From assembly GCF_008831285.2 (NCBI RefSeq), contig NC_045139.1:25958412-26022411 (forward strand): a stretch of 64,000 nucleotides of DNA. Reading direction: 5' to 3'. The notes beneath the pieces are model-generated. The model worked only from the letters and a program-made list of their open reading frames with translations, searched no databases and had not been told where the DNA came from. Within the stretch, counting starts at the first letter, position 1, and every line of letters begins with the position of its first letter. The translations under genes and the position numbers were made by a program. Below, piece by piece: positions 1 through 64,000 of this stretch. Origin of the DNA: Nymphaea colorata. Taxonomy: Eukaryota > Streptophyta > Magnoliopsida > Nymphaeales > Nymphaeaceae.

Positions 1-2772
1 TGAACAGCAATTTCAACATTAGATTCGAGTTTCCTTTATGTAAATGAAAATTTCATCTTATATTGCTACATGGTCTTTTATTTCTCATGTTTCCTTCACG
101 TAAAATTTTCCATTCTTGTATTTTATTTTTTTCTTCAATTTTTGAAGGTTCTTGCTTTAATATTTTCATCCTTGTAATCGAAAAACTCATGTTAAATAAA
201 CTGTTTTATCCATTTCATTTTTTAGTTTAAGTTTACATTTCAAAGAAACGTAAATTATCTATATTTTTAACTTTGATTTAAATGTAATTTCACATTTTAA
301 TGCATATTTTGAATTTTGGGCCTTCTTGTATGTTGGACTTTTATCATTATCTATACAAACTTTAACTTTTGAACTTTGCTTCAAGTTTTTGTTTTATGTT
401 TCTTATTTTTAGATTACAATTGTAACAATTTTGTTAAAATTATGACTTTTTTCAAATTGCATATTGAGATTTCAATTTTCAGTTACTTATTGTCTCTACT
501 TCTGGTTTTTTTCTTCAACTGTTTAATTTTTTCTTCAACCGTGTGTGAATAGGACGGACAAATGTCTATGGTAATATCTTACTGTATGTGATTGTAGCAT
601 GGATAAAAAAGGGATTCACAAAAAATGTTACCGTTAGAAAACATGTCTATAGTAATCCCACAAAAACATGTCATACAGTAAAATAATCATGTTCACCCAT
701 CATCGTTAAGCTCAAGATGATAATTAGCATCAGGCCAAGGAGATGCCAGAAATAAAAACAAATGCAAACCTGAGAAGATAATTGGACCCAGTTTTGTAAA
801 AGGCATACGCTTCACCATTGAATTAATTCCATTCCCAAGCATCTCCTGTTCCTAAGCTTATGTAGACAACCCCTAAGCAAAAAGCCTTCCAAGGGAAGGA
901 AATTGTTTTCATTATTAAAGCCTCAGGTTAATGATAGACCTGAGGTAGGACTAGAATAGCCTTTGAAGATCCCCACAGAAAATTAACTTAGACTGCATCT
1001 GATTTTGCTGCTGCACGAGAGCTAGCATGCTATTTTAATGGCTCCACAGTCGTAGAGTCGCTAATCTAATTCTTGCATGTTAACTAGTCCCTTTTGAGTT
1101 GACATAATAATCTACATTTATTCGCAGTCAAGAAGTTATATTTTATCAGTTATAGGTCTAATTGGGTTAGCTTAAACTAAAAAAAGTTTCACATAATCTG
1201 ATGTTATGAGCAGTAAATCCTGATCATTTAGTGTCATTTAGCCTTTCTTTGATATTCTCTAGATTCTCTTTCAGTTAAGTTGGACCTGCAATTGAATGAA
1301 GAAAAACAAAGGAAGCAGCAAGGGCTCCAACTAACCCTCTGATCGATCTTGTATGATGATCAATATCATTTTCAATGGTTATTAATTGTTGATTCAGTGA
1401 TGTTAAACTTCAATCAGCATTTCCTGATGTTATTTCAGATTTCAGAAATGTTGTCTTTTTTGTTTTTTAGATTTTACGATGATTGCAATTTGTTTAGCGT
1501 TATATGTTTAGGCCTTAAATACACATTCTAGGATATGGTTTGATAATACTGGCCATCAATTCTTTTGCTTGGATTACCTAATATGTTCTTACTTTGTTTT
1601 TTTTTTTTCAAATGTCTTGTTATGTTTATAGTCATGATATAATTTACAAATTTGGCCATGAAGCTTACGCTTCAGCCAACGCCTCACCTCATGAGAAGCT
1701 CAATGCCTCGCCTCGCTTTTTTGCCATTTACAACATTGATCGGACCTAACAACATCATCAAAGCTAACAAATGAAAATAATGCAAAGCTCAAATGCCCAT
1801 CAGAGGAGAAACTAACAAGATAATTGGAGGAGAAGTTAACAAGATAATCTAACCTAACAAGTAACAACATAATCAAAGGAACAAATGAAACTGTTGAGAA
1901 ATCAAATTCCCAAAATCGCCGTACGCTGAGCCAAATGGAAAGAAACTCTGAACTATTGCACCCTTACCTTCCGCGTTTGTTTAGCGCAAAGAATTTCTGT
2001 ATGGAAAAGATATAAATCTGCCCACTACAGTGTCGTCCACAAACAAACACCTCCTTATATATTGTAAAAAGTGAGATTACAACACTCAAGTTGAAAGGTG
2101 TACTGTATTTCACTCAGGTCTCGACACAACCCAAAGTCCTAGAGGTAGGAGAAATGTGGGGAAGAGGGGGAGGGAGCTTCGGGCCTCACTCTGGGGTCTA
2201 ACCTCACACTCACTCAAAAGACAAAAATGTATGGGGTAGTGGGAATCTATTTCAATGAATTGGTGGCAGGTAAAGATAAATAAAGAAACTCTATCTTCAA
2301 GCATCTTTACAGAATATGTTTTGTAACCAAGAGGTCAATGTTTCAGTTGTCATGAACATTAGACTCCTTATAAGATAATTTAGCTTTTCTTGACACAAAG
2401 GCTGAATTGGTGCCTGGTGAGGAGATAGTTAACCATCAACATAATACCACACTCCACCCTATAAGAAATAACTGATACACATTTCTTCTCATCCTACTAA
2501 CCTAACCAGCTACACTATGCCCACTTTGACAATCTTATGTCATGTTAAATTGCATGAAGACATATGAATTTTGACATAATTTCTTCAGCTAAAAAATGGG
2601 TGTCTTATACATTACTCAAAAAGAGGACATCATATTTGTTCTTCTTAGATGATACATTAACTCGTTGAAATGTAAATAACACAATATTTGAGACCAAGGT
2701 CAAAAGTTGGCTCCTTAGATGAAATTTCCTGTAAAGAATAAGAAGAAACTAAAAAAATGCAAGGAAGAAAAA
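1..2772. other. AT-rich intergenic DNA, no gene recognised
   Basis: I see only short chance reading frames here and no domain, splice pattern or conserved motif. Around 1660-1725 there is a short GC-richer patch built from repeats of a GCCTC/GAGGC-like motif, of a kind often left behind by old transposons, but I cannot define its ends. Confidence 0.5.
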
Positions 2773-2924
2773 GTATTTTAAGTAATTGGAAGGATGCTTA
2801 TAATGCAAATTGGAGACCAAAATTGTTTACCATCATTCCATAAGGAAAAAATGTATTTTAAGTAATTGGAAGGATGCTTATAATACAAATTGGAGACCAA
2901 AACTGTATACCATCATTCCATAAT
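2773..2924. repeat. 80-bp tandem duplication (two units)
   Basis: Unit 1 (2773-2852) and unit 2 (2853-2924, last bases missing) both begin GTATTTTAAGTAATTGGAAG and run through GGAGACCAAAA to CATCATTCCATAA. Only a few substitutions separate them, so the duplication is fairly young. There is no coding content. Confidence 0.85.
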
Positions 2925-3602
2925 GGATTAGGATGGGCATTTCCCCCATCCAATATTAGTGGATGAAGCTTTTTAAAGACCTCCAACGTTACGGTACCAA
3001 GTGTTGTGGTTTCCTATTCTTTTTATCAAAGATGAACATTTAAAGTTTTTTAATGTTGAATCTTTTGAAATTAAGGGGTGCTTGATTGATTGTCCAAATA
3101 TTATCTTCAAAGATGTCATCTAACATGGGGCTCACCTTAAATTTATGACTTCAACAAACTGTAGATCATTTGAAAACGACAAACTTATGATCCTCATTGT
3201 CCCTCAAGTTCATGAATCTCTATTGGAAGGAAGCAAAATCCACTTGAGGTCCACAATGCACCTTTCAAATAAAGATTGAAGATTCTTGTTAAAATTCAAG
3301 TATCTATTAATATCTATGATCCAAACCTCATATCAAGTTAAATCGGGAGTACGAAGTAATCAAACGCCTTCTTCACACATACATATATAAAATTGACTGC
3401 AGTACTACTACATGCAAAAAAACTAGTACACATGCATCTCGTGAACAACAAAGGCTTCCATGTTTAGGTTCAATGACACTTAGCATGCAAAAGCACTAGT
3501 AGCAGACATATAAAGGGGCTGGTGTGGGTCATTGTCTACCACAGCCCATCAAAAAATTCATCAAAAGAATTCAAAATTTACATTGTGAGAGATCTATTCC
3601 AT

Positions 3603-3823
3603 GCATAAGGGTGTGCATGCAACAAGTATACACTCCAAGAGAAAATGAAGGGGCTTTTAGGTATTTTTTGAAATTTTTTATAAAGATATGTACATTTTAA
3701 AATTTTAACATTTTTATAATCTCTCTTTATCGTTCTAAAAATCTCTATTTTTTTACTTGATCAAAGGTATTTTGGTCATTACACACCCTTGTACATGCAC
3801 AAGGGTGTGCACATAACTAGTCT
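3603..3823. repeat. possible MITE with repeated AAGGGTGTGCA ends
   Basis: The motif GCATAAGGGTGTGCA (about 3603) returns as GCACAAGGGTGTGCA (about 3798) in the same orientation. The right copy is part of a perfect 10-bp hairpin, ACACCCTTGT at 3783-3792 and ACAAGGGTGT at 3799-3808, with a 6-nt loop. A similar AT-rich body with TTTTGGTCATT occurs in annexin intron 4 (about 13600-13780), which suggests a repeated family. The boundaries are uncertain and no TSD was found. Confidence 0.35.
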
Positions 3824-4056
3824 CAAAATTATGATGACTTAACCATTACATTGAGCACCCTGTTGGGAAAAACAACGACAAACCAAATGAATGAGCTGCA
3901 CAATTGTTGACGATGGCTCACAACAACATGTAAATATGCACTTCTATCATGTGCACAAGAAAAAACTTGAAATTGCTTCCTTTTCAACTATTATGTGGAG
4001 GATCTCGCCAAAAATCGAGCTCCAAAAATAAAACTCTTATAATCAAAGAGATCTTC

Positions 4057-4058
<2 letters not shown>

Positions 4059-4121
<63 letters not shown>
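4059..4121. repeat. (AT)n microsatellite
   Basis: An uninterrupted AT dinucleotide run of about 31 units inside the left LTR of copia A. The partner LTR has only a short AT run at the equivalent place, so it expanded after insertion. Confidence 0.95.
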
Positions 4122-4124
<3 letters not shown>

Positions 4125-4252
4125 TGATGTACAAGAATAAAACAAACAATGAAATGAGAAGCTCAAACAAGATAAATGAAACACCAATTTTAATGTAGAA
4201 AACCCTCTCAAAATGAAAAGTAAAACCATGGGGTTGACGGCAACCCAACAAC

Positions 4253-4458
4253 CAGGGGCGGAGCCAAAATTTTCCACAAGGGCGGGCCAAATGGGAACTA
4301 GGTTTTGTGGATTGAATTTGGGTAGGGCCAAATTGAACTTATATTCAAAAAATACATTGAAACAAAAAAAAATCAATTTTTACACTAGATTTTTTTAAAA
4401 AAAAATTGATTGGGGTGGGGCCATGGCCTAGGCGGGCCCTCCCCTCCCTCCGCCCCTG
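4253..4458. mobile_element. hAT-type MITE nested in the LTR
   Basis: A 206-bp insertion with terminal inverted repeats CAGGGGCGGAG (left) and CTCCGCCCCTG (right), flanked by a perfect 8-bp duplication CCAACAAC (4245-4252 and 4459-4466). The 8-bp TSD and CAGGGG ends are typical of the hAT superfamily. The partner LTR at 7577-8447 lacks it, which proves insertion after the retrotransposon arrived. Related copies lie at 11290-11480 (reverse), 42757-42897 and 50708-50898. Confidence 0.9.
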
Positions 4459-4931
4459 CCAACAACCAATCCACTACATAATTAGAGGAGGAAGTGGAAG
4501 AACATCACCTATTGAGAGTGATGACCTCTCACAAAGGCCCTCTTTCTTTTATCCTAATCTTCACTAAACAAAGAAAAAATAGTGAAAGAAAAGCGCCAAA
4601 CAACAATTGAATTTTCTCTCTTCTCAATCTCTCACTTTGTTTCTTTTTAATTTTTCTAATGGCTTCAAATAAGTGGAGAACAAGAACTCTTTATCTCTTT
4701 ATCTCTTCTTTCTTCAAGAATGACTCACAAAGAAGAAAAGAAGAAAGCTCGGCCCAAACAAAATCATGTCCTCTTTTATTTAGGCCCTCATTTTGAAACT
4801 TTTTAATTTTAGTCTATAATTACTTGAAATTGCTTCCTTTTCAAGTTTTCTTCAAGTACGAGTGATGCTTTTCCTATTTTCCTTTTTGGCTTGTACCTAG
4901 ATCATCCACATGGAGGGGATCCAATCCAACA

Positions 4932-4945
4932 CATCCCCCCTCAAC
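4932..4945 (-). other. polypurine tract of copia A
   Basis: On the minus strand the sequence just inside the 3' LTR reads GTTGAGGGGGGATG and then the LTR start TGTTGG. This is the usual place and composition of the plus-strand primer site. Confidence 0.75.
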
Positions 4946-7655
4946 GATTATGTGGAGGATCTCGCTAAACCAGCAATGGAGAAACACACTTGACAATTCT
5001 TTGGTCATCATATCAGTATCATTATTATCCATATGAATCTTTTCAAGCTCAAATTGCTTTGCTTCTAACATATGTATCCAATTATACTACTGTTTAGGTG
5101 CTTACTTTAAACCATACAAGCTCTTCCTCAACTTGCAGACATAGTCTTCCTTTCCTTTTTTCAAACTCTTCAGGATGCATTATATATATTTCTTCTTAAA
5201 GATCACCAAGGAGAAAAGTTGTTTTTGCATCAATCTGTTCAATTTCTAATTTAGACTACCAAACTCAAGACAACTCTAATGGAAGACATTTAACAATGGG
5301 TGAATAATTTATTCAAAGTTAACACATTTCTTTTAAGTAAAGCATCTCACAACCAACCTAGCTTTATATTGTTGGTGTGAAAAGTTTTCACCATAGTTTA
5401 CTTTTAAAACCCCATGATTTTTCAAAGTCATTTTACTTTTAAGAAACTACATAAGCTAAAAGGCATAAAAGCATGGTTGTCATATAAATGTTGCATCTTA
5501 TTTCTTATGGCTTTAATCCACTTCTCTTTTTGCACATCTTGTATAGTTTTTTTATAGCTCTCAAGTCCTCCACCATTTGACAACAAAACTTACTCATGTG
5601 TTAGATATCCAGTATTTGAAGAACAAACTTCAAACTACTTGCTATCATCAACATCAAACATGTATGATTGGTCAACATTTTATTATAAATCTTTAACATT
5701 AGCATGTGTGTCATCTTCAACTGAAATTGGATAATAATATAATGGAACATGATCTACATCAACTTCTGTGTCTTTACACTTGAATGTTTTATCAATATAT
5801 TCAATAGTTTGATTCTCAACAAAAACTACATTTATGCTTTTTACAAGTTTATTCTCAATAAGAAAATACAATTTGTATCCAAACTCCTCACTGTCTTCCA
5901 AAAACATATACTGACATGCCCTTGCTTCTAACTTAAATCTTTAATCCTTTGAAACATTGATTGTATCCCAAAAATACATATTGATGTATCTTTGCTTATA
6001 ACTTGGACTTTTTTTTATCTTTTAAAACATGAACAAATACTTTGCATCTTAAAATATGTAAATGATCATATGACACCTTTTTACTAAACCAAATTTTATT
6101 TGGAACATCATTATTCAAAGAGGCATAAAAAGACAAATTAACTATATGTGGAGCAATGTATAAAGCTTTACCTCAAAAAAAAAAAAAAACCCACAGAAGT
6201 GTGCTTCAGACAACATATATTTAACTCTTTTAATAAGGGTTTTATCCATCCTCTCAACTATACGATTCAACTGAGGAGTCTTAGGAAGAGTTTTTTTATG
6301 TTTTATGTCATGCATCTTGCAGTACTCATCAAAGGGACACAAATACTCACATTCATTGTACTACATATGCACTTCAAATTTTTTGTCTATATCTCAACAA
6401 GAACATGAAATTGCTTGAATATATCAAACATTTAGTCCTTTGTTTTCAAAATATAGACCAACATCTTCTTGAATGTCAATGAAAGTGACAAAATAAAAGT
6501 GAATCACCATGTATATTAACCTTTAGTGGACCACAAACATCTGAGTGAAAAAGCTTTAACAATTTCTTCTTTTTTGAAGATGAATGATTTTTAAGTAAAA
6601 CTTTCATTTTCTTCCCAGCTAAACAATGTGTACATCTTTCTAGCTTATATTTTATGTTTCAGGAAGTAAATTTTTTTAGTCAAACAATCAACACTTTTCT
6701 CATTCATATGACCCAACTTCTTGTACCACAACTTGATAGATTTCTTATTTTTTGTCACTTGTACTACATGTTTTGTAATTGATACCTACATAACATACAA
6801 GTTACACTTTTTGTCTCGAACCATAATAAGTGAGCCTCTAATAAACTTCTACTATTTATCACTGGAGGTATTACATAAGCCACCATTGTCAAACTTTCCA
6901 GTTGAAATCAAATTCAAGCGTATATCTGGCACACATTTAACATCCTTGAGTTTTAGCATAGTTTCGTAGTTGGTTTGCAAATTTATACCACCAAACTAAC
7001 AGCCTATGACAAACCATCATTATCCATTTTCAACACTCTATAATCACTAAAAGTATAAGCATAAAGAATTTTTTATTTGAGGTAACAAAGAGAGAAGCAC
7101 CACGATCAATCGCCTAGCTCGTATCATGACTTGTCAAGTTCACAACATCTCATCATAAACAACAAATAAGCCATTGAAACTTATTCAAGTGGTCGGCTAT
7201 AGAATTTTTTTTTTCTTACACTTAAACTGCATCATCCATTTAAACAACTACAATTTGTTTTGTTGGTCTTTAAAGCATACAAGTTTACAAAATTGGACCA
7301 CAATGTGTTCGCATGAGTCTCATGTTGAATATGAATATAAACATTTTCATCAACAAATTGTCTAATGAAACCATGCACTTGCTCATGCTCAAATTCTCAT
7401 TTTTTATCACTCTTAGATTTGAGCTTTTGAGTAGCAAACACCAAAAGATACATAACCTTTACAAATAAGAGATCATTTCATTTTGTTCTTCCACAAATTA
7501 TAATTTGTGTCATTCAAACTAATCATATGACTTGTGCTAAAATTCATTTTTGAACTAAGAGTTCTAATACTACTTATGTTGGGAGAAGCAACCACAAACT
7601 GAATGATTGAACTACACAATTGGAGTTGATGACTCACAACAATTTGTAAATACAC
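4946..7655 (-). pseudogene. copia A gag-pol remnant
   Basis: Read on the minus strand from 7655: a UBN2-like gag start (SLNDTNYNLWKNKMK, about 7473-7560); a GAG-pre-integrase stretch with KLGHMNEKS (about 6720); an integrase piece with HSDVCGPL (about 6550); then FDEYC-KMHDIKHKKTLPKTP-Q and a degenerate ERM-KT (6142-6342); the hinge segment with VFVENQTIEYIDKT (5683-5907); an RT start (about 5100-5560) up to the SLYGLK motif. The frame then jumps to KIHMDNNDTDMMTKELSS, which belongs at the end of RNase H. The YVDD and catalytic RNase H region is therefore deleted at about 5050-5090. Many stops confirm a pseudogene. Confidence 0.8.
7561..7572 (-). other. primer-binding site of copia A (tRNA-iMet 3' end type)
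   Basis: Four bases inside the 5' LTR the minus strand reads TAGTATTAGAAC. The usual plant copia site complementary to the initiator tRNA-Met 3' end is TGGTATCAGAGC; nine of twelve positions agree and the differences are transitions, as expected for an old methylated element. Confidence 0.65.
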
Positions 7656-8447
7656 ACTTCTATCTCATGCATAAGCAAAACAAGAGACTTCTCTCACCCA
7701 AACCCAAAAAATAAAACTTTTATCATCAAAGGAATCTCACAATATATATATTTTGATGCACAAGAATGAAACTAACAATGAAATGATAAACACAAACAAG
7801 ATAGACAGACAGCAATTTTAATATAGAAATCCATCTCAAAATGAGAGGCAAACCCCACAAGATTGAGATCCCAACCACAAATCCACTATGTAATATGGAA
7901 ATGGCTACAAGAGAGCAATATATAATAACTACACTCAGAAGGCCGAACAATCGCCAAAATAGAGAAAAACAATATTGCAAATGAAGAGGAGAAAGTGGAA
8001 GAATATCACCTAATTGAAATCAATGGCATTTCCACAACAAAAGTCGTATTTCTTTTGTCCTAATCTTCACTTAACAAAGAGAAAAGAATGAAAGAAAAAA
8101 AAACTCAAACAACAAGAGAATCTTCCCCCCTTCTCAATCTTTCACTTTCTCTCTCTTTTTAATATTTATAGTGACTTCAAAAGAGCATAGAACAAGACTT
8201 CTCTTTCTCTCTTCTCTCTTCAAGAACAACTCACAAAGAAGAAGAAGCCCCAAAGCTCTACCCTCCCCAAAAAAAAGAAATCAGGTTCTTATCTTTAAGT
8301 CATCATTTTGAAACTTTTCAATTTTAATCCATAAAATTGCTTGAAGTTGCTTCTTTTCAAGTTTTCTTCAAGTATAAGTGAACTTTACCCCATTTTCCTT
8401 CTTGGCTTGGACTTGGATCCTCCACATGGAGGGCATCCAACCCAACA
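7577..8447 (-). repeat. 5' LTR of copia element A
   Basis: The 871-bp partner of the left LTR, beginning TGTTGGGAG and ending CCCAACA. It lacks the nested MITE and keeps only a short AT run. The base differences along its whole length point to an old insertion. Confidence 0.85.
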
Positions 8448-9172
8448 CACCTTATCTAACCAGAGCTGGTGGCTAGCTACCTCTCAACTAAAACATCTTA
8501 GCTATGCCACTGATAAGTAACCAATATGTACGTAATAGTAGCACATGTTCAGCTTTCAATTTTAAATTTTACACGTTGAAACAACTGCTGACACTCTCGA
8601 GACTTTGCATTGGATTGGGCAACCGTCAACTTCGGGACTCAGACAAGATAGATGAGTGACTTAGCCATGTCTGCACTTGCTATTTTCATTGTGAAAAAAC
8701 AAATAACAGGTTACACAATTCTTGCTATGCATAAGCTCCACATATAGCATATATTGTAGCATATAATAATAATATATCTAATAAAAGCTCATGTGGAAAT
8801 TATATTAAATTAAATTAAATTTGTGCCTCACAACCATTTGCATACTTCTATACAAAGAAAAATAAATACTCAATGAAGTAGTAATGAAGGCATCTTTATA
8901 GTTATCAATTTTCAACATCACAAAGAAAAATTTTTGTACAAAATACTTTTTTTTTTTTTTTGAGGTCAAGAAACAAGTTAAATTACTTTTGTGTTGAGAG
9001 ACCCGATTCGCCAATTGGGTTTTATCTGTCAAAAATAATAAAAGATCTATTATTTCTTAAAGAATAAATGACTAATTATTTACAAAATTATTAAAATATT
9101 AGGCACTCGGAATCAGCCACTGGTTAGAACACACGAGCAGCTTGGTTAAGAATTAGGTTTCTTTGAAAGCTT

Positions 9173-9204
<32 letters not shown>

Positions 9205-10142
9205 CTTTTAAATGAAAATAAAATAGAACTAAAATAGTACGATATATGTCGACGCCATATTAGTGAGGAATTTCTAAAAGACACCGAGTCTCATGCTGAT
9301 AACGTGGTGCCAATACTCATCTGACTAGTTAGCTTCTAAAGGTATCCAGCAACCGTGGAAATGCCAGTAAATTTGATTTGAATCCAGTATTTGATCAAAA
9401 TGCTTTAAAAAAAATCAGATATAGAAAAAGCTTTTAACATTCGGTCAAGAAATCAGATTAGATTCAGATTTAAGAAATGTCATCCAATTAGATTCGGACT
9501 TACATTTCGAAAGACAGTTCTTAATACGGTAAGGATTCGGGTGAAATGTCGGATTTTGATTTGGTTATGAATTTAAAAAATCAAATTCACGTCAGATTAA
9601 AATTTAGATTTGGATATGGTAAGAACCTTTATTAATTTTTATTTGAATCCAAGTACGTGAATGTTCGAAAAAGCATATATGATAAAAGAATACTTCCCAC
9701 ATTGACACCCTGGCTAAAATGAACTATTTACAAATACAAGCTCAAGTTGTGATGAAATATAGATATATATATATATTTCCTTCTTAACTGCTTGTTCTTC
9801 ATAAAACCTAAGGTTATTAATCCATAATTCTGTAAATTAAATGTTTAAAGAAAACGAGCCAGATCAGGGGTCAGAGACACTTGGCCTTATATACATAGTA
9901 ATATTCATGAGGAGCATTTAATAACAAAAACTACAAGGTCGCAAATTAATCTCCATTCAGGTGAAAAAAGTCATAGCGTCAAACCAGGTTTACGTTAAAA
10001 TCGGCATTATTTAAGCAATTCCTGAAACATTAATTGAAACGCATCCTTCTCTTCTGAGCATTAGATGCTGCTGAAACCGTCGTCACCAACAATGAAGAAA
10101 TCGGCAGCTATCCTTCGGCCCTCGATCGATCCTGCAGTACTC
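8448..10142. other. intergenic DNA upstream of the annexin gene
   Basis: No gene was seen. It contains an AT run at 9178-9205. At about 9380-9660 there is a degenerate block rich in GATTTGGAT/GATTCGGA words that resembles the inside of the hAT-type MITE at 61770-62068, but no inverted ends could be fixed. Confidence 0.5.
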
Positions 10143-10152
10143 TATATAAAAG
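10143..10152 (+). promoter_or_regulatory. TATA box of the annexin gene
   Basis: TATATAAAAG lies about 95 bp before the annexin start codon, followed by a GC-richer leader of purine-rich sequence. Spacing and sequence are those of a strong plant core promoter, with transcription expected to start near 10175-10185. Confidence 0.75.
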
Positions 10153-10239
10153 GGGGCGCTTTCTCAGATTGACGACCTTCAAGGTGGTGGTGGCAACGGG
10201 GTAAGGGAGGGACCAGAATAGGAGCAGAGGAAGAAGAGA

Positions 10240-12424
10240 ATGGCTACCTTCATAGTTCCTGATCCGGTTCCTTCAGCAACAGAGGATGCCGAGAGGCTTC
10301 GGAAGGCTTGCCAAGGTTTCTTCACCGCCATGGCTCTCTTTTTCTTCTTCTTCCTACGCTTCCGCAACAGCATGTTTCACCCTCTCCTGCATGTTTTCCA
10401 ATTTGTTTTCCCGTTCTGAGGTCTCCGTGATTTTCGTTGCTCATGCAAACTGGATATCTAAAAGAGCCAAACTTTTTCTTTACGATGTTTAGTCCCCTGA
10501 AAAGACCCCGAGGCCGAGGGTCGACGCTGTCGAGCAGCTGGCTGCCGTGGTTAATTCAAGAAATTTCACGGCGGCTCCCAAGATCCGACTTGTTTGCCGG
10601 GAAAAAGAAAAAAAGAAACTAACTGATTCACGTTTATACCTACAATTTAGATTTGGTGATCATGAATTCTTGCTTGTCATGCTTTTCTTTTTCTTCTTTG
10701 TCGTTCTATGATATTGTACATAACATTTTCTTTGATCCCATGCTTTCTCTCGTTCAATGGGACAGCACAGTATTTATTTATTAGTGTCATAGTGGACTAC
10801 TATATATAGTTCGTCATTCTTCTTGAGCTTTTGTAAACTTAATTAGGTCCTTTAACAAAATTTGTTGCACAACTTTAACAAAGTGGATTATTTGTTACAT
10901 GGCATTTCACCAGCGACCATTAAATAGCTCATCCACGACAATAACAACATATAACACATGTCGAATTGGCGCCGGTGAGCTCGAATCCTCCCCTTGCACG
11001 CCGACGGCTACGGTTGACTTCCAACAGCCGAATGACCACGTTGCCCTTGGAGACTTGAATCGGGACTTTGATGGCCTGAGGGCAGGCTTGTCTTCTTCGT
11101 CTGAAGTTGCAGCGGTAGCCGGAATAGTAGCAGTGGCCACTGAAAAGCTGAGATTTCGACCAATGGCCGAAAATGACTTGTAGCGGTCCGATTAAGCTTA
11201 AAATTTGATATTTTGATCATTTCTTCTTGGGGATGCTTCTGGTATGATTTGGTTGGTCATGTAATCGAGTCATTTTACTATGAAAGATCGGGGGCAGAGT
11301 TAAGGTAGGGCTCACTTGGGCTCTGGCGCCATCTTAAAATAAAAAAAAAATTACATGTAAATTTTTAAAAAAAAATCATTTTTTTATATAAAAATTTTGA
11401 AAAATGATATTTTGAACCTAGTTAAAATTTAAAAACTTTAATTTAGTCCATCTCATCAAAATTTTATGGCTCCACCCTCATAAAAAAGTCCATAACACTC
11501 AAGTCACACTCCAGCTTTATCTGCAAAAATATGAAAAGCATGCATCACTATTAATTTAATTGATAGATCCGCCGATGCATACAGGGTGGGGCACGGACGA
11601 GAAAGCCATCATATCGGTGCTTGCTCACAGAACCGCCGCACAGCGCAGCCTCATCAGGCAACTTTACCAGCAACTCTACGGCGAGGACCTCATCAAACTC
11701 GTGCAATCAGAACTCTCCGGCCCCTTTGAGGTTAAACCTAAGCTTCCTCCTTCTCAACTATATCTACACCACAAAGTGTGTCACCGAAAGTCCTGCCACT
11801 GAACCCTTCGTCAGTAATTAAGAACTAAGGTGCAGATGCAGAACATTGCAGCACTGTTGATTTTAGTGCAGGACTCATTATAACCGTTTAAGGGCAGTTT
11901 GGCATTAGGAATATCATGTGCATATACTTCAAAATTGAAATAGATTCTTGAGAATCTGTTTCGAAATTAGAGTAATTCATGAAACCATCGAACAAATGGT
12001 CCATGAAATGGATTTAGAGAACACACGCACCACGTTCCTAATGCCAAACAAGGCCTTGGATTAACTAAAAGGTTATTCGGACAGCTAAGTGAGCCGTTGT
12101 TCGTAATAAAAAGTGCATGAACAACGTTGACCTGAATCATTGCTTGACTTAATGCTTGCTGTTGTGTATGGTTCGACAGAGAGCTGTTTCTCAGTGGATA
12201 TTGGAACCATATGATAGAGAAGCAGTGATGGCAAATGTAGCGATTGTTCAGAAGGAGATTGATTTCAGAGTGATAGTGGAGATTGCTGCCAGTCGCTCGT
12301 CGTCGGAGCTGCTAAAGATAAAACAGGCTTATCTAGCCCGCTACAACCGATCCCTGGAAGAAGATGTTGCTGCTCTCTCCTCAGGCGACTTTAGAAAGGC
12401 ATGACTACTTTCCTACCATCCATG

Positions 12425-12463
<39 letters not shown>

Positions 12464-13938
12464 ATTAAAATGACCTGTTTTTTTTTCCAAATTTTGTGTC
12501 ACTAAAAAACATCTTAAAAGGTGCATTTGGTGATGACTAATTACTCTATAGTTTCCAGCAACAAAATGCACATTTTGCAACTGATTTGATAACACAAAAT
12601 AAAAAACAAACAACCATAAAATTTTTTGGTTGATTTATATATATATATATATATATATGCTTACTTATAATACCAACAAAAAATAAATAGCGGAAATTCC
12701 TACTCACCGACTTTTAAAATTAATTATATTTTTTCAACCAAATATTTTAGTTGTTCTTTAGAAAGCTATGACGTTCTATCTTCCTTTTTAGAAAACAGAC
12801 ATAAATATTGAAATCTTAACTATATGAAGTTTGAACGTCGATCCCAACTAGAAGTGAGATTTGCATGATTAAAGCTAGAAATCAGTATTTTCCATGTTAT
12901 GGAGCTACTAACATGGGGAAGATATGTTCCCTCCTTCTATCAGAGGGGCGTTTTGGTAATTATATAAAAAAATGAGTTCTACTTTTACCCATGTCGGAAG
13001 GAGGAACTTCATGTAAGGGTATTTTGGTCATTTCAAACTCATAACATATGGACCAGAGAAAATCACCCATATCAGTTGGTCTAACTTAAATAAAGCAACA
13101 TTAATCAAGTATAAATTTTTTGGAAGGGGAGCAAACTTAAGGGTTTGATACCCGAAGACTTACGGCTAAGTCCAGATCTGGGTCCATGAATCCGATTGAA
13201 TGAACCAGGTCAGATTTGGTAATGAATAAAGGAAATACTGAAATTTGGAGAGCTGTGGATTATTGGCAGCTGTTGGTGGGGCTGGTGAGCTCGTATAGGT
13301 ATGAAGGGCGAGAAGTGGAGCTGAACCTGGCGAAATCGGAGGCGAAGATGCTCAAGGATGCGATCGAGGGGAAGGCGTGGAGCGATGAGGACCTCATCCG
13401 TATCTTTACCACCAGGAGCAAGGCGCAGCTCAAAGCCACCGTCAACAAATACAACGATGATTATAACACCTTCCTAACCAAGGTCTCTCTCTCTCTCTCT
13501 CAACAAAATAAACAATCTTTTGAATATAAAAAAGCACGAAATTAAATGTATTGATATTCACCTACTGTCAATATAGTTGAGTGACTCATACATGGCACAT
13601 GCATAGGTCATAATTAAGAGAAAACGAGGAAAAGGTATTTTCATAATTTATTAAAAAAAATGTCCTTAATAGTTTATAAAAAAAATTCTTTTTTAGTGTG
13701 AATTACGAGTATTTTAGTCATTAACCATACTTTTGCACGAAAATTTATGTACAGTATGGCGCATATAACTAGGTAGGGTCATAGTTGCCAGTACCATGGT
13801 TTTACCCATTTGAAAGTCATTTCACTTTACTCACCAAATAGTTTGTTGATATTTCTAAAATGAAAGATCCACAAGGAGAAAAATGCGACCAAAGATTTCA
13901 GTCATCTAGCATTAATTAATTATAACTTTCTCTCTTTC

Positions 13939-13975
<37 letters not shown>

Positions 13976-16023
13976 GTGGCCTTTATGTAAAATCTTTGTA
14001 ATAAATTATTTTGGTTGTTGATCTTTCTAAAATGAAAGAATGGAAGAAAATCAAAGAGAAAAATGAGACTCAAATATTTCAGTCATCTAGCATTAATTAA
14101 TTATGACTTTCTCTCTTTCATTTTTTCTGAGTTTTTCATTTTTTAAATATCATCGACTAAGATTATTTCTTAAAAGTCATGCACATGGGAGTCTTGTACC
14201 TACCAATTTTTATCTTGAAAATATCAAGAGCCAAGATGATTCATTGTAGATCATGGACCTAAGGGTCATGGACCTACCAATAGAAAAATTGGTAGGCAGT
14301 TGACCCTTAGGTATATGACCTGTATGGAATCATCTTAGTTGTTGATGTTTTAAAGATGTAAAACTGAAACAAAATTAATGAGAAAAATGAAATATAATAT
14401 TTTAATCATCTAACATTATTAGCCATTTTTTTCCTTGAATTCATGTTCTTACGTTTCTTCTTCTTACATGTTTTGATTTTCTGTGATCACTCTCACACTT
14501 CATATCACACAATTTTTTGTCTTTCTTTCGTGCTAAGGACTACCGACCCCACGTATCTGTAACTGCTCTATTTGATTCAATCTGGCATTTTTCCATGCCA
14601 ATAGGATTTCTTGGTGGAAATTAAGAAAAAACTGCAGCGATTGATATTGTCCTATGCACCTGATTATTATTTCAGGACTTGAAGGAAAACCCAGATGATA
14701 AATTTCTCTACGCATTGCGGGCAGTGATCAAATCCATCTATGACCCTCACAAGTATTTCGCAAAGGTATGTGTTCCTTCCTCTTCTTCCCATTGCCATAC
14801 GTATACATGTTTAGCCGTTCAATCTTCAGATTTCATGTCATGAAGGCCAACGTTCTTAACTAAATGTAAGGATAACTTCAAATCAAGCAGGAAACTCAAA
14901 AATCAATTTTGAAGTTTAATATGGCTCACGACATAGATTGCACGTATTCATCTCTCATGTCAAGGGTCTGTGTAGATTGCTTCTTTATACTTTGCAACAT
15001 ATATATGTACATGCATATACATAGACAAATACATCCCAGGCAAAGGAGTCTAAAAATTTTTCTTCAAGAGGACAAACTATCTTTTTTCCAAAATTTTTTG
15101 TGGGGCTAAATAATAAGTTTACAAAAATTTTACGTTAGTCAAACTCATAATTTTAAAAATTGTAGCATGTATTTTTCTTTTTTCCAAATTTCAGTTCATT
15201 TACCCCGGCATACACCGAATGCAAAGAGCCTGATAAACTTGAGTATAAGTGTGTGTGCGTGTGTGTGTATATATAAGAAAATTGAATGGTGATTCTAGTT
15301 TTTTAAAGTCACTCAGTCATCTAATGTACACTGTCTAATCCAACATAATGGATAGCTAAGAGGAAAATAAAATGAAAAATGTGATAAACATTTTTATCAT
15401 TTAATATTAGTTCACATATTTTTCTCCTGGTTTTTTCTCTCAATCATCCATTTGCATTAGATGAATGATCTTGGTTAGATGACTTTGTGATATAAATATA
15501 TATATATATATATATTATGTATTCACTTTCATCACCTTCCACGTGTTAGTCATTCGTTACCCCATGTGCGTGAGACCGAATAACATTCTTGTTCCGCAAA
15601 GCTAAGGTGCTTTATTTGCCTTTGGGCTTAATATGTCAATATTCACGACCAATTAGATACATATCAATCAGCAAAACCTTTAGACACTTTGATTATATGC
15701 ACTAATAATATGTGCGCCTATATTAGTTTCTTCTATTGGAACTGTTTGATTCTTATCGGGTTCATGAGCTGCATCAAACAGTGACTCTCTCTCTCTCTTT
15801 GTTCATCGGAACATAGGTGCTGCGACAAGCAATACACCAGAAAGGAACTGATGAAGATGCACTGACGCGGGTGATAGTGACGCGTGCCGAGTTCGATCTC
15901 AAGGAGATACAAGAAGAGTTCTTCAAGAGAAACAGTGTCACTGTTGATGAAGCCATTGGAAAGGTTACCTCTGGTGATTACAAGGACTTCATCCTTGCCT
16001 TGCTAGGAACTGGCAATTACTAG
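10240..16023 (+). CDS. annexin, RJ4/D8-like (six exons, 316 aa)
   Basis: Exons are 10240-10315, 11585-11730, 12180-12398, 13270-13482, 14676-14765 and 15817-16023; joined they stay in frame for 316 codons plus TAG, the normal plant annexin length. The protein should bind acidic membrane phospholipids in a Ca2+-dependent way at the cytosolic face of membranes. Four annexin repeats are visible. Repeat 1 has the plant GWGTDE loop (residues 26-31) and its distal ligand Glu68, with His40 as in other plant annexins. Repeat 2 has no type-II loop, as usual in plants. Repeat 3 reads EGKAWSDED (180-188). Repeat 4 reads [12 protein letters not shown] (256-267), but the position 39 residues after GT, normally Asp, is Val298. 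Wording such as [24 protein letters not shown] and [14 protein letters not shown] is closest to the RJ4/D8 group. Four introns are GT-AG; intron 3 begins GC. The start was chosen for the typical MATxxxP opening and the TATA box 95 bp upstream. Confidence 0.93.
10899..11183 (+). other. GC-rich island with open frame in annexin intron 1
   Basis: About 280 bp in the middle of intron 1 are clearly GC-richer than the surrounding DNA and stay open on both strands (94 codons on plus, 77 on minus). Neither frame gives a domain that I recognise. It could be a captured gene fragment, a lost exon or chance. It is not needed for the annexin frame. Confidence 0.35.
11290..11480 (-). mobile_element. degenerate hAT-type MITE (GGGGCGGAG family) in intron 1
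   Basis: On the minus strand it starts TGAGGGTGGAGCCATAAAAT, matching the start of the intact copy at 4253 (CAGGGGCGGAGCCAAAATTT), and ends in a GGGCT-rich segment like the copy's right end. The ends are eroded and no TSD is visible. Confidence 0.55.
11892..12055. mobile_element. Tourist/PIF-like MITE in annexin intron 2
   Basis: The ends are long inverted repeats: the left reads GGGCAGTTTGGCATTAGGAA and the right, on the other strand, GGCCTTGTTTGGCATTAGGA. The body is about 164 bp and non-coding. A related element of about 159 bp with GGGGCTGTTTGGTAATAGGG lies at 28475-28633. The GGGCxxTTTGG ends suggest PIF/Harbinger, but I could not find a clean 3-bp TSD. Confidence 0.7.
12399..12400 (+). 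other. non-canonical GC splice donor of annexin intron 3
   Basis: The exon must end after the conserved SGDFRK segment (AGAAAG, 12393-12398), because exon 4 starts with LLVGLV after TTGGCAG at 13269. The next two bases are GC (GCATGA), and no GT that keeps the frame lies nearby. GC-AG is the commonest minor variant of U2-type introns. Confidence 0.8.
12425..12463. repeat. (AT)n(AG)n compound microsatellite
   Basis: An AT run passes directly into an AG run shortly after the GC donor of annexin intron 3. A further AT run lies at about 12637-12658 in the same intron. Confidence 0.9.
12892..13052. repeat. possible foldback element in annexin intron 3
   Basis: The ends are imperfect inverted copies (CCATGTTATGGAG and, on the other strand, CCATATGTTATGAG). 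Internal GTTCCCTCCTTC and GGAAGGAGGAAC also pair. The arms are too diverged for a firm call. Confidence 0.4.
13845..14424. repeat. three diverged direct copies in annexin intron 4
   Basis: The sequence TTGTTGAT-TTTCTAAAATGAAAGA ... TTTCAGTCATCTAGCATTAATTAATTA occurs at about 13845-13925 and again at about 14016-14103; a weaker third copy (TTGTTGATGTTTTAAAGATG ... ATCATCTAACATTATTAG) lies at about 14339-14424. The first two are separated by an (AT)n run. The foldback at 14218-14352 sits between copies two and three. Confidence 0.75.
14218..14352. repeat. long inverted repeat (foldback MITE or miRNA-like hairpin)
   Basis: The inner arms 14257-14281 and 14288-14312 pair over 12 bp (ACCTAAGGGTCA) and 9 bp (CCTACCAAT) around a 4-nt mismatch, with a 6-nt loop. 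Pairing continues outward through AAGATGATTC to about 60 nt per arm. It would form a strong hairpin in the annexin pre-mRNA. A degenerate extra copy of the arm lies just upstream (ends TACCTACCAAT, about 14208). Confidence 0.75.
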
Positions 16024-16720
16024 TTCTAAGAAGCATTGTCACAAGCTCAAACGATACTTCTGTGTTTCTTTTGATGGTTATAACTATATTAGGGTTTCGG
16101 ACTTTTTGTTGGGCAGTAAGATGAATTGCTATTTTTGCTATATCTTTCTTTTTGCTGTATCTTTCCAAGTATTTGTAACCATTGGTAGTCATGTATGAGC
16201 TTTAGCGTAATATTATTGAACACATTGTTCCCAGCACAAAAGTTGATGCTTAAACTCAAGCGTCCGATCATCATATTGTATTTATCCAATCTGCAGTACG
16301 GTCGTCTGATCTCTCCAGATCGGATGGCTTGGATAGGTGGATGCATCGGGATGATTTCACCATCGGGCAAAATCGATTCCACATATATATATATTTATAT
16401 ATATGGTTTAATTTGAATGGAAATTGATCTTGGAAATAATTTGATGGACAAATGGTTTAAGACGATTCACAGATGCGTGGTCAAATTTGTCTGACGTACA
16501 AACGGTTCTACACAAGTTCGTGGGTAAAGTTTGTACGTAATTCCAACAACAGAGTTTGAGGGCCTTCAAGCACTTCGAAAATGGATATGGTCTTCGGACG
16601 TGTTTGATTGCCCAATAACATACCCATTCAAACGCATATATCATGAGTATATCCTGTAAGATTACGCTTGGCGCATAACGTGTGCAAACTTTCTAAATCA
16701 AGCCTTGTTCAAGAGGACTG
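16024..16720. other. annexin 3' flank
   Basis: The 3' UTR and flank follow directly on the TAG stop. AT-rich poly(A)-signal-like sequence is present (for example AATATTATTG near 16209). A GATC-rich patch at 16262-16330 contains paired CCGATC/GATCGG words. No further gene was recognised. Confidence 0.5.
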
Positions 16721-17000
16721 AACACGTAGAATTTTAGCCATGAATAATTCATGCATTTGAAATCAATTACACATGCTTCAAGCAGTGGTGGAACCAAAAC
16801 ATTTAACTAGAGGGGCACTCGTTTAAAAATACTCATATCTGGTAGTCACACACACACATATATATATACATAAACACGTATAATTTTAGCCATGAATAAT
16901 TCACGCATTTGAAATCAATTACACATGCTTCAAGCAGTGGCGGAACCAAAACATTTAACTAGAGGGGCACTCGTTTAAAAATACTTATATCTGGTAGTCA
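16721..17000. repeat. 128-bp direct duplication carrying a GTGGCGGAACC element end
   Basis: Units 16721-16848 and 16873-17000 are nearly identical, from AACACGTA through TTTTAGCCATGAATAATTCA and AGCAGTGGYGGAACCAAAAC to ATATCTGGTAGTCA. Both then run into CACA or TATATA repeats. The GGCGGAACCAAAA ... AGGGGCACTC-TTTAAAAATACT part recurs at the very end of the window (63935-64000), so the unit contains part of a dispersed element. Confidence 0.85.
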
Positions 17001-18224
17001 TATATATAGATACTTATTTAAAAATAAAAAAAAATTAAAAGACTGATGTGGACAACTGCTCTCCACTGGCTTCAAGAATTTAGTTCTTTGTGACTGATGA
17101 CATGGCAAGCAGGTGGTAGGAAGAACATGTGAAGCATATCTCTTGAGGAGGCATAGCAGTAGAAAAAAGCATGAGTGGGGAAGCCAGTTGTCCATGCACA
17201 AGTCTTGTAAAATGTGTTTATTTATATTGGTTTGTGTTTTATTCTTTTGAAACCAATACAATTTTAGAATCATTATTTTCATTTTTAAAAGTTGGGAATC
17301 GCATTATCAAACAAACAATTTTGATTTTGGAATTATAAGCTCATTCCAAAATCAGAATTCGAAATAATGATCCCATCATGGAGCCCCTTCCTACCAACCA
17401 CTGACCCTTCGTCATATTCGAAAAGTAATTTTTGTTACCATTATTCTTTTTATTGTTTATGTTCAAGATTTTAGTTACGGTAATAAGTCACATTTTTTTT
17501 TTCAAAGAAACTAGTGAAAATACAATTTTTATTGACCCGTTTTAAAGGGCCAAACCACAAAAGAAGGTGCAAATGAAGGGCTTAGTAATGTCAAGGTTTT
17601 ATGTTGTTTTCTTGTATCAAAAGGTATCTTTTTATGTTAAGAGGCACAACATGGCCGGATTGCGTACATTACCCAGTGGTGACATTATCTTTTTGTGCTT
17701 AAAATGCAATAGGAATTCTATATTAACTAACATATATTGGGTTCATATCAGATATAAAGATTGATCCATAGTTGGTTAAAACTCGATCAAATCTTTTTTA
17801 AAAGTTTTTCACAATGGAAAAACAGAAAAAAAAAAAAGTGTGGTACATGAAGTTCTAATTTAAAAGATATGAGACAAATATAATTGGCTTACCATCCAAG
17901 TTAATTAGTTTATTTATGCTAATAAAAGGTCTGATATATTTTATTGAGAAGCTAAAGAAAGAACTTGGTGCCATTAATTTATGGCGGAATTATCATGCAT
18001 ATTTTAAAATTTATTGAAAATGGTCATTGACAAAGTGATGAACTACTAAAAAAAAACAATGCTTATGAAGAAACATAATACTTAAGTTGTTTGACTCTAT
18101 AAAACAAAAACTAATGCCGGCAAAGAAACGTTATTCTTAAATTACTATGAAATCCACGAAACAATTAGGAACGGAAGAATTGCCAACGGTCTACCTCACT
18201 CGTAAGAGAACGACCTGTATAATC
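17001..18224. other. intergenic DNA, no gene recognised
   Basis: AT-rich sequence with short frames only. I see no domain, inverted repeat or retroelement motif. Confidence 0.5.
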
Positions 18225-18620
18225 AGTCGAGCAAATTCAAACTTGCTCGGTTAAATTTAAGTCAGCTCGACTTTTTGTTAAACAAATCGAATTCGAGTTT
18301 AACTGAAAACTCAAACTTATAAACAAGTCGAGCTCGAGTTGGCGTGACCGGTTATAAAACCTTACTTTTCAGGTGGCACTGTCGATTAAACTCAATTATG
18401 AATTATTTTTTCTCTTTTATAATTTTCAAACTTAAAATGAAAAAAAGGTAGAGAGATTAGGTCGAATGGGAAGTTAATAAAAAAGTCGAGCTCGAGTTGC
18501 AATTCTGTCTATGAAGTCAAGCTCAGGTTGATTGACTCGAATTTGAGGCGAGCTCGAGCTAAGTAAGATCAGAACAAGATACGAGTCGAGTCAAGTTTAA
18601 GAAGTTCGGTTAGGCTCGTA
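18225..18620. repeat. GAGCTCGA-rich degenerate repeat block
   Basis: Repeated words such as GTCGAGCTCGAGTT, CAGCTCGAC and GAGGCGAGCTCGAGC recur over about 400 bp. The same words fill the hAT-like element at 62356-63371, so this is probably an old relative. No clean ends or TSD were found. Confidence 0.5.
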
Positions 18621-18865
18621 TAATGGGGACTTTCGGAGGAACGGAAATTTGAAGAAAACGGAACACTGTTTTGGTAAAATCGTGCGGCCAGAATATTCGA
18701 TGAGGTATTCGGTAATCTTATTTTTTGTGCGGGAGAAAGAGAAACAAGAGGCGCAAAAGAGAAAGGGGGACTACCGCTGCTTGTCCGTCTCCATAAATTT
18801 TCTTCTCCATTTTCGTTTTAATTATCAAAATAAATAAATAGGAAAAAGAAATAGAGGCGGTAGTT

Positions 18866-18871
18866 TATAAA
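18866..18871 (+). promoter_or_regulatory. likely TATA box of the RING-finger gene
   Basis: TATAAA, in the context GTTTATAAAGG, lies about 260 bp before the chosen start codon. The sequence between is CT-rich, as in many plant 5' UTRs. Confidence 0.5.
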
Positions 18872-18974
18872 GGAGATGTCCTTTCCTCTCATGGTCGCCA
18901 ATACCTCTCTGGTTTGGCCAACCCCTAAACGCTCTCTCTCTCTTGCTCTTCCTTTCCCTCTCCCTCTCTCTTCG

Positions 18975-19046
18975 GTTGATGGGCAGGGACTGAATCTCCC
19001 TCTCTCTCTCTCCACCTCTCTCGTCTGTTGATGGGCAAGGACTGAA
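18975..19046 (+). repeat. 20-bp direct repeat in the CT-rich 5' UTR
   Basis: GTTGATGGGCAGGGACTGAA at 18975-18994 returns at 19027-19046 with one mismatch, separated by a (CT)n tract. Slippage within the leader is the simplest origin. Confidence 0.85.
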
Positions 19047-19129
19047 CAGAAGAGCGTGAACAGCGGAATAGACCTAGTATCGCTTCCCCTTTATTTGGTC
19101 CATTTCTATACCCTGTTGCCCTATCCTTA

Positions 19130-22100
19130 ATGGAGCTCATCACCGAAGGAATCTCTCTTCTCACCGTAGACGAGGTAAGATTTCGATCGCAATCACAGCA
19201 TTCCCTTCTATTTCTCTAGCTTTCTTTCTTTCTTTTTGGGGCTAGGTTGGCGTATTTCTTGGTCCATTGGTTGGTGCAGAAAATGAAACTTGATTTGCAA
19301 GATTTGTGTATGGAGAGAGAGTTTTAGTGGCATACTTTGGGCAGAATTTGGTGAAATACATGAATGGTGGTGTCGGATGTTGAAAGATCCTAAAGCATAT
19401 GAATTCGCAAATTAGTTGTAGACCTATGAGCTTGCGTGGGAACCCACACGAATTGGGTTTTTCCTTTTCTTGTGTCTTACCTTGAAGAAATTCGTGTTAT
19501 GATCTTGCTAGGACGATTTATTGGCTTTTTATCAGGGGATTCTTCCTCTTTCCTCGGAGTTACATCTCATGTGTGGTAAAAGAACACATTATCTCATGGT
19601 ATTCCTCATGCACCCTGAAGATCTTTACATGGAATAGATCGACGGCACAAGATTTTCTCTTTCTGAATTATTTGAATATTATGAAGATCAGCATTGGTAG
19701 AAAGGGAAACTTAGGAAGCGTGGTTGTTTCAGTCTTATGTGAGACGAGGTGAAAAGATTTCGAGAAATGAAAACAGGGACGAATGTTAAACCATAAGGGA
19801 CCTTGCTGTTTTGAGTATTAAAAGGTTTAAAATTTAACATTTTTTTCTCAGCTTATCCACTTAATATATATTTCAGAAAAAGTTTGTTTTGGAAAATTTT
19901 AGACCTCAATGAGAACTCCGTATATACAAGAGTATCAATTTGCACAAACTGTGCTTGGTTAACATCATTACAACTTGTACACATCATTAGATGAACTTTT
20001 TGACAAAATAGGTGGCTACAATGCATATAACCTTCTAAAAGAAGCTCAGCGCTAGCCATGTATCATGAACTTTAATACGCCAAGGAGTTGATTCTATGAA
20101 ATTCATAAGCAAACAAACAAAATTCTTTGATGTAAAATTAAGTTTTTAGGTTTGATATAGAGATAATAGATGATGGACAGAAATAGATGCACGGGCATGC
20201 ATGAATTCTATCAAACACATGCATCAGATGCATGCAACTAACAAGAATCAGGTGAAATGAGTCGGCTGAAAATTAAGACATTAGGGTGTGGGACAGAGAT
20301 CAGGGATGCAAGATATATGCAATGATCCTGTGGTTACTTAGTGAAAAACCGCTCTTCTTCATCTATAATGTTATGTCCTCTTTTAAGACTAAAATAGCAT
20401 GCACACACACACTCATATCAGCAACACACGTACAGAAACAATGATGCATACTACGGTAATGTGTGTAAGCGTGGTTTATTCCATTCTTTGTCTAAAGAAA
20501 ACTTTAACTTTAAAAAGAGAAAATAACTTTAGCTCATGTTGAATAGGTTTTCTGATATTTTCATGAAGGGAATTATAATATTATTAGCTGACTCTTGGAA
20601 AGCTACTTTGTATGTATCCATCTAAGAGTAATCTGATCAAATGTTTTTCATCAGTTAAACATGTGAGCATTAGTGTGTGTGTATATGTGTGAATGAGAGA
20701 GAGAGAGAGAAAGAGGTGTGGTAAAATGGAAAGGTGAGCATAGGTTTGTGTTTAAGGCAATCTTATCAAAGGCGTATCATAACGCGTATCGGTCGGGCCA
20801 ACCTCTACACCATACCATAAAGTATTATAACGTATCATGAACATATCATAAACTTATTTTTTAATTCATAAAAAAGAAAAATAGAAAAATTTAAATAAAA
20901 TATAAAAAATCATGAAAAATGTGATCTGCATGAAAAACTCATGACATGTGCAATGAACATTCATGATTCATCATTTGTAAGCCATAATATGTTAACAACA
21001 CATTAAGAAAATAAAACAAATACCTTCATAAAGTAAATAAAAACTTATGGTGACTTTAGAAGACAATAGAAATATACATAAAACTTGAAATTGGGAGATT
21101 TATGCCTTTTCCAGAAGAAAAAACAGAAAAGCGTTTTTTCCCAAAAATGATTAAGTTTCCCACAAGCAAATCTCCCTTCAAACGGATGATTTCTCTATCA
21201 AAATGATGATTTATTTGGCAATTTCTCTCCAAAGCCTGCAAAAACTCTCCATTTCATAGCTCTTTATGTAAACATAGAATGTTTCATTTGGTAGTTTTTA
21301 TTGATAGCATTTTACCATGGTTTGTCTCTACCACTTTTCCATTTGTGATCCTAACCTCTGCTTGTAATTCTTCTATACTATGGTGACTCATTTTTTGTTC
21401 AATTCCGACTCCTAATGATGTTCTCTGTTTTGTGTTGTTAATTGTGGTCTTTCATATGGTACTGTTTTGTGGCTGAGTTGTTGTTTCCCTTTTGCTGGCT
21501 GCTATTGCAGTCTTAGAGTTTGCTTGTGATTGTTCCAGTGTGCTTTCTCTAACAATGGCATGACTATATTATCTAAGTGTGCTTCCTAAGTGTAATGGAG
21601 AAAAAGGATGTTCCTAGTTTCTCTACATGCCTTATGAGTGGACGTGTGCATATGGTTTCTTGAATTTATCATTTGATAGCTTATCCATCACTAAGGCGTC
21701 TGCAATTAGTTTATCAAGGGGGTTGATCTACAGTCATCATGTTTTCTACATCAAAGAGCTAATGTACACAACATAATTATTAGAACAATTTGATAACTTT
21801 TATTAACTTTTTGTAAACCAAGAAATATGTTTATTGTTCACTTGTCTAATGTTCAAAAGCTTTATGAAGTTGGGACCTGAACGTGCTTTATGTTTTGCAT
21901 AAATATTGATCAATACTTTTGGGATTTCATTTCAAATTTATCAGGTATCAGAAGGAACATTAGCCACTGTGAGCCATGCTTCGTCCAAAGTCTACTGTGG
22001 AACTTGTGCAATTTGTTTGGAAGAGATATTGCTCGAAGAAATGGCTCACGTAAAAGGTTGTGAGCATGCTTATTGGTTTGTCTCCACATCTCAACCCCAC

Positions 22101-23896
22101 TAAGCTTATGTTATCCTATATTTATGTATTTCTCTTGTTTAACAATGTTTCTTAAAAATGGAAGGTAGAGGTATAGCAGGACTAACCATGGACATGGTCA
22201 ATGCTGTGTTGGCTGTGGTCCATACACCTATAGCTAGAAGAATTGAATAATGAACTTGGTCAACTTTGACCAAGTAACATTTCCATATATCTTTAAGTTT
22301 AAATTGGAAGAGTTTATGTTAATTTGGGCATGTTTATTACTTGGTCAGTTTGTGATTGTGATTGTATCACTTGCTATTTTGCTTGCTTAAAATTTTTGAA
22401 GCCATAATTTTATTTGTTATAATATCTATAGGCTATAGCCGTTTCTTCACAACCATGTGACAGAGAAATTTAGGAGGATCTGTCATTGTATAAATATTTG
22501 TGTTTCTAGTGAAAAAGAATATTACATGTAATTTCTGTTGTCTGAACATGAGTCTTTAGAATTTGATCGATATGGCCTTCTGTGTAGAAGGCAAAATCAG
22601 AGATCTGGGTGTAATAATTTTCCAGATTGTCTTATTTTTCTTAAGTCTTCTTTTATGGTTTCCAACGTTTTTGTGCTCACAAAGCTTTAGTTGGATGTGA
22701 GATGTAAATTTTTTGCCTTTCATCCTTTGGTGAGTAGAACTAGGTTGGCTTATTTTTGCCCTCTTCTTACATGTGCATTTGTCTTGTACACCTTCATCTC
22801 TTCTAACCTGAGCATGCGTAGAATGTAATCTCATTTTTCAGACATTACCATGCATACAGAAACACTTATGTAGATCGTACTATTGAAGCCCCTTGGCTTA
22901 TTCTGATGGTTGGTTGAAATGATCAAACTGGTATATGGTAAGTAAAAAAGATATTCGAGATCACACCCACCCAGTAACTTTTAGTCTTTAGACTGTTCGG
23001 TAATTGTATTTTATTTCATCTGCATACTTATGTTTGAATCTTTGATGGATAATTTTTTTTATTCAGATGCACCAGTGTTTAGCATAAATTAGAGTCAGAG
23101 GATTAACTGGCCGCTTCTTATTTGTACTTGGTCAGCTTTCACAAACATGAATACAGTTTTGCTACTGCATCTGAGTAAAAACAGGAATTGGTCTCAATAT
23201 GAAATTTTGTGGCAAGTGATACATGTCATTTTCTCTGCAACTGGACACAGGAGTAAACTGGGGGAGGCTTTTTTCTTGACTCGATTTCACTTTTCCTCTT
23301 CCTCTATACAGTGTGACTTGCATTTTGAGGTGGGCATCATATAACGCAGTACCCTGTTGTCCACAGTGCAAGATGCCTTTCTCTTCTCTAGGTGTCCACA
23401 GGTCCCTTGATGGCTGGTAAGTGTGGCTGCTATTTTTGCTTTTCTTTTTTGTTGTTTTACCTTTTGTGAATGGACAAGGTTTGGGTTGATTGTTCCCTCT
23501 GTTGCATGATGTTCATTCTTCGAGTCTTTTGTTCTTATCCTGCTATGCAGTGTCCATGACTATCTCGTCGAGGAAAGTGTTTGTCTGTTGCTACGTGCAC
23601 ATTGGTTTATGCCCTTGGCCATTGAATCACCACATGAGGTTGTTGAACAAGAGGATGTCGGGCCATATGAATATGATGATGATGAAGATGATGATCATGA
23701 TGATTACGAGGAAGCTTATTTTGGTCGTTCATCTAATTTACGAATTGGAAACAGAAGATGGGGGGATAGCGGTTATGTTAGAGGCGGACGAAAAGAAGCA
23801 AGGCCTATTCAAGATGTTGGGGCTGGTTCATCTCGTGGGCCTCGTAAGAAAGAAGGACCAAAGGGTAAGGCTGGTAGACGGGCTAGGAGAGCCTAA
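19130..23896 (+). CDS. C3HC4 RING-finger protein with acidic tract, probable E3 ubiquitin ligase
   Basis: Exons are 19130-19174, 21945-22075, 23312-23416 and 23551-23896; they join into 208 codons plus TAA. The RING domain has C36-x2-C39-x14-C54-x-H56-x2-C59-x2-C62-x12-C75-x2-C78, so all eight zinc ligands of a C3HC4 finger are present. Cys59 is made from TG at the end of exon 2 and T at the start of exon 3. After the RING come a conserved VHRSLDG and VEESVCLLLRAHWFMPL block (about 87-115), an Asp/Glu tract (134-148), LRIGNRRWGDSGYVR (157-171) and a basic tail ending RRARRA. The family is a small group of plant RING proteins; E2-dependent ubiquitin transfer is inferred from the domain, and substrates are unknown. 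The tail may be shorter than in relatives. The first exon is short (15 codons) and is the least certain part. Intron 1 is 2.8 kb and carries repeat-like sequence near 20760-21060. Confidence 0.9.
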
Positions 23897-24399
23897 ACAA
23901 ATGGCAAGTTCAGCCTGAACAAAGACAGGGAACAGTTGATCTTTCCGCAACTTGCAGATTTATGAACTTACTTCATTACTCGATAACACCATTGTACATA
24001 TAGTTACTGCATTTTCGTTTCTGTTACTTCTTCTTCATGGAGTTCATTAAGAGCCCATTTTCCTTCAGCTTTGTGCTTATTGTTGGTAGCTTAGAACTAG
24101 GAAGTAGAGCAGTTGTAACTTGTCTATGGCAGAATGGTCGTTGGAGTTTCATGCATGTGGACCTGCTCACTGCAAGTTGCTTATGAACTTTTACGGTCAG
24201 GATGCTGAATAATGCAAATGCTTTCTTGTAGATTGTTGGTACTTGTTCAATACCTTCCTGTGCTTAAATGGCTGAGCGAGTTACGACATTGACATGTTTT
24301 CTGCATCAATATTGCACGGCGTTAAATACTCTGCACGTCCGACTCCTGGATTGACTCTTTCCCTGCTTAATTCGTGTGATATATAAGTTGTTGGGGCTC
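23897..24399 (+). other. 3' UTR and flank of the RING gene
   Basis: This stretch is copied, with decay, in both downstream pseudogene fragments: for example TTCATGGAGTTCATTAAGAGCCCA (about 24033) and AACTTGTCTATGGCA (about 24117). It shows how far the duplicated segment reaches beyond the stop codon. Confidence 0.6.
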
Positions 24400-26351
24400 A
24401 TCGTAACAATAAAAGAAACCAACACAGGTCAATAATCAGTACAGTTTTTATAAAACCTCTGGCTTTATACAGCAAACCTCAATGACAAAATAATGTTATA
24501 AATTCGGAATCCATTTCTAAGCTGCGACTTCGGCTGCCCACTTCTAAATTGCGTCGTGGGCTTTAAACTTTCAAACCAGAATTCATAGTGAAACCATTCT
24601 GCTTACGGTTGCTTTTGCAAACCCGAAAGGCAAGTGCTATCCTCGGCCGTCACAGTATCATTCTATCGTTCGGCGTTGTTGCTGCCGCCATCCTGCTCAT
24701 TGCCTGTCAAAGCAACACGTCACCGCCTGTCGCAGCTGAAACTCCATTTGTGCTATTGCAAGGCTAAAGCCTTGAGCAAATTGATCCATGTACAGCTTGC
24801 TTTACATACTCACCGCTTCAAGAGCTGCTTATCACCGTCTGCATCATTGAAGCCTTGCCTCCACAATTGCTTTGGGGCTTTTGCCCGTTATATTCTTCGA
24901 AGTCTTTTAATAATTGTTAATCGTTGCCCCTTTCACCTGCTCGCCCGTCTGCCGGAGCAGTCCATGACGTCCGCCATACCCAAAGCGTCATGTTCCGCTT
25001 CTGCCTTTGCATTGTTGAAGCCCTGAATAGACAGATACACGTTGTTGCTGCTACTCGCCTCACCTGCGTAATGCCTGCGGTAGTAGCCGGTCACCGTATG
25101 CCGCAGCTAAAGCATCTCCCTCTATCTCAATAGCTGCCAAAGCAGAAGTCGGAACATGGCGATGCCTCCCCTCCCTGCTGCCATCCGCCCAGCTAGATTA
25201 TCTCTATCCATTTAACCGCCTGTCTAGCAAAATTCCAACTGATTTTGCTGGTTATAACGACTCCCGTTCACTTTCCATATCAAATCAAGAGGCTTTATCC
25301 TGACAGTAAAAGATCAATCTACTTGTCTTGGTCAGGATCTTGTCATCTTGCGTATCTTTGTATACATCTCTTCCAGTATTTCGGCGGAAAATTAGACTAG
25401 AAAAACTTAACTGCTCCAGATAATGGAAGGGAGGAGGAAGCATGACTAGATTTGAATTCATATAATAGTGTAAATTAATAGACTGTTGATTTTTGAACTT
25501 CTCTTCGATTCTGAAATATAGATCCGCCCATGATACGCAAGACTGTTCAGACGCCCCTCAGTCGGTGGGAGCGGTTACATGTGGAAACAGCCCATGTTTA
25601 TCCATATCTGAGCTTTTCTTTCGACTTTCTCTTTATAAGCAAACCAAGAATGAAGAGATTGTAGGCTGCTTTTCGTTGAGCGAGATGGATATACAGGAAT
25701 AGGCTGTACGCACATAAAGGGAGGAGGAGGAGGAGGAGGAGAAGTGGTTTTAGCAGTAAGCTTCCGTTGATTTCCTCCTCGGTGCGTTGCTCAAACCAGA
25801 ATCGTGGAACTCCGGCGGTGTTTCTATTTCTAACGCCGTTTTCCGGTCGACCTACAAGAGTAGCGCGCCCATTTCATTATGTTGTATGATCAAGAAGGTA
25901 TGTTCCCACAACCTAACAATGGAATCAACGCAAGGTTATGCGATCTTGCGGCGGTTAACTCCTCCTGATCCTCCCATCATGGTTTTGCTGAACAGTGTTG
26001 GATGGAGGATAGCTTTCTTGTATGAAACTCAGGGAGTACTTCATGGGCAACCTGCTCTGGGTGAGAGAAAATCTGCAGCCATCCCCTTCATTTCCTTCAA
26101 TTGAGCCAAGATTTGTCTACTTGGTGCTTCAATTGAGCCAACATTTGTCTAATTGGTTTACCCTGCCACGTCTTGGTATTAGGTGTATCGCCTCTAGTCC
26201 AACTTCAGTTCTTTCCACTTTTCATACCTCGCCGTGATCTGCCGCTTATGTCCTCTGGTCTGGCCATGTGGGCCGTCCTATTCTATTCTTCTTCTTTCCC
26301 TGCTATGCTTTGCTGCTTTTATTTTTGACTTTTTCCGGAGTGAAGTTCTTG
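24400..26351. other. GC-balanced region, no gene recognised
   Basis: Open frames of 130 (24634-25026) and 105 (25787-26104) codons exist, but I recognise no domain in them. Part of it (about 24520-24640, with GGGCTTTAAA and TTTGCAAACCC) is repeated at about 27020-27130, so it was carried along in the duplication of the RING gene's 3' end. A GGA run lies at 25720-25744. Confidence 0.45.
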
Positions 26352-27140
26352 CGTTGTAGCATGATATTCATTGTTTGAGTTTCTCGTTCTTATCCTGTTG
26401 TATGGTGTCCATGACTATCTCATCTAGGAAGGTGTTTTGCTGCTACAGGCATTTTAGTTTATGCTCTTGGCCATTGAATCACAGGTTGTTTAATAAGACG
26501 ATGTTCTGCCGTTGTGGTATGAATGTGATGATGATAAAGATGATGACCGTGATGATTATGAGGAGGCTTATCTTGATTGTTCATTTGATTTGCAAATTGG
26601 AAACAGAAGGTTGGGGGACAATGGTTATATTAGAGGTGGATAAGAAGAAGTACGACTTATTTATTGTCAAGCTGTCGGGCTAGTTCATCTCGGGAGTTTA
26701 ATGAGAAAGAAGAATCAAAAAGTAAACATGGTAGACGAGCAAGGAATGATCAAAAAGTGAACTTGGTAGATGGGCAAGGAATGAGTCTTAACAAGGACGT
26801 GGAACAGTTGATCGTCGTGCAAGTTGTAGATTTTAGGTTGTTTCCTTTTATGAAGTTCATTATGAGCCCACTAGTGGTGCTTAGCTTCAGACTTATCCTT
26901 AGTAACTTAGTAAGTAGAGGAATTACTTGTCTATGGCAAAAAGCTTGTTAAAATTTCATGTAAGCGCAGGACATGATATAGGGATGAGTCTCTCAAACCA
27001 GCTTCACACCTGCCCCTAAATTGCAACTTGGGCTTTAAATTCACGAACCCAAATTTCATGATGAAGCAACTGGTGCTCACTTCCGCCCTTGCAAACCCAA
27101 ACCTCATGGGTCAGACATGCAAGTGCTTACCAAAAAGCAA
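26352..27140 (+). pseudogene. direct pseudogene copy of the RING gene's last exon and 3' flank
   Basis: It aligns with 23501-24640. It begins in intron 3 sequence (AGCATGATATTCATTG), passes TTCTTATCCTGTTGTATGG where the parent has the splice acceptor CTGCTATGCAG, then GTCCATGACTATCTCAT. A TAG replaces the parent's GAG two codons later. Frameshifts follow, but LRIGNRR-like and GGDNG-like coding remains legible (about 26590-26640), and the 3' flank is recognisable to about 27130. Intron and flank sequence show that this was DNA duplication, not reverse transcription. Confidence 0.85.
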
Positions 27141-27244
27141 TGCAATTTTGACATAAAAACTATGACAATGTGTAACCTACTCAACTACTTAAGTGCAGAA
27201 AGATATCTAGACAAAAGTATACATGACATCATTAGCATGGTTGG

Positions 27245-27910
27245 ACATCTTGCCGATAGTGGATAAGAAACTTGCAGTTAGCATCGGACTACTTATTCCA
27301 ATGAGCATTTTGCCATAGACAAGTTACACTTGTTCTACTTCCTAAGTTGTAAGCTACAGAGAGTTAAGTCCAAAGCCAAGCACCACTCAACAAACATGGG
27401 CTCTTAATGAACTCCATGAAAAAAAAAATTAACATAAACGAAACTGCAGTAACAATATGTACAAAGGTGTCACTGAGTAAATAAGATGTGGAACTTCCAA
27501 AATGATAATTGTTCCATGCCCTTGCTTGCTTAGGCCCTCCTTGTCCATCTGTCAGTCTTACCCATTTGACAGTACTTTCTTTCAAGACCCACAAAATGAA
27601 CTGGCCCAACATCTTAAATAAAACAGACCTTTTCATCTTTACAATCACCTCTAACACAACCACTATCCCCCCACCTTCTGTTTCCAATTTGTAAACTAGA
27701 TGAACGACCAAAATAAGCCTCCGCACAATCATCATGATCATCATCTTCATCATCATCATATTCGTAAGGCAGGATATCCTCTTGTTCAACAACCCCATAT
27801 GTTGTGATTCAATGGTCAATGCAATAAAACAATGTGCATGTAGAAGCAAACAAACACTTTCCTCAATGAGTAAGTCATGGACATTTCATAGCAGGATAAT
27901 GGCAAGAAAC
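27245..27910 (-). pseudogene. inverted pseudogene copy of the RING gene's last exon
   Basis: On the minus strand it follows the parent from the end of intron 3 (TTATCCTGCTATGAAATGTCC; the parent has CAG before TGTCC) through the GAGGAAAGTGTTTGT block, the GATGATGAAGATGATGATCA acidic tract, the GGAAACAGAAGGTGGGGGGA block and on into the 3' flank (TTCATTAAGAGCCCATG). The acceptor AG is lost and frameshifts break the frame. It lies head-on to the direct copy, about 100 bp away. Confidence 0.88.
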
Positions 27911-28474
27911 TTAAATAGAGAATACCATGCAATAGAAGACGAAACGGGTCACACTATATAGAAGAAGAGGTGAAGTAACAAGGAAGGGAAAATACCTTTC
28001 TCCAGTTTATTCTTATATCTAGTGCAGAAAAACAGCATATATCATTTGGCATAAAATGTTAAATGGGGATAATTCTTGGTGAAGTGACTACTTTTTATGA
28101 TTTCCTAAAAGAAACTATATTTTCATGAAAATTTTCAAAAAGCAAGACATATTAACTAAAACGATAAGAATGTCATATAGCGATAAAAGGTACATTTAGC
28201 CCTCATTTGGCACTTCTCATGAAGAGATAGCAATCGGATGTGGATATATATAATATAGTACTGTTTTTCTTAACTAATTTGATAAGTGGATCCAAACTTG
28301 GTATGTAGATCAGTAGCTCGAAACTGAAATTCTGGATTGGGTACTGAACCAGCTTGATATCGAGGATTTCTCATGTGGGTTCATCAGTTCCAACAGATTC
28401 AAATGGCTGAGCCGGCTGGAGTGTAAACTAAATGGTAGATCTACCTTGGGGCCGGCAGCTGTTACAACCACGCA

Positions 28475-28633
28475 GGGGCTGTTTGGTAATAGGGATATCA
28501 TGTGAGTGTTGAGTGTTACGCGAATCTACATTTAAATTTGGGGTAGATTCATGGAACACTTGTTCCAGCATTATGTGAATTTACCTTAATTTTGAGGCAG
28601 ATTCATAAAACAAATACACCTTATTCCCAAGCC
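28475..28633. mobile_element. Tourist/PIF-like MITE
   Basis: The left end GGGGCTGTTTGGTAATAGGG and the inverted right end GGCTTGGGAATAAGG resemble the ends and length of the MITE in annexin intron 2 (11892-12055). Internally both share a GATTCATG-type word near the middle. A further element with the inverted end GGGTCAGTTTGGTA may end near 29157. Confidence 0.6.
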
Positions 28634-29292
28634 TTTGGAGCGAACTGATATATTGTGCTTGTGGTGATATTTATTATTATATGAATATATTGGTCCAGAT
28701 GAAGTGTAAATTAATCAGCCGTCATATGTGTTTGATCTAGCCAATATGGAACAATGATGTCAATAGATCAGGTTCTAGTTAGATGTATTTTATAACATAT
28801 CTGCTTTTTTAAATGTTCATATATTCAAACAAAACAGCAAAAGCCACTTTTAAAAATGGCCATCAACCATTGTTAAAAAAATATAGGTGACCCTTCTCAA
28901 AAATAATTAGCAATGGTTACTTCTCTATTCTTATAGGTCCTATGGCAAAGTACCTTTAAGAGCAATTGTTTTTTATCGGACCCGTTTAACAAATGAAACA
29001 ATTTGTTACTATTCCATAAATTTCTTCTAAAACTTGGGTTAGATTCATAGAACACTTTTTAATGGGTTTCATGAATATACCTCAATTTTTAGACCATATA
29101 AACAGAATAGTTACATGAACAGTTACATACTGTTTCATATACCAAACTGACCCAATATAATAACTTGTTTGAAACACTATAAATTTTATTTCTAAAAGTT
29201 CAGATTTGTATGAATATTTTATACTACATATGGGAACAACTTTTGTGGACGTTTTCTAATACTTTTATTATTTATAGAACAGTTTTTGGTGA

Positions 29293-29402
<110 letters not shown>

Positions 29403-29454
29403 TGTATTATAAAATCCATTTTTACAAAATAAAAAATTACCCAAAAAAAAAACA

Positions 29455-30042
29455 GTGATTGTTTCAATAGATCACAAAAAACTAAAAGCAATGGTGGTTA
29501 CTACACTGGCAACTGATTTCCTAGGAGCTTCCCTACAAATTAAAACAACTTGCTGGAAAATTTTGAATTCCTGCGTGGATATTGTTGCTCATGGTCAGCT
29601 GGAACCAATTGAAGCTCGAGCTCTACCCATGCTCATATTGAAGTGTTGTCAGTTATGTTTTAAAGCTGTAAGGTGGAAACTGGAAAGGGCTAGAGGTAGA
29701 GCTACTCAATATTTGGCTTTCTTCAGGTTTAGTATATGAAGATAGTTATCATTCAGCTTACTCCTCTCTTCTGTTTGTGGTGGCATTTTTTAGTATAGGA
29801 AACAACAGAATGATCTCAGGACAAGAGGTGGAGGTTATATGTGGGAGGATTAAAGAGCAGGACCACGGGGCTCGGCTTGATCAGCCACTGCTTGAGTGGG
29901 GAATAAAAGAAATCAGAAGTAATGACCACCTTCATGTGATTCCCGGCGCGGTGGAAGAGAAGGCTTAAAGGTATGGACGGAAGAAGAAGATAGGTGGCCA
30001 GGTGGTCGGTGGTGGCTGCCAACTGTGGTATTCCAGTGTTTG
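29455..30042. other. unassigned sequence with a 94-codon open frame
   Basis: A plus-strand frame runs 29455-29739 right after the microsatellite, and another spans 29777-29968. I recognise no domain, and codon content does not stand out. It could be remnant transposon coding sequence. Confidence 0.3.
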
Positions 30043-30222
30043 CACTACAAAAAACTGACTTATTACTGACGGTAAGAGAAGATGCTGTCAGTGAAGATTT
30101 TAGTTTCACTGCCATTCTCTACGTTGACGGATGGATACATCTGTTAGTAATACTTATGCTGGTGACTTGTTATCCTATGCTGATGCCTTCTGCCCATCAG
30201 TAAAGATCATATTTTCATAGTG
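30043..30222. mobile_element. short CACTA-type (EnSpm) non-autonomous element
   Basis: The left end CACTACAAAAAACTGAC and the inverted right end CACTATGAAAATATGA share the CACTA core plus A-rich and subterminal bases. Subterminal ACTGACGG, GTCAGTGAA and CATCAGTAA words alternate in orientation, as in CACTA elements where transposase binds. The flanking triplets (TTG, CTA) do not match, so the TSD is lost or the right end is mis-set. Confidence 0.6.
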
Positions 30223-30540
30223 CTAGGTGGGTAGAGTGGCAGAGCCAGAATATTTTGGCTGAAGAGAACTTGAGTCACCAGCACAGGTTTGATTTGGGCG
30301 TTTCCTGCCATCAAACTTGGGATGAAAAAACTTACTATTGGGTCTGTTTTAAGAAACTTTTTTTCCGGAAATTTTGTCTCACTCCAAGGGATGGAAAAAA
30401 AATTTTGGGACGAAAAAATAACTGTTGCCTTCTTCAAACTAGAGCTTAATCTCCAACAATTTTGTTTCTCATCTTTCATTCCTATCAAACTGAGAAAAAT
30501 TTATTACCTGGAACATAAACCTATGTACAACAAACACAAA

Positions 30541-30627
30541 GCGTTGGAAATCTAGATTTTCTTTCCATTTCCTCAATTTCAAAAATAAGTTTCTAAAAAC
30601 TTATTTCCAATTTCATATTTCCAATGC
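30541..30627. repeat. compact hairpin element
   Basis: GCGTTGGAAAT at the left pairs with ATTTCCAATGC at the right. The centre holds AAATAAGTTT and AAACTTATTT. Nearly the whole 87 bp can fold back on itself, as in a small MITE. Confidence 0.55.
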
Positions 30628-33435
30628 GTCAAAGGATCCCTTAATGAAACTTGTGACACCAAACCCCATGATTCTTTGCCACTGGGCAGGTCGGCTACTA
30701 TATTGTAATTTGTACTTACAGAGAGGCAGATGGTAGATATGAATAAGGGTGATTTGTTTTGTCATATTTAGGCAAAAGAATAGGCTTTTTTATGGATCTT
30801 TGAAAGGTTTCTGTCTTGTTTTGTTAGTTGCAGCACTTTCTTAATTAGCTGCTTGTGTTTTCCAGTTTTGGCGGTGATGAATCCGTTGCATTTCCTTTAT
30901 TCCCTTTTGTATTTAATAATAGGGCAGGGGGCCTTCTTCCAGCACCCGTTCATTAGAAGTCCAACTGAGTGAAGTTGCACGCAACACAATAGTCGTATGT
31001 AACTTTGAATCAAAACAAAGTTGCAGAGGAAAACAAAAGCATGTGATTTTCATTTTCAATATATAAATGGATAAAATTAAGAAAAAAGAAAAAAGTTGTA
31101 TGAAAGGTTCATTTCCATTTGATGCTTACAACAGAAAACTGTTTGCCTCTTCCCCAAGTTTAACTAACATACTCATCCAAGGCTAAAACCCTGGCTTGTG
31201 CATTGAGCTTTCTTTGTCCTACTATGCTTGAGGGAGAACATCAAAGATTAAATAGTTGCACCATGACTCCTAGAGAGATATAAACTGCATACAATTCTAC
31301 AATGTTAGTGCTTCACCAAATGCAGTAGCAATGGACAAACCATCAAGTTACCCATTGTTGAGGTGTAAATGCAAAGCTCGTGTAATGCTCTTGGATCTAA
31401 GGCCAGCTCAACCAGCTGATCTGTTGATCAAAAGTAAAACGAGATAAAGTTGGCAAGAAGGTCCTCTTTAAAGCTCAAAGGAATAAACAAAAACTACAAA
31501 TATAACTAATAAATTGATCATTGTAATATATGTATATGAAATCTAGTAGCCACCTGACCCTTATATTCCAAATTAGGTGGGAATCTTATTGTCAGTCAAG
31601 TTTAAGAAGATGAGATGGTAAACATTAAGTTGTAAAAATTAGAAACCAAACTGTATTTTCAAGAGACAGAAATGTAAGTTCAAATGAGGGATATATCTAT
31701 CTCTTCAAAATGCAGCTTGGTTTCTATTTTTTTCATTTAATTTCCACCTGTTGATCTTTGTAAAATTTTAAAGGACTATGCGATCCCCATCCAGTTTATC
31801 AATAAAGGTCAGAAAAACACTGGTTTTTCCCTATCATTAAGATATACAATTGAACAATTCCATAAGAAAATCAAGAAAATGAATGAAAAAAAATTGCTAA
31901 AATTTAACTAATAAGTAGGACTCAGATTACACTCTTCATTTTGCTATTCAATATATATGCAATTTACAACCCACTGAACGGTAGGAAGAGAACTTGAAGT
32001 ATTAAAGATTACATGGTACGACAAAGAAACTTCCCCAAGTACTTTCAATTGAAATGTGAAGAACAATTTTGAGAAAGAAATAGCACCTAATTTTGGTAAG
32101 GTGGACTATGCTTCACCAAACTCAAACCAAACAGCTACATGTTCCACAATTTTGGTAAAACTATTGACGAAATGGAATTTGCAACACAATGAATACTCAA
32201 ATGCATGATAACTTTGAGTTCCTAGAAGCTCAATCTTTGGCTTCACTAGTGGCAGGAAGACCAAAGTCTGACAGTTGCATACAGGGATAATAATAGAAAA
32301 TGAGAACATCTAAGGGCATCAATTAATAAAGGTAGTATATACTTGCTCAATTATAAACCTCAAAATTTAAGTTGGAATCTGGAATCAAGTAACAAATTAG
32401 TAATGTTGGTAGGCTTCATATGATGGTGAATCAACAGGATTAGTGTTCATACAAATACTTTCTTTCATCGCATAGAAGATGAGAAAAAATGGCATGTACA
32501 GCCTTGCTGCATCAAGACAGATCTTCCTCCTAATATGCCAACTCAGTGAGGATCCATATGATGGCCCTAAAAGAACAGAATACAAGCGAATCAAAACACT
32601 AATGTAGCTGAAATCTACATTACGATCTACTGGAAAGAAATGTGACCACAAAGAAGATGATATTGTTTGCAAACCATAACAGAATTGTCAATTTGACAGA
32701 AACCCTACTAACACAGGTCCATTATTTTTCTTTTTGAATCTGTTAGCAGCACTCTACAAAGATATAATAACATCTTACATCTTTGTCACAAGTATATTAA
32801 AACAATCATTAATATATTACACAAGTACTCTATTGGCAAGAGGAAGGGACATAGGAGGCCAACACCTCACTCTCCCTTTGTGAAGGGAGGCATCGAAGCC
32901 TCCCATTGTTTTCTTCTTCTAATGAAAGTAATTGACATTTCTTTGACACACCTTCCTATCTACCATGAACTGTCAACCTATATGTAGTATTCAATAAATA
33001 AGGTAGAGAACATATTTTTATAGATTACATGAAATTTCACTTGGCATTCATAAAAGAGGCAAGAGAGAAAATTAAAAAAGGTAAGCGCAAGTTAAAAAAC
33101 AGCATAACTATGTAGTCGATACACCTTAGGTTGAAATGCTCAATTGGTTGCTTTCTCCCCTACAATCTATGTGGTTAAACACCAAGAATTTATATACATA
33201 GCTTTGCTAGGAATGTCTTCCTCCCTTAAGGCAAGCCAAACACAGTTTGTTGCAATTTTCTACAAATAAACAAGAATTTAAGTTACCTGAACACCATCAA
33301 AAGCCACAACAAACAAAACAGGAAAAAAGTGGCAGAGCACCCTCCATTAGTAATTAACTTCATGTCATGCTTCTGAAAATAGTTACAAATAACTGCTATT
33401 AGTTATTAAGGTAAGTAACCATATGGTGTCAATGT
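30628..33435. other. intergenic DNA, no gene recognised
   Basis: Short minus-strand frames at 32106-32309 and 32397-32672 show no recognisable domain. A perfect 7-bp hairpin (GGGAGGC at 32885-32891, GCCTCCC at 32898-32904) is the only local structure that I noted. Confidence 0.45.
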
Positions 33436-33540
33436 ATGAAGATCATGACTAGTTGTCATCAGTGCTTGAACAATTGTCAACAATGCATGGAAAATGAGGT
33501 GAGAGCCAAACGGTTCAAAAAGAAATTCAATGAATTAAAA

Positions 33541-34375
33541 ATCAAATATTGGACACATGTTATATTGGCTAAGGGTTTATATGTGCTGGAACAAGAAAGC
33601 AAAGCCATGTTTGCTAGACTTGATAGCTCGTTGTGGCACAAAAGATTAGGCCACTCTTCTAACTATAAACTGAATTGTTTATTTCCTACATATTATTATG
33701 ATTGTCAAACATGTGATGTGTGTCGCTATGCTAAAATGAGTAGACTTTCCTTTCTTAAGTCTGATATACTAATACTGAAAATTCCTTTGATTTGATTCAT
33801 CCTGACGTGTGTTGCCCATCCCCTGTGGTTTCATATTCTATTTTCGGTATTATGTCACATTTATAGACGATTTCTCAAAGGTTACATGGATCTATTTGCT
33901 CAAATCTAAAGATAAAGTTTTCGATAAATTTCAAACGTTTTATAATATGGTGAAAAATCAATATGAAAATGAAATTAAAATATAATTGTGCCACAATCAA
34001 ATGCATATTGAGATACATTCGATTCACTACTAACTACAGATTATTGTTATGTCCTACATAAAATTTTTTGTTCATTGCCTTTACTGATGTTGACTATTCT
34101 AGCAACACCAATGATAGAAAGTTGACTGGTGGATATGCAATTTTTTTTTTTGTCATTCGCCTATTTCTTGGTTAGCCAAAAGGAACCATAGATTGCATGC
34201 TCGAGTCCAAAAGCCAAAATCAAGCTCTTGCTAGTGATGCTGCTGAATTTTATCACTTATACATTTTCCTAAGGAATTGTGCATCCCATGCCAATCTCCT
34301 CCTCGCATCCTTTGTGATAACATGGGTGCTACTTAATTCGATTGAAGGAAATAAAAATGATTTGGTAACATGGTC
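33541..34375 (+). pseudogene. Ty1/copia remnant C (pre-integrase, integrase, RNase H pieces)
   Basis: The frame from 33541 gives GLYVLEQESKAMF, SLWHKRLGHSS and CDVCRYAKMSRLSF, the GAG-pre-integrase with its zinc-finger HHCC pattern. After a frameshift near 33785 come HPDVCCPSP and YVTFIDDFSKVTWIYLLKSK, the start of the integrase core. The sequence then jumps near 34080 to SNTNDRKLTGGYAIFF and ISWLAKRN, which belong to RNase H. Everything between (integrase end and RT) is deleted. No LTRs were found around it. Confidence 0.8.
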
Positions 34376-34979
34376 TTAACAAGAGATGGAACTAGTGTGA
34401 CAAGGCGACATGCTTACCTGAACTACTGATCATCTAATGCATGCCACAAAACGGACATCAAATGATTAGGAAAGAAGAAATTAATTACTTGCATGCATCA
34501 CAATATCATGTGGTAAGAAGAAAATGATTGGTGAGCATGTAAATAATGTAACTGCATTCCCTATTTATTCATGCATCTAGAAAAGAATTGATAATCATGA
34601 GTAGTTAGACATTTAGGACAAGATCATGATGTGTGGATATGATAGGCTCATGCAGTACTATATAGTGAGCCTTCTCTTTGTCTCTCTCTCACTCACATGC
34701 GTACATGCAAGTGTATATAGAATTTCATATGTCTTGCCCCTCTATGCACAAATGTAGATAAATATGCCATGGATCTCAGTTACCATATTTAATTATTTAC
34801 GTGCACACATATATAAGACATGGATGCATCGAACTGCAGGTGAGGATCTGATAGCTTCTTTGACAACGGATGATATATATATACATAAAGGAGGCAGGCA
34901 CCGTGACGTGACGTAATGGGGGAGGAATCCCCCTCCTCCTTTCCTTCTACATGTTTGGCAGCTGAAGAGGAGTATTCGT

Positions 34980-35001
34980 TCACGCCCCCCCCCCCCCCTC
35001 C
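34980..35001. repeat. poly-C tract
   Basis: A run of about a dozen C (from CGCCCCCC at 34983), followed by CCGCC words, lies next to a GC-rich patch at 34910-35090. Confidence 0.7.
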
Positions 35002-35167
35002 GCCACCGTTTGACAGTGGCTCCCGTGCCGTTGGCCGGTGCAGGAGGGGTTTTTCCTCCCCCTCTACCGTCCACCGTTATGCAGTCTATATTACATGATG
35101 GAAATAAAAAAATGCAAAATATTGAAAAAAATGACGAGGCTTAATGGACGGTCCATATTTGGTGTCC

Positions 35168-35183
35168 ATATATATATATATAT

Positions 35184-35249
<66 letters not shown>
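35168..35249. repeat. (AT)n microsatellite
   Basis: About 40 AT units, interrupted once by GA near 35185. Confidence 0.95.
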
Positions 35250-35251
<2 letters not shown>

Positions 35252-35258
35252 ACCAACT

Positions 35259-35927
35259 GTGATCCACTACCTGTGTCATTCGATCCCACTCAAAATGTGC
35301 GGTCTAAATCGACTCAAACATTACATGGCGGCAAAACTCATGCATCGCGTAGAACGTCCTTCATTCCATCTCCACATACTCTCTCTCCTTCAGAACCCTC
35401 TTCTGCTGCCCTGCTCCATGCAACACCCGACCCTCGCGACCCGCATCGTGAACGCCCTCCCTCGCATCCCCTCCCCTCATCAGGCAGTTCCACAGCTTCT
35501 TCCCCGACGGCCCTTGGTTCCCCTCCCCCTTGCTTCCCCACCTCTCATGTCCCCCTCGCTCGCCGACCACCCTCACTTTCTCATGCTCCATTCCTCTACT
35601 TCCTCTCAAACATCATGCCAATGGAGACTTCACCAACACCGCTGGAATGGAATGCCTCCCTACCCAGACAGACACCATCAACGGCTCCATGATTTGGTCA
35701 TTTCAGAAATTGACCTCCTCACCGTTAGGCAAAATCCTCAACTAATTGTTTCCAACTCTTCTTTGGTATACCGATATCTGATTTCAGGGGACCTATTTTG
35801 CATCGTTTTGTTGCCTTTGAGTTTTTTTTTTGTGTTGCTTGTTGGTTATTGTGTATCACTTTGTTTTGTTTGCCTTAAAATTCATTTTTTAGTTACTTGG
35901 TTCCCTACCGACAGCGAAGAACATTAA
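35259..35927 (+). other. GC-rich block with long open frames, coding status unclear
   Basis: Two plus-strand frames overlap: 35259-35927 (222 codons) and 35273-35692 (139 codons). The second is rich in Pro and Ser (for example SPSEPSSAA, PTALGSPPP), like the low-complexity hinge between integrase and RT of copia elements. The remnant at 33541-34375 nearby is also copia, so a displaced hinge is possible. CT-rich composition alone could keep the frames open. Confidence 0.3.
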
Positions 35928-38900
35928 AACAAGAAGACACTGTTGTCAAATTTTCTCAAGAAATTAAGACCATGCCAATATGAGTAAACTTCTTGAAGTT
36001 CCTCCTACATACACATGCCAATATGAGTTACGAAAGAATTGGACCTTAATTTTTTAAATATAGAGTTTGTTGTAGCTTTCATAATTAACCCTTATATAAG
36101 CATTCAAACCGTTTATGAGTTAATAACTTGAATATTTCACATAGAAAAGTAAACTCAGCTTCAAGCCAAAGACTCTATACTTTTTTAGTTTTAACTTATA
36201 ACTTCCTCACATACTTCAAAAAGCACAATTGGTGTTGTTTGTGACATGCCAAATGAGGTTCTTTGCCTATGACCATTTGCAATTGTGAACTGAAAATTGT
36301 GTTTTTGAAGGTTGTCCTTCAACGCATCCTCAATTTTTCATTGTTGCCTGAGAACTGGCTTGAATAACTTTAATGCATCCTCATTTTGCCCTACGAGAAG
36401 AATCTAAAGGAAAAGCCTACATTATCTGTTAGTTCCTTTTCATGCTTAATATGAGAGCGATGTAATGTCTGTTACTCTAATTGTTTGCATGATCTTCAAG
36501 TTGACTGCTAGTTACATAGAGCTGAACATGGTTCCAGAATTGGATAATTTTGTTCTCTAGGCAATGTATTTCCCCTTTTTTTAGGGCTCTTTGTTGCCTT
36601 TGCCTTTAGATTCTTCTTATTTTCTTCAATGTTGTTTGTCGTGAATATGAATGATGTTCAAGTGTAGGTTCAATAGTGGGTGCCTCTGCTTATCGAACTT
36701 GTAGGTGTAATTGTAGATCCATTTCGCTGATTTGTATAGTTAGACGTAGTCCAAATTCTAGGAAACTTTTGTATATCTTTTCATAGTTCTTCAAATGTAT
36801 AGGCATGTATGGCATTTCCTTCACTCAATGTTTTGTTTCTCTTGCAGCAGAAAAATAAGTTTTGCCATTTTTTCCGAAGGTTTCGTAAAATGGATGGTTC
36901 ATATGTGATATGAAGGAAGACAACTTGCATTTTTTACTCAACAAACTGGAGGATGCACGGAAGGAATTTTCTGTACGTGATTGTGAAGTGAATGTATGAA
37001 GCTATGATGATGAAATAACGGAGTGCATACATAGTTCAAATGTTCTAAATATCAATGTACATATGAATAGATGAGGATGTTTAAATATCAATGCGCAGAG
37101 CTTTTAATGTACCTTCATGTATGCTTAAGACCAATTTAAGTTGAATTTGATCAAGTACTTGCATGTTAAATGTTGTTTATAAAATAGTTCATACATCTGA
37201 TACGTTTGTCTAATCAATTTTTGTACTTTAAAGTTTAAAGTAATGGTCTAGCTAAATATGGTTAATTTGTTGTTTGATTCATTGCCTTTACAGCCACTAA
37301 CATTGAAATAAGTTTGGCCTCGTAATTCTTCCTTTTGTCAAACTTCTTTGAAAAGATTACCTTATCAAAACTAAAGTGGTATTTTTTCACATGTTATTGG
37401 CATAGACTCCTTCCAAACTTGACTGCAAGAGACAACAGAATTGAATTATTATTGTGAATGTTATCATTTACATGTGCCATTTTCTTTCTATACCTTAATG
37501 CTGAATTCAGGTTGAATCATTTGATCCTAATGCAATGGGTAGAGTTCGTGGTTCAAACTTTTTGTTGTGCAGTGAACACGTTGATTGAAGCCTAAGATTC
37601 TAAGATGTATTGCTTTTAACTTTAATGTAGGAATTCCATTTGATTGAGAAAGGAGAACTTCCTCCTCTGCATGATTTCATCATTCTTTCTCATTAAAATC
37701 TTCTAAACGTGCTCAAAATTCCATGTTGCAAGCTTATCACCAAGCTTTTATGTGCAATGTAACTCCATAAGCCTTAAAATGTAAGTTGGATACAAAGAAA
37801 GATTTGTGGTTTGTGGCTTTATTGCAAAAAGAGAAGAAACCTAAAACTAGAACATGAGGTAGACAAAAGCAGATCAGTGATATTTACCAATAGATCGGTG
37901 CAGGTTTCTAGGTAACATCATTCAACAAAGTATCAGGAGTACTTGAAGACTACAATAAGAATCCATGGCAAATTAAGGATACTATACATTACTTAAAAAC
38001 TTTTCGAAATATTACTTCCACCATCACATGAGACGATAATTAATCAGTCTATCAAAGTACTTAATTTAGAAATTTCAGCATCACCATGATATACAAAGTT
38101 CATGCCCAAAGATGACAAAGCCTTAACAAAGTCATCACAAAGTGATGGTTTCTTCAGCTTCAAAAGAAAGATAACAAGTAGGAGTGATCCCACCAACAGA
38201 CAACATGCAAAGGCCATGATTTTCACCACTTGGCACAAAGAATATTTGAGTGATAAAACTCAAAGAATATACATAACATGAGAAGCTACAAACCAATAAT
38301 AGCAAGGTTCTTTTGACATATGCGTTTAACACTTTCAACATACACTTTTAACACTTTCTTCCAACAATAGAAACTACAAACGAAGAATGCATCAACATCA
38401 ACTAAAGGTTCCTAGAACACATCTGAAAGCTCCTCTAATGCTTACCATTGTACCTAAAAAACATAATAAATTATCAGGATTTGATGTAATGCACAAGTAA
38501 ACATTGAAGCTTGTGTAATGCGACCTATAAAGCAAAAAAATAACACCTTTAGTTTATGTTACAACACTACATGAAAGTGTTCTCTATTTGAAAAAATGCG
38601 GCGACAAAAACAAGCTTAGTGTATAAGCAATCTAGTTGCACTTTTTAATTTTAGTTTTCTTCCTAAATTTAATCCAGTGAATTACATGTTTCACTGAAGT
38701 TTAGTTTTTAAATCACTTGAAATACTACATGAACTAAGAATGATGCAGAAATTTGCCAAAAATCAACTCACATTGCCATTGCTGAGAAAAGAAATAAGTC
38801 ATGTTGTCTGTTTAGTGCCTTAACAAAATCTTAATTCTCCAAATGAAGCAACCCCATTTGTCAATTGACATTAAAGAAATGAGCCTAAAAGAGAAAAATA

Positions 38901-39479
38901 AAGATCAAATGACATGTTTTAACAAGTGAATGAGTCTCCAACATATACTTCAAAAACAAAATGAGCTCTAAATTATAACTATAGTGAAACAGTTGATGCC
39001 AAAAGAGAAGAAAAAGAAGAGGCAAATGATGCCCAAAGAATTTACCAGAAGAAATATCAAAGAAGTTGGTGAAATGGAACTGACCTTAGTGTGAACAAGT
39101 TAATAGAGCAATATCAAAGTAATGTATGACCACTCGCCCCTGTAAATGAATACACATGTTTTCATGTAAATGACAAACTAATTGTGCTAGTGTATGAAAC
39201 ATGTGCTAATGTCAATTGGAAGTACATGTTCCATATTGGTTACTTGCATTTCCTACATTTGTAGACATGTTAGTACAAATAATTGATTTCATCTTTGGCA
39301 ATATCTTTTATCGTGGTCAATTCCTCTACAAGAATGACATGCTCGTTGTTTCGTAAGCTCCATATCAACTGAAGTAGACCTACAAAGACATCAAATAAGT
39401 CAAAGCAATCAAATGTATAATGTTTATATATATGTGAAGTAAGTAACTTAACCTTGACTTCATTCTTTAATGACATGTA
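35928..39479. other. AT-rich DNA, no gene recognised
   Basis: No domain or splice pattern was seen. A 64-codon minus-strand frame at 38044-38238 (with KPSLCDDFVKALSSLGMNFVYHG) looks more protein-like than its surroundings but matches nothing that I can name; it may be a transposase scrap. Confidence 0.4.
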
Positions 39480-40770
39480 CGAGAATCATGGCCAGTACGA
39501 TTACAAGTTGCACAATGTTTGTGCAATTTACTTTTATGGATAACTGATTGAATTCACTTTGAATTTCCTTTCACATGTGCCTGTGCAGGTTTTTGCATTT
39601 TATTCATGCTTTCATCACTTTGTGCACCCATAGCACTGACATGACCCTCTTCTCATTCATTATGAACTGAATCTAGGCAAGGTTTAATTGTACATCTTTT
39701 TTATATATATAAGGGATCCTCCAAATACTCTTCATTTATATATTTTTTAGATGTGCAAACAATATGTCCAATCCAACCAATGCTTCTTCATAACACTCAT
39801 CACATAACAATGCTTTAGCAATGCACCTATTTGCTTTCCAATGAAGGATATTTTTCTGCATTATTAAAGATGGCTTTGCATCTACCAATGCACGGCCAGT
39901 GAACTTTTAATACTCTTTTTCACATCTCTATCTTTTGAGTGTATACATAGGTGGCAGTTTGTATATCTTTTCAGCAATGAGTGTTGTAAGCATGTGACGA
40001 CAAACAACGACTACATATTATCATAGTTTACAGTGACAACTAGTGAAACGTTGAGCTTTTGGATCATATGATATTTTATACTCCTTAATTGGGTCTCTTC
40101 CATCCATGTATTCACCTTCCATCGCTTGCGTAACAATGTAAACTTTAAGTTTGCCATCAAGTTGTGAAAGTGAAGCAATGCAATAAACAATTTCCATAAA
40201 ATTCACTTGAAAATGTTTTTTAAAGAATTCTAGCGTTAATATATCTCATAGATGACGTTCCATCAAATGGTGTGTCTTCATTGGTATAATTTCATTGTTC
40301 ATAAGTCCAACTTTTTTTCATTATACTAGTGGCTACCAATTGCTTCATCATATTTTATAACATATTTATTCAAAGTTGTTAGTTCATTCACCCAATTCTT
40401 AAAGTAGTTATTCATGTTTTCACTTTGTTGGGTCGTAGACATTCATGCCATGAAAACATCTCTAGAATATGCTTTAGCCCATGTATCTCTTTCTTTCCCT
40501 AGGTTCATAGGCCAATCAATATTTTCAACTCCAGATACAAACTTATGAACTCATTTCATATACTTTCAAAATCTTCAATTGATTCTGACTTCATAAATCA
40601 TGTATCCTATAACTCCTTGAAATTACGGTTCTATTTATATAGGTCGTCAATATAGTTGGCATTTTCTCAAATATATGTCAATTGCAACAACAATACACTG
40701 TAGTTGAAAAATTTTCCTTTACTTGCACTTCATTTGTTCATGATGAGACAAATATGAAAATAAGGAGGTT
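39480..40770 (-). pseudogene. FAR1/FRS-like (MULE-derived) pseudogene
   Basis: Read on the minus strand, broken frames give a MSTTQ-SENMN-like segment with NYFKNWVNELTTLNKYV (about 40370-40450), then IVYCIASLSQLDGKLKVYIV and EYKISYDPKAQRFTSCHCKL (40021-40206). The last piece is the start of the SWIM zinc finger. Beyond a break follow CRHMLTTLIAEKIYKLPPMYTLKR (about 39920-39990) and a K/C-rich tail. This is the order found in FAR1-related proteins, which descend from Mutator-like transposases. Stops at several points rule out an intact gene. Confidence 0.7.
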
Positions 40771-41339
40771 GTAGATTAAGAATGTCAGCAAGTATTAAAC
40801 ATGACTCTAATGCAAAGCTGTAATTTGGGTGCCATCTTAGATCAGATTCATGAAAAATTGTTGCTTCCTTGATCTATAAAGGTACTTGAAAATGATTGCA
40901 AATGCATTAACATAATAAAAGGTTGAAACTGTCGATTAATTTAGTCGGTGATTAATTAATTCACATGTTAAAGTTGAGCACCCAAAGCAGCGTTTATTAT
41001 AAGTCTAAAATAATGTGCACTTATCAATAGTCAACTAGATCAGCTTACAGAATTCATTAGTTTTACATCACCATTGAAAACCAAGTGTAAATTTAATTGA
41101 CTGCACAAAGCCCTTTGATTCTTAACTTTTGACATCAATGATGAGCCAAGTTGTTCATGTTTTAATCTATAAAGGTTTAAGTTCACAAATAAATTGTTTT
41201 TTGGCAATAAGAACACTCTATGTCATACCATGAATCTGCCCCACGGATTGGGCAAATTCATGGAACACGAGAACTATTGTCCCTGTAGTATGTCATATTC
41301 AAAATGTGATTCCAAATGAATTGTCTGAATTGATACCTA

Positions 41340-42443
41340 ATCAAGACATTGAGTTTGCTATCGAGCTTACCTGAGGAACAACCCATTGTGAATGCCACTT
41401 ATAGGATGGCCCTTGTAGAATTATAGAATTGAAAGTCTAATTGTAAGTTGGTGGATAGAAAGTTTATGCAGCACATTACATCACCATGGAGTGCGAGTTT
41501 TATTTGTGAAGAAGAAATATGATAGTCTCACATTGAATTGTGTGGCAAAACGGAACAAGTAAGCCCTGCCACGTATTGGCAATTTGTTTAACCAACTTAA
41601 ATGTGCTTGTGCATTCCCTAATATCAATGTGAGATTTGAGTATCGTCAATTGAAGATTAAGGAAACAAATGTACTTGAAACAATGTATCAAACTCAATAT
41701 TGGCTTTACAAATTATTTGTGATGTTAAACCACCCTAGCAGCTTTAATGGACTTAATGAATAGAATTTTCAATCCATATATGGAACAATTTATTATTGTT
41801 TTCATTGAAGATATTATGATTTGCTGGAAAAGTAAAGAAGATGAAGAACATCTCAGGTTGAGATTGTTTCTACTAAGAATAAATAAGGAGTATGCTAAGC
41901 TCTCTAAATGTGAACTCTAGTTGGAAAAAGTTGCATTTGTAGGACACTTTTTTTTCAAGTGAACGTATCAGTATGGACCTATCAAATGTAGAGGCAGCAC
42001 TTAATTGGGAGCTACCCACTTCTCCTATGGACATTTGCATCTTCTTACGATTAGCGAGGTTGTAGAAGATTTGTCAAAGACTTTTCAGTCATTGTTTCTC
42101 TATTAACCTACTTGACTAAAAAAGGAACTCACGATTACCCTGTCAAAGATTGTTGGTTTTATTACAGATTATGATAATGCAACATGACAAAGTGATAGCA
42201 TATGCTTCTCGGGAAGTAAAAAAGACATGAGGAAAACTATACCACGCATGATTTAGAATTGACCGCCATAGGTTTTGCTCTGAAGGTATGAAGACACTAA
42301 TCGTAGGAGCATGTGATATTTACTTAGTCAAGAGAGTTAAATATGGGACAGAAAAGATGGTTAAAATTGGTTAAGAACTATGACCATGCCATTGACTATG
42401 TTCTCGGGAAGACTAATCAAGTAGCAAATGCTTTGATTTGAGT
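41340..42443 (+). pseudogene. Ty3/gypsy reverse transcriptase/RNase H remnant
   Basis: Broken plus-strand frames carry, in order, DIEFAIELT (about 41349), LPRIGNLFNQLKCACAF (about 41568), a degenerate RFEYRQLKI (in place of the DLRSGYHQI motif), HPSSFNGL (about 41731), a degenerate FIEDIMI at the RT active site, KLSKCELWLEKVAFVGHFF-like pieces (about 41900-41950), and RNase H/tether pieces including TTHDLELTAIGFAL (about 42240) and WLKLVKNYDHAIDYVLGKTNQVANAL (about 42360-42435). The order and motifs are those of gypsy pol. Stops occur throughout and no LTRs were located. Confidence 0.8.
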
Positions 42444-42756
42444 ATGACTCATTCATGTACTATTGCCCATACTTAGATTATACATTTTCCACTCTTTTTG
42501 GAGATGCAACCTTTGAAGGTTAACTTGGGAATTGACAATATAGGGTTTTTTATGTGCATAATTATAGGTTCAGCCCTCTCCATAAGAATGAATAAAAGAA
42601 TTAAAAATCCCAAGCTGAAAATTTGCACCAAATGATTTGGACAGTAAAAAGAAAGGAAAGACCAGGGTTTCAAGTAATAGAAGACATGACCCTCCCTACA
42701 TTTCTCACGTTCAATTTCCTGCATGCACATCCTTATGGACATTAAGTCAAAATTAC

Positions 42757-42897
42757 CAGGGGCGGAGGCGGGGCATGGCCCCTTTTAGATTTTTAAAATT
42801 TTAAAAATCTACATGTAACTTTTATAAACTTTAGTTTAATATGAAAAATTATATTTCGACTAGTTCAACTGCAAGGAAAAATGTTTATCGGCCCTTG
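42757..42897. mobile_element. hAT-type MITE (GGGGCGGAG family)
   Basis: The left end CAGGGGCGGAGG equals that of the intact copy at 4253; the right end CGGCCCTTG is eroded. The flanking octamers AAAATTAC (42749-42756) and ATAATTAC (42898-42905) match at seven of eight positions. At 141 bp it is shorter than the 206-bp copy. Confidence 0.7.
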
Positions 42898-43383
42898 ATA
42901 ATTACATTGAATACCCACACAACTGCATATATTTATCATGTTCAGTAATGATGGGTAAAGTTAATGGCATGATTTTCAGCTACTGGTTTTAAATTTTTTG
43001 AAATAAATAAAAAAATTAAAATTCACATTTTTTGTTGATAATATTTTAATTATGTGAAAAAGGAATTTATCAAAATTTTTGAGTGGTAATGACTGCGTGT
43101 TTTATGTGTTGAGCATTAAAATATTAAAGAAAACAGCTAAAAAGCAAGCTAGGTCTGAGGAAAGGCAAAATAGTACCCAGAGGCTTCTCAGGTCACATTC
43201 GAGACGTAAAGAAAAGCATGGGAACGACGAATGACCTGTAATGATAAGCAGAAGGGATGGACAGAGAGAAACAAAGAAAAGAAAAGAAGAGCACGGATTC
43301 TCTCTCTCTCTTTCTGCTTACTTTTGTTTGATGAAATGAATGCACAATGTTGAAATAAATGCGAAAGGCGTCAACCCCATTAT

Positions 43384-43594
43384 TATATATAGCGGCAGCA
43401 GCAGCATTAGGAGGAAGAGGAGTTCATAAACTCGAGGCTCCCAACTTGAACGTGCAGCTGGCCCTTCTGCAGGGGTACAGACTCCGGCCTCGCTAGGAGC
43501 AGCAGTACCGGCAACAGGCATGGGCAATGCGCTTGCAGGCCTTTGCCCAGCGGATCAAGGCCAGAACGAAAGAAAGGTGGTGGTGAAACAGTAG
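43384..43594 (+). other. possible small transcription unit with 24-codon ORF
   Basis: TATATATA at about 43384-43391 is followed by a GC-rich stretch with an ATG at 43520 opening MGNALAGLCPADQGQNERK and stopping at 43594. MGN-A starts resemble N-myristoylation signals, and AAAG-GTGGTG at 43575 could be a splice donor. No downstream exon was found, so this may be nothing. The same DNA is also open on the minus strand (43318-43527). Confidence 0.25.
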
Positions 43595-44049
43595 AGAGAG
43601 AGAGAGAGAGGAAAGCGGAAGAATGTTACGGGCTTTTAGGTGGTACGGGCTGCTTTTGCAGGTTCCGAGGGGGAGGGAGAAGAAGGAGAGGAAGAAGAAG
43701 AGGAGAGAAGAGAAGCTCCCGTCATCATCTCCTCCTGCTAAAAAAGAACGCTAAAGCTGTCTGATCACACCATCATTCCATACATGGGTAGCAGCCTTTC
43801 TGCTTCTCTTGAAAGAGAGAGAGAGAGAAAGAGTTGTTGTCGATCCGAGCAGGAAACTTGCAGAGAGAAACTTGTGAGTGGTGAGAGGGAAAGGCTTGGT
43901 GGCCCTGATGCATGACTAATCGGGGGAGAAAGAGAGGTAACAGCTACAGGATTCGATAGCCATGTGCACCAAAACACCACGCGTGCACTCATCTGAACTA
44001 AAGCAGACTCTCTTTCTCTTTCTCTCAGCCCGAAAGTGATCTTGACCAT

Positions 44050-47000
44050 TGAGAGTTGGCTTGTATGCCATGCTCATAAGGCTGCTTTTTCTTTCCTAGC
44101 TGCAGGTTTTGAACCCATGTTTCTCATGTGGCAGAGTATGGTTTCAAATTGCTCTCATGCCCGTGATTAACAGCATGGAAATCTGAACATTGAAGCCTCT
44201 TTGAATGTGATATGGCTTTGAAAAAAATGTCATCTTAATTTGATGACATATATTGAATTTCTTGGTTGCATATAAATCCTCAAGCAAATAAATTGCATAT
44301 AAATCCTCGCGCTGGTCTGAAGATCTTGGTTGCACATATACTGGGAATGCATGAATCTTTTGACGAGTGATTGACTGTGTTTGTTTGAGATAGATACATG
44401 AGTTCCCCAGTTTGATTGACCATCCCATTTTGGGTAACTGGACGATAATGTTGAACCAGGTCTACAGCGTACAAAACAATGCACGGATCAGCTTGGAAAA
44501 TCTGTATTGCTTATAAGATTCTGCAGCTAATAAACTTTCACAAGGTTTTTGTCATTAATTTTTTTTGTTTTTTTTTGGCTTTGCAAAACCATATCTTGGC
44601 ATTCAAATAAAAGGAAAAATTCAAATTTGTACTCAAGGTAATGTGAAGAGTACCTAAAGAAAAGTTGATGTCAAAGGGAAAGCAGGCATGCATTTACTTC
44701 GCATCAATCAATCTATGCGCTTTTCTCCAATACCATTTAGTTGTGCGTCCAATAAGATGCTGATGGCTGCGAATTCACACCCACAGTCTTGTCTAATTAG
44801 TCACGAAACTTCCAGACCCTCTTTTTTTTTAGTTTTCTCTTTATCTTTTTATGAATGTCTTTGGGAGATAAGCTTGTTAAGACTTTTATGATCGATAGAC
44901 GTTCAAGAAGTTTTAAATTCCATTTTCCAGATTTTGTTGTAAAAACAGTCTTACGCATCCAAACAACTGATGTGGGATCGAATTTCCAGGTCTTGAATCA
45001 ATATAGGGATCACAGATATACGGTTACTCAATCTGGTCTTTTCATAAATTAAGCTCAGCTCCAGCACCACCCATTTATTAAATAAATTACATATGAGACA
45101 AAATTTAAGCACATTTATCACACATGATGCCTTCCATATATGTAATGGATTGGAGTCTCCATGAGGGCCCGAGCCGAGCCTTCTAACAGTCGATCAGTAC
45201 TGGAATGAGATTCGATTTAGATCTAAACCCGATTAATCATGCCATCTACAAGCCTTCAAAATTTAGATGGTGCTCCCTTCTCATATTATTGCGTACAATC
45301 TGCAACTCAAACTCAGGGTAGTAGGTTCTCCTACAGGACCATAAGAACGTTTTTGTGGAACAACAATGAATAAAATGTGCGAGATCTATTGAGAAATCCA
45401 TGGCGGTACCAGAACTTATGGGAATTTACGGATGCAATAATTGCAGCATTTTAGTACTCCCAAATGGCGCCTTCGTATAACGTAAATTTGCACAATTTCA
45501 TGATTTGGTTGGCGTTCTATCTTTCAAGATAAGCAAAAACATTCTCTCAATAAAAAATAAAAAAAAGTTCGAGTGTTTTTCACTGCTTTTTAGTTATTAA
45601 CGTAAGAAAAATTGACAAAACACAAGAAATTAACGAATATGAGAACTGAAAAAGGAAAGCATGCATATAGAAAAGAAGAGACTATGAATTATTGTGATAA
45701 TAATTAATCTCCGAAAAAGAAAGAGAGAAACAGGAGATTAATCAGAATAAGTAGAAAGCAGAACAACATCGACCATGAAACAAAAACAAGAAAAATACTT
45801 AATAGAAACCAAAATTTAAAACATTTAATTTATAAAAACGGGGAAAATTACTTAGAAGTTAAAACTCTGAAAGTAACTAAGCTCCCCATGACGCAGGAAG
45901 CAAGTTTCTCTAACAGGGTCCCACTAGTTCCATCCCCAAGAGAAAAACTGAAAAGTAAAGATTGTCTGTGCCTGAGAATACGCTTTCCAAAAAGGCCAGC
46001 TTTTGCACTTAAGAAGTCATCTAATCTCAACGTTTGACATGAAACTGTCAGAGAAAAGCAACCAAATACAATATGGGCATCGTTTTGGATCATTGGCCAG
46101 GTGGTCTACTCAATAAAAAACGGAAGACTAATCAAGTAATAATGAAAAGAAGCTTCAGGTGTGTGGACGTCCATGAGTATAGCAGAATCTCAACCCTTTA
46201 TCGTAATACAGACTCAGGGGCCGATAAGACCAGCAGACTAGAAAACGAAGGCACCGACTACCAAGTTCCACATGACCATGGCAGAGATTCCTGTTCCTGA
46301 GGCGAGGCATCATGAATGCGTTTCACTTGTCAGATCAGGTAGACCAAACCAGAAGCCTCCTGTGGAGCCGATTTATCGACCTTAAGGCGTTGAGTTGCCA
46401 TTTTTTCCACCGTAAAGATCAGCCCCCTCTCCTTCCTGTTCGCTCCACGCACACCTATACACCTCCCCAACAGCTACTGTCTCTGTCAATCGCCGGTGGA
46501 CTCAGAACTACTTGGTCTTGTCAAGTTCAATTTTCTTTTGTTCTTTTAAGATCTGGTTTGATGCATGTATGTTTTCTCACTTCACGGACTCTCGTGATAC
46601 AAAAGGTAACGAGGCTGTGAATTCAGAATGAAGTGAGTTTCATTTTGGTTACCACAACAGGGACGGCCCTCTCTCCCCCCAGAAATATATTCCTTAGTTG
46701 GGAATCTCATCCCTCAAAGCAATCAAATCAATCCTTCTCCAAGGCCAGCCAGAAATTCCACGTCCCACAGCAAGACCCTATGCTCTCTCTCTCTCTCTCT
46801 CTCTCTCTGCTTCATACACACAAACCAATTAATTTTTCTATGACATGGAACAGAAAAGAAAGATCCCATTGCAGTCGAAAAAACAAAAGGCGAGTCGGAA
46901 GAACAGAAGATTAATCACAACAAACCACAGCACCACCACTGGCAATGAGATCGATCAGATCCATTAATGGACATGCGGGAGCCAAGGGAAAACTACACAC

Positions 47001-47108
47001 TTGGGGGACGGAACGCAACCGCCATGGCCCATGGCTAGCTTCCTCGTTCTGCATGGAATGATGCATGCGGTGGCTCGCGAGCCGAACGAGCGACCAACAT
47101 CATTTTCG
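44050..47108. other. intergenic DNA, no gene recognised
   Basis: Frames at 46312-46620 and 46633-46914 have no recognisable domain and include a (CT)n run at about 46781-46808. The right end will contain the 3' UTR of the minus-strand AHL gene. Confidence 0.45.
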
Positions 47109-47933
47109 TCAATAAGGAGGAGGGGCCCGAGAGGGAGGCACCCACGTGAAGGCGTCATGCGGCAGTTGGCAGCTCAATGGGTTGTACATGGACATGGAGC
47201 ACGCGTCCATCTCTGTCTCACTCTCCTTCTTCACTCCACCACCGACGCAGCCGTTGCCGCTGTTCATCCTCACGTCCTCGTCTTCGGCCGGAAGGCGGTG
47301 GAAGGAGGGGTTGTTGAACGCAGCGGCTATAAGGACGACAGGACTGGCGGCGACAAGGCTACCAGCGACTGTGCCGCCGACGACCTGGCCCTGGGCTCCG
47401 GCGAGAGAGATGGTGAAGGAGGAGGTGGAAGGGGAGGATGGGGAGGTGGGCAGGAGGTAGGTCCCTGTGAGAGAGAGGATGTCGAAACGGCCATGGAAGG
47501 TGAGGGTGGTGGCGGAAGGCCGGCCAGACGGAGCGCCGGCTGCGACGGTGGCGGGGTGGTGGAGGGACACATTGGCGACGGTGCCTTTACCGCTGATGAC
47601 GCAGAGGCCGAGGTGGTGGCGCCGGGCAAACTGCGCGACGCTCTCGACGACGTCGCAGCCCGCACATAGCTCTAGGACGTGGGGCCTCATGGCGTTCTCA
47701 GCGTCGCGAGTGATGACGATGGGCGGCTTCGGCTTGTTTTTTGACCCCGGCGGCCGGCCACGGGGCTTCCGCGCTACGTCGAGCGCCCCCATCGTCCCCT
47801 TCTTGATCTTGGCCGTCACTCCCCCTCCCGTGCTCCCGCTTTCAGCTTCCTCTTCCTCTGACGCCGGAGCGCACTCCCGGCCTCCCCTCCCCACTACTAC
47901 CAACGCCGTCCCTCTTCCTCCATACTCCGCCAT
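47109..47933 (-). CDS. AHL protein: AT-hook plus PPC/DUF296 domain (clade A, intronless)
   Basis: The 274-residue frame has a short acidic, glycine-rich N-terminus, a type-I AT-hook RKPRGRPPGSKNKPKPP at 55-71 whose R-G-R core enters the DNA minor groove, and a PPC domain at about 81-210. In it VLELCAGCDVVESVAQFARR, GTVANVSLHHP, FHGRFDILSLTGTYL and GQVVGGTVAGSLVAASPV are the conserved family blocks. AHL proteins sit in the nucleus, bind AT-rich DNA, form trimers through the PPC domain and act in growth and flowering control; the partners here are unknown. One AT-hook and no intron fit clade A. The C-terminal tail (211-274) is variable and ends in PPPY. I chose Met at 47933 because MAEYGG opens a normal AHL N-terminus; the frame stays open upstream to 48080 but that part has no family likeness. 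The coding region is far GC-richer than its surroundings. Confidence 0.95.
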   Translation of the reverse strand: MAEYGGRGTALVVVGRGGRECAPASEEEEAESGSTGGGVTAKIKKGTMGALDVARKPRGRPPGSKNKPKPPIVITRDAENAMRPHVLELCAGCDVVESVAQFARRHHLGLCVISGKGTVANVSLHHPATVAAGAPSGRPSATTLTFHGRFDILSLTGTYLLPTSPSSPSTSSFTISLAGAQGQVVGGTVAGSLVAASPVVLIAAAFNNPSFHRLPAEDEDVRMNSGNGCVGGGVKKESETEMDACSMSMYNPLSCQLPHDAFTWVPPSRAPPPY

Positions 47934-48255
47934 CCTTTTGCTAACCAGAGATAAAAGGTAGATAGATGGTCCTGGTAATAACAATCTATGAGAGAGAAGG
48001 AAAGAATTGGGAGGCTTCGGACAGCGTTGGGGTTTTAAAGAAGATGGCGTCCGGAGAGGAGTTGGACTATGTAGGAACAACTAGGGTTTTGTCACACTGG
48101 GAGGTAAAGAAAAAGATGGTGGAGGTTATTTCTGGGGGTTGTCATTCGGTCGGACCGATCAATCTTCTTCTTTGCCCTCCAATGTGGACCCACTTGGATT
48201 CTTCTCCTCCATCTATCCCATCCACGCCACCGAGAGAAGAGAGATCTAGGATTCT

Positions 48256-48282
48256 GGAGAGAGAGAGAGAGAGAGAGAGAGA
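48256..48282 (-). promoter_or_regulatory. (GA/CT)n tract upstream of the AHL gene
   Basis: An uninterrupted GA run (CT on the gene's strand) lies about 325 bp upstream of the AHL start codon. Such tracts are common in plant leaders and promoters and can bind GAGA-type (BPC) factors; no TATA box was clear between it and the start. Confidence 0.4.
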
Positions 48283-48305
48283 TGGGACGGGACGTACATG
48301 TATCT

Positions 48306-48438
48306 AAAAGTTCTATGTTGACATATTATAAACTTAAACTTCGTAACATAAAAGTCCTATGTTGTCATTTTATAAACCTAATAATATAAATTTCATCACA
48401 TAATAGTTCTATGTTGACATATTATAAACTTTAACAGC
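48306..48438. repeat. three tandem copies of a ~55-bp AT-rich unit
   Basis: The core (A)AGTTCTATGTTGACATATTATAAACTT occurs at about 48307, in altered form (AGTCCTATGTTGTCATTTTATAAACCT) at about 48353, and again at about 48406. The first and third are closer to each other than to the middle one. Confidence 0.85.
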
Positions 48439-48440
48439 GA

Positions 48441-50707
48441 TTTGATACTATACCAATCCAATGGACCTTGTGTTGATACCTATTACAGTTTAGAGGATGA
48501 GCGTGTTACATCGTGACAACGATGGGATTTGAACCTCAAACTCCTTAATTTAACTTTTTAATACACATATAAGTAGGCGTTGCATCATTTACTTGCTATG
48601 TACCCCATGCTTTTGCATGTGTGTGTAGGTTTTGCAATAAATTTTATTCTCCCGTCAGGCCTTTGATACTATACGAGTTGTTGGTCTTTTTTGTTTGCTT
48701 CACAAATGCTGAAATTTTGACAATTGTAATTCATTGTTCACTCAGCAATTTCAACAACATACTTAGGATGTTAGAGAATGTAAAGAAACATGCATAACTG
48801 TAACTGTGGCGCTACAGATATTTCCAATAAATTATCTAAGTGTTGTTTTTGCAAACGTATAATTGATTATGGGCATATTTTTGTCGTCCCTTCACTAAGA
48901 GTAGATACACGGCTTAAACCTTACTTTTTAGACGGGCATGATTAGGAAAATGCTTTCAGGGGTAAAACTTTTATGCGTGCCTTCCTTCACCTCCTTTTGA
49001 GGAAGAGCTGAGCGGTGGATTGAGAATAGATAATAAAGCGAACCAAATGCTAGCAAAGTTTAAATAATAACAGTTGAAATTACTAATTAAGTTTGTTGTT
49101 TCTCCTTTCTTAATTGTTTCAACCCATCCACCTTCCCAACATTGATGTGTATCTTTGGACCCAAATAAAACGAACGAATATATATTAGGAAATGGCACAG
49201 CAGGTTTAACTACACATTTCTCAACTTTTTTTGCCTATGATGTCAACTCGTTTCATTATCAAACTTTCAAAACTTATAGCATACTTGGTTGTAACTGCCA
49301 TTAGACAATAAATTGTTCATTTTTCATTTGTTAAAACATAAGCAGTTCAAATTCATTTGAAGTGCCTTCGTTTCATAAATAATAGTCACATGTAAAAAGT
49401 CTAAACATGTAAAGGGTCTAATATGTAGAAGTAAAACAATAAATTCTTAAAGACAGCAATATGCATATACATATATATAGGATTAAGTACCATCTTAATT
49501 TTTTTTATCGAACGAGATTGAATTGTTTGATGGACCTGCACTGTTCAAAAGAAAAAGGAAATGGTGGGGAGCGCTTTGTTTGAATGAGCAAAGTTGTACA
49601 ATGTTGCACACACACACATATATACATACATACACCGGTATGGCGAAACATGTGACAGCAGAATTTTTTTTTTTGCCTATTTTCTCTAGAATTTTGAAAA
49701 AGTTTTGTAAAGTTGTGCATATTTGTTTGTGAATTTTGAAATTTTGCATATTTTTTAGGTAATTTCGATAGTTTTTGTATAATTCTGCATTTTCTTTTTG
49801 TACAATGTTGCGTGCACACACACACACATATATATATAGACTTTTCAAAAGTGGTGTGTTCATACTTGCTCCCTGTTTGACTGTTTCCATACCTATACGG
49901 GCAACTGTGTTTGTGTGACTTCATCCCCAATCAATGAATTGAGTAATTGACACTAAATTATTATTATGATTATATATAGGTTGTCACATCAAAAATAGTA
50001 CTGCTAAGATCAAACGAATACCTGGCTTCTCCCACCAAACCAAAAAAAAAAAACTTTTTCATGTGTGTCATGAAATAAGTGAGGTAAAGCCAATTAGTAT
50101 AGTTGAATTCATGAAAGAACAAGACACATAACACTAGAAGGAAAGATACCTCTGCTCAGATACACAGCGTAGACCCGAGCCAGGAATGTGATGAAAAGTT
50201 TGTGCATACTTCTGTTGAAATTCAAGCTTCTTTTAGTGTAGACATGGTTGACATAAATAGCTAGCATTGGTCCGGGTGGAGGATTGCGGAGGTGTCAGGT
50301 TCAACTTGTAAAGTAGTCTCAACAAGCCTACTTGCACAAATTATTCAACTCACTTCAGCTTAATCGTGTTCATCAACTAGTGGGCACAATTCATGTAATA
50401 TAAGTAAACAGACTTTACATTCCATCAGGAGATATCAAGTAGTAATAAAGACAGAGTTCGGATTCGAGATGCTGCCTTGAACGTGACTTACTAGGGATAG
50501 AGCCCGAGTTCAATGATACATCAAGCTACGCTATATGAGCCATCCTGAGCTTGCCATGACCATGCACTAAGTTCAGTTAGCATAAGTTAAACAGTTTTCG
50601 GTTAGTTTTTTTGGCATCACTACAAATGGCCAGATGTGGGGCTACATGTTAACCATGCTGGTCTGCATGGGTTGTAAATGAAAAATAGACTTAGTCTTGA
50701 GTCTAGT
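48441..50707. other. intergenic DNA, no gene recognised
   Basis: It contains two similar words TACAATGTTGC next to (CA)n(TA)n runs at about 49599 and 49802, about 200 bp apart and probably a diverged local duplication. The 131- and 141-codon minus frames between them owe their length to low-complexity sequence. Confidence 0.45.
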
Positions 50708-50898
50708 CAGGGGTGAAACTAGAAAATTTTCATAAAGAGGACGGAATTAAAGTTTCTATTTTTAACATGGACCAAAATATCATTTTTCAAAATTTTTATA
50801 CAAGACAAGTAAAAATTTTCTAAAATTTATATGAAAATTAAAAAAAAAATTGAGGTGGGACCAGGGCCCATGCGGGGCCCCCTTTGGCTCCGCCCCTT
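50708..50898. mobile_element. diverged hAT-type MITE (GGGGCGGAG family)
   Basis: It starts CAGGGGTGAAACTAGAAAAT and ends with GGGCCCATGCGGGGCCCC and GGCTCCGCCCCTT, the pattern of the right end of the copy at 4253-4458. The flanking octamers no longer match. Confidence 0.6.
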
Positions 50899-51289
50899 AC
50901 TCCGGCCCTATGACCTGACCCCCTTCAATCCAACTGTGTATCCAAGCTCCACCACTCCAAATGGTTCTTTTGGTGATAAGATATATGTTTTAATCAGTTA
51001 TCATTCTTTTTTGATCCAGTTGCTTTTTAATGTGGAGCCGTGGGTTTACTCTTTACTCTTCACTAGAGAAATTACTAATTAGATGCCAGTGAGTGCAGGC
51101 TTAAGCATGAGTTAGGGGCGTATTATAATTGGTCAGCAGGGGGAGAGGAGAAAAAGAAAACCTGTATTCTTATTTGATTCCTATGAGAGATTATAATCTT
51201 TGAGGCAGATTGATGAAACATTAACAAACTATTTTCATTACCAAATGACCTGTGCTAGGTTCATAGGCCATATGAAGTGGGTTGCATGT

Positions 51290-51935
51290 GGTAATACTAA
51301 GTTGACAGTGCACCTTCTCTGTGCGGAGACCCTATGGAGCCCTAGACCCAAGAGACAAGGGGAGGGCTTTTGCCTTTAGGAGGGGCTTCTGCTCACCCAC
51401 AGAAACTATGGCTTGAACTAATCAGCTAGAGTTGAGTATGGTTTTTTAGGGCCGAGCAACAGAGAACATAGTTTTCCCTTTAGATCATTTAGCAAGGAGC
51501 CATAGCCGAAGGTTCTAGGACGTGAAAAAGTGGGGAACCTTGAGCATGTGCGAGATGATAACTCTGCTTCTTTGTCAACAAGGAATGGGATTTAGCCTGC
51601 TTTCCGGACTCGATCGGCCTAGCAATCCCAACCGTCGATCCCGGGAGATGGAGGGGGAGGAGAACTTGGGCATGTCTTTGTCAATGGGGCGCAGTACTGA
51701 TGGCGCTCATATACTGAGTCTTCGGGACATAATAATGGGAGTACCATTAACCTTGTTCCAGAAGTATTCTATATTCATTTCTACCACTTCGGGGACATCT
51801 GCAGAGGGAGGCCCCGACTTTTTACCGCTGTTTGACAACAGGAATCTAACTTTAGAGCCTTCTGTTAAAGATTGATCGCTATCAACTTTGAATTCCCACC
51901 ACAAAGTACTAAAGCCAAAGTTGAGATATTGTTGA
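51290..51935. other. base-balanced block unlike the surrounding DNA
   Basis: About 650 bp have even base content, few A/T runs and long frames on both strands (117 codons plus at 51522-51875, 96 codons minus at 51707-51997). The look resembles plant mitochondrial intergenic DNA, so an organelle-derived insert is possible; I could not match it to any organelle gene. It ends at a (GA)n run near 51951. Confidence 0.3.
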
Positions 51936-52234
51936 CGGGGTTCGCAGTCCGAGAGAGAGAGAGAGAGAGAGGGGAGACACCACCTACTGACAACCAACGT
52001 TATTCTGCAAAAAGGATATCACCAGAATGGATTCTGGGACAGAATTTTTTGTCAAGGAATCTATGATTGCTCCTCATTTCAGAGTGGGCTTTTCACATGG
52101 TTCGCCCGTACATTCCCCCCCCCCACCTTTCTGTTTTCTTCTTTCCTTAAGCATGCCCAGTATTTTCCTGCTGCTCTTTGGTTCTATGCTTTCATTGTAT
52201 GGGAACCTTTAATATATATATATATAAACCCAAT

Positions 52235-52571
52235 GGTGACTCTCCTTAAATCTGCTTAAGGATGTACAGTAACATCAGATTTGGACTGTCCGATCTAAGG
52301 TCGGATGTCCCAGATTACTTCATTCTCTTTCTTCGTTTCCTTTCTCTCTCTCTCTCTCTCTTTCAATCTCTTATCTTCTCTCCTAATAATCTCTCCTAAG
52401 GAGGAGCTCTGCCGGCTCCTCTGTTCTTCTACCCATCGTGGGTGGAGGTTTGCCCTGTAACCTTGACTGGTAGAGGCAAGGGCTTCCCTTGGAAGAGACG
52501 AGATTGATATAGAGCGATGAGTGTTGTGGGTCATTCGATCTAAGATGAGACAGTTCAAATCTGAAGAGTCA

Positions 52572-52573
<2 letters not shown>
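52235..52573. mobile_element. MITE-like element with GGTGACTCT ends
   Basis: GGTGACTCT at the left mirrors AGAGTCACC at the right. Just inside, CAGATTTGGACTGTCCGATCT pairs with a diverged inverted copy (on the other strand CAGATTTGAACTGTCTCATCT). (AT)n runs flank both sides and hide any TSD. A GGTGATTCT start in annexin intron 5 (about 15289) may be a relative. Confidence 0.6.
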
Positions 52574-52626
<53 letters not shown>

Positions 52627-52648
52627 AAAGAGAGAGAGAGAGAGAGCT
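52574..52648. repeat. (AT)n and (GA)n microsatellites
   Basis: About 25 AT units are followed by a GA run, directly next to the MITE's right end. Confidence 0.95.
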
Positions 52649-53904
52649 ATTCTTTAGTTCTGTATTCTTTCCATTAGATGGAAATTGAGTGAGAGGAAAA
52701 GAAAGAGCAATAAACGCAAAAGCCCTTCCTTGCCTTTCGAGTTCTGGGTTTCCATATAATTGATTTGTGATACACAGTTAACTTAGAGTGTCGTATTGCC
52801 ACTATTTGCATTTGCAGTATAGAATATAAAATTGACCACAAGACTTTTATGGGGGAGAGGGAGAGAAAGAGAAAGAGAGAAGGAGAGTTTAACATGGGCT
52901 TTTGAAAATGTGGCGCTTTCTCATTAATGTTAATCTCCGGTACTCAACCTTGTCATTTTCTCTTTGGTTCAAACATGATTATTAATAAATGGATACGGAC
53001 ATCCAATAGGGTTTTCTTACTAAATCTGTGTTATATATATATATATAAAAGGTATGAGGTATCTTGTGCGCCCTTTATAATATTTTGAATGCAATTGCAT
53101 GCAAATATATGGATACAATTTTTTAAACTTAATTTTATGTTCAAAATCATAAGTCAATATGCTGGTCTGAGTTCTCATTCGAGAAGTTAAATTAGGTATT
53201 ATAAAAAGTTACACTTGGTCAGAATCCGTTCCATAGAAATCCTTAATTTAACCAGGGCTCCATACTCAACAGTTTTCTTTATTACTCCCTGAATTTGAGG
53301 GCAGTACTATTGTTGTCAAAATCTTATGCCAGGACCATCCACGAGTACTTCACAGTTGTCAACGCCATGCTCTTCTGCGGCTGCATTTGTTTTCACGAGA
53401 AAGTAGAAATGAACGTCAAGCTGCTTTTCTTGCTGGCCGCAAGCAAGGAAAACGGAAAAGCTGGCTGCGAATGCATGTGTTAGTAGCAAAAAGAAATCCT
53501 GTTAGATCTACCTTTATTTTGAAACTGAACTGTTTGAAGGCTCTGTTGCATTGGTCGGACTGACGGACCAGTTAAAGTCTAGTTGTCCGTTTGATTCTAG
53601 TGATCGCTTTGAACAGAAAGTTGACGACCATAAGAATCAAACCCCGACGACTTTATCATCAAGTTCTAAAACTAGCTGCAGAAAATCAAAACGGGCACAT
53701 ACCCAACGACTTGTATTTCAAATAATTGCCTTTTATGTTATGAATCAGACATTAACATTTTAAATTTTTTCGGTTCTACTAAAATATCAGCCAATGAATG
53801 GCATATAATTGGTTCAAATTAACTACATATCATCGGTCGATTTCTGAAGGCCCCTGGCCGACGCCACATCCGCTAGCTATTGACAACCAAATGCATGGGA
53901 AGAA

Positions 53905-54029
53905 GGAAGGAGAGTTCAGCTTATCTTCCAACCTACTGAATGGTGCAGATAATTGTATGCCATGAGGACCAGATTCCTAACAACTTAGCTTAGAGACCAC
54001 CATCAGTTTGCAGCACTTCATGCATGTTC
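53905..54029. repeat. left part of the interrupted target-site repeat
   Basis: This flank, joined to 60853-60940, matches the uninterrupted stretch 61015-61230. Shared words include GGAGTTCA-CTT, AGATTCC-AACAACTTAGCTT and GCAGCACTT on this side. The copia B element therefore landed in one copy of a local tandem pair. Confidence 0.75.
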
Positions 54030-54464
54030 TGTTGGAGCTTTGCGATGAATCAAGACAGTGACCAAAAGTTGGAGCTTTGCGATGAATCAAGATAGTGACC
54101 AAAAGAAAATACAGAAATCGAAAACCATTCATAGATCCATGTGTTTCATAGGGCGGAAGTAGAACCTGTAGAGCAACCGCCGACTGAATGTCGGCGGCTG
54201 TTGGAAGAACGACTACAGTCCCCATAGAGTCGTTCCCCTGTGGAGGTAGCGGTGGCGGCAGCGGCAATGGGTTTCTCTCCTCAGCCATAGCAGCCCAGTG
54301 ATGGGGACAGGCAATTCACGTATCGCTAAGGGGACTGATTACCCAGATGGTAAAAACTGAATGTGTCTCACTTCATCACAAGACACGAGTATTTATACTT
54401 AAGGGTCCGAAACGGATATGGACCCGTATCGACGCAGGACTATTCAGATGGGGAAATCCCAACA
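54030..54464 (-). repeat. 3' LTR of copia B
   Basis: 435 bp; it matches the other LTR along its full length. The extra 37 bp come from a tandem duplication of GTTGGAGCTTTGCGATGAAT and the bases after it (54031 and again from 54068). On the minus strand a TATAAATA box lies at 54390-54397. Confidence 0.95.
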
Positions 54465-54478
54465 ATCTCTCACTAGTC
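54465..54478 (-). other. polypurine tract of copia B
   Basis: The minus strand reads CTAGTGAGAGATTG and then TGTTGGG. This is close to the AGTGGGAGATTGTTGG junction seen in many plant copia elements. Confidence 0.85.
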
Positions 54479-54661
54479 CAAGTCGATATCAAGGGTAAAC
54501 AAAATGAATGGATTAGCCTTAAAATCCATTCCAAGGTCCCACCTTTGTTGTCTTACAAAACTTCTCAACAAACAAATGAGAATACAAAACAAATAGACAA
54601 CAAACTTAATGAGAATCAACAAACTATATGATCACATTCATAAATATATATAATAGTGTGT

Positions 54662-56368
54662 TTACATTGAATTACACAAACCCATCCTCTTAACATGTTC
54701 AAAAAACATACCAGATGCTAGTGCTTTAATAAGAGGATCTGCAACCATATCTGTAGTCCCAATGTGTTGAATACACACTAGTTGATTCTCTGTCTGTTCC
54801 TTAACAACAAAATACTTAAGTTCCAGATGCTTACAAGAAGTAGTACTTTTGTTGTTATTGAAAAAGGACACTGCAGCTTCATTATCACAGTGAACCTTAA
54901 GTGGTCTATCAATAGATTCTGCTATTTTGATTTTTGAAATGAAGTTCTTTATCCAAATTGTCTGCGATGTAGTCTCATATAATGCAATGAATTCTGCTTC
55001 CATGGTATGAGCAACAGTCACAGTCTGCTTTTTGCTCCCCCATGAGATGGCACCTCCTGATAGAAGGAAAACAAAACCAGTAGTAGACTTTCTACTATCA
55101 GTACATCCTCCAAGATCGGCGTCAGAATAGCCAATCACTTCTAAATGGTCCACCTTGCGATATGTCAACATGTAATCTTTTGTCCCTTGCAAGTATCGCA
55201 TGACTCTCTTTACGGCCTTGCAATGTGCCATGCTTGGATTAGATTGAAATCTACCAAGCATGCCAACAGCAAAGGAAATGTCAGGCCTAGTGCAAATCTG
55301 CGCATACTGCAAGCTGCCAACCGCTGATGCATATGGAATGTTGATCATTTGTGTCTTTTCAAATTCGTTCTTTGGACAATCATTTAGGCTCAATTTATCA
55401 CATTTACCTATGGGTGCCGAAATGGGAGAACAATTCTTCATCCCATATCTCTTAAGTACTTTATTGATGTATGCTGATTGAGAGAGACTTAAAACACATT
55501 TAGATCTGTTTCGACGAATCTCAATGTCGAGAACAAATGAAGCCTCACCCATGTCCTTCATCTCAAAATGAGATGCGAGAAAATGTTTGGTTTCTGTTAG
55601 CAATTGAAGATCATTTGAAGCAAGTAAGATGTCATCCACATATAAATTCAAAATTATGAACTTACTCCCACATGTCTTAAGATACACACATCGATCAATG
55701 ATGTTTTCTGTAAACCCAAAAGTCGTAATGACTTCGGAAAACTTAATGTACCATTGACGTGAGGCCTGTTTAAGTCCATAAATTGCTTTATTAACCTTGC
55801 AAACCAAATGATCTTTACCACTCTCAGAAAACCCTTGAGGTTGATCCATATATACCTCTTCATTCAAATCACTATTTAAGAAAGCCGTTTTCACATCTAT
55901 TTGATGTAGCTCTAAGTCAAAATGAGCTACAAGTGCAAGAACAATCCTCATTGACTCTTTAGCAGAGATAGGTGAATATGTCTCATTATAGTCAACGCCC
56001 TCCATTTGTGTGAATTCTTTAGCAACCAATCTTGCCTTGTATCTCTCTATGTTGTCTTTAGAGTCCCTCTTGGTCTTATAGACCCATTTACACCCTACGG
56101 GTTTAACTCCTTCAGGCAACGACACAAGGCTCAATGTCTGGTTTTTAGCCATAGAGTCAAGCTCTTCTTTCATAGCATTAATCCAGTGTCTGTATTGTTT
56201 GCTTTCAACAGCTTCAATAAATGTGAAATGGTCATCATCAACATCTATGAAATCACTAGGCTCTTGTAGGTATACCACGTAGTCTAATGATATGGCAGAT
56301 CTCTTAGCTCTTGCAGGTCTACGAACAGGTAATTGATTATTTTCAATTTGTATGTCTACATCCTGTTT
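54662..56368 (-). pseudogene. copia B reverse transcriptase and RNase H
   Basis: The open frame 54662-56278 (538 codons) is intact. Its RVT_2 domain runs from the W-NAMKEELDSMAKNQT start through GCKWVYKTKRD, YKARLVAKEFTQ, VKTAFLNSDLNEEVYMDQPQG and the catalytic LYVDDILLAS motif. RNase H follows with GYSDADLGGC-DSRKSTTG, ISWGSKKQ, MEAEFIAL and HCDNEAA, and the frame ends just before the 3' LTR region. The usual opening is cut off: a TAG at 56369-56371 separates this part from the hinge upstream in the same frame. Enzyme motifs look unchanged. Confidence 0.92.
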
Positions 56369-56726
56369 CTATTCATCAGTATGATCTACATTTAATTCAT
56401 CTGGATCTGATGCATTACCTGTATGATTTGCATTCATGTCATCATGAGAGACAACATAATCATACACACTTGTATTCTCTTTAGCAGATCTACTTTCAGT
56501 ATCCTGTATTTCCTCAAAAATGAGGTTTTGTAATGTATCTAGTCCAAATGAGCCATCTTCCAGGAATTTAGCCTTATCTGTTTCCACAATATGTGGTGTA
56601 TCAGATGAACAATAAAACCTATAGCCTTTCGATCTTTCTAGATAACCAATAAAGAAAACCACTGGTTGTTCTATGATCAAAGGCCTTTATGTAAGGGTTG
56701 TATAATTTAGCTTCAACAGGACATCC
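56369..56726 (-). pseudogene. copia B hinge between integrase and RT, frameshifted
   Basis: The frame 56369-56680 carries a Glu/Asp-rich hinge, including FFIGYLERSKGYRFYCSS, where the integrase region passes into the linker. It is out of frame with the integrase part upstream; the two frames overlap near 56680-56700, so one indel lies there. Both limits of this segment are breaks: TGA at 56727 and TAG at 56369. Confidence 0.8.
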
Positions 56727-57848
56727 TCATATGTGCATATAAGAGAGAGAAGGTTTCTTACCTGTCCACAATTTGTAAGGAGTTGTGGGAACAGCCTTAG
56801 TAGGAATACTATTTTGTATATACACTGCTGTCTTAAGAGCTTCACCCCACATGGTTAAAGGGAGAGTGGAATAACTTAACATAGCTCGAACCATTTCTTT
56901 AAGCGTACAATTTTTTCTTTCAGCAACACCATTTTGGTAGGCGCTGCCAGGCATAGTGTATTGAGGCACAATGCCTTCTTCCTTTGGAAATCGTGCTAAT
57001 GGTCCCTCTTTGTGTCCCATCTCAGTAAACCTACCATAATATTCACCACATCTATCTGATCTGACTATCTTGATAACTTCACCGGTTTGTTTCTCTACTT
57101 CTTTCTTATAGTCTTTGAAAACTTGACACACATCGGATTTTTCAAAGATTAAGTAGAGATACAAATACCAAGAATAGTCATCTATAAAGGTGATAAAATA
57201 CTTTTCGCCTGTATAACAAGGAGGAAAATGTCCACAAACATCTGTGTGAACAATTCCTAATCTTTTAGTACATCGCTCGACACCTTCTTTATATATGTTA
57301 GTTTGTTTTGCCTTTATGCAATCTACACATATGCTTTTATCTGTAAAATCAAGAGATCGTAAGATCCCTTCATTTAAGAGTCTCCTTATTCTCTTTTCAG
57401 AGATATGACCCAAACGGTAGTGCCATAGCATGTACGAATCATCCTTTATGGTATTATGCTTATTGCCACTTATACAGTGACTAGAAACCAGCAATTCAGG
57501 AGATTGGATCTTCACATTCAATTTGTATAAACCATCACAAGTAGCAGAACCAATTTCAACAAGATCTTTATAAATGAACATCTTTGAATTCTCAAACTTT
57601 AAGCAGAAATCAAATTTGTCCAATCTTGATACAGAAATTAAGTTTCTACTATATGATGGAACAAAGAAAACATCATGAAGATCCAAAACAAAGCCAGTAT
57701 GAAGCCTAATATGGCATTCTCCTACAGCTTTCACATGTGAGCGCATTTTGTTTCCTGAAAAAATGCTTCTCTCATGTAGTGTTGGTTCTCTTTTGCTCAG
57801 AAAGTCCTGTAAAGAATTGATAATATGCACAATAGCACCTGAGTCAAT
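56727..57848 (-). pseudogene. copia B protease and integrase
   Basis: It begins directly after the amber codon at 57849-57851 with IDSGAIVHI, whose DSG is the aspartic protease active site. GAG-pre-integrase follows ([23 protein letters not shown]), then the integrase core with [32 protein letters not shown] and [22 protein letters not shown]. The three acidic catalytic positions appear present (D in HTDV, D in RSDR, E in AERK). RSDRCGEY has Cys where most copies have Gly. A TGA stands where HIWGC normally has Trp (56727-56729). Confidence 0.9.
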
Positions 57849-58631
57849 CTACCAGCTATTAATAGGAACATGTAACATATTACTTTCAAGTGAAACAAAT
57901 GACATATTACCTTTCTTATCTAACCAATTCTTGTACTTGATGCAGTCTGACTTCTTATGCCCCTTTTTCTTGCAAAAGAAACACTTTATAGGAGCTAAGT
58001 TAGTCTGCGCAGTTTGACTTATTGACTTCTTCTTGGCACTCCTTTTCATTGAACTTTTATTTATGCCAACTTTACCAGCCCCAGAGTGAGAAACAATATG
58101 TGCGGTTTGGAACTTCTCACCCTTCATTCTTTCCTCCTCTTCAACACAGTTAGACATCAATTCATTGAATGTCCATTCAGTATTATGTGTGTTGTAACTG
58201 ATCTTAAAAGGAGTATATTCAGCTGGTAAAGAGGTCAAAGTAAAGAATACCAAGAAAGATTCAGAAATAGTCAACTTCATATCATTCAATTGAGAAACAA
58301 TGTTCCTCATTTCTAACATATGCTGGTGAATGTTACCCCCTCCTTGATATTTCATAGATATTAACTTTGACATTAGGGTACTGGCTTTGGCTTTATGAGA
58401 GCTGACAAACTGAGTCTCAACTGCCAAGAACTCTCTCACTGTTCTACAAGGTGGGATAGCACCACGTATGTTCTTAGCGACCCTTGATTGCAAAAGCAAC
58501 AAGCTTAGTCGGTTAGAACGCTCCCACTTGTCAAAGTACACTGTTTCATTATGTGTACTTTGTGGTGTAAGAGGAGGTGGCTCAGGTCGCCTCAAAGCCA
58601 TATCTAAATCCATATACCCCAATGTAAACAC
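57849..58631 (-). pseudogene. copia B gag
   Basis: The 260-codon frame has a UBN2-type gag body (WERSNRLSLLLLQSRVAKNI, TLMSKLISMKYQGGGNIHQH, NDMKLTISESF) and a CCHC zinc knuckle, C-F-F-C-K-K-K-G-H-K-K-S-D-C, at about residues 215-230, followed by KYKNWLDKKG. Gag packages the genomic RNA into particles. The likely true start is the MDLDMALR methionine at about 58613; Met at 58631 adds six residues. In copia elements gag normally continues into protease in one frame; here TAG at 57849-57851 interrupts it. Confidence 0.9.
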
Positions 58632-59327
58632 AACATTTTATTTCCATTCAACATAATTAGAATCATCAAGTAAAGGGATAGAATTTGAGCCATTAAAATA
58701 AATAGAACCAGACACTGCAGATGACAAAAGACATCAATAAGTTGACATGCATTATATGAGACAAACTATATGAAGAAGTAAACTAAATAAAAGGCTCATT
58801 ATGTTTACTATTTCCAAGACAAATACCAGGAGTCGTTAGGATACTACTTTGGTAATATACCTAATATGCACATGTATTCCGTCTTAACTTTATCTAGTAA
58901 AACTAGAAAATGTAAATTCAAACTATAGTCAAGCATAACATCTTTGGATGTAAAATGACAAAACTATGTAAGAATATATTTTCCTCTTTTACTCTACTCA
59001 TTCTCTTGAACATAACACACTACCTTTGGGTAATTATGTTACTTCAAATGAGAATAAATACAACATGAACACTAATGTGCCTTTAAATCATGTGTAGTCA
59101 CTTTGGTGAGGTATAACATGATTTTATTAATCATAGGCTCTTTACATTAGCGTTATCATACGAACTTTATGATCATGCAACAAAATTAACTTCAGCATAA
59201 TCCTAAATAAAACATGTTATACAAGAATATGTTATAAAATCACATATAAAATAAAATACACATATCATTTCTGCATAATCAACTTAATGCTATCTAGATT
59301 GTTTATTAAAGCTCCATAAAACATAAT
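58632..59327 (-). other. AT-rich distal part of the copia B leader
   Basis: About 700 bp between gag and the repeat array have no frame or structure that I can assign. They are clearly AT-richer than the GC block further upstream. Confidence 0.6.
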
Positions 59328-59408
59328 GAATCGGTCCCGTATCGATCTAAAATGATCGAACCAATTCATTAAACACTGTAAATGGACATGCAACCACATA
59401 AACCGACT

Positions 59409-59624
59409 GAACCGGTGGAAAACTAGATGAACCGGTCCGAAAATGAAAAGAACCGGTCTCAAACAACTCTGAATCAGTTTGAAAAAGCCCGAATCGGTTC
59501 TCAAACTGAATGAACCGGTTTGAAAATCAACCGAACCGGTCCAGAAAAGATCCGAATCGGCCCCAAAAATCCTGAACCGGTCCCTAAAGGTCTGAATCGG
59601 TTCTGAAACAGACCGAATCGGTTC
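59409..59624 (-). repeat. array of eleven GAAYCGGTYY motifs at 20-21 bp spacing
   Basis: The motif starts at 59409, 59429, 59450, 59471, 59491, 59512, 59533, 59554, 59574, 59594 and 59615; steps are 20 or 21 bp throughout. Weaker members lie at 59328 and 59358. Cores such as GAACCGGTCC and GAATCGGTTC are nearly palindromic around CCGG, whereas the 10-11 bp between cores differ from unit to unit. The array lies in the transcribed leader of copia B, just before the GC-rich block on the plus strand. Confidence 0.93.
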
Positions 59625-59635
59625 TGTTTTAAAAT

Positions 59636-60419
59636 TCAGACCGTATGGATACGGGTCCGGTCGGACCCGACCCGATCAAGAAAATCAAAACACGGGCGAA
59701 AGAACGGGCGGGAACGAGAATTTTTTTTTTTAAAATCATTATGGATCCGGGTCATGACCCGACCAGGGTCCGACCCACCCGCTTGATCGCGCGAGCGATT
59801 TCGAGCGTCTTCTCCACCACTCGCCTGCCGAACGGCAGGCGGGCGGTGGTGTGCCACCGGCAGGCCACCCAACTCCGTGGGTGCCGACAGGGCGGCCGGC
59901 CATCGCCCGCCGCGATGGCCGGCCGTCCCCCACCGAAGACCGGCCGGAAACGGCCTTCCCCTTCCCATTTCTCGTTTTCCCCTTTCTTCAGATCTGGCGG
60001 TGGTTACAACAACGGAAACGCCGCCGGCAGGCCACCCATCGGCGTGGATGGTGGCCGGCGGGTCACGCCAGGAGGGCTGGAGGTCGGCCGTCGCCCAACG
60101 GCCGACCGACACACCCCTTATTCCCGGTTTCTGCTTTCTTTTTCCCTTATGTTCGCCCTTTTCTGTCTCTTGTTGCAATAGAAGCGCAGAGGCTTCCATC
60201 ACAACGGAGGGCGACAGATTCTGTCCCAAAGCAGTGGGTGGGTGCTGGCAAGACGCACGTCCGTCTCCTCTCCTTGTTCCTTTCTCTGCGGCTGCAACAG
60301 AAACCCAACGCTTCCGTTGCCCATTCTGCAACAGAGGAAGGAACAGGCACGCCAGTGCCCTCTTCTTCCACGTTTCTGCCCTATTCCTTTGCGTGAAAAA
60401 ACAGTATGCAAAGGGAAAC
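59636..60419 (-). other. GC-rich leader block of copia B with long open frames
   Basis: About 780 bp are very GC-rich and open on both strands. The minus frame 59636-60520 (294 codons) starts inside the 5' LTR, crosses the primer-binding region and ends beside the motif array. Neither strand gives a known domain. CCGGCAGGCCACCCA occurs twice (about 59858 and 60028). It may be captured host sequence or a structured RNA leader; the open frames may simply reflect base composition. Confidence 0.6.
59893..59925. other. perfect 14-bp GC hairpin in the copia B leader
   Basis: CGGCCGGCCATCGC (59893-59906) pairs exactly with GCGATGGCCGGCCG (59912-59925) around a 5-nt loop. In the transcript it would be a very stable stem-loop, of the kind used for packaging, dimerisation or control of translation in retroelement leaders. 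Confidence 0.85.
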
Positions 60420-60454
60420 GCGCAGCGGAAGCATGGAGTGGGCCCATAACCCAT
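60420..60454 (-). other. half-tRNA (initiator Met) primer-binding region of copia B
   Basis: On the plus strand the bases next to the 5' LTR read GCGCAGCGGAAGCATGGAGT and then GGGCCCATAACCCA. This follows plant initiator tRNA-Met from the D arm to the anticodon loop, with one substitution and two extra bases. The element's RNA can therefore pair with the 5' half of that tRNA. Copia of Drosophila is primed by just such a cut tRNA-iMet fragment. The pairing here is longer than the usual 12-15 bases. Confidence 0.85.
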
Positions 60455-60852
60455 TGTTGGAGCTTTGCGATAAATCAAGATAGTGACCAAAAGAAAATGT
60501 AGAAATCGAAAACCATTCATAGATCCATGTGTTTCATAGGGCGGAAGTAGAACCTGTAGAGGCGACCGCCGACTGAATGTCGGCGGCTGTTGGAAGAACG
60601 GCTACAGTCCCCATAGAGTCGTTCCCCTGCGGAGGTAGCGGCGGCGGCAGCGGCAATGGGTTTCTCTCCTCAGCCATAGCAACCCAGTGATGGGGACAGG
60701 CAATTCACGTATGGCTAAGGGGACTGATTACCCAGACGGTAAAAACTGAATGTGTCTCACTCCATCACAAGACACGGGTATTTATACTTAAGGGTCCGAA
60801 ACGGATATGGACCCGTATCGACGCAGGACTATCCAGATGGGGAATCCCAACA
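60455..60852 (-). repeat. 5' LTR of copia B
   Basis: 398 bp with ends TGTTGGAG and CCCAACA on the plus strand. It lacks the 37-bp tandem duplication of its partner. Transcription should run leftward from here. Confidence 0.95.
60779..60786 (-). promoter_or_regulatory. TATA box of the copia B LTR
   Basis: The minus strand reads AAGTATAAATACCCGTGTC; the box lies about 70 bp inside the LTR's 5' end, leaving a short U3. It is conserved in the other LTR (54390-54397). Confidence 0.75.
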
Positions 60853-61014
60853 TGTTCTTATGCTTATCTTTTCGCTTTTATATAATGTCCTCTTTGTCTT
60901 GTAGAAAATATTTTTCAAATATTTGTTCTTCGTTTTAGAGGCCCAGCCCATTGAGCTGATCTAATTTGGAGAGGCCCATACACATCCAGTCGATATTCAA
61001 GTACATTTGGGAAG

Positions 61015-61230
61015 ATGAAGTGGAGTTCAACTTGGGGCAGCTTCCATCTTACTGGATATTGCGGATTGCATGTGAGAAGGACGACACAGATTCCGAACAA
61101 CTTAGCTTGGGGATCACCATTAGCATGCAGCACTTTATACTTGTTATTGTGTTTATGTCTTTGCTTTATATGATGTCCTCTTTGTCTTATCGCACTAATT
61201 TCTCTACTACTTTGTTTGTTCTTGCTTTGA
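61015..61230. repeat. uninterrupted paralogue of the copia B target site
   Basis: GATTCCGAACAACTTAGCTT and GCAGCACTTTATACTTGTTA at about 61090-61147 run on without a break into ATGATGTCCTCTTTGTCTTA, matching the left flank of copia B followed directly by its right flank. Open frames exist on both strands (101 plus, 155 minus), but no domain was recognised. Confidence 0.8.
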
Positions 61231-61769
61231 AGCTCCTGTCCAGAGCCCCGTGGGACGTAGAACCAGTGTAAGTCCGGTAATTGGTTGATGCCCGTGAGGC
61301 AGTACTCCTTTGGATTACAGATAGTAGATGTGTGATATTCTAATTGACAAGCATACCGACCCTCGCCTAGGTTCCAAAGCAACTATAGTCCCCAAGGGCA
61401 GGGGGAAGAGGAACTGTCTTCTTAACTGGTTACTGCTACTTGCAAAAGCTGCCACCCCACATAAATTGAAATCTTTATTAATAGACATCCCCATAACTTT
61501 TACTTGTTTATTACATACAAGTGCCCTTTAAAGTTATAAGTTAAGTCATTGGTGCCTTTTAACCAGAAATTTCTGGCTCTACCACTATTAAATCGAAATT
61601 GCTGCTGCACTATTTGATGAATAATAAGTGTGAGGCTTACTAACTTAAACTATGGCCTGCTCAAGGGGTTTGGTGCACCTCAATGACTGCAGTACAGGTT
61701 GGTGGCTAGTTGTTGGTTTAAGTTTCATCGATGCGAGTCCTCTTGGTCTTAATCTTGATGAATGCTATG

Positions 61770-62068
61770 TAAGGATGTCAACGGATCGGATTCAGGTTGG
61801 ATGTATCCTTAATCATATCGACTTTTTCGGTTATTCACATATTCTAATTCAAATTTGAATAAAGAAGAGTCATATCTGAATCTGAATCCAAAATCCAATT
61901 TTACAATCCGAATCTAATTTTTATATTTATATCCAAATTCGAATTTTGAACCGGATTTTGCCAATTTTCAAAGATTAATAGCATTTGATTTAATATCTAT
62001 CCGAAACTGATTTTTTCGGATCGGTTCGGTTGGATATTTGATTTAAATCAAATATATTGACATCCCTA
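61770..62068. mobile_element. hAT-type MITE with perfect 8-bp TSD
   Basis: 299 bp bounded by TAAGGATGTCAA and the inverted TAGGGATGTCAA (11 of 12 match), flanked on both sides by ATGCTATG (61762-61769 and 62069-62076). The body is full of degenerate GGATTC/GAATCCGAAT words with no coding content. TIR sequence and TSD length fit hAT. Confidence 0.92.
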
Positions 62069-62378
62069 ATGCTATGAACCTAGGAGGTGTGTGAGAGTCT
62101 CATTGGTGTTTTACAGTACAATCAAGTGAGTGACTAAGTCGCTAAGCTCCGCCAAGGTGGTTTATCCAAGTAAAATTCCAAAAAAAAAACTTAGACCATA
62201 ACTGTTAATCTTGCCTCATTATCTATTGTATTGAATGACTAAAATCTATTAAATAAACTAAGCATGGGAGACTCTACAAAGAGAAGACCATTACTTAATA
62301 GATAGACAGTTCAGAAAGCTGGTAAATAAGTTTGACTTAAGAAAGAGGCTAAGGGTAGGGGTGAACACGAGTCAAGCT

Positions 62379-63023
62379 ATGTCACCAGAGTGCGGGGTGC
62401 GGGTGGGGGTGCCGGCGTGGCACATCTCAAAAATTATTGGTGCGGCGGTGCGGGAAGACTATTTATTATTATTATTATTATTTTATAATAATAATATATA
62501 TAACAAAATTATCTCTAAACCACAAAATTATTAAATATCAAAATCAAAATTGTAATTTTCTCCATTCCTTTCTTTCTTAATAAGAAGATTAGGTTTGGGG
62601 TCGGAGGAACGGGCGAAGCGCTCCGTTGTTCAGTAACGAGGGTTATTCCTATAACTGGGTAAGTCAAATTGGATCAAGATCCAAATCCAGACCCAAACTC
62701 TATCACTCGCCCCACCATTTCATAAAAATTTCAAAATTTTGACATTTGAGTGAGAAGAGCTCAGTTTTTAGTCCTGTATCGATAAAATCTTAAACAAGAA
62801 AGTAACATATAATAATGTTTCCGCTCCCCATTTATGTAAATCGGTGGTGGCAGACCTCGATGGGTGAGACCTCGACGGGTGAGAAGAGCTCAACTTTTGA
62901 GACATTTTTGTCAGATGAACTTGGTTTGGATCTGGACCAGATCCAAACGTACCACGTACATGCCTCATCCCGCACCCGCGTCGACGCGGGTGCGGGTCCA
63001 ATTCTGCCGCACCCTAGTGACAT
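62379..63023. mobile_element. nested element with ATGTCAC-AGGGTGCGG ends
   Basis: The left end ATGTCACCAGAGTGCGG and the inverted right end ATGTCACTAGGGTGCGG agree at 15 of 17 positions. GC-rich terminal segments (GGTGCGGGTGGGGG; CACCCGCGTCGACGCGGGTG) enclose an AT-rich core with an (ATT)n run near 62461. Flanks share GAGTCAAG a few bases away on both sides, which may be the target duplication or part of the host repeat. Confidence 0.6.
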
Positions 63024-63035
63024 TAGAGTCAAGTT

Positions 63036-63225
63036 GAGCTCGATTTGATAAAAGCAGCTCGACTCGATTAAGGCTCAACAAACTCGTTTGAATAGAACTG
63101 ATATTCATTAAACATCGAGCTCGATAAAAGCAGCTCGACTCGATTAAGGCTCAACAAATTCGTTTGAATAGAATTGAATTCATTGTTACAGGTTGTCGGC
63201 TCGACAAATTTGTTTGAATAGAATT
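63036..63225. repeat. ~81-bp tandem repeat, two full units and a partial third
   Basis: GAGCTCGAT-GATAAAAGCAGC begins units at 63036 and 63117; each runs through CGATTAAGGCTCAACAAA-TCGTTTGAATAGAA-TGA. A third partial unit (CTCGACAAATTTGTTTGAATA) follows at about 63201. It lies inside the hAT-like element. Confidence 0.85.
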
Positions 63226-63379
63226 GATATTCATCCTTATGTGTTGAATTTTGAACGGCTAACTCATGAACTTGAGCTCGACTCGTTAAGCAAATGTCTC
63301 GGCTCGAACTCGTTCATGAGCCGAGCTTTAACGAGTCAAATTCAAGTAGCTCGACTTGTTGTTCACCCCTAACTAAGGG

Positions 63380-63934
63380 CCTGTTTAGAGATGTGATACT
63401 AATGTTTTTAAAACTCAATCCTTGAAAAGGATGTCTTAAATGGCAAGGAAAAAGTTGGCCCCCTTCCCAGCTTTTTCAAAATGAAAACTCACCAGTTTTT
63501 AAATAATGGATTTAATAACTTTTCTCTCATAGTCATTAAGTTCATTAGTTCAATGCCGACAAATATATGTTTTTTGTCCTTCAAACAAAATTAGCTTGCA
63601 TAAGATAAAAACCGGTATTTTAATTGTCATTCAAACGAACAAAGATTTAAGATGTGTCATTAGAAAATCAAGTTTCCACATAACTGAATTTTGTAAAACC
63701 TAAGCTTTTAAGATATGTTGTTAAATTAGACCCTAAAAGGGCCTTTGACAAGAAGAACATTGTGTTTTTGGAAGATCCTTTAAAAAAAAAAGCTTCATGT
63801 TTGTTATAAAAAGAAGGGGAGTCATTGCCCTCCCCTACTCGTGGTCTTTCCTTAGAGAGAGATCCAGTGAAGGTGTCGTCCTTTCAAACATGAAAGAAAA
63901 TGAAAAATGAGAAAGGGCAACTAGACTATTGCAA
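63380..63934. other. intergenic DNA, no gene recognised
   Basis: It starts GGCCTGTTTAGAGATGTGAT, similar to PIF-like MITE ends (GGGCCTGTTTGG), but no right end was found. Otherwise featureless AT-rich sequence. Confidence 0.4.
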
Positions 63935-64000
63935 TCAATGGCGGAACCAAAAAGATTGGCTGAAGGGGCACTCATTTAAAAATACTCATATATGGTACTT
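63935..64000. repeat. start of a GTGGCGGAACC element, cut by the window end
   Basis: ATGGCGGAACCAAAAAGATT ... AGGGGCACTC-TTTAAAAATACTCATAT matches the repeated unit at 16721-17000. The element continues beyond the window. Confidence 0.75.

Follow-up and report, generated by a model that had tools for sequence, protein, structure and literature searches.

The window analysed here, a stretch of 64,000 nucleotides, holds a Ty1/copia LTR retrotransposon on the minus strand, whose leader carries a regular array of short motifs. The element is bounded by a 5' LTR (60455..60852, minus strand, with a sense TATAAA at 60786) and a 3' LTR (54030..54464, minus strand), both with TG...CA ends and separated by 16 substitutions in 396 aligned bases. 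A 5-bp target site duplication, TGTTC, was read directly from the plus strand at 54025..54029 and 60853-60857. At its low-coordinate end the 3' LTR contains a 37-bp tandem duplication of the terminus (54030-54104), which the 5' LTR does not have.

The coding part of the element begins with gag (57849..58613, minus strand; Retrotran_gag_2), which has an in-frame ATG at 58613. It is followed by the remains of pol (54662..57830, minus strand) in three separate open stretches: integrase (57830-56727), an SH3-like stretch (56680-56369), whose match scores below its curated cut-off, and reverse transcriptase (56278-54662). With each open stretch scanned separately, the order of Pfam domains was Retrotran_gag_2, gag_pre-integrs, rve (just at cut-off) and RVT_2. 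Integrase thus precedes reverse transcriptase and the domains are of copia type, both as expected of Ty1/copia. The initial annotation had placed the array in the leader of a copia element, and this was borne out by the LTRs, the target site duplication and the copia-type domains in copia order. As pol is interrupted, this copy looks dead. The host sequences that flank the element (53896-54028 and 61008-61145) are about 73% alike, as though it had landed in one member of a tandem duplication.

The primer binding site and the leader

The primer binding site (60420..60453, minus strand) is complementary to nucleotides 10-41 of initiator tRNA-Met. Aligned with the human initiator tRNA-Met (PMC8216282), it gave 30 identities, 2 mismatches and 2 gaps, with a score of 47; none of 1508 other stretches scored above 30. 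This match, with human tRNA as the reference, makes the element one of the half-tRNA-Met type. In the available text of PMC6317226, such priming is described for Osser, Bryco and part of Gymco-II, whereas most other copia groups use the tRNA 3' end; the element shares the primer binding site of the former groups. Priming of this kind would be unusual if the host is a flowering plant.

The leader (58614..60454, minus strand) is 1841 nt long and contains 42 upstream ATGs. The array separates its GC-rich half (59636-60454) from an AT-rich one, which lies on the gag side. An upstream open reading frame of 272 codons (59636-60454, minus strand) begins beside the primer binding site and leaves a gap of 11 bp to the array. 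It had no Pfam match at E 0.001 and the other frames are open as well, so it was rejected as a captured gene and is probably a chance product of GC richness. No Rfam family at gathering score and no tRNA gene were found in the 64-kb window. From the TATA box, which has only about 66 bp of LTR upstream of it, the array is 1.16-1.38 kb away in the downstream direction.

Cores and spacers of the array

The array (59409..59624, on the element's minus strand) comprises 11 near-palindromic cores, GAAYCGGTYY on the plus strand, with a mean period of 20.6 bp. Because the element lies on the minus strand, its RNA would carry these as RRACCGRTTC together with U-runs. The cores start at 59409, 59429, 59450, 59471, 59491, 59512, 59533, 59554, 59574, 59594 and 59615, with successive spacings of 20, 21, 21, 20, 21, 21, 21, 20, 20 and 21 bp. 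Eight of the 11 match GAAYCGGTYY exactly, two (59471, 59554) have one mismatch and one (59409) has two. A pattern for two cores 9-12 bases apart, CGGTYYN{9,12}GAAYCGGT, has five matches in the window, all inside the array, as compared with a mean of 0.00 over 100 shuffles. Together with the core starts, this count confirms the earlier description of eleven motifs spaced by 20 or 21 bp. The core was first picked by eye from the sequence before testing; the column tests reported below scan all positions.

Other parts of that description needed qualification. The cores had been called near-palindromic, which holds for half-sites (the left half is perfect in 6/11 and the right half in 3/11), but none is the full palindrome GAACCGGTTC and in none are both halves perfect. 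Each core had also been said to hold CG, often as CCGG; CG is present in ten cores and missing from one, and CCGG occurs in 6/11. An outlying exact core, GAATCGGTCC (59328..59337, plus strand), lies 81 bp before the first core of the array, within an arm of an inverted repeat (59325-59370) that is imperfect, was read by eye and is absent from the five longest pairs listed.

Ten of the 11 units contain an A-tract of 3-5 A on the plus strand (59419..59608), which becomes a U-run in the RNA of the element; its midpoint lies 7-9 bp from that of the core. The A-tract columns 13-15 have an identity of 0.72 between units, a value reached by 0/2000 within-spacer shuffles. The cores are in phase (R 0.97) if the helical repeat is 10.3, while a repeat of 10.5 gives R 0.76 and turns the two ends of the array about 137 degrees apart. 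Neighbouring cores hence point nearly the same way at either value, and the whole array does so only at 10.3, so that the proposal that all cores face the same side of the DNA stands for a helical repeat near 10.3 and fails at 10.5. Bending of the DNA by phased A-tracts was considered and rejected: the curvature of the array, predicted with wedge parameters, is only mildly raised and was matched by 39/500 spacer shuffles and by 16% of window stretches.

The contrast between cores and spacers is the main property of the array. Pairwise identity between units is 0.886 in core columns 1-8, five of which are invariant, and 0.40 in the last ten columns (11-20), which form the spacer. The conserved columns are contiguous, an arrangement equalled by 59/20000 random column permutations. 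In this one copy, the seven columns of the spacer that do not belong to the A-tract agree no better than by chance: their identity is 0.262, compared with 0.265 when letters were shuffled among them, and 1096/2000 shuffles reached the observed value. C-to-T decay of CCGG was examined as a source of the Y at core position 4 and was not adopted, as T stands at that position in 5/11 units but A at position 7 in 0/11.

We weighed this contrast against a neutral origin, in which the array is an old tandem repeat in a retrotransposon untranslated region, made by slippage or template switching, with cores and spacers differing by chance. The regular 20-21 bp period is what such an origin would leave, and it is joined by a weak higher-order repeat, in which 59400-59520 matches 59503-59623, 103 bp away, at 71%. 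Tandem repeats in untranslated regions are, moreover, described as common in the plant Tat lineage, Ogres included, in the available text of PMC7004042. In a neutral model of tandem block duplication with equal rates, however, the contrast was reached in 0/4000 kept runs (of 36020 made), and with strongly unequal column rates in 4/4000 kept runs (of 24164 made). Chance-level spacers outside the A-tract beside invariant core columns also speak against it, and we consider a neutral origin unlikely.

As a rough yardstick, since its arrays were selected by the same motif, we used 29 control loci, which are matches to a three-core pattern (27 loci in prokaryotic and 2 in viral contigs) unrelated to the element. 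Spacer identity was 0.68-1.00 in the nine loci with five or more units and went down to 0.36 in the 15 loci with three or four; the remaining five, being chains of two units only by the chain rule, gave no identity value. The initial annotation had held that cores are kept while spacers differ, the opposite of a simple recent tandem duplication. Within this copy the contrast indeed exceeds that expected from neutral tandem duplication, with the correction that the spacers themselves carry a conserved A-tract.

RNA folding and CpG content

The cores are self-complementary, and the transcript was analysed for structure accordingly. On the sense strand the array has a minimum free energy (MFE) of -87.8 kcal/mol (z -6.2), with 0/200 shuffles as low, and is the strongest sense-strand fold among the 18 windows scanned; on the antisense strand the values are -69.0 kcal/mol and z -3.95. 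Other leader windows reach z -4.9 on the sense and -6.2 on the antisense strand. In the AT-rich half (58840-59195), sense folds beat shuffles (z -4.9 and -4.6) and antisense folds do so less (-2.2 and -2.6).

When the cores were kept fixed and spacer letters were shuffled across spacers, folds as good as the observed one appeared in 4/300 cases for the sense and 67/300 for the antisense strand; shuffling within each spacer gave 7/300 and 29/300, respectively. The fold of the array RNA is largely a by-product of core self-complementarity, with a modest excess on the sense strand. The sense fold was also reached after reordering of units in 49/300 cases, after permutation of cores in 68/300 and after permutation of core letters within columns in 63/300. 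A structure fitted to the order of units was therefore rejected.

These figures bear on the possibility that the array acts as an RNA element, in which paired cores of the sense transcript would form a rod of short helices with U-rich loops, serving Gag binding or the dimerisation and packaging of genomic RNA. Its strength lies in the low sense-strand energy and in the advantage of the sense strand over arrays with the same cores and shuffled spacers, and conserved signals for dimerisation and packaging are ascribed to BARE (PMC3735527, in the text available). Against it count the indifference of the fold to unit order, the good folding of the antisense strand and of other leader windows, and the fact that neither helical phasing nor the CpG pattern is needed for a role in RNA. 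The sense-strand excess makes such a role possible, though less supported, and we regard it as improbable. The Gag-RNA binding array suggested earlier is consistent with the sense-strand z-score, but is not specially supported by it, as the fold is owed largely to the self-complementary cores.

The ratio of observed to expected CpG (O/E) is 1.31 in the array, 1.03 in the GC-rich half of the leader, 0.91 in the 5' LTR and 0.84 in the 3' LTR, compared with 0.33 in gag-pol and 0.30 in the AT-rich, CpG-poor half (measured over 58632-59320). Because the value falls to 0.30-0.33 beyond the array, the latter forms the inner edge of a CpG-undepleted domain of LTR and leader. Six of the 25 CpG sites differ between the two LTRs, which indicates that CpG decay does occur in this element.

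Six exact CG-bearing dyads, two of them overlapping, adjoin the array on the side of the GC-rich half (59641..59859): CCGTATGGATACGG, GGGTCCGGTCGGACCC, GGTCGGACCCGACC, CGGGTCATGACCCG, CCTGCCGAACGGCAGG and CGGTGGTGTGCCACCG. In 59636-59860, a stretch chosen after the list of dyads had been seen, there are 6 distinct dyad centres against 0.37 expected (0/500 shuffles), and over the whole GC-rich half (59636-60454) there are 7 against 0.97 expected (0/500 shuffles).

The same CpG values weaken two proposals related to methylation. The array had been suggested to be a methylation platform, and this was not upheld in the form proposed, as an O/E of 1.31 beside 0.33 in gag-pol would be the opposite of the trace expected from long methylation. 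Alternatively, the array could be read by the host and not by the element, its CG- and CCG-bearing palindromes drawing siRNA and methylation to the leader. The presence of CG in ten cores and the self-complementary RNA agree with this, and a maize study, in its available text, connects small RNAs and methylation with structures of this sort in both genes and transposable elements (PMC10760457). The undepleted CpG of the array is, however, unlike the legacy of long methylation in an element where CpG decay does act, and a motif useful to the host alone, as a defence against the element, would not be expected to persist. We thus find a silencing target very unlikely.

Possible function and likeness to known elements

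We suggest that the array is a cis-regulatory cluster of putative sites at which a sequence-specific DNA-binding protein of the host docks, a reading to which we give about an even chance. It is based on the core-over-spacer contrast in contiguous columns, the chance level of the rest of the spacer and the failure of the neutral models, and further on the high spacer identity of the control arrays with five or more units. The phasing of the cores, the CpG pattern, the six adjacent dyads and the position of the TATA box point the same way; with so little LTR before the TATA box, there is small room for control sites upstream. Precedents are offered, in the available texts, by the motifs of Sireviruses, the gypsy insulator and the leader of Drosophila copia. 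The conservation within this copy fits the putative protein-binding array proposed in the initial annotation.

If such a protein exists, neighbouring molecules would line up along one face of the DNA and aid one another's binding. The occupied array might then act as a downstream enhancer or a boundary, and would in this way keep the domain of LTR and leader open for transcription. The anatomy of the array and the likeness of its cores are seen directly within the one copy, whereas binding, the protein and its effect are what we infer from them.

Several points count against docking sites. The evidence comes from a single copy of the element: searches in viral contigs found neither relatives of the reverse transcriptase and integrase stretches nor a match to the LTR-end pattern (0 matches). 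Tandem duplication also yields a spacing of 20-21 bp, and at more than 1 kb downstream of the TATA box the array is remote for a promoter-proximal element. Among the 15 controls of three or four units, spacer identity fell as low as 0.36, and the predicted curvature is unexceptional, which lends no support to bending by the A-tracts. A literature search found no plant protein binding the GAAYCGGTYY core. Grainyhead was considered as the binder, as the core is nearly identical to the Grainyhead/CP2 site AACCGGTT, but was rejected because the family is stated to be confined to opisthokonts (animals, fungi and their kin) in the available text of PMC3348937, whereas the host here is probably a plant, to judge from the PCC-domain gene in the window (47109-48080) and the type of the element.

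Among plant elements, the Sireviruses come closest. According to the available text of PMC2829016, their palindromic motifs, most of which contain CG, number 8-32 and are placed in the 3' LTR and mostly before env. All elements but one show a CGG-CCG signature, and in most cases the clusters border predicted CpG islands; the motif is called Sirevirus-specific and absent from classic elements. The likeness lies in many short palindromic CG-bearing motifs in the non-coding DNA of a Ty1/copia element near CpG-undepleted zones. The array described here differs in its place in the 5' leader, in its core with CCGG or TCGG, in its 20-21 bp phasing and in the A-tract of each unit. No named plant element with such a feature was known to the initial annotation; that statement needs qualification in view of the Sirevirus motifs, which differ in place and core, and of the leader sites of gypsy in Drosophila. 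Our searches of open-licence literature, which omits most subscription journals, returned no report of a comparable array in a plant leader.

The element itself does not pass as a Sirevirus by polypurine tract (PPT) octamer, LTR length, linker length or repeated LTR dyad. The octamer AGGGGGAG (or its variant ending in GAA), of which Sireviruses have several copies close to the 3' LTR, is absent from the sense strand of the element, where the junction reads AGTGAGAGAT/TG. The element is 6.8 kb long, with a linker of about 0.2 kb (54465-54661) and LTRs of 0.40-0.44 kb, as opposed to 8.5-14.4 kb, 0.5-4.0 kb and 0.5-1.7 kb, respectively, in Sireviruses (PMC2829016, available text). In place of the repeated CGG-CCG palindromes, the 5' LTR has one exact CG-dyad centre (arms of at least 6), a number reached by 87/500 shuffles. 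The AT/TG attachment site itself is present.

In plan, the array appears closest to the gypsy insulator of Drosophila, to which its core is unrelated. That insulator has 12 copies of a 12-bp Su(Hw) core within 340 bp of the 5' untranslated region, separated by short AT-rich spacers (PMC2374998, in the text available). In both, the leader holds eleven or twelve core sites with AT-rich stretches between them, a likeness of plan only. Gypsy is an insect element with variable spacers and a core, TGCATA, that bears no relation to ours, and the Su(Hw) consensus YRYTGCATAYYY, as given there, is not matched by GAAYCGGTYY; binding and insulation are established for gypsy, while the array is known by its sequence.

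Two further systems share single traits with the array. The leader of Drosophila copia, likewise a copia element, is bound by host chromatin proteins, although the available text of PMC2443393 does not describe a phased array of this kind; the title of Wilson et al. 1998, cited in PMC2829016, speaks of an enhancer region holding sites to which regulatory proteins bind. The hypervariable repeats of Tat and Ogre elements are also tandem arrays in a non-coding part of plant LTR retrotransposons (PMC7004042, available text). They belong, however, to the 3' untranslated region of Ty3/gypsy elements, their monomers vary in sequence and length, and a contrast of core and spacer is not described in that text.

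A bolder version, which we put forward tentatively and hold to be decidedly unlikely, makes the array the plant equivalent of the gypsy insulator. It would comprise phased putative sites for a plant architectural protein and form a boundary that holds the CpG-rich LTR and leader open while the body of the element is silenced, having arisen independently in a lineage of classic copia elements primed by half-tRNA-Met. Should the array bind a host protein, it could be used as bait for finding a plant factor recruited by retrotransposons, and would offer a natural test for boundary-like elements in plants comparable to the gypsy insulator. Clusters of CG-bearing palindromes, Sirevirus-specific according to the text available of PMC2829016, would then extend to classic copia elements and to the leader.

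The surrounding window contains further repeats and a gene. Three related stretches, about 73% alike and one of them inverted with respect to the other two, occupy 23498-27936, and two of them contain runs of ATG/ATC triplets. A gene with a PCC domain (47109-48080, minus strand) has an AT-hook-like RGRPPGSKNKPK stretch, and we take the two together to mark an AT-hook protein of the plant AHL type. Outside the element, imperfect repeats rich in GCTCGA words form a degenerate cluster at 63047-63340.
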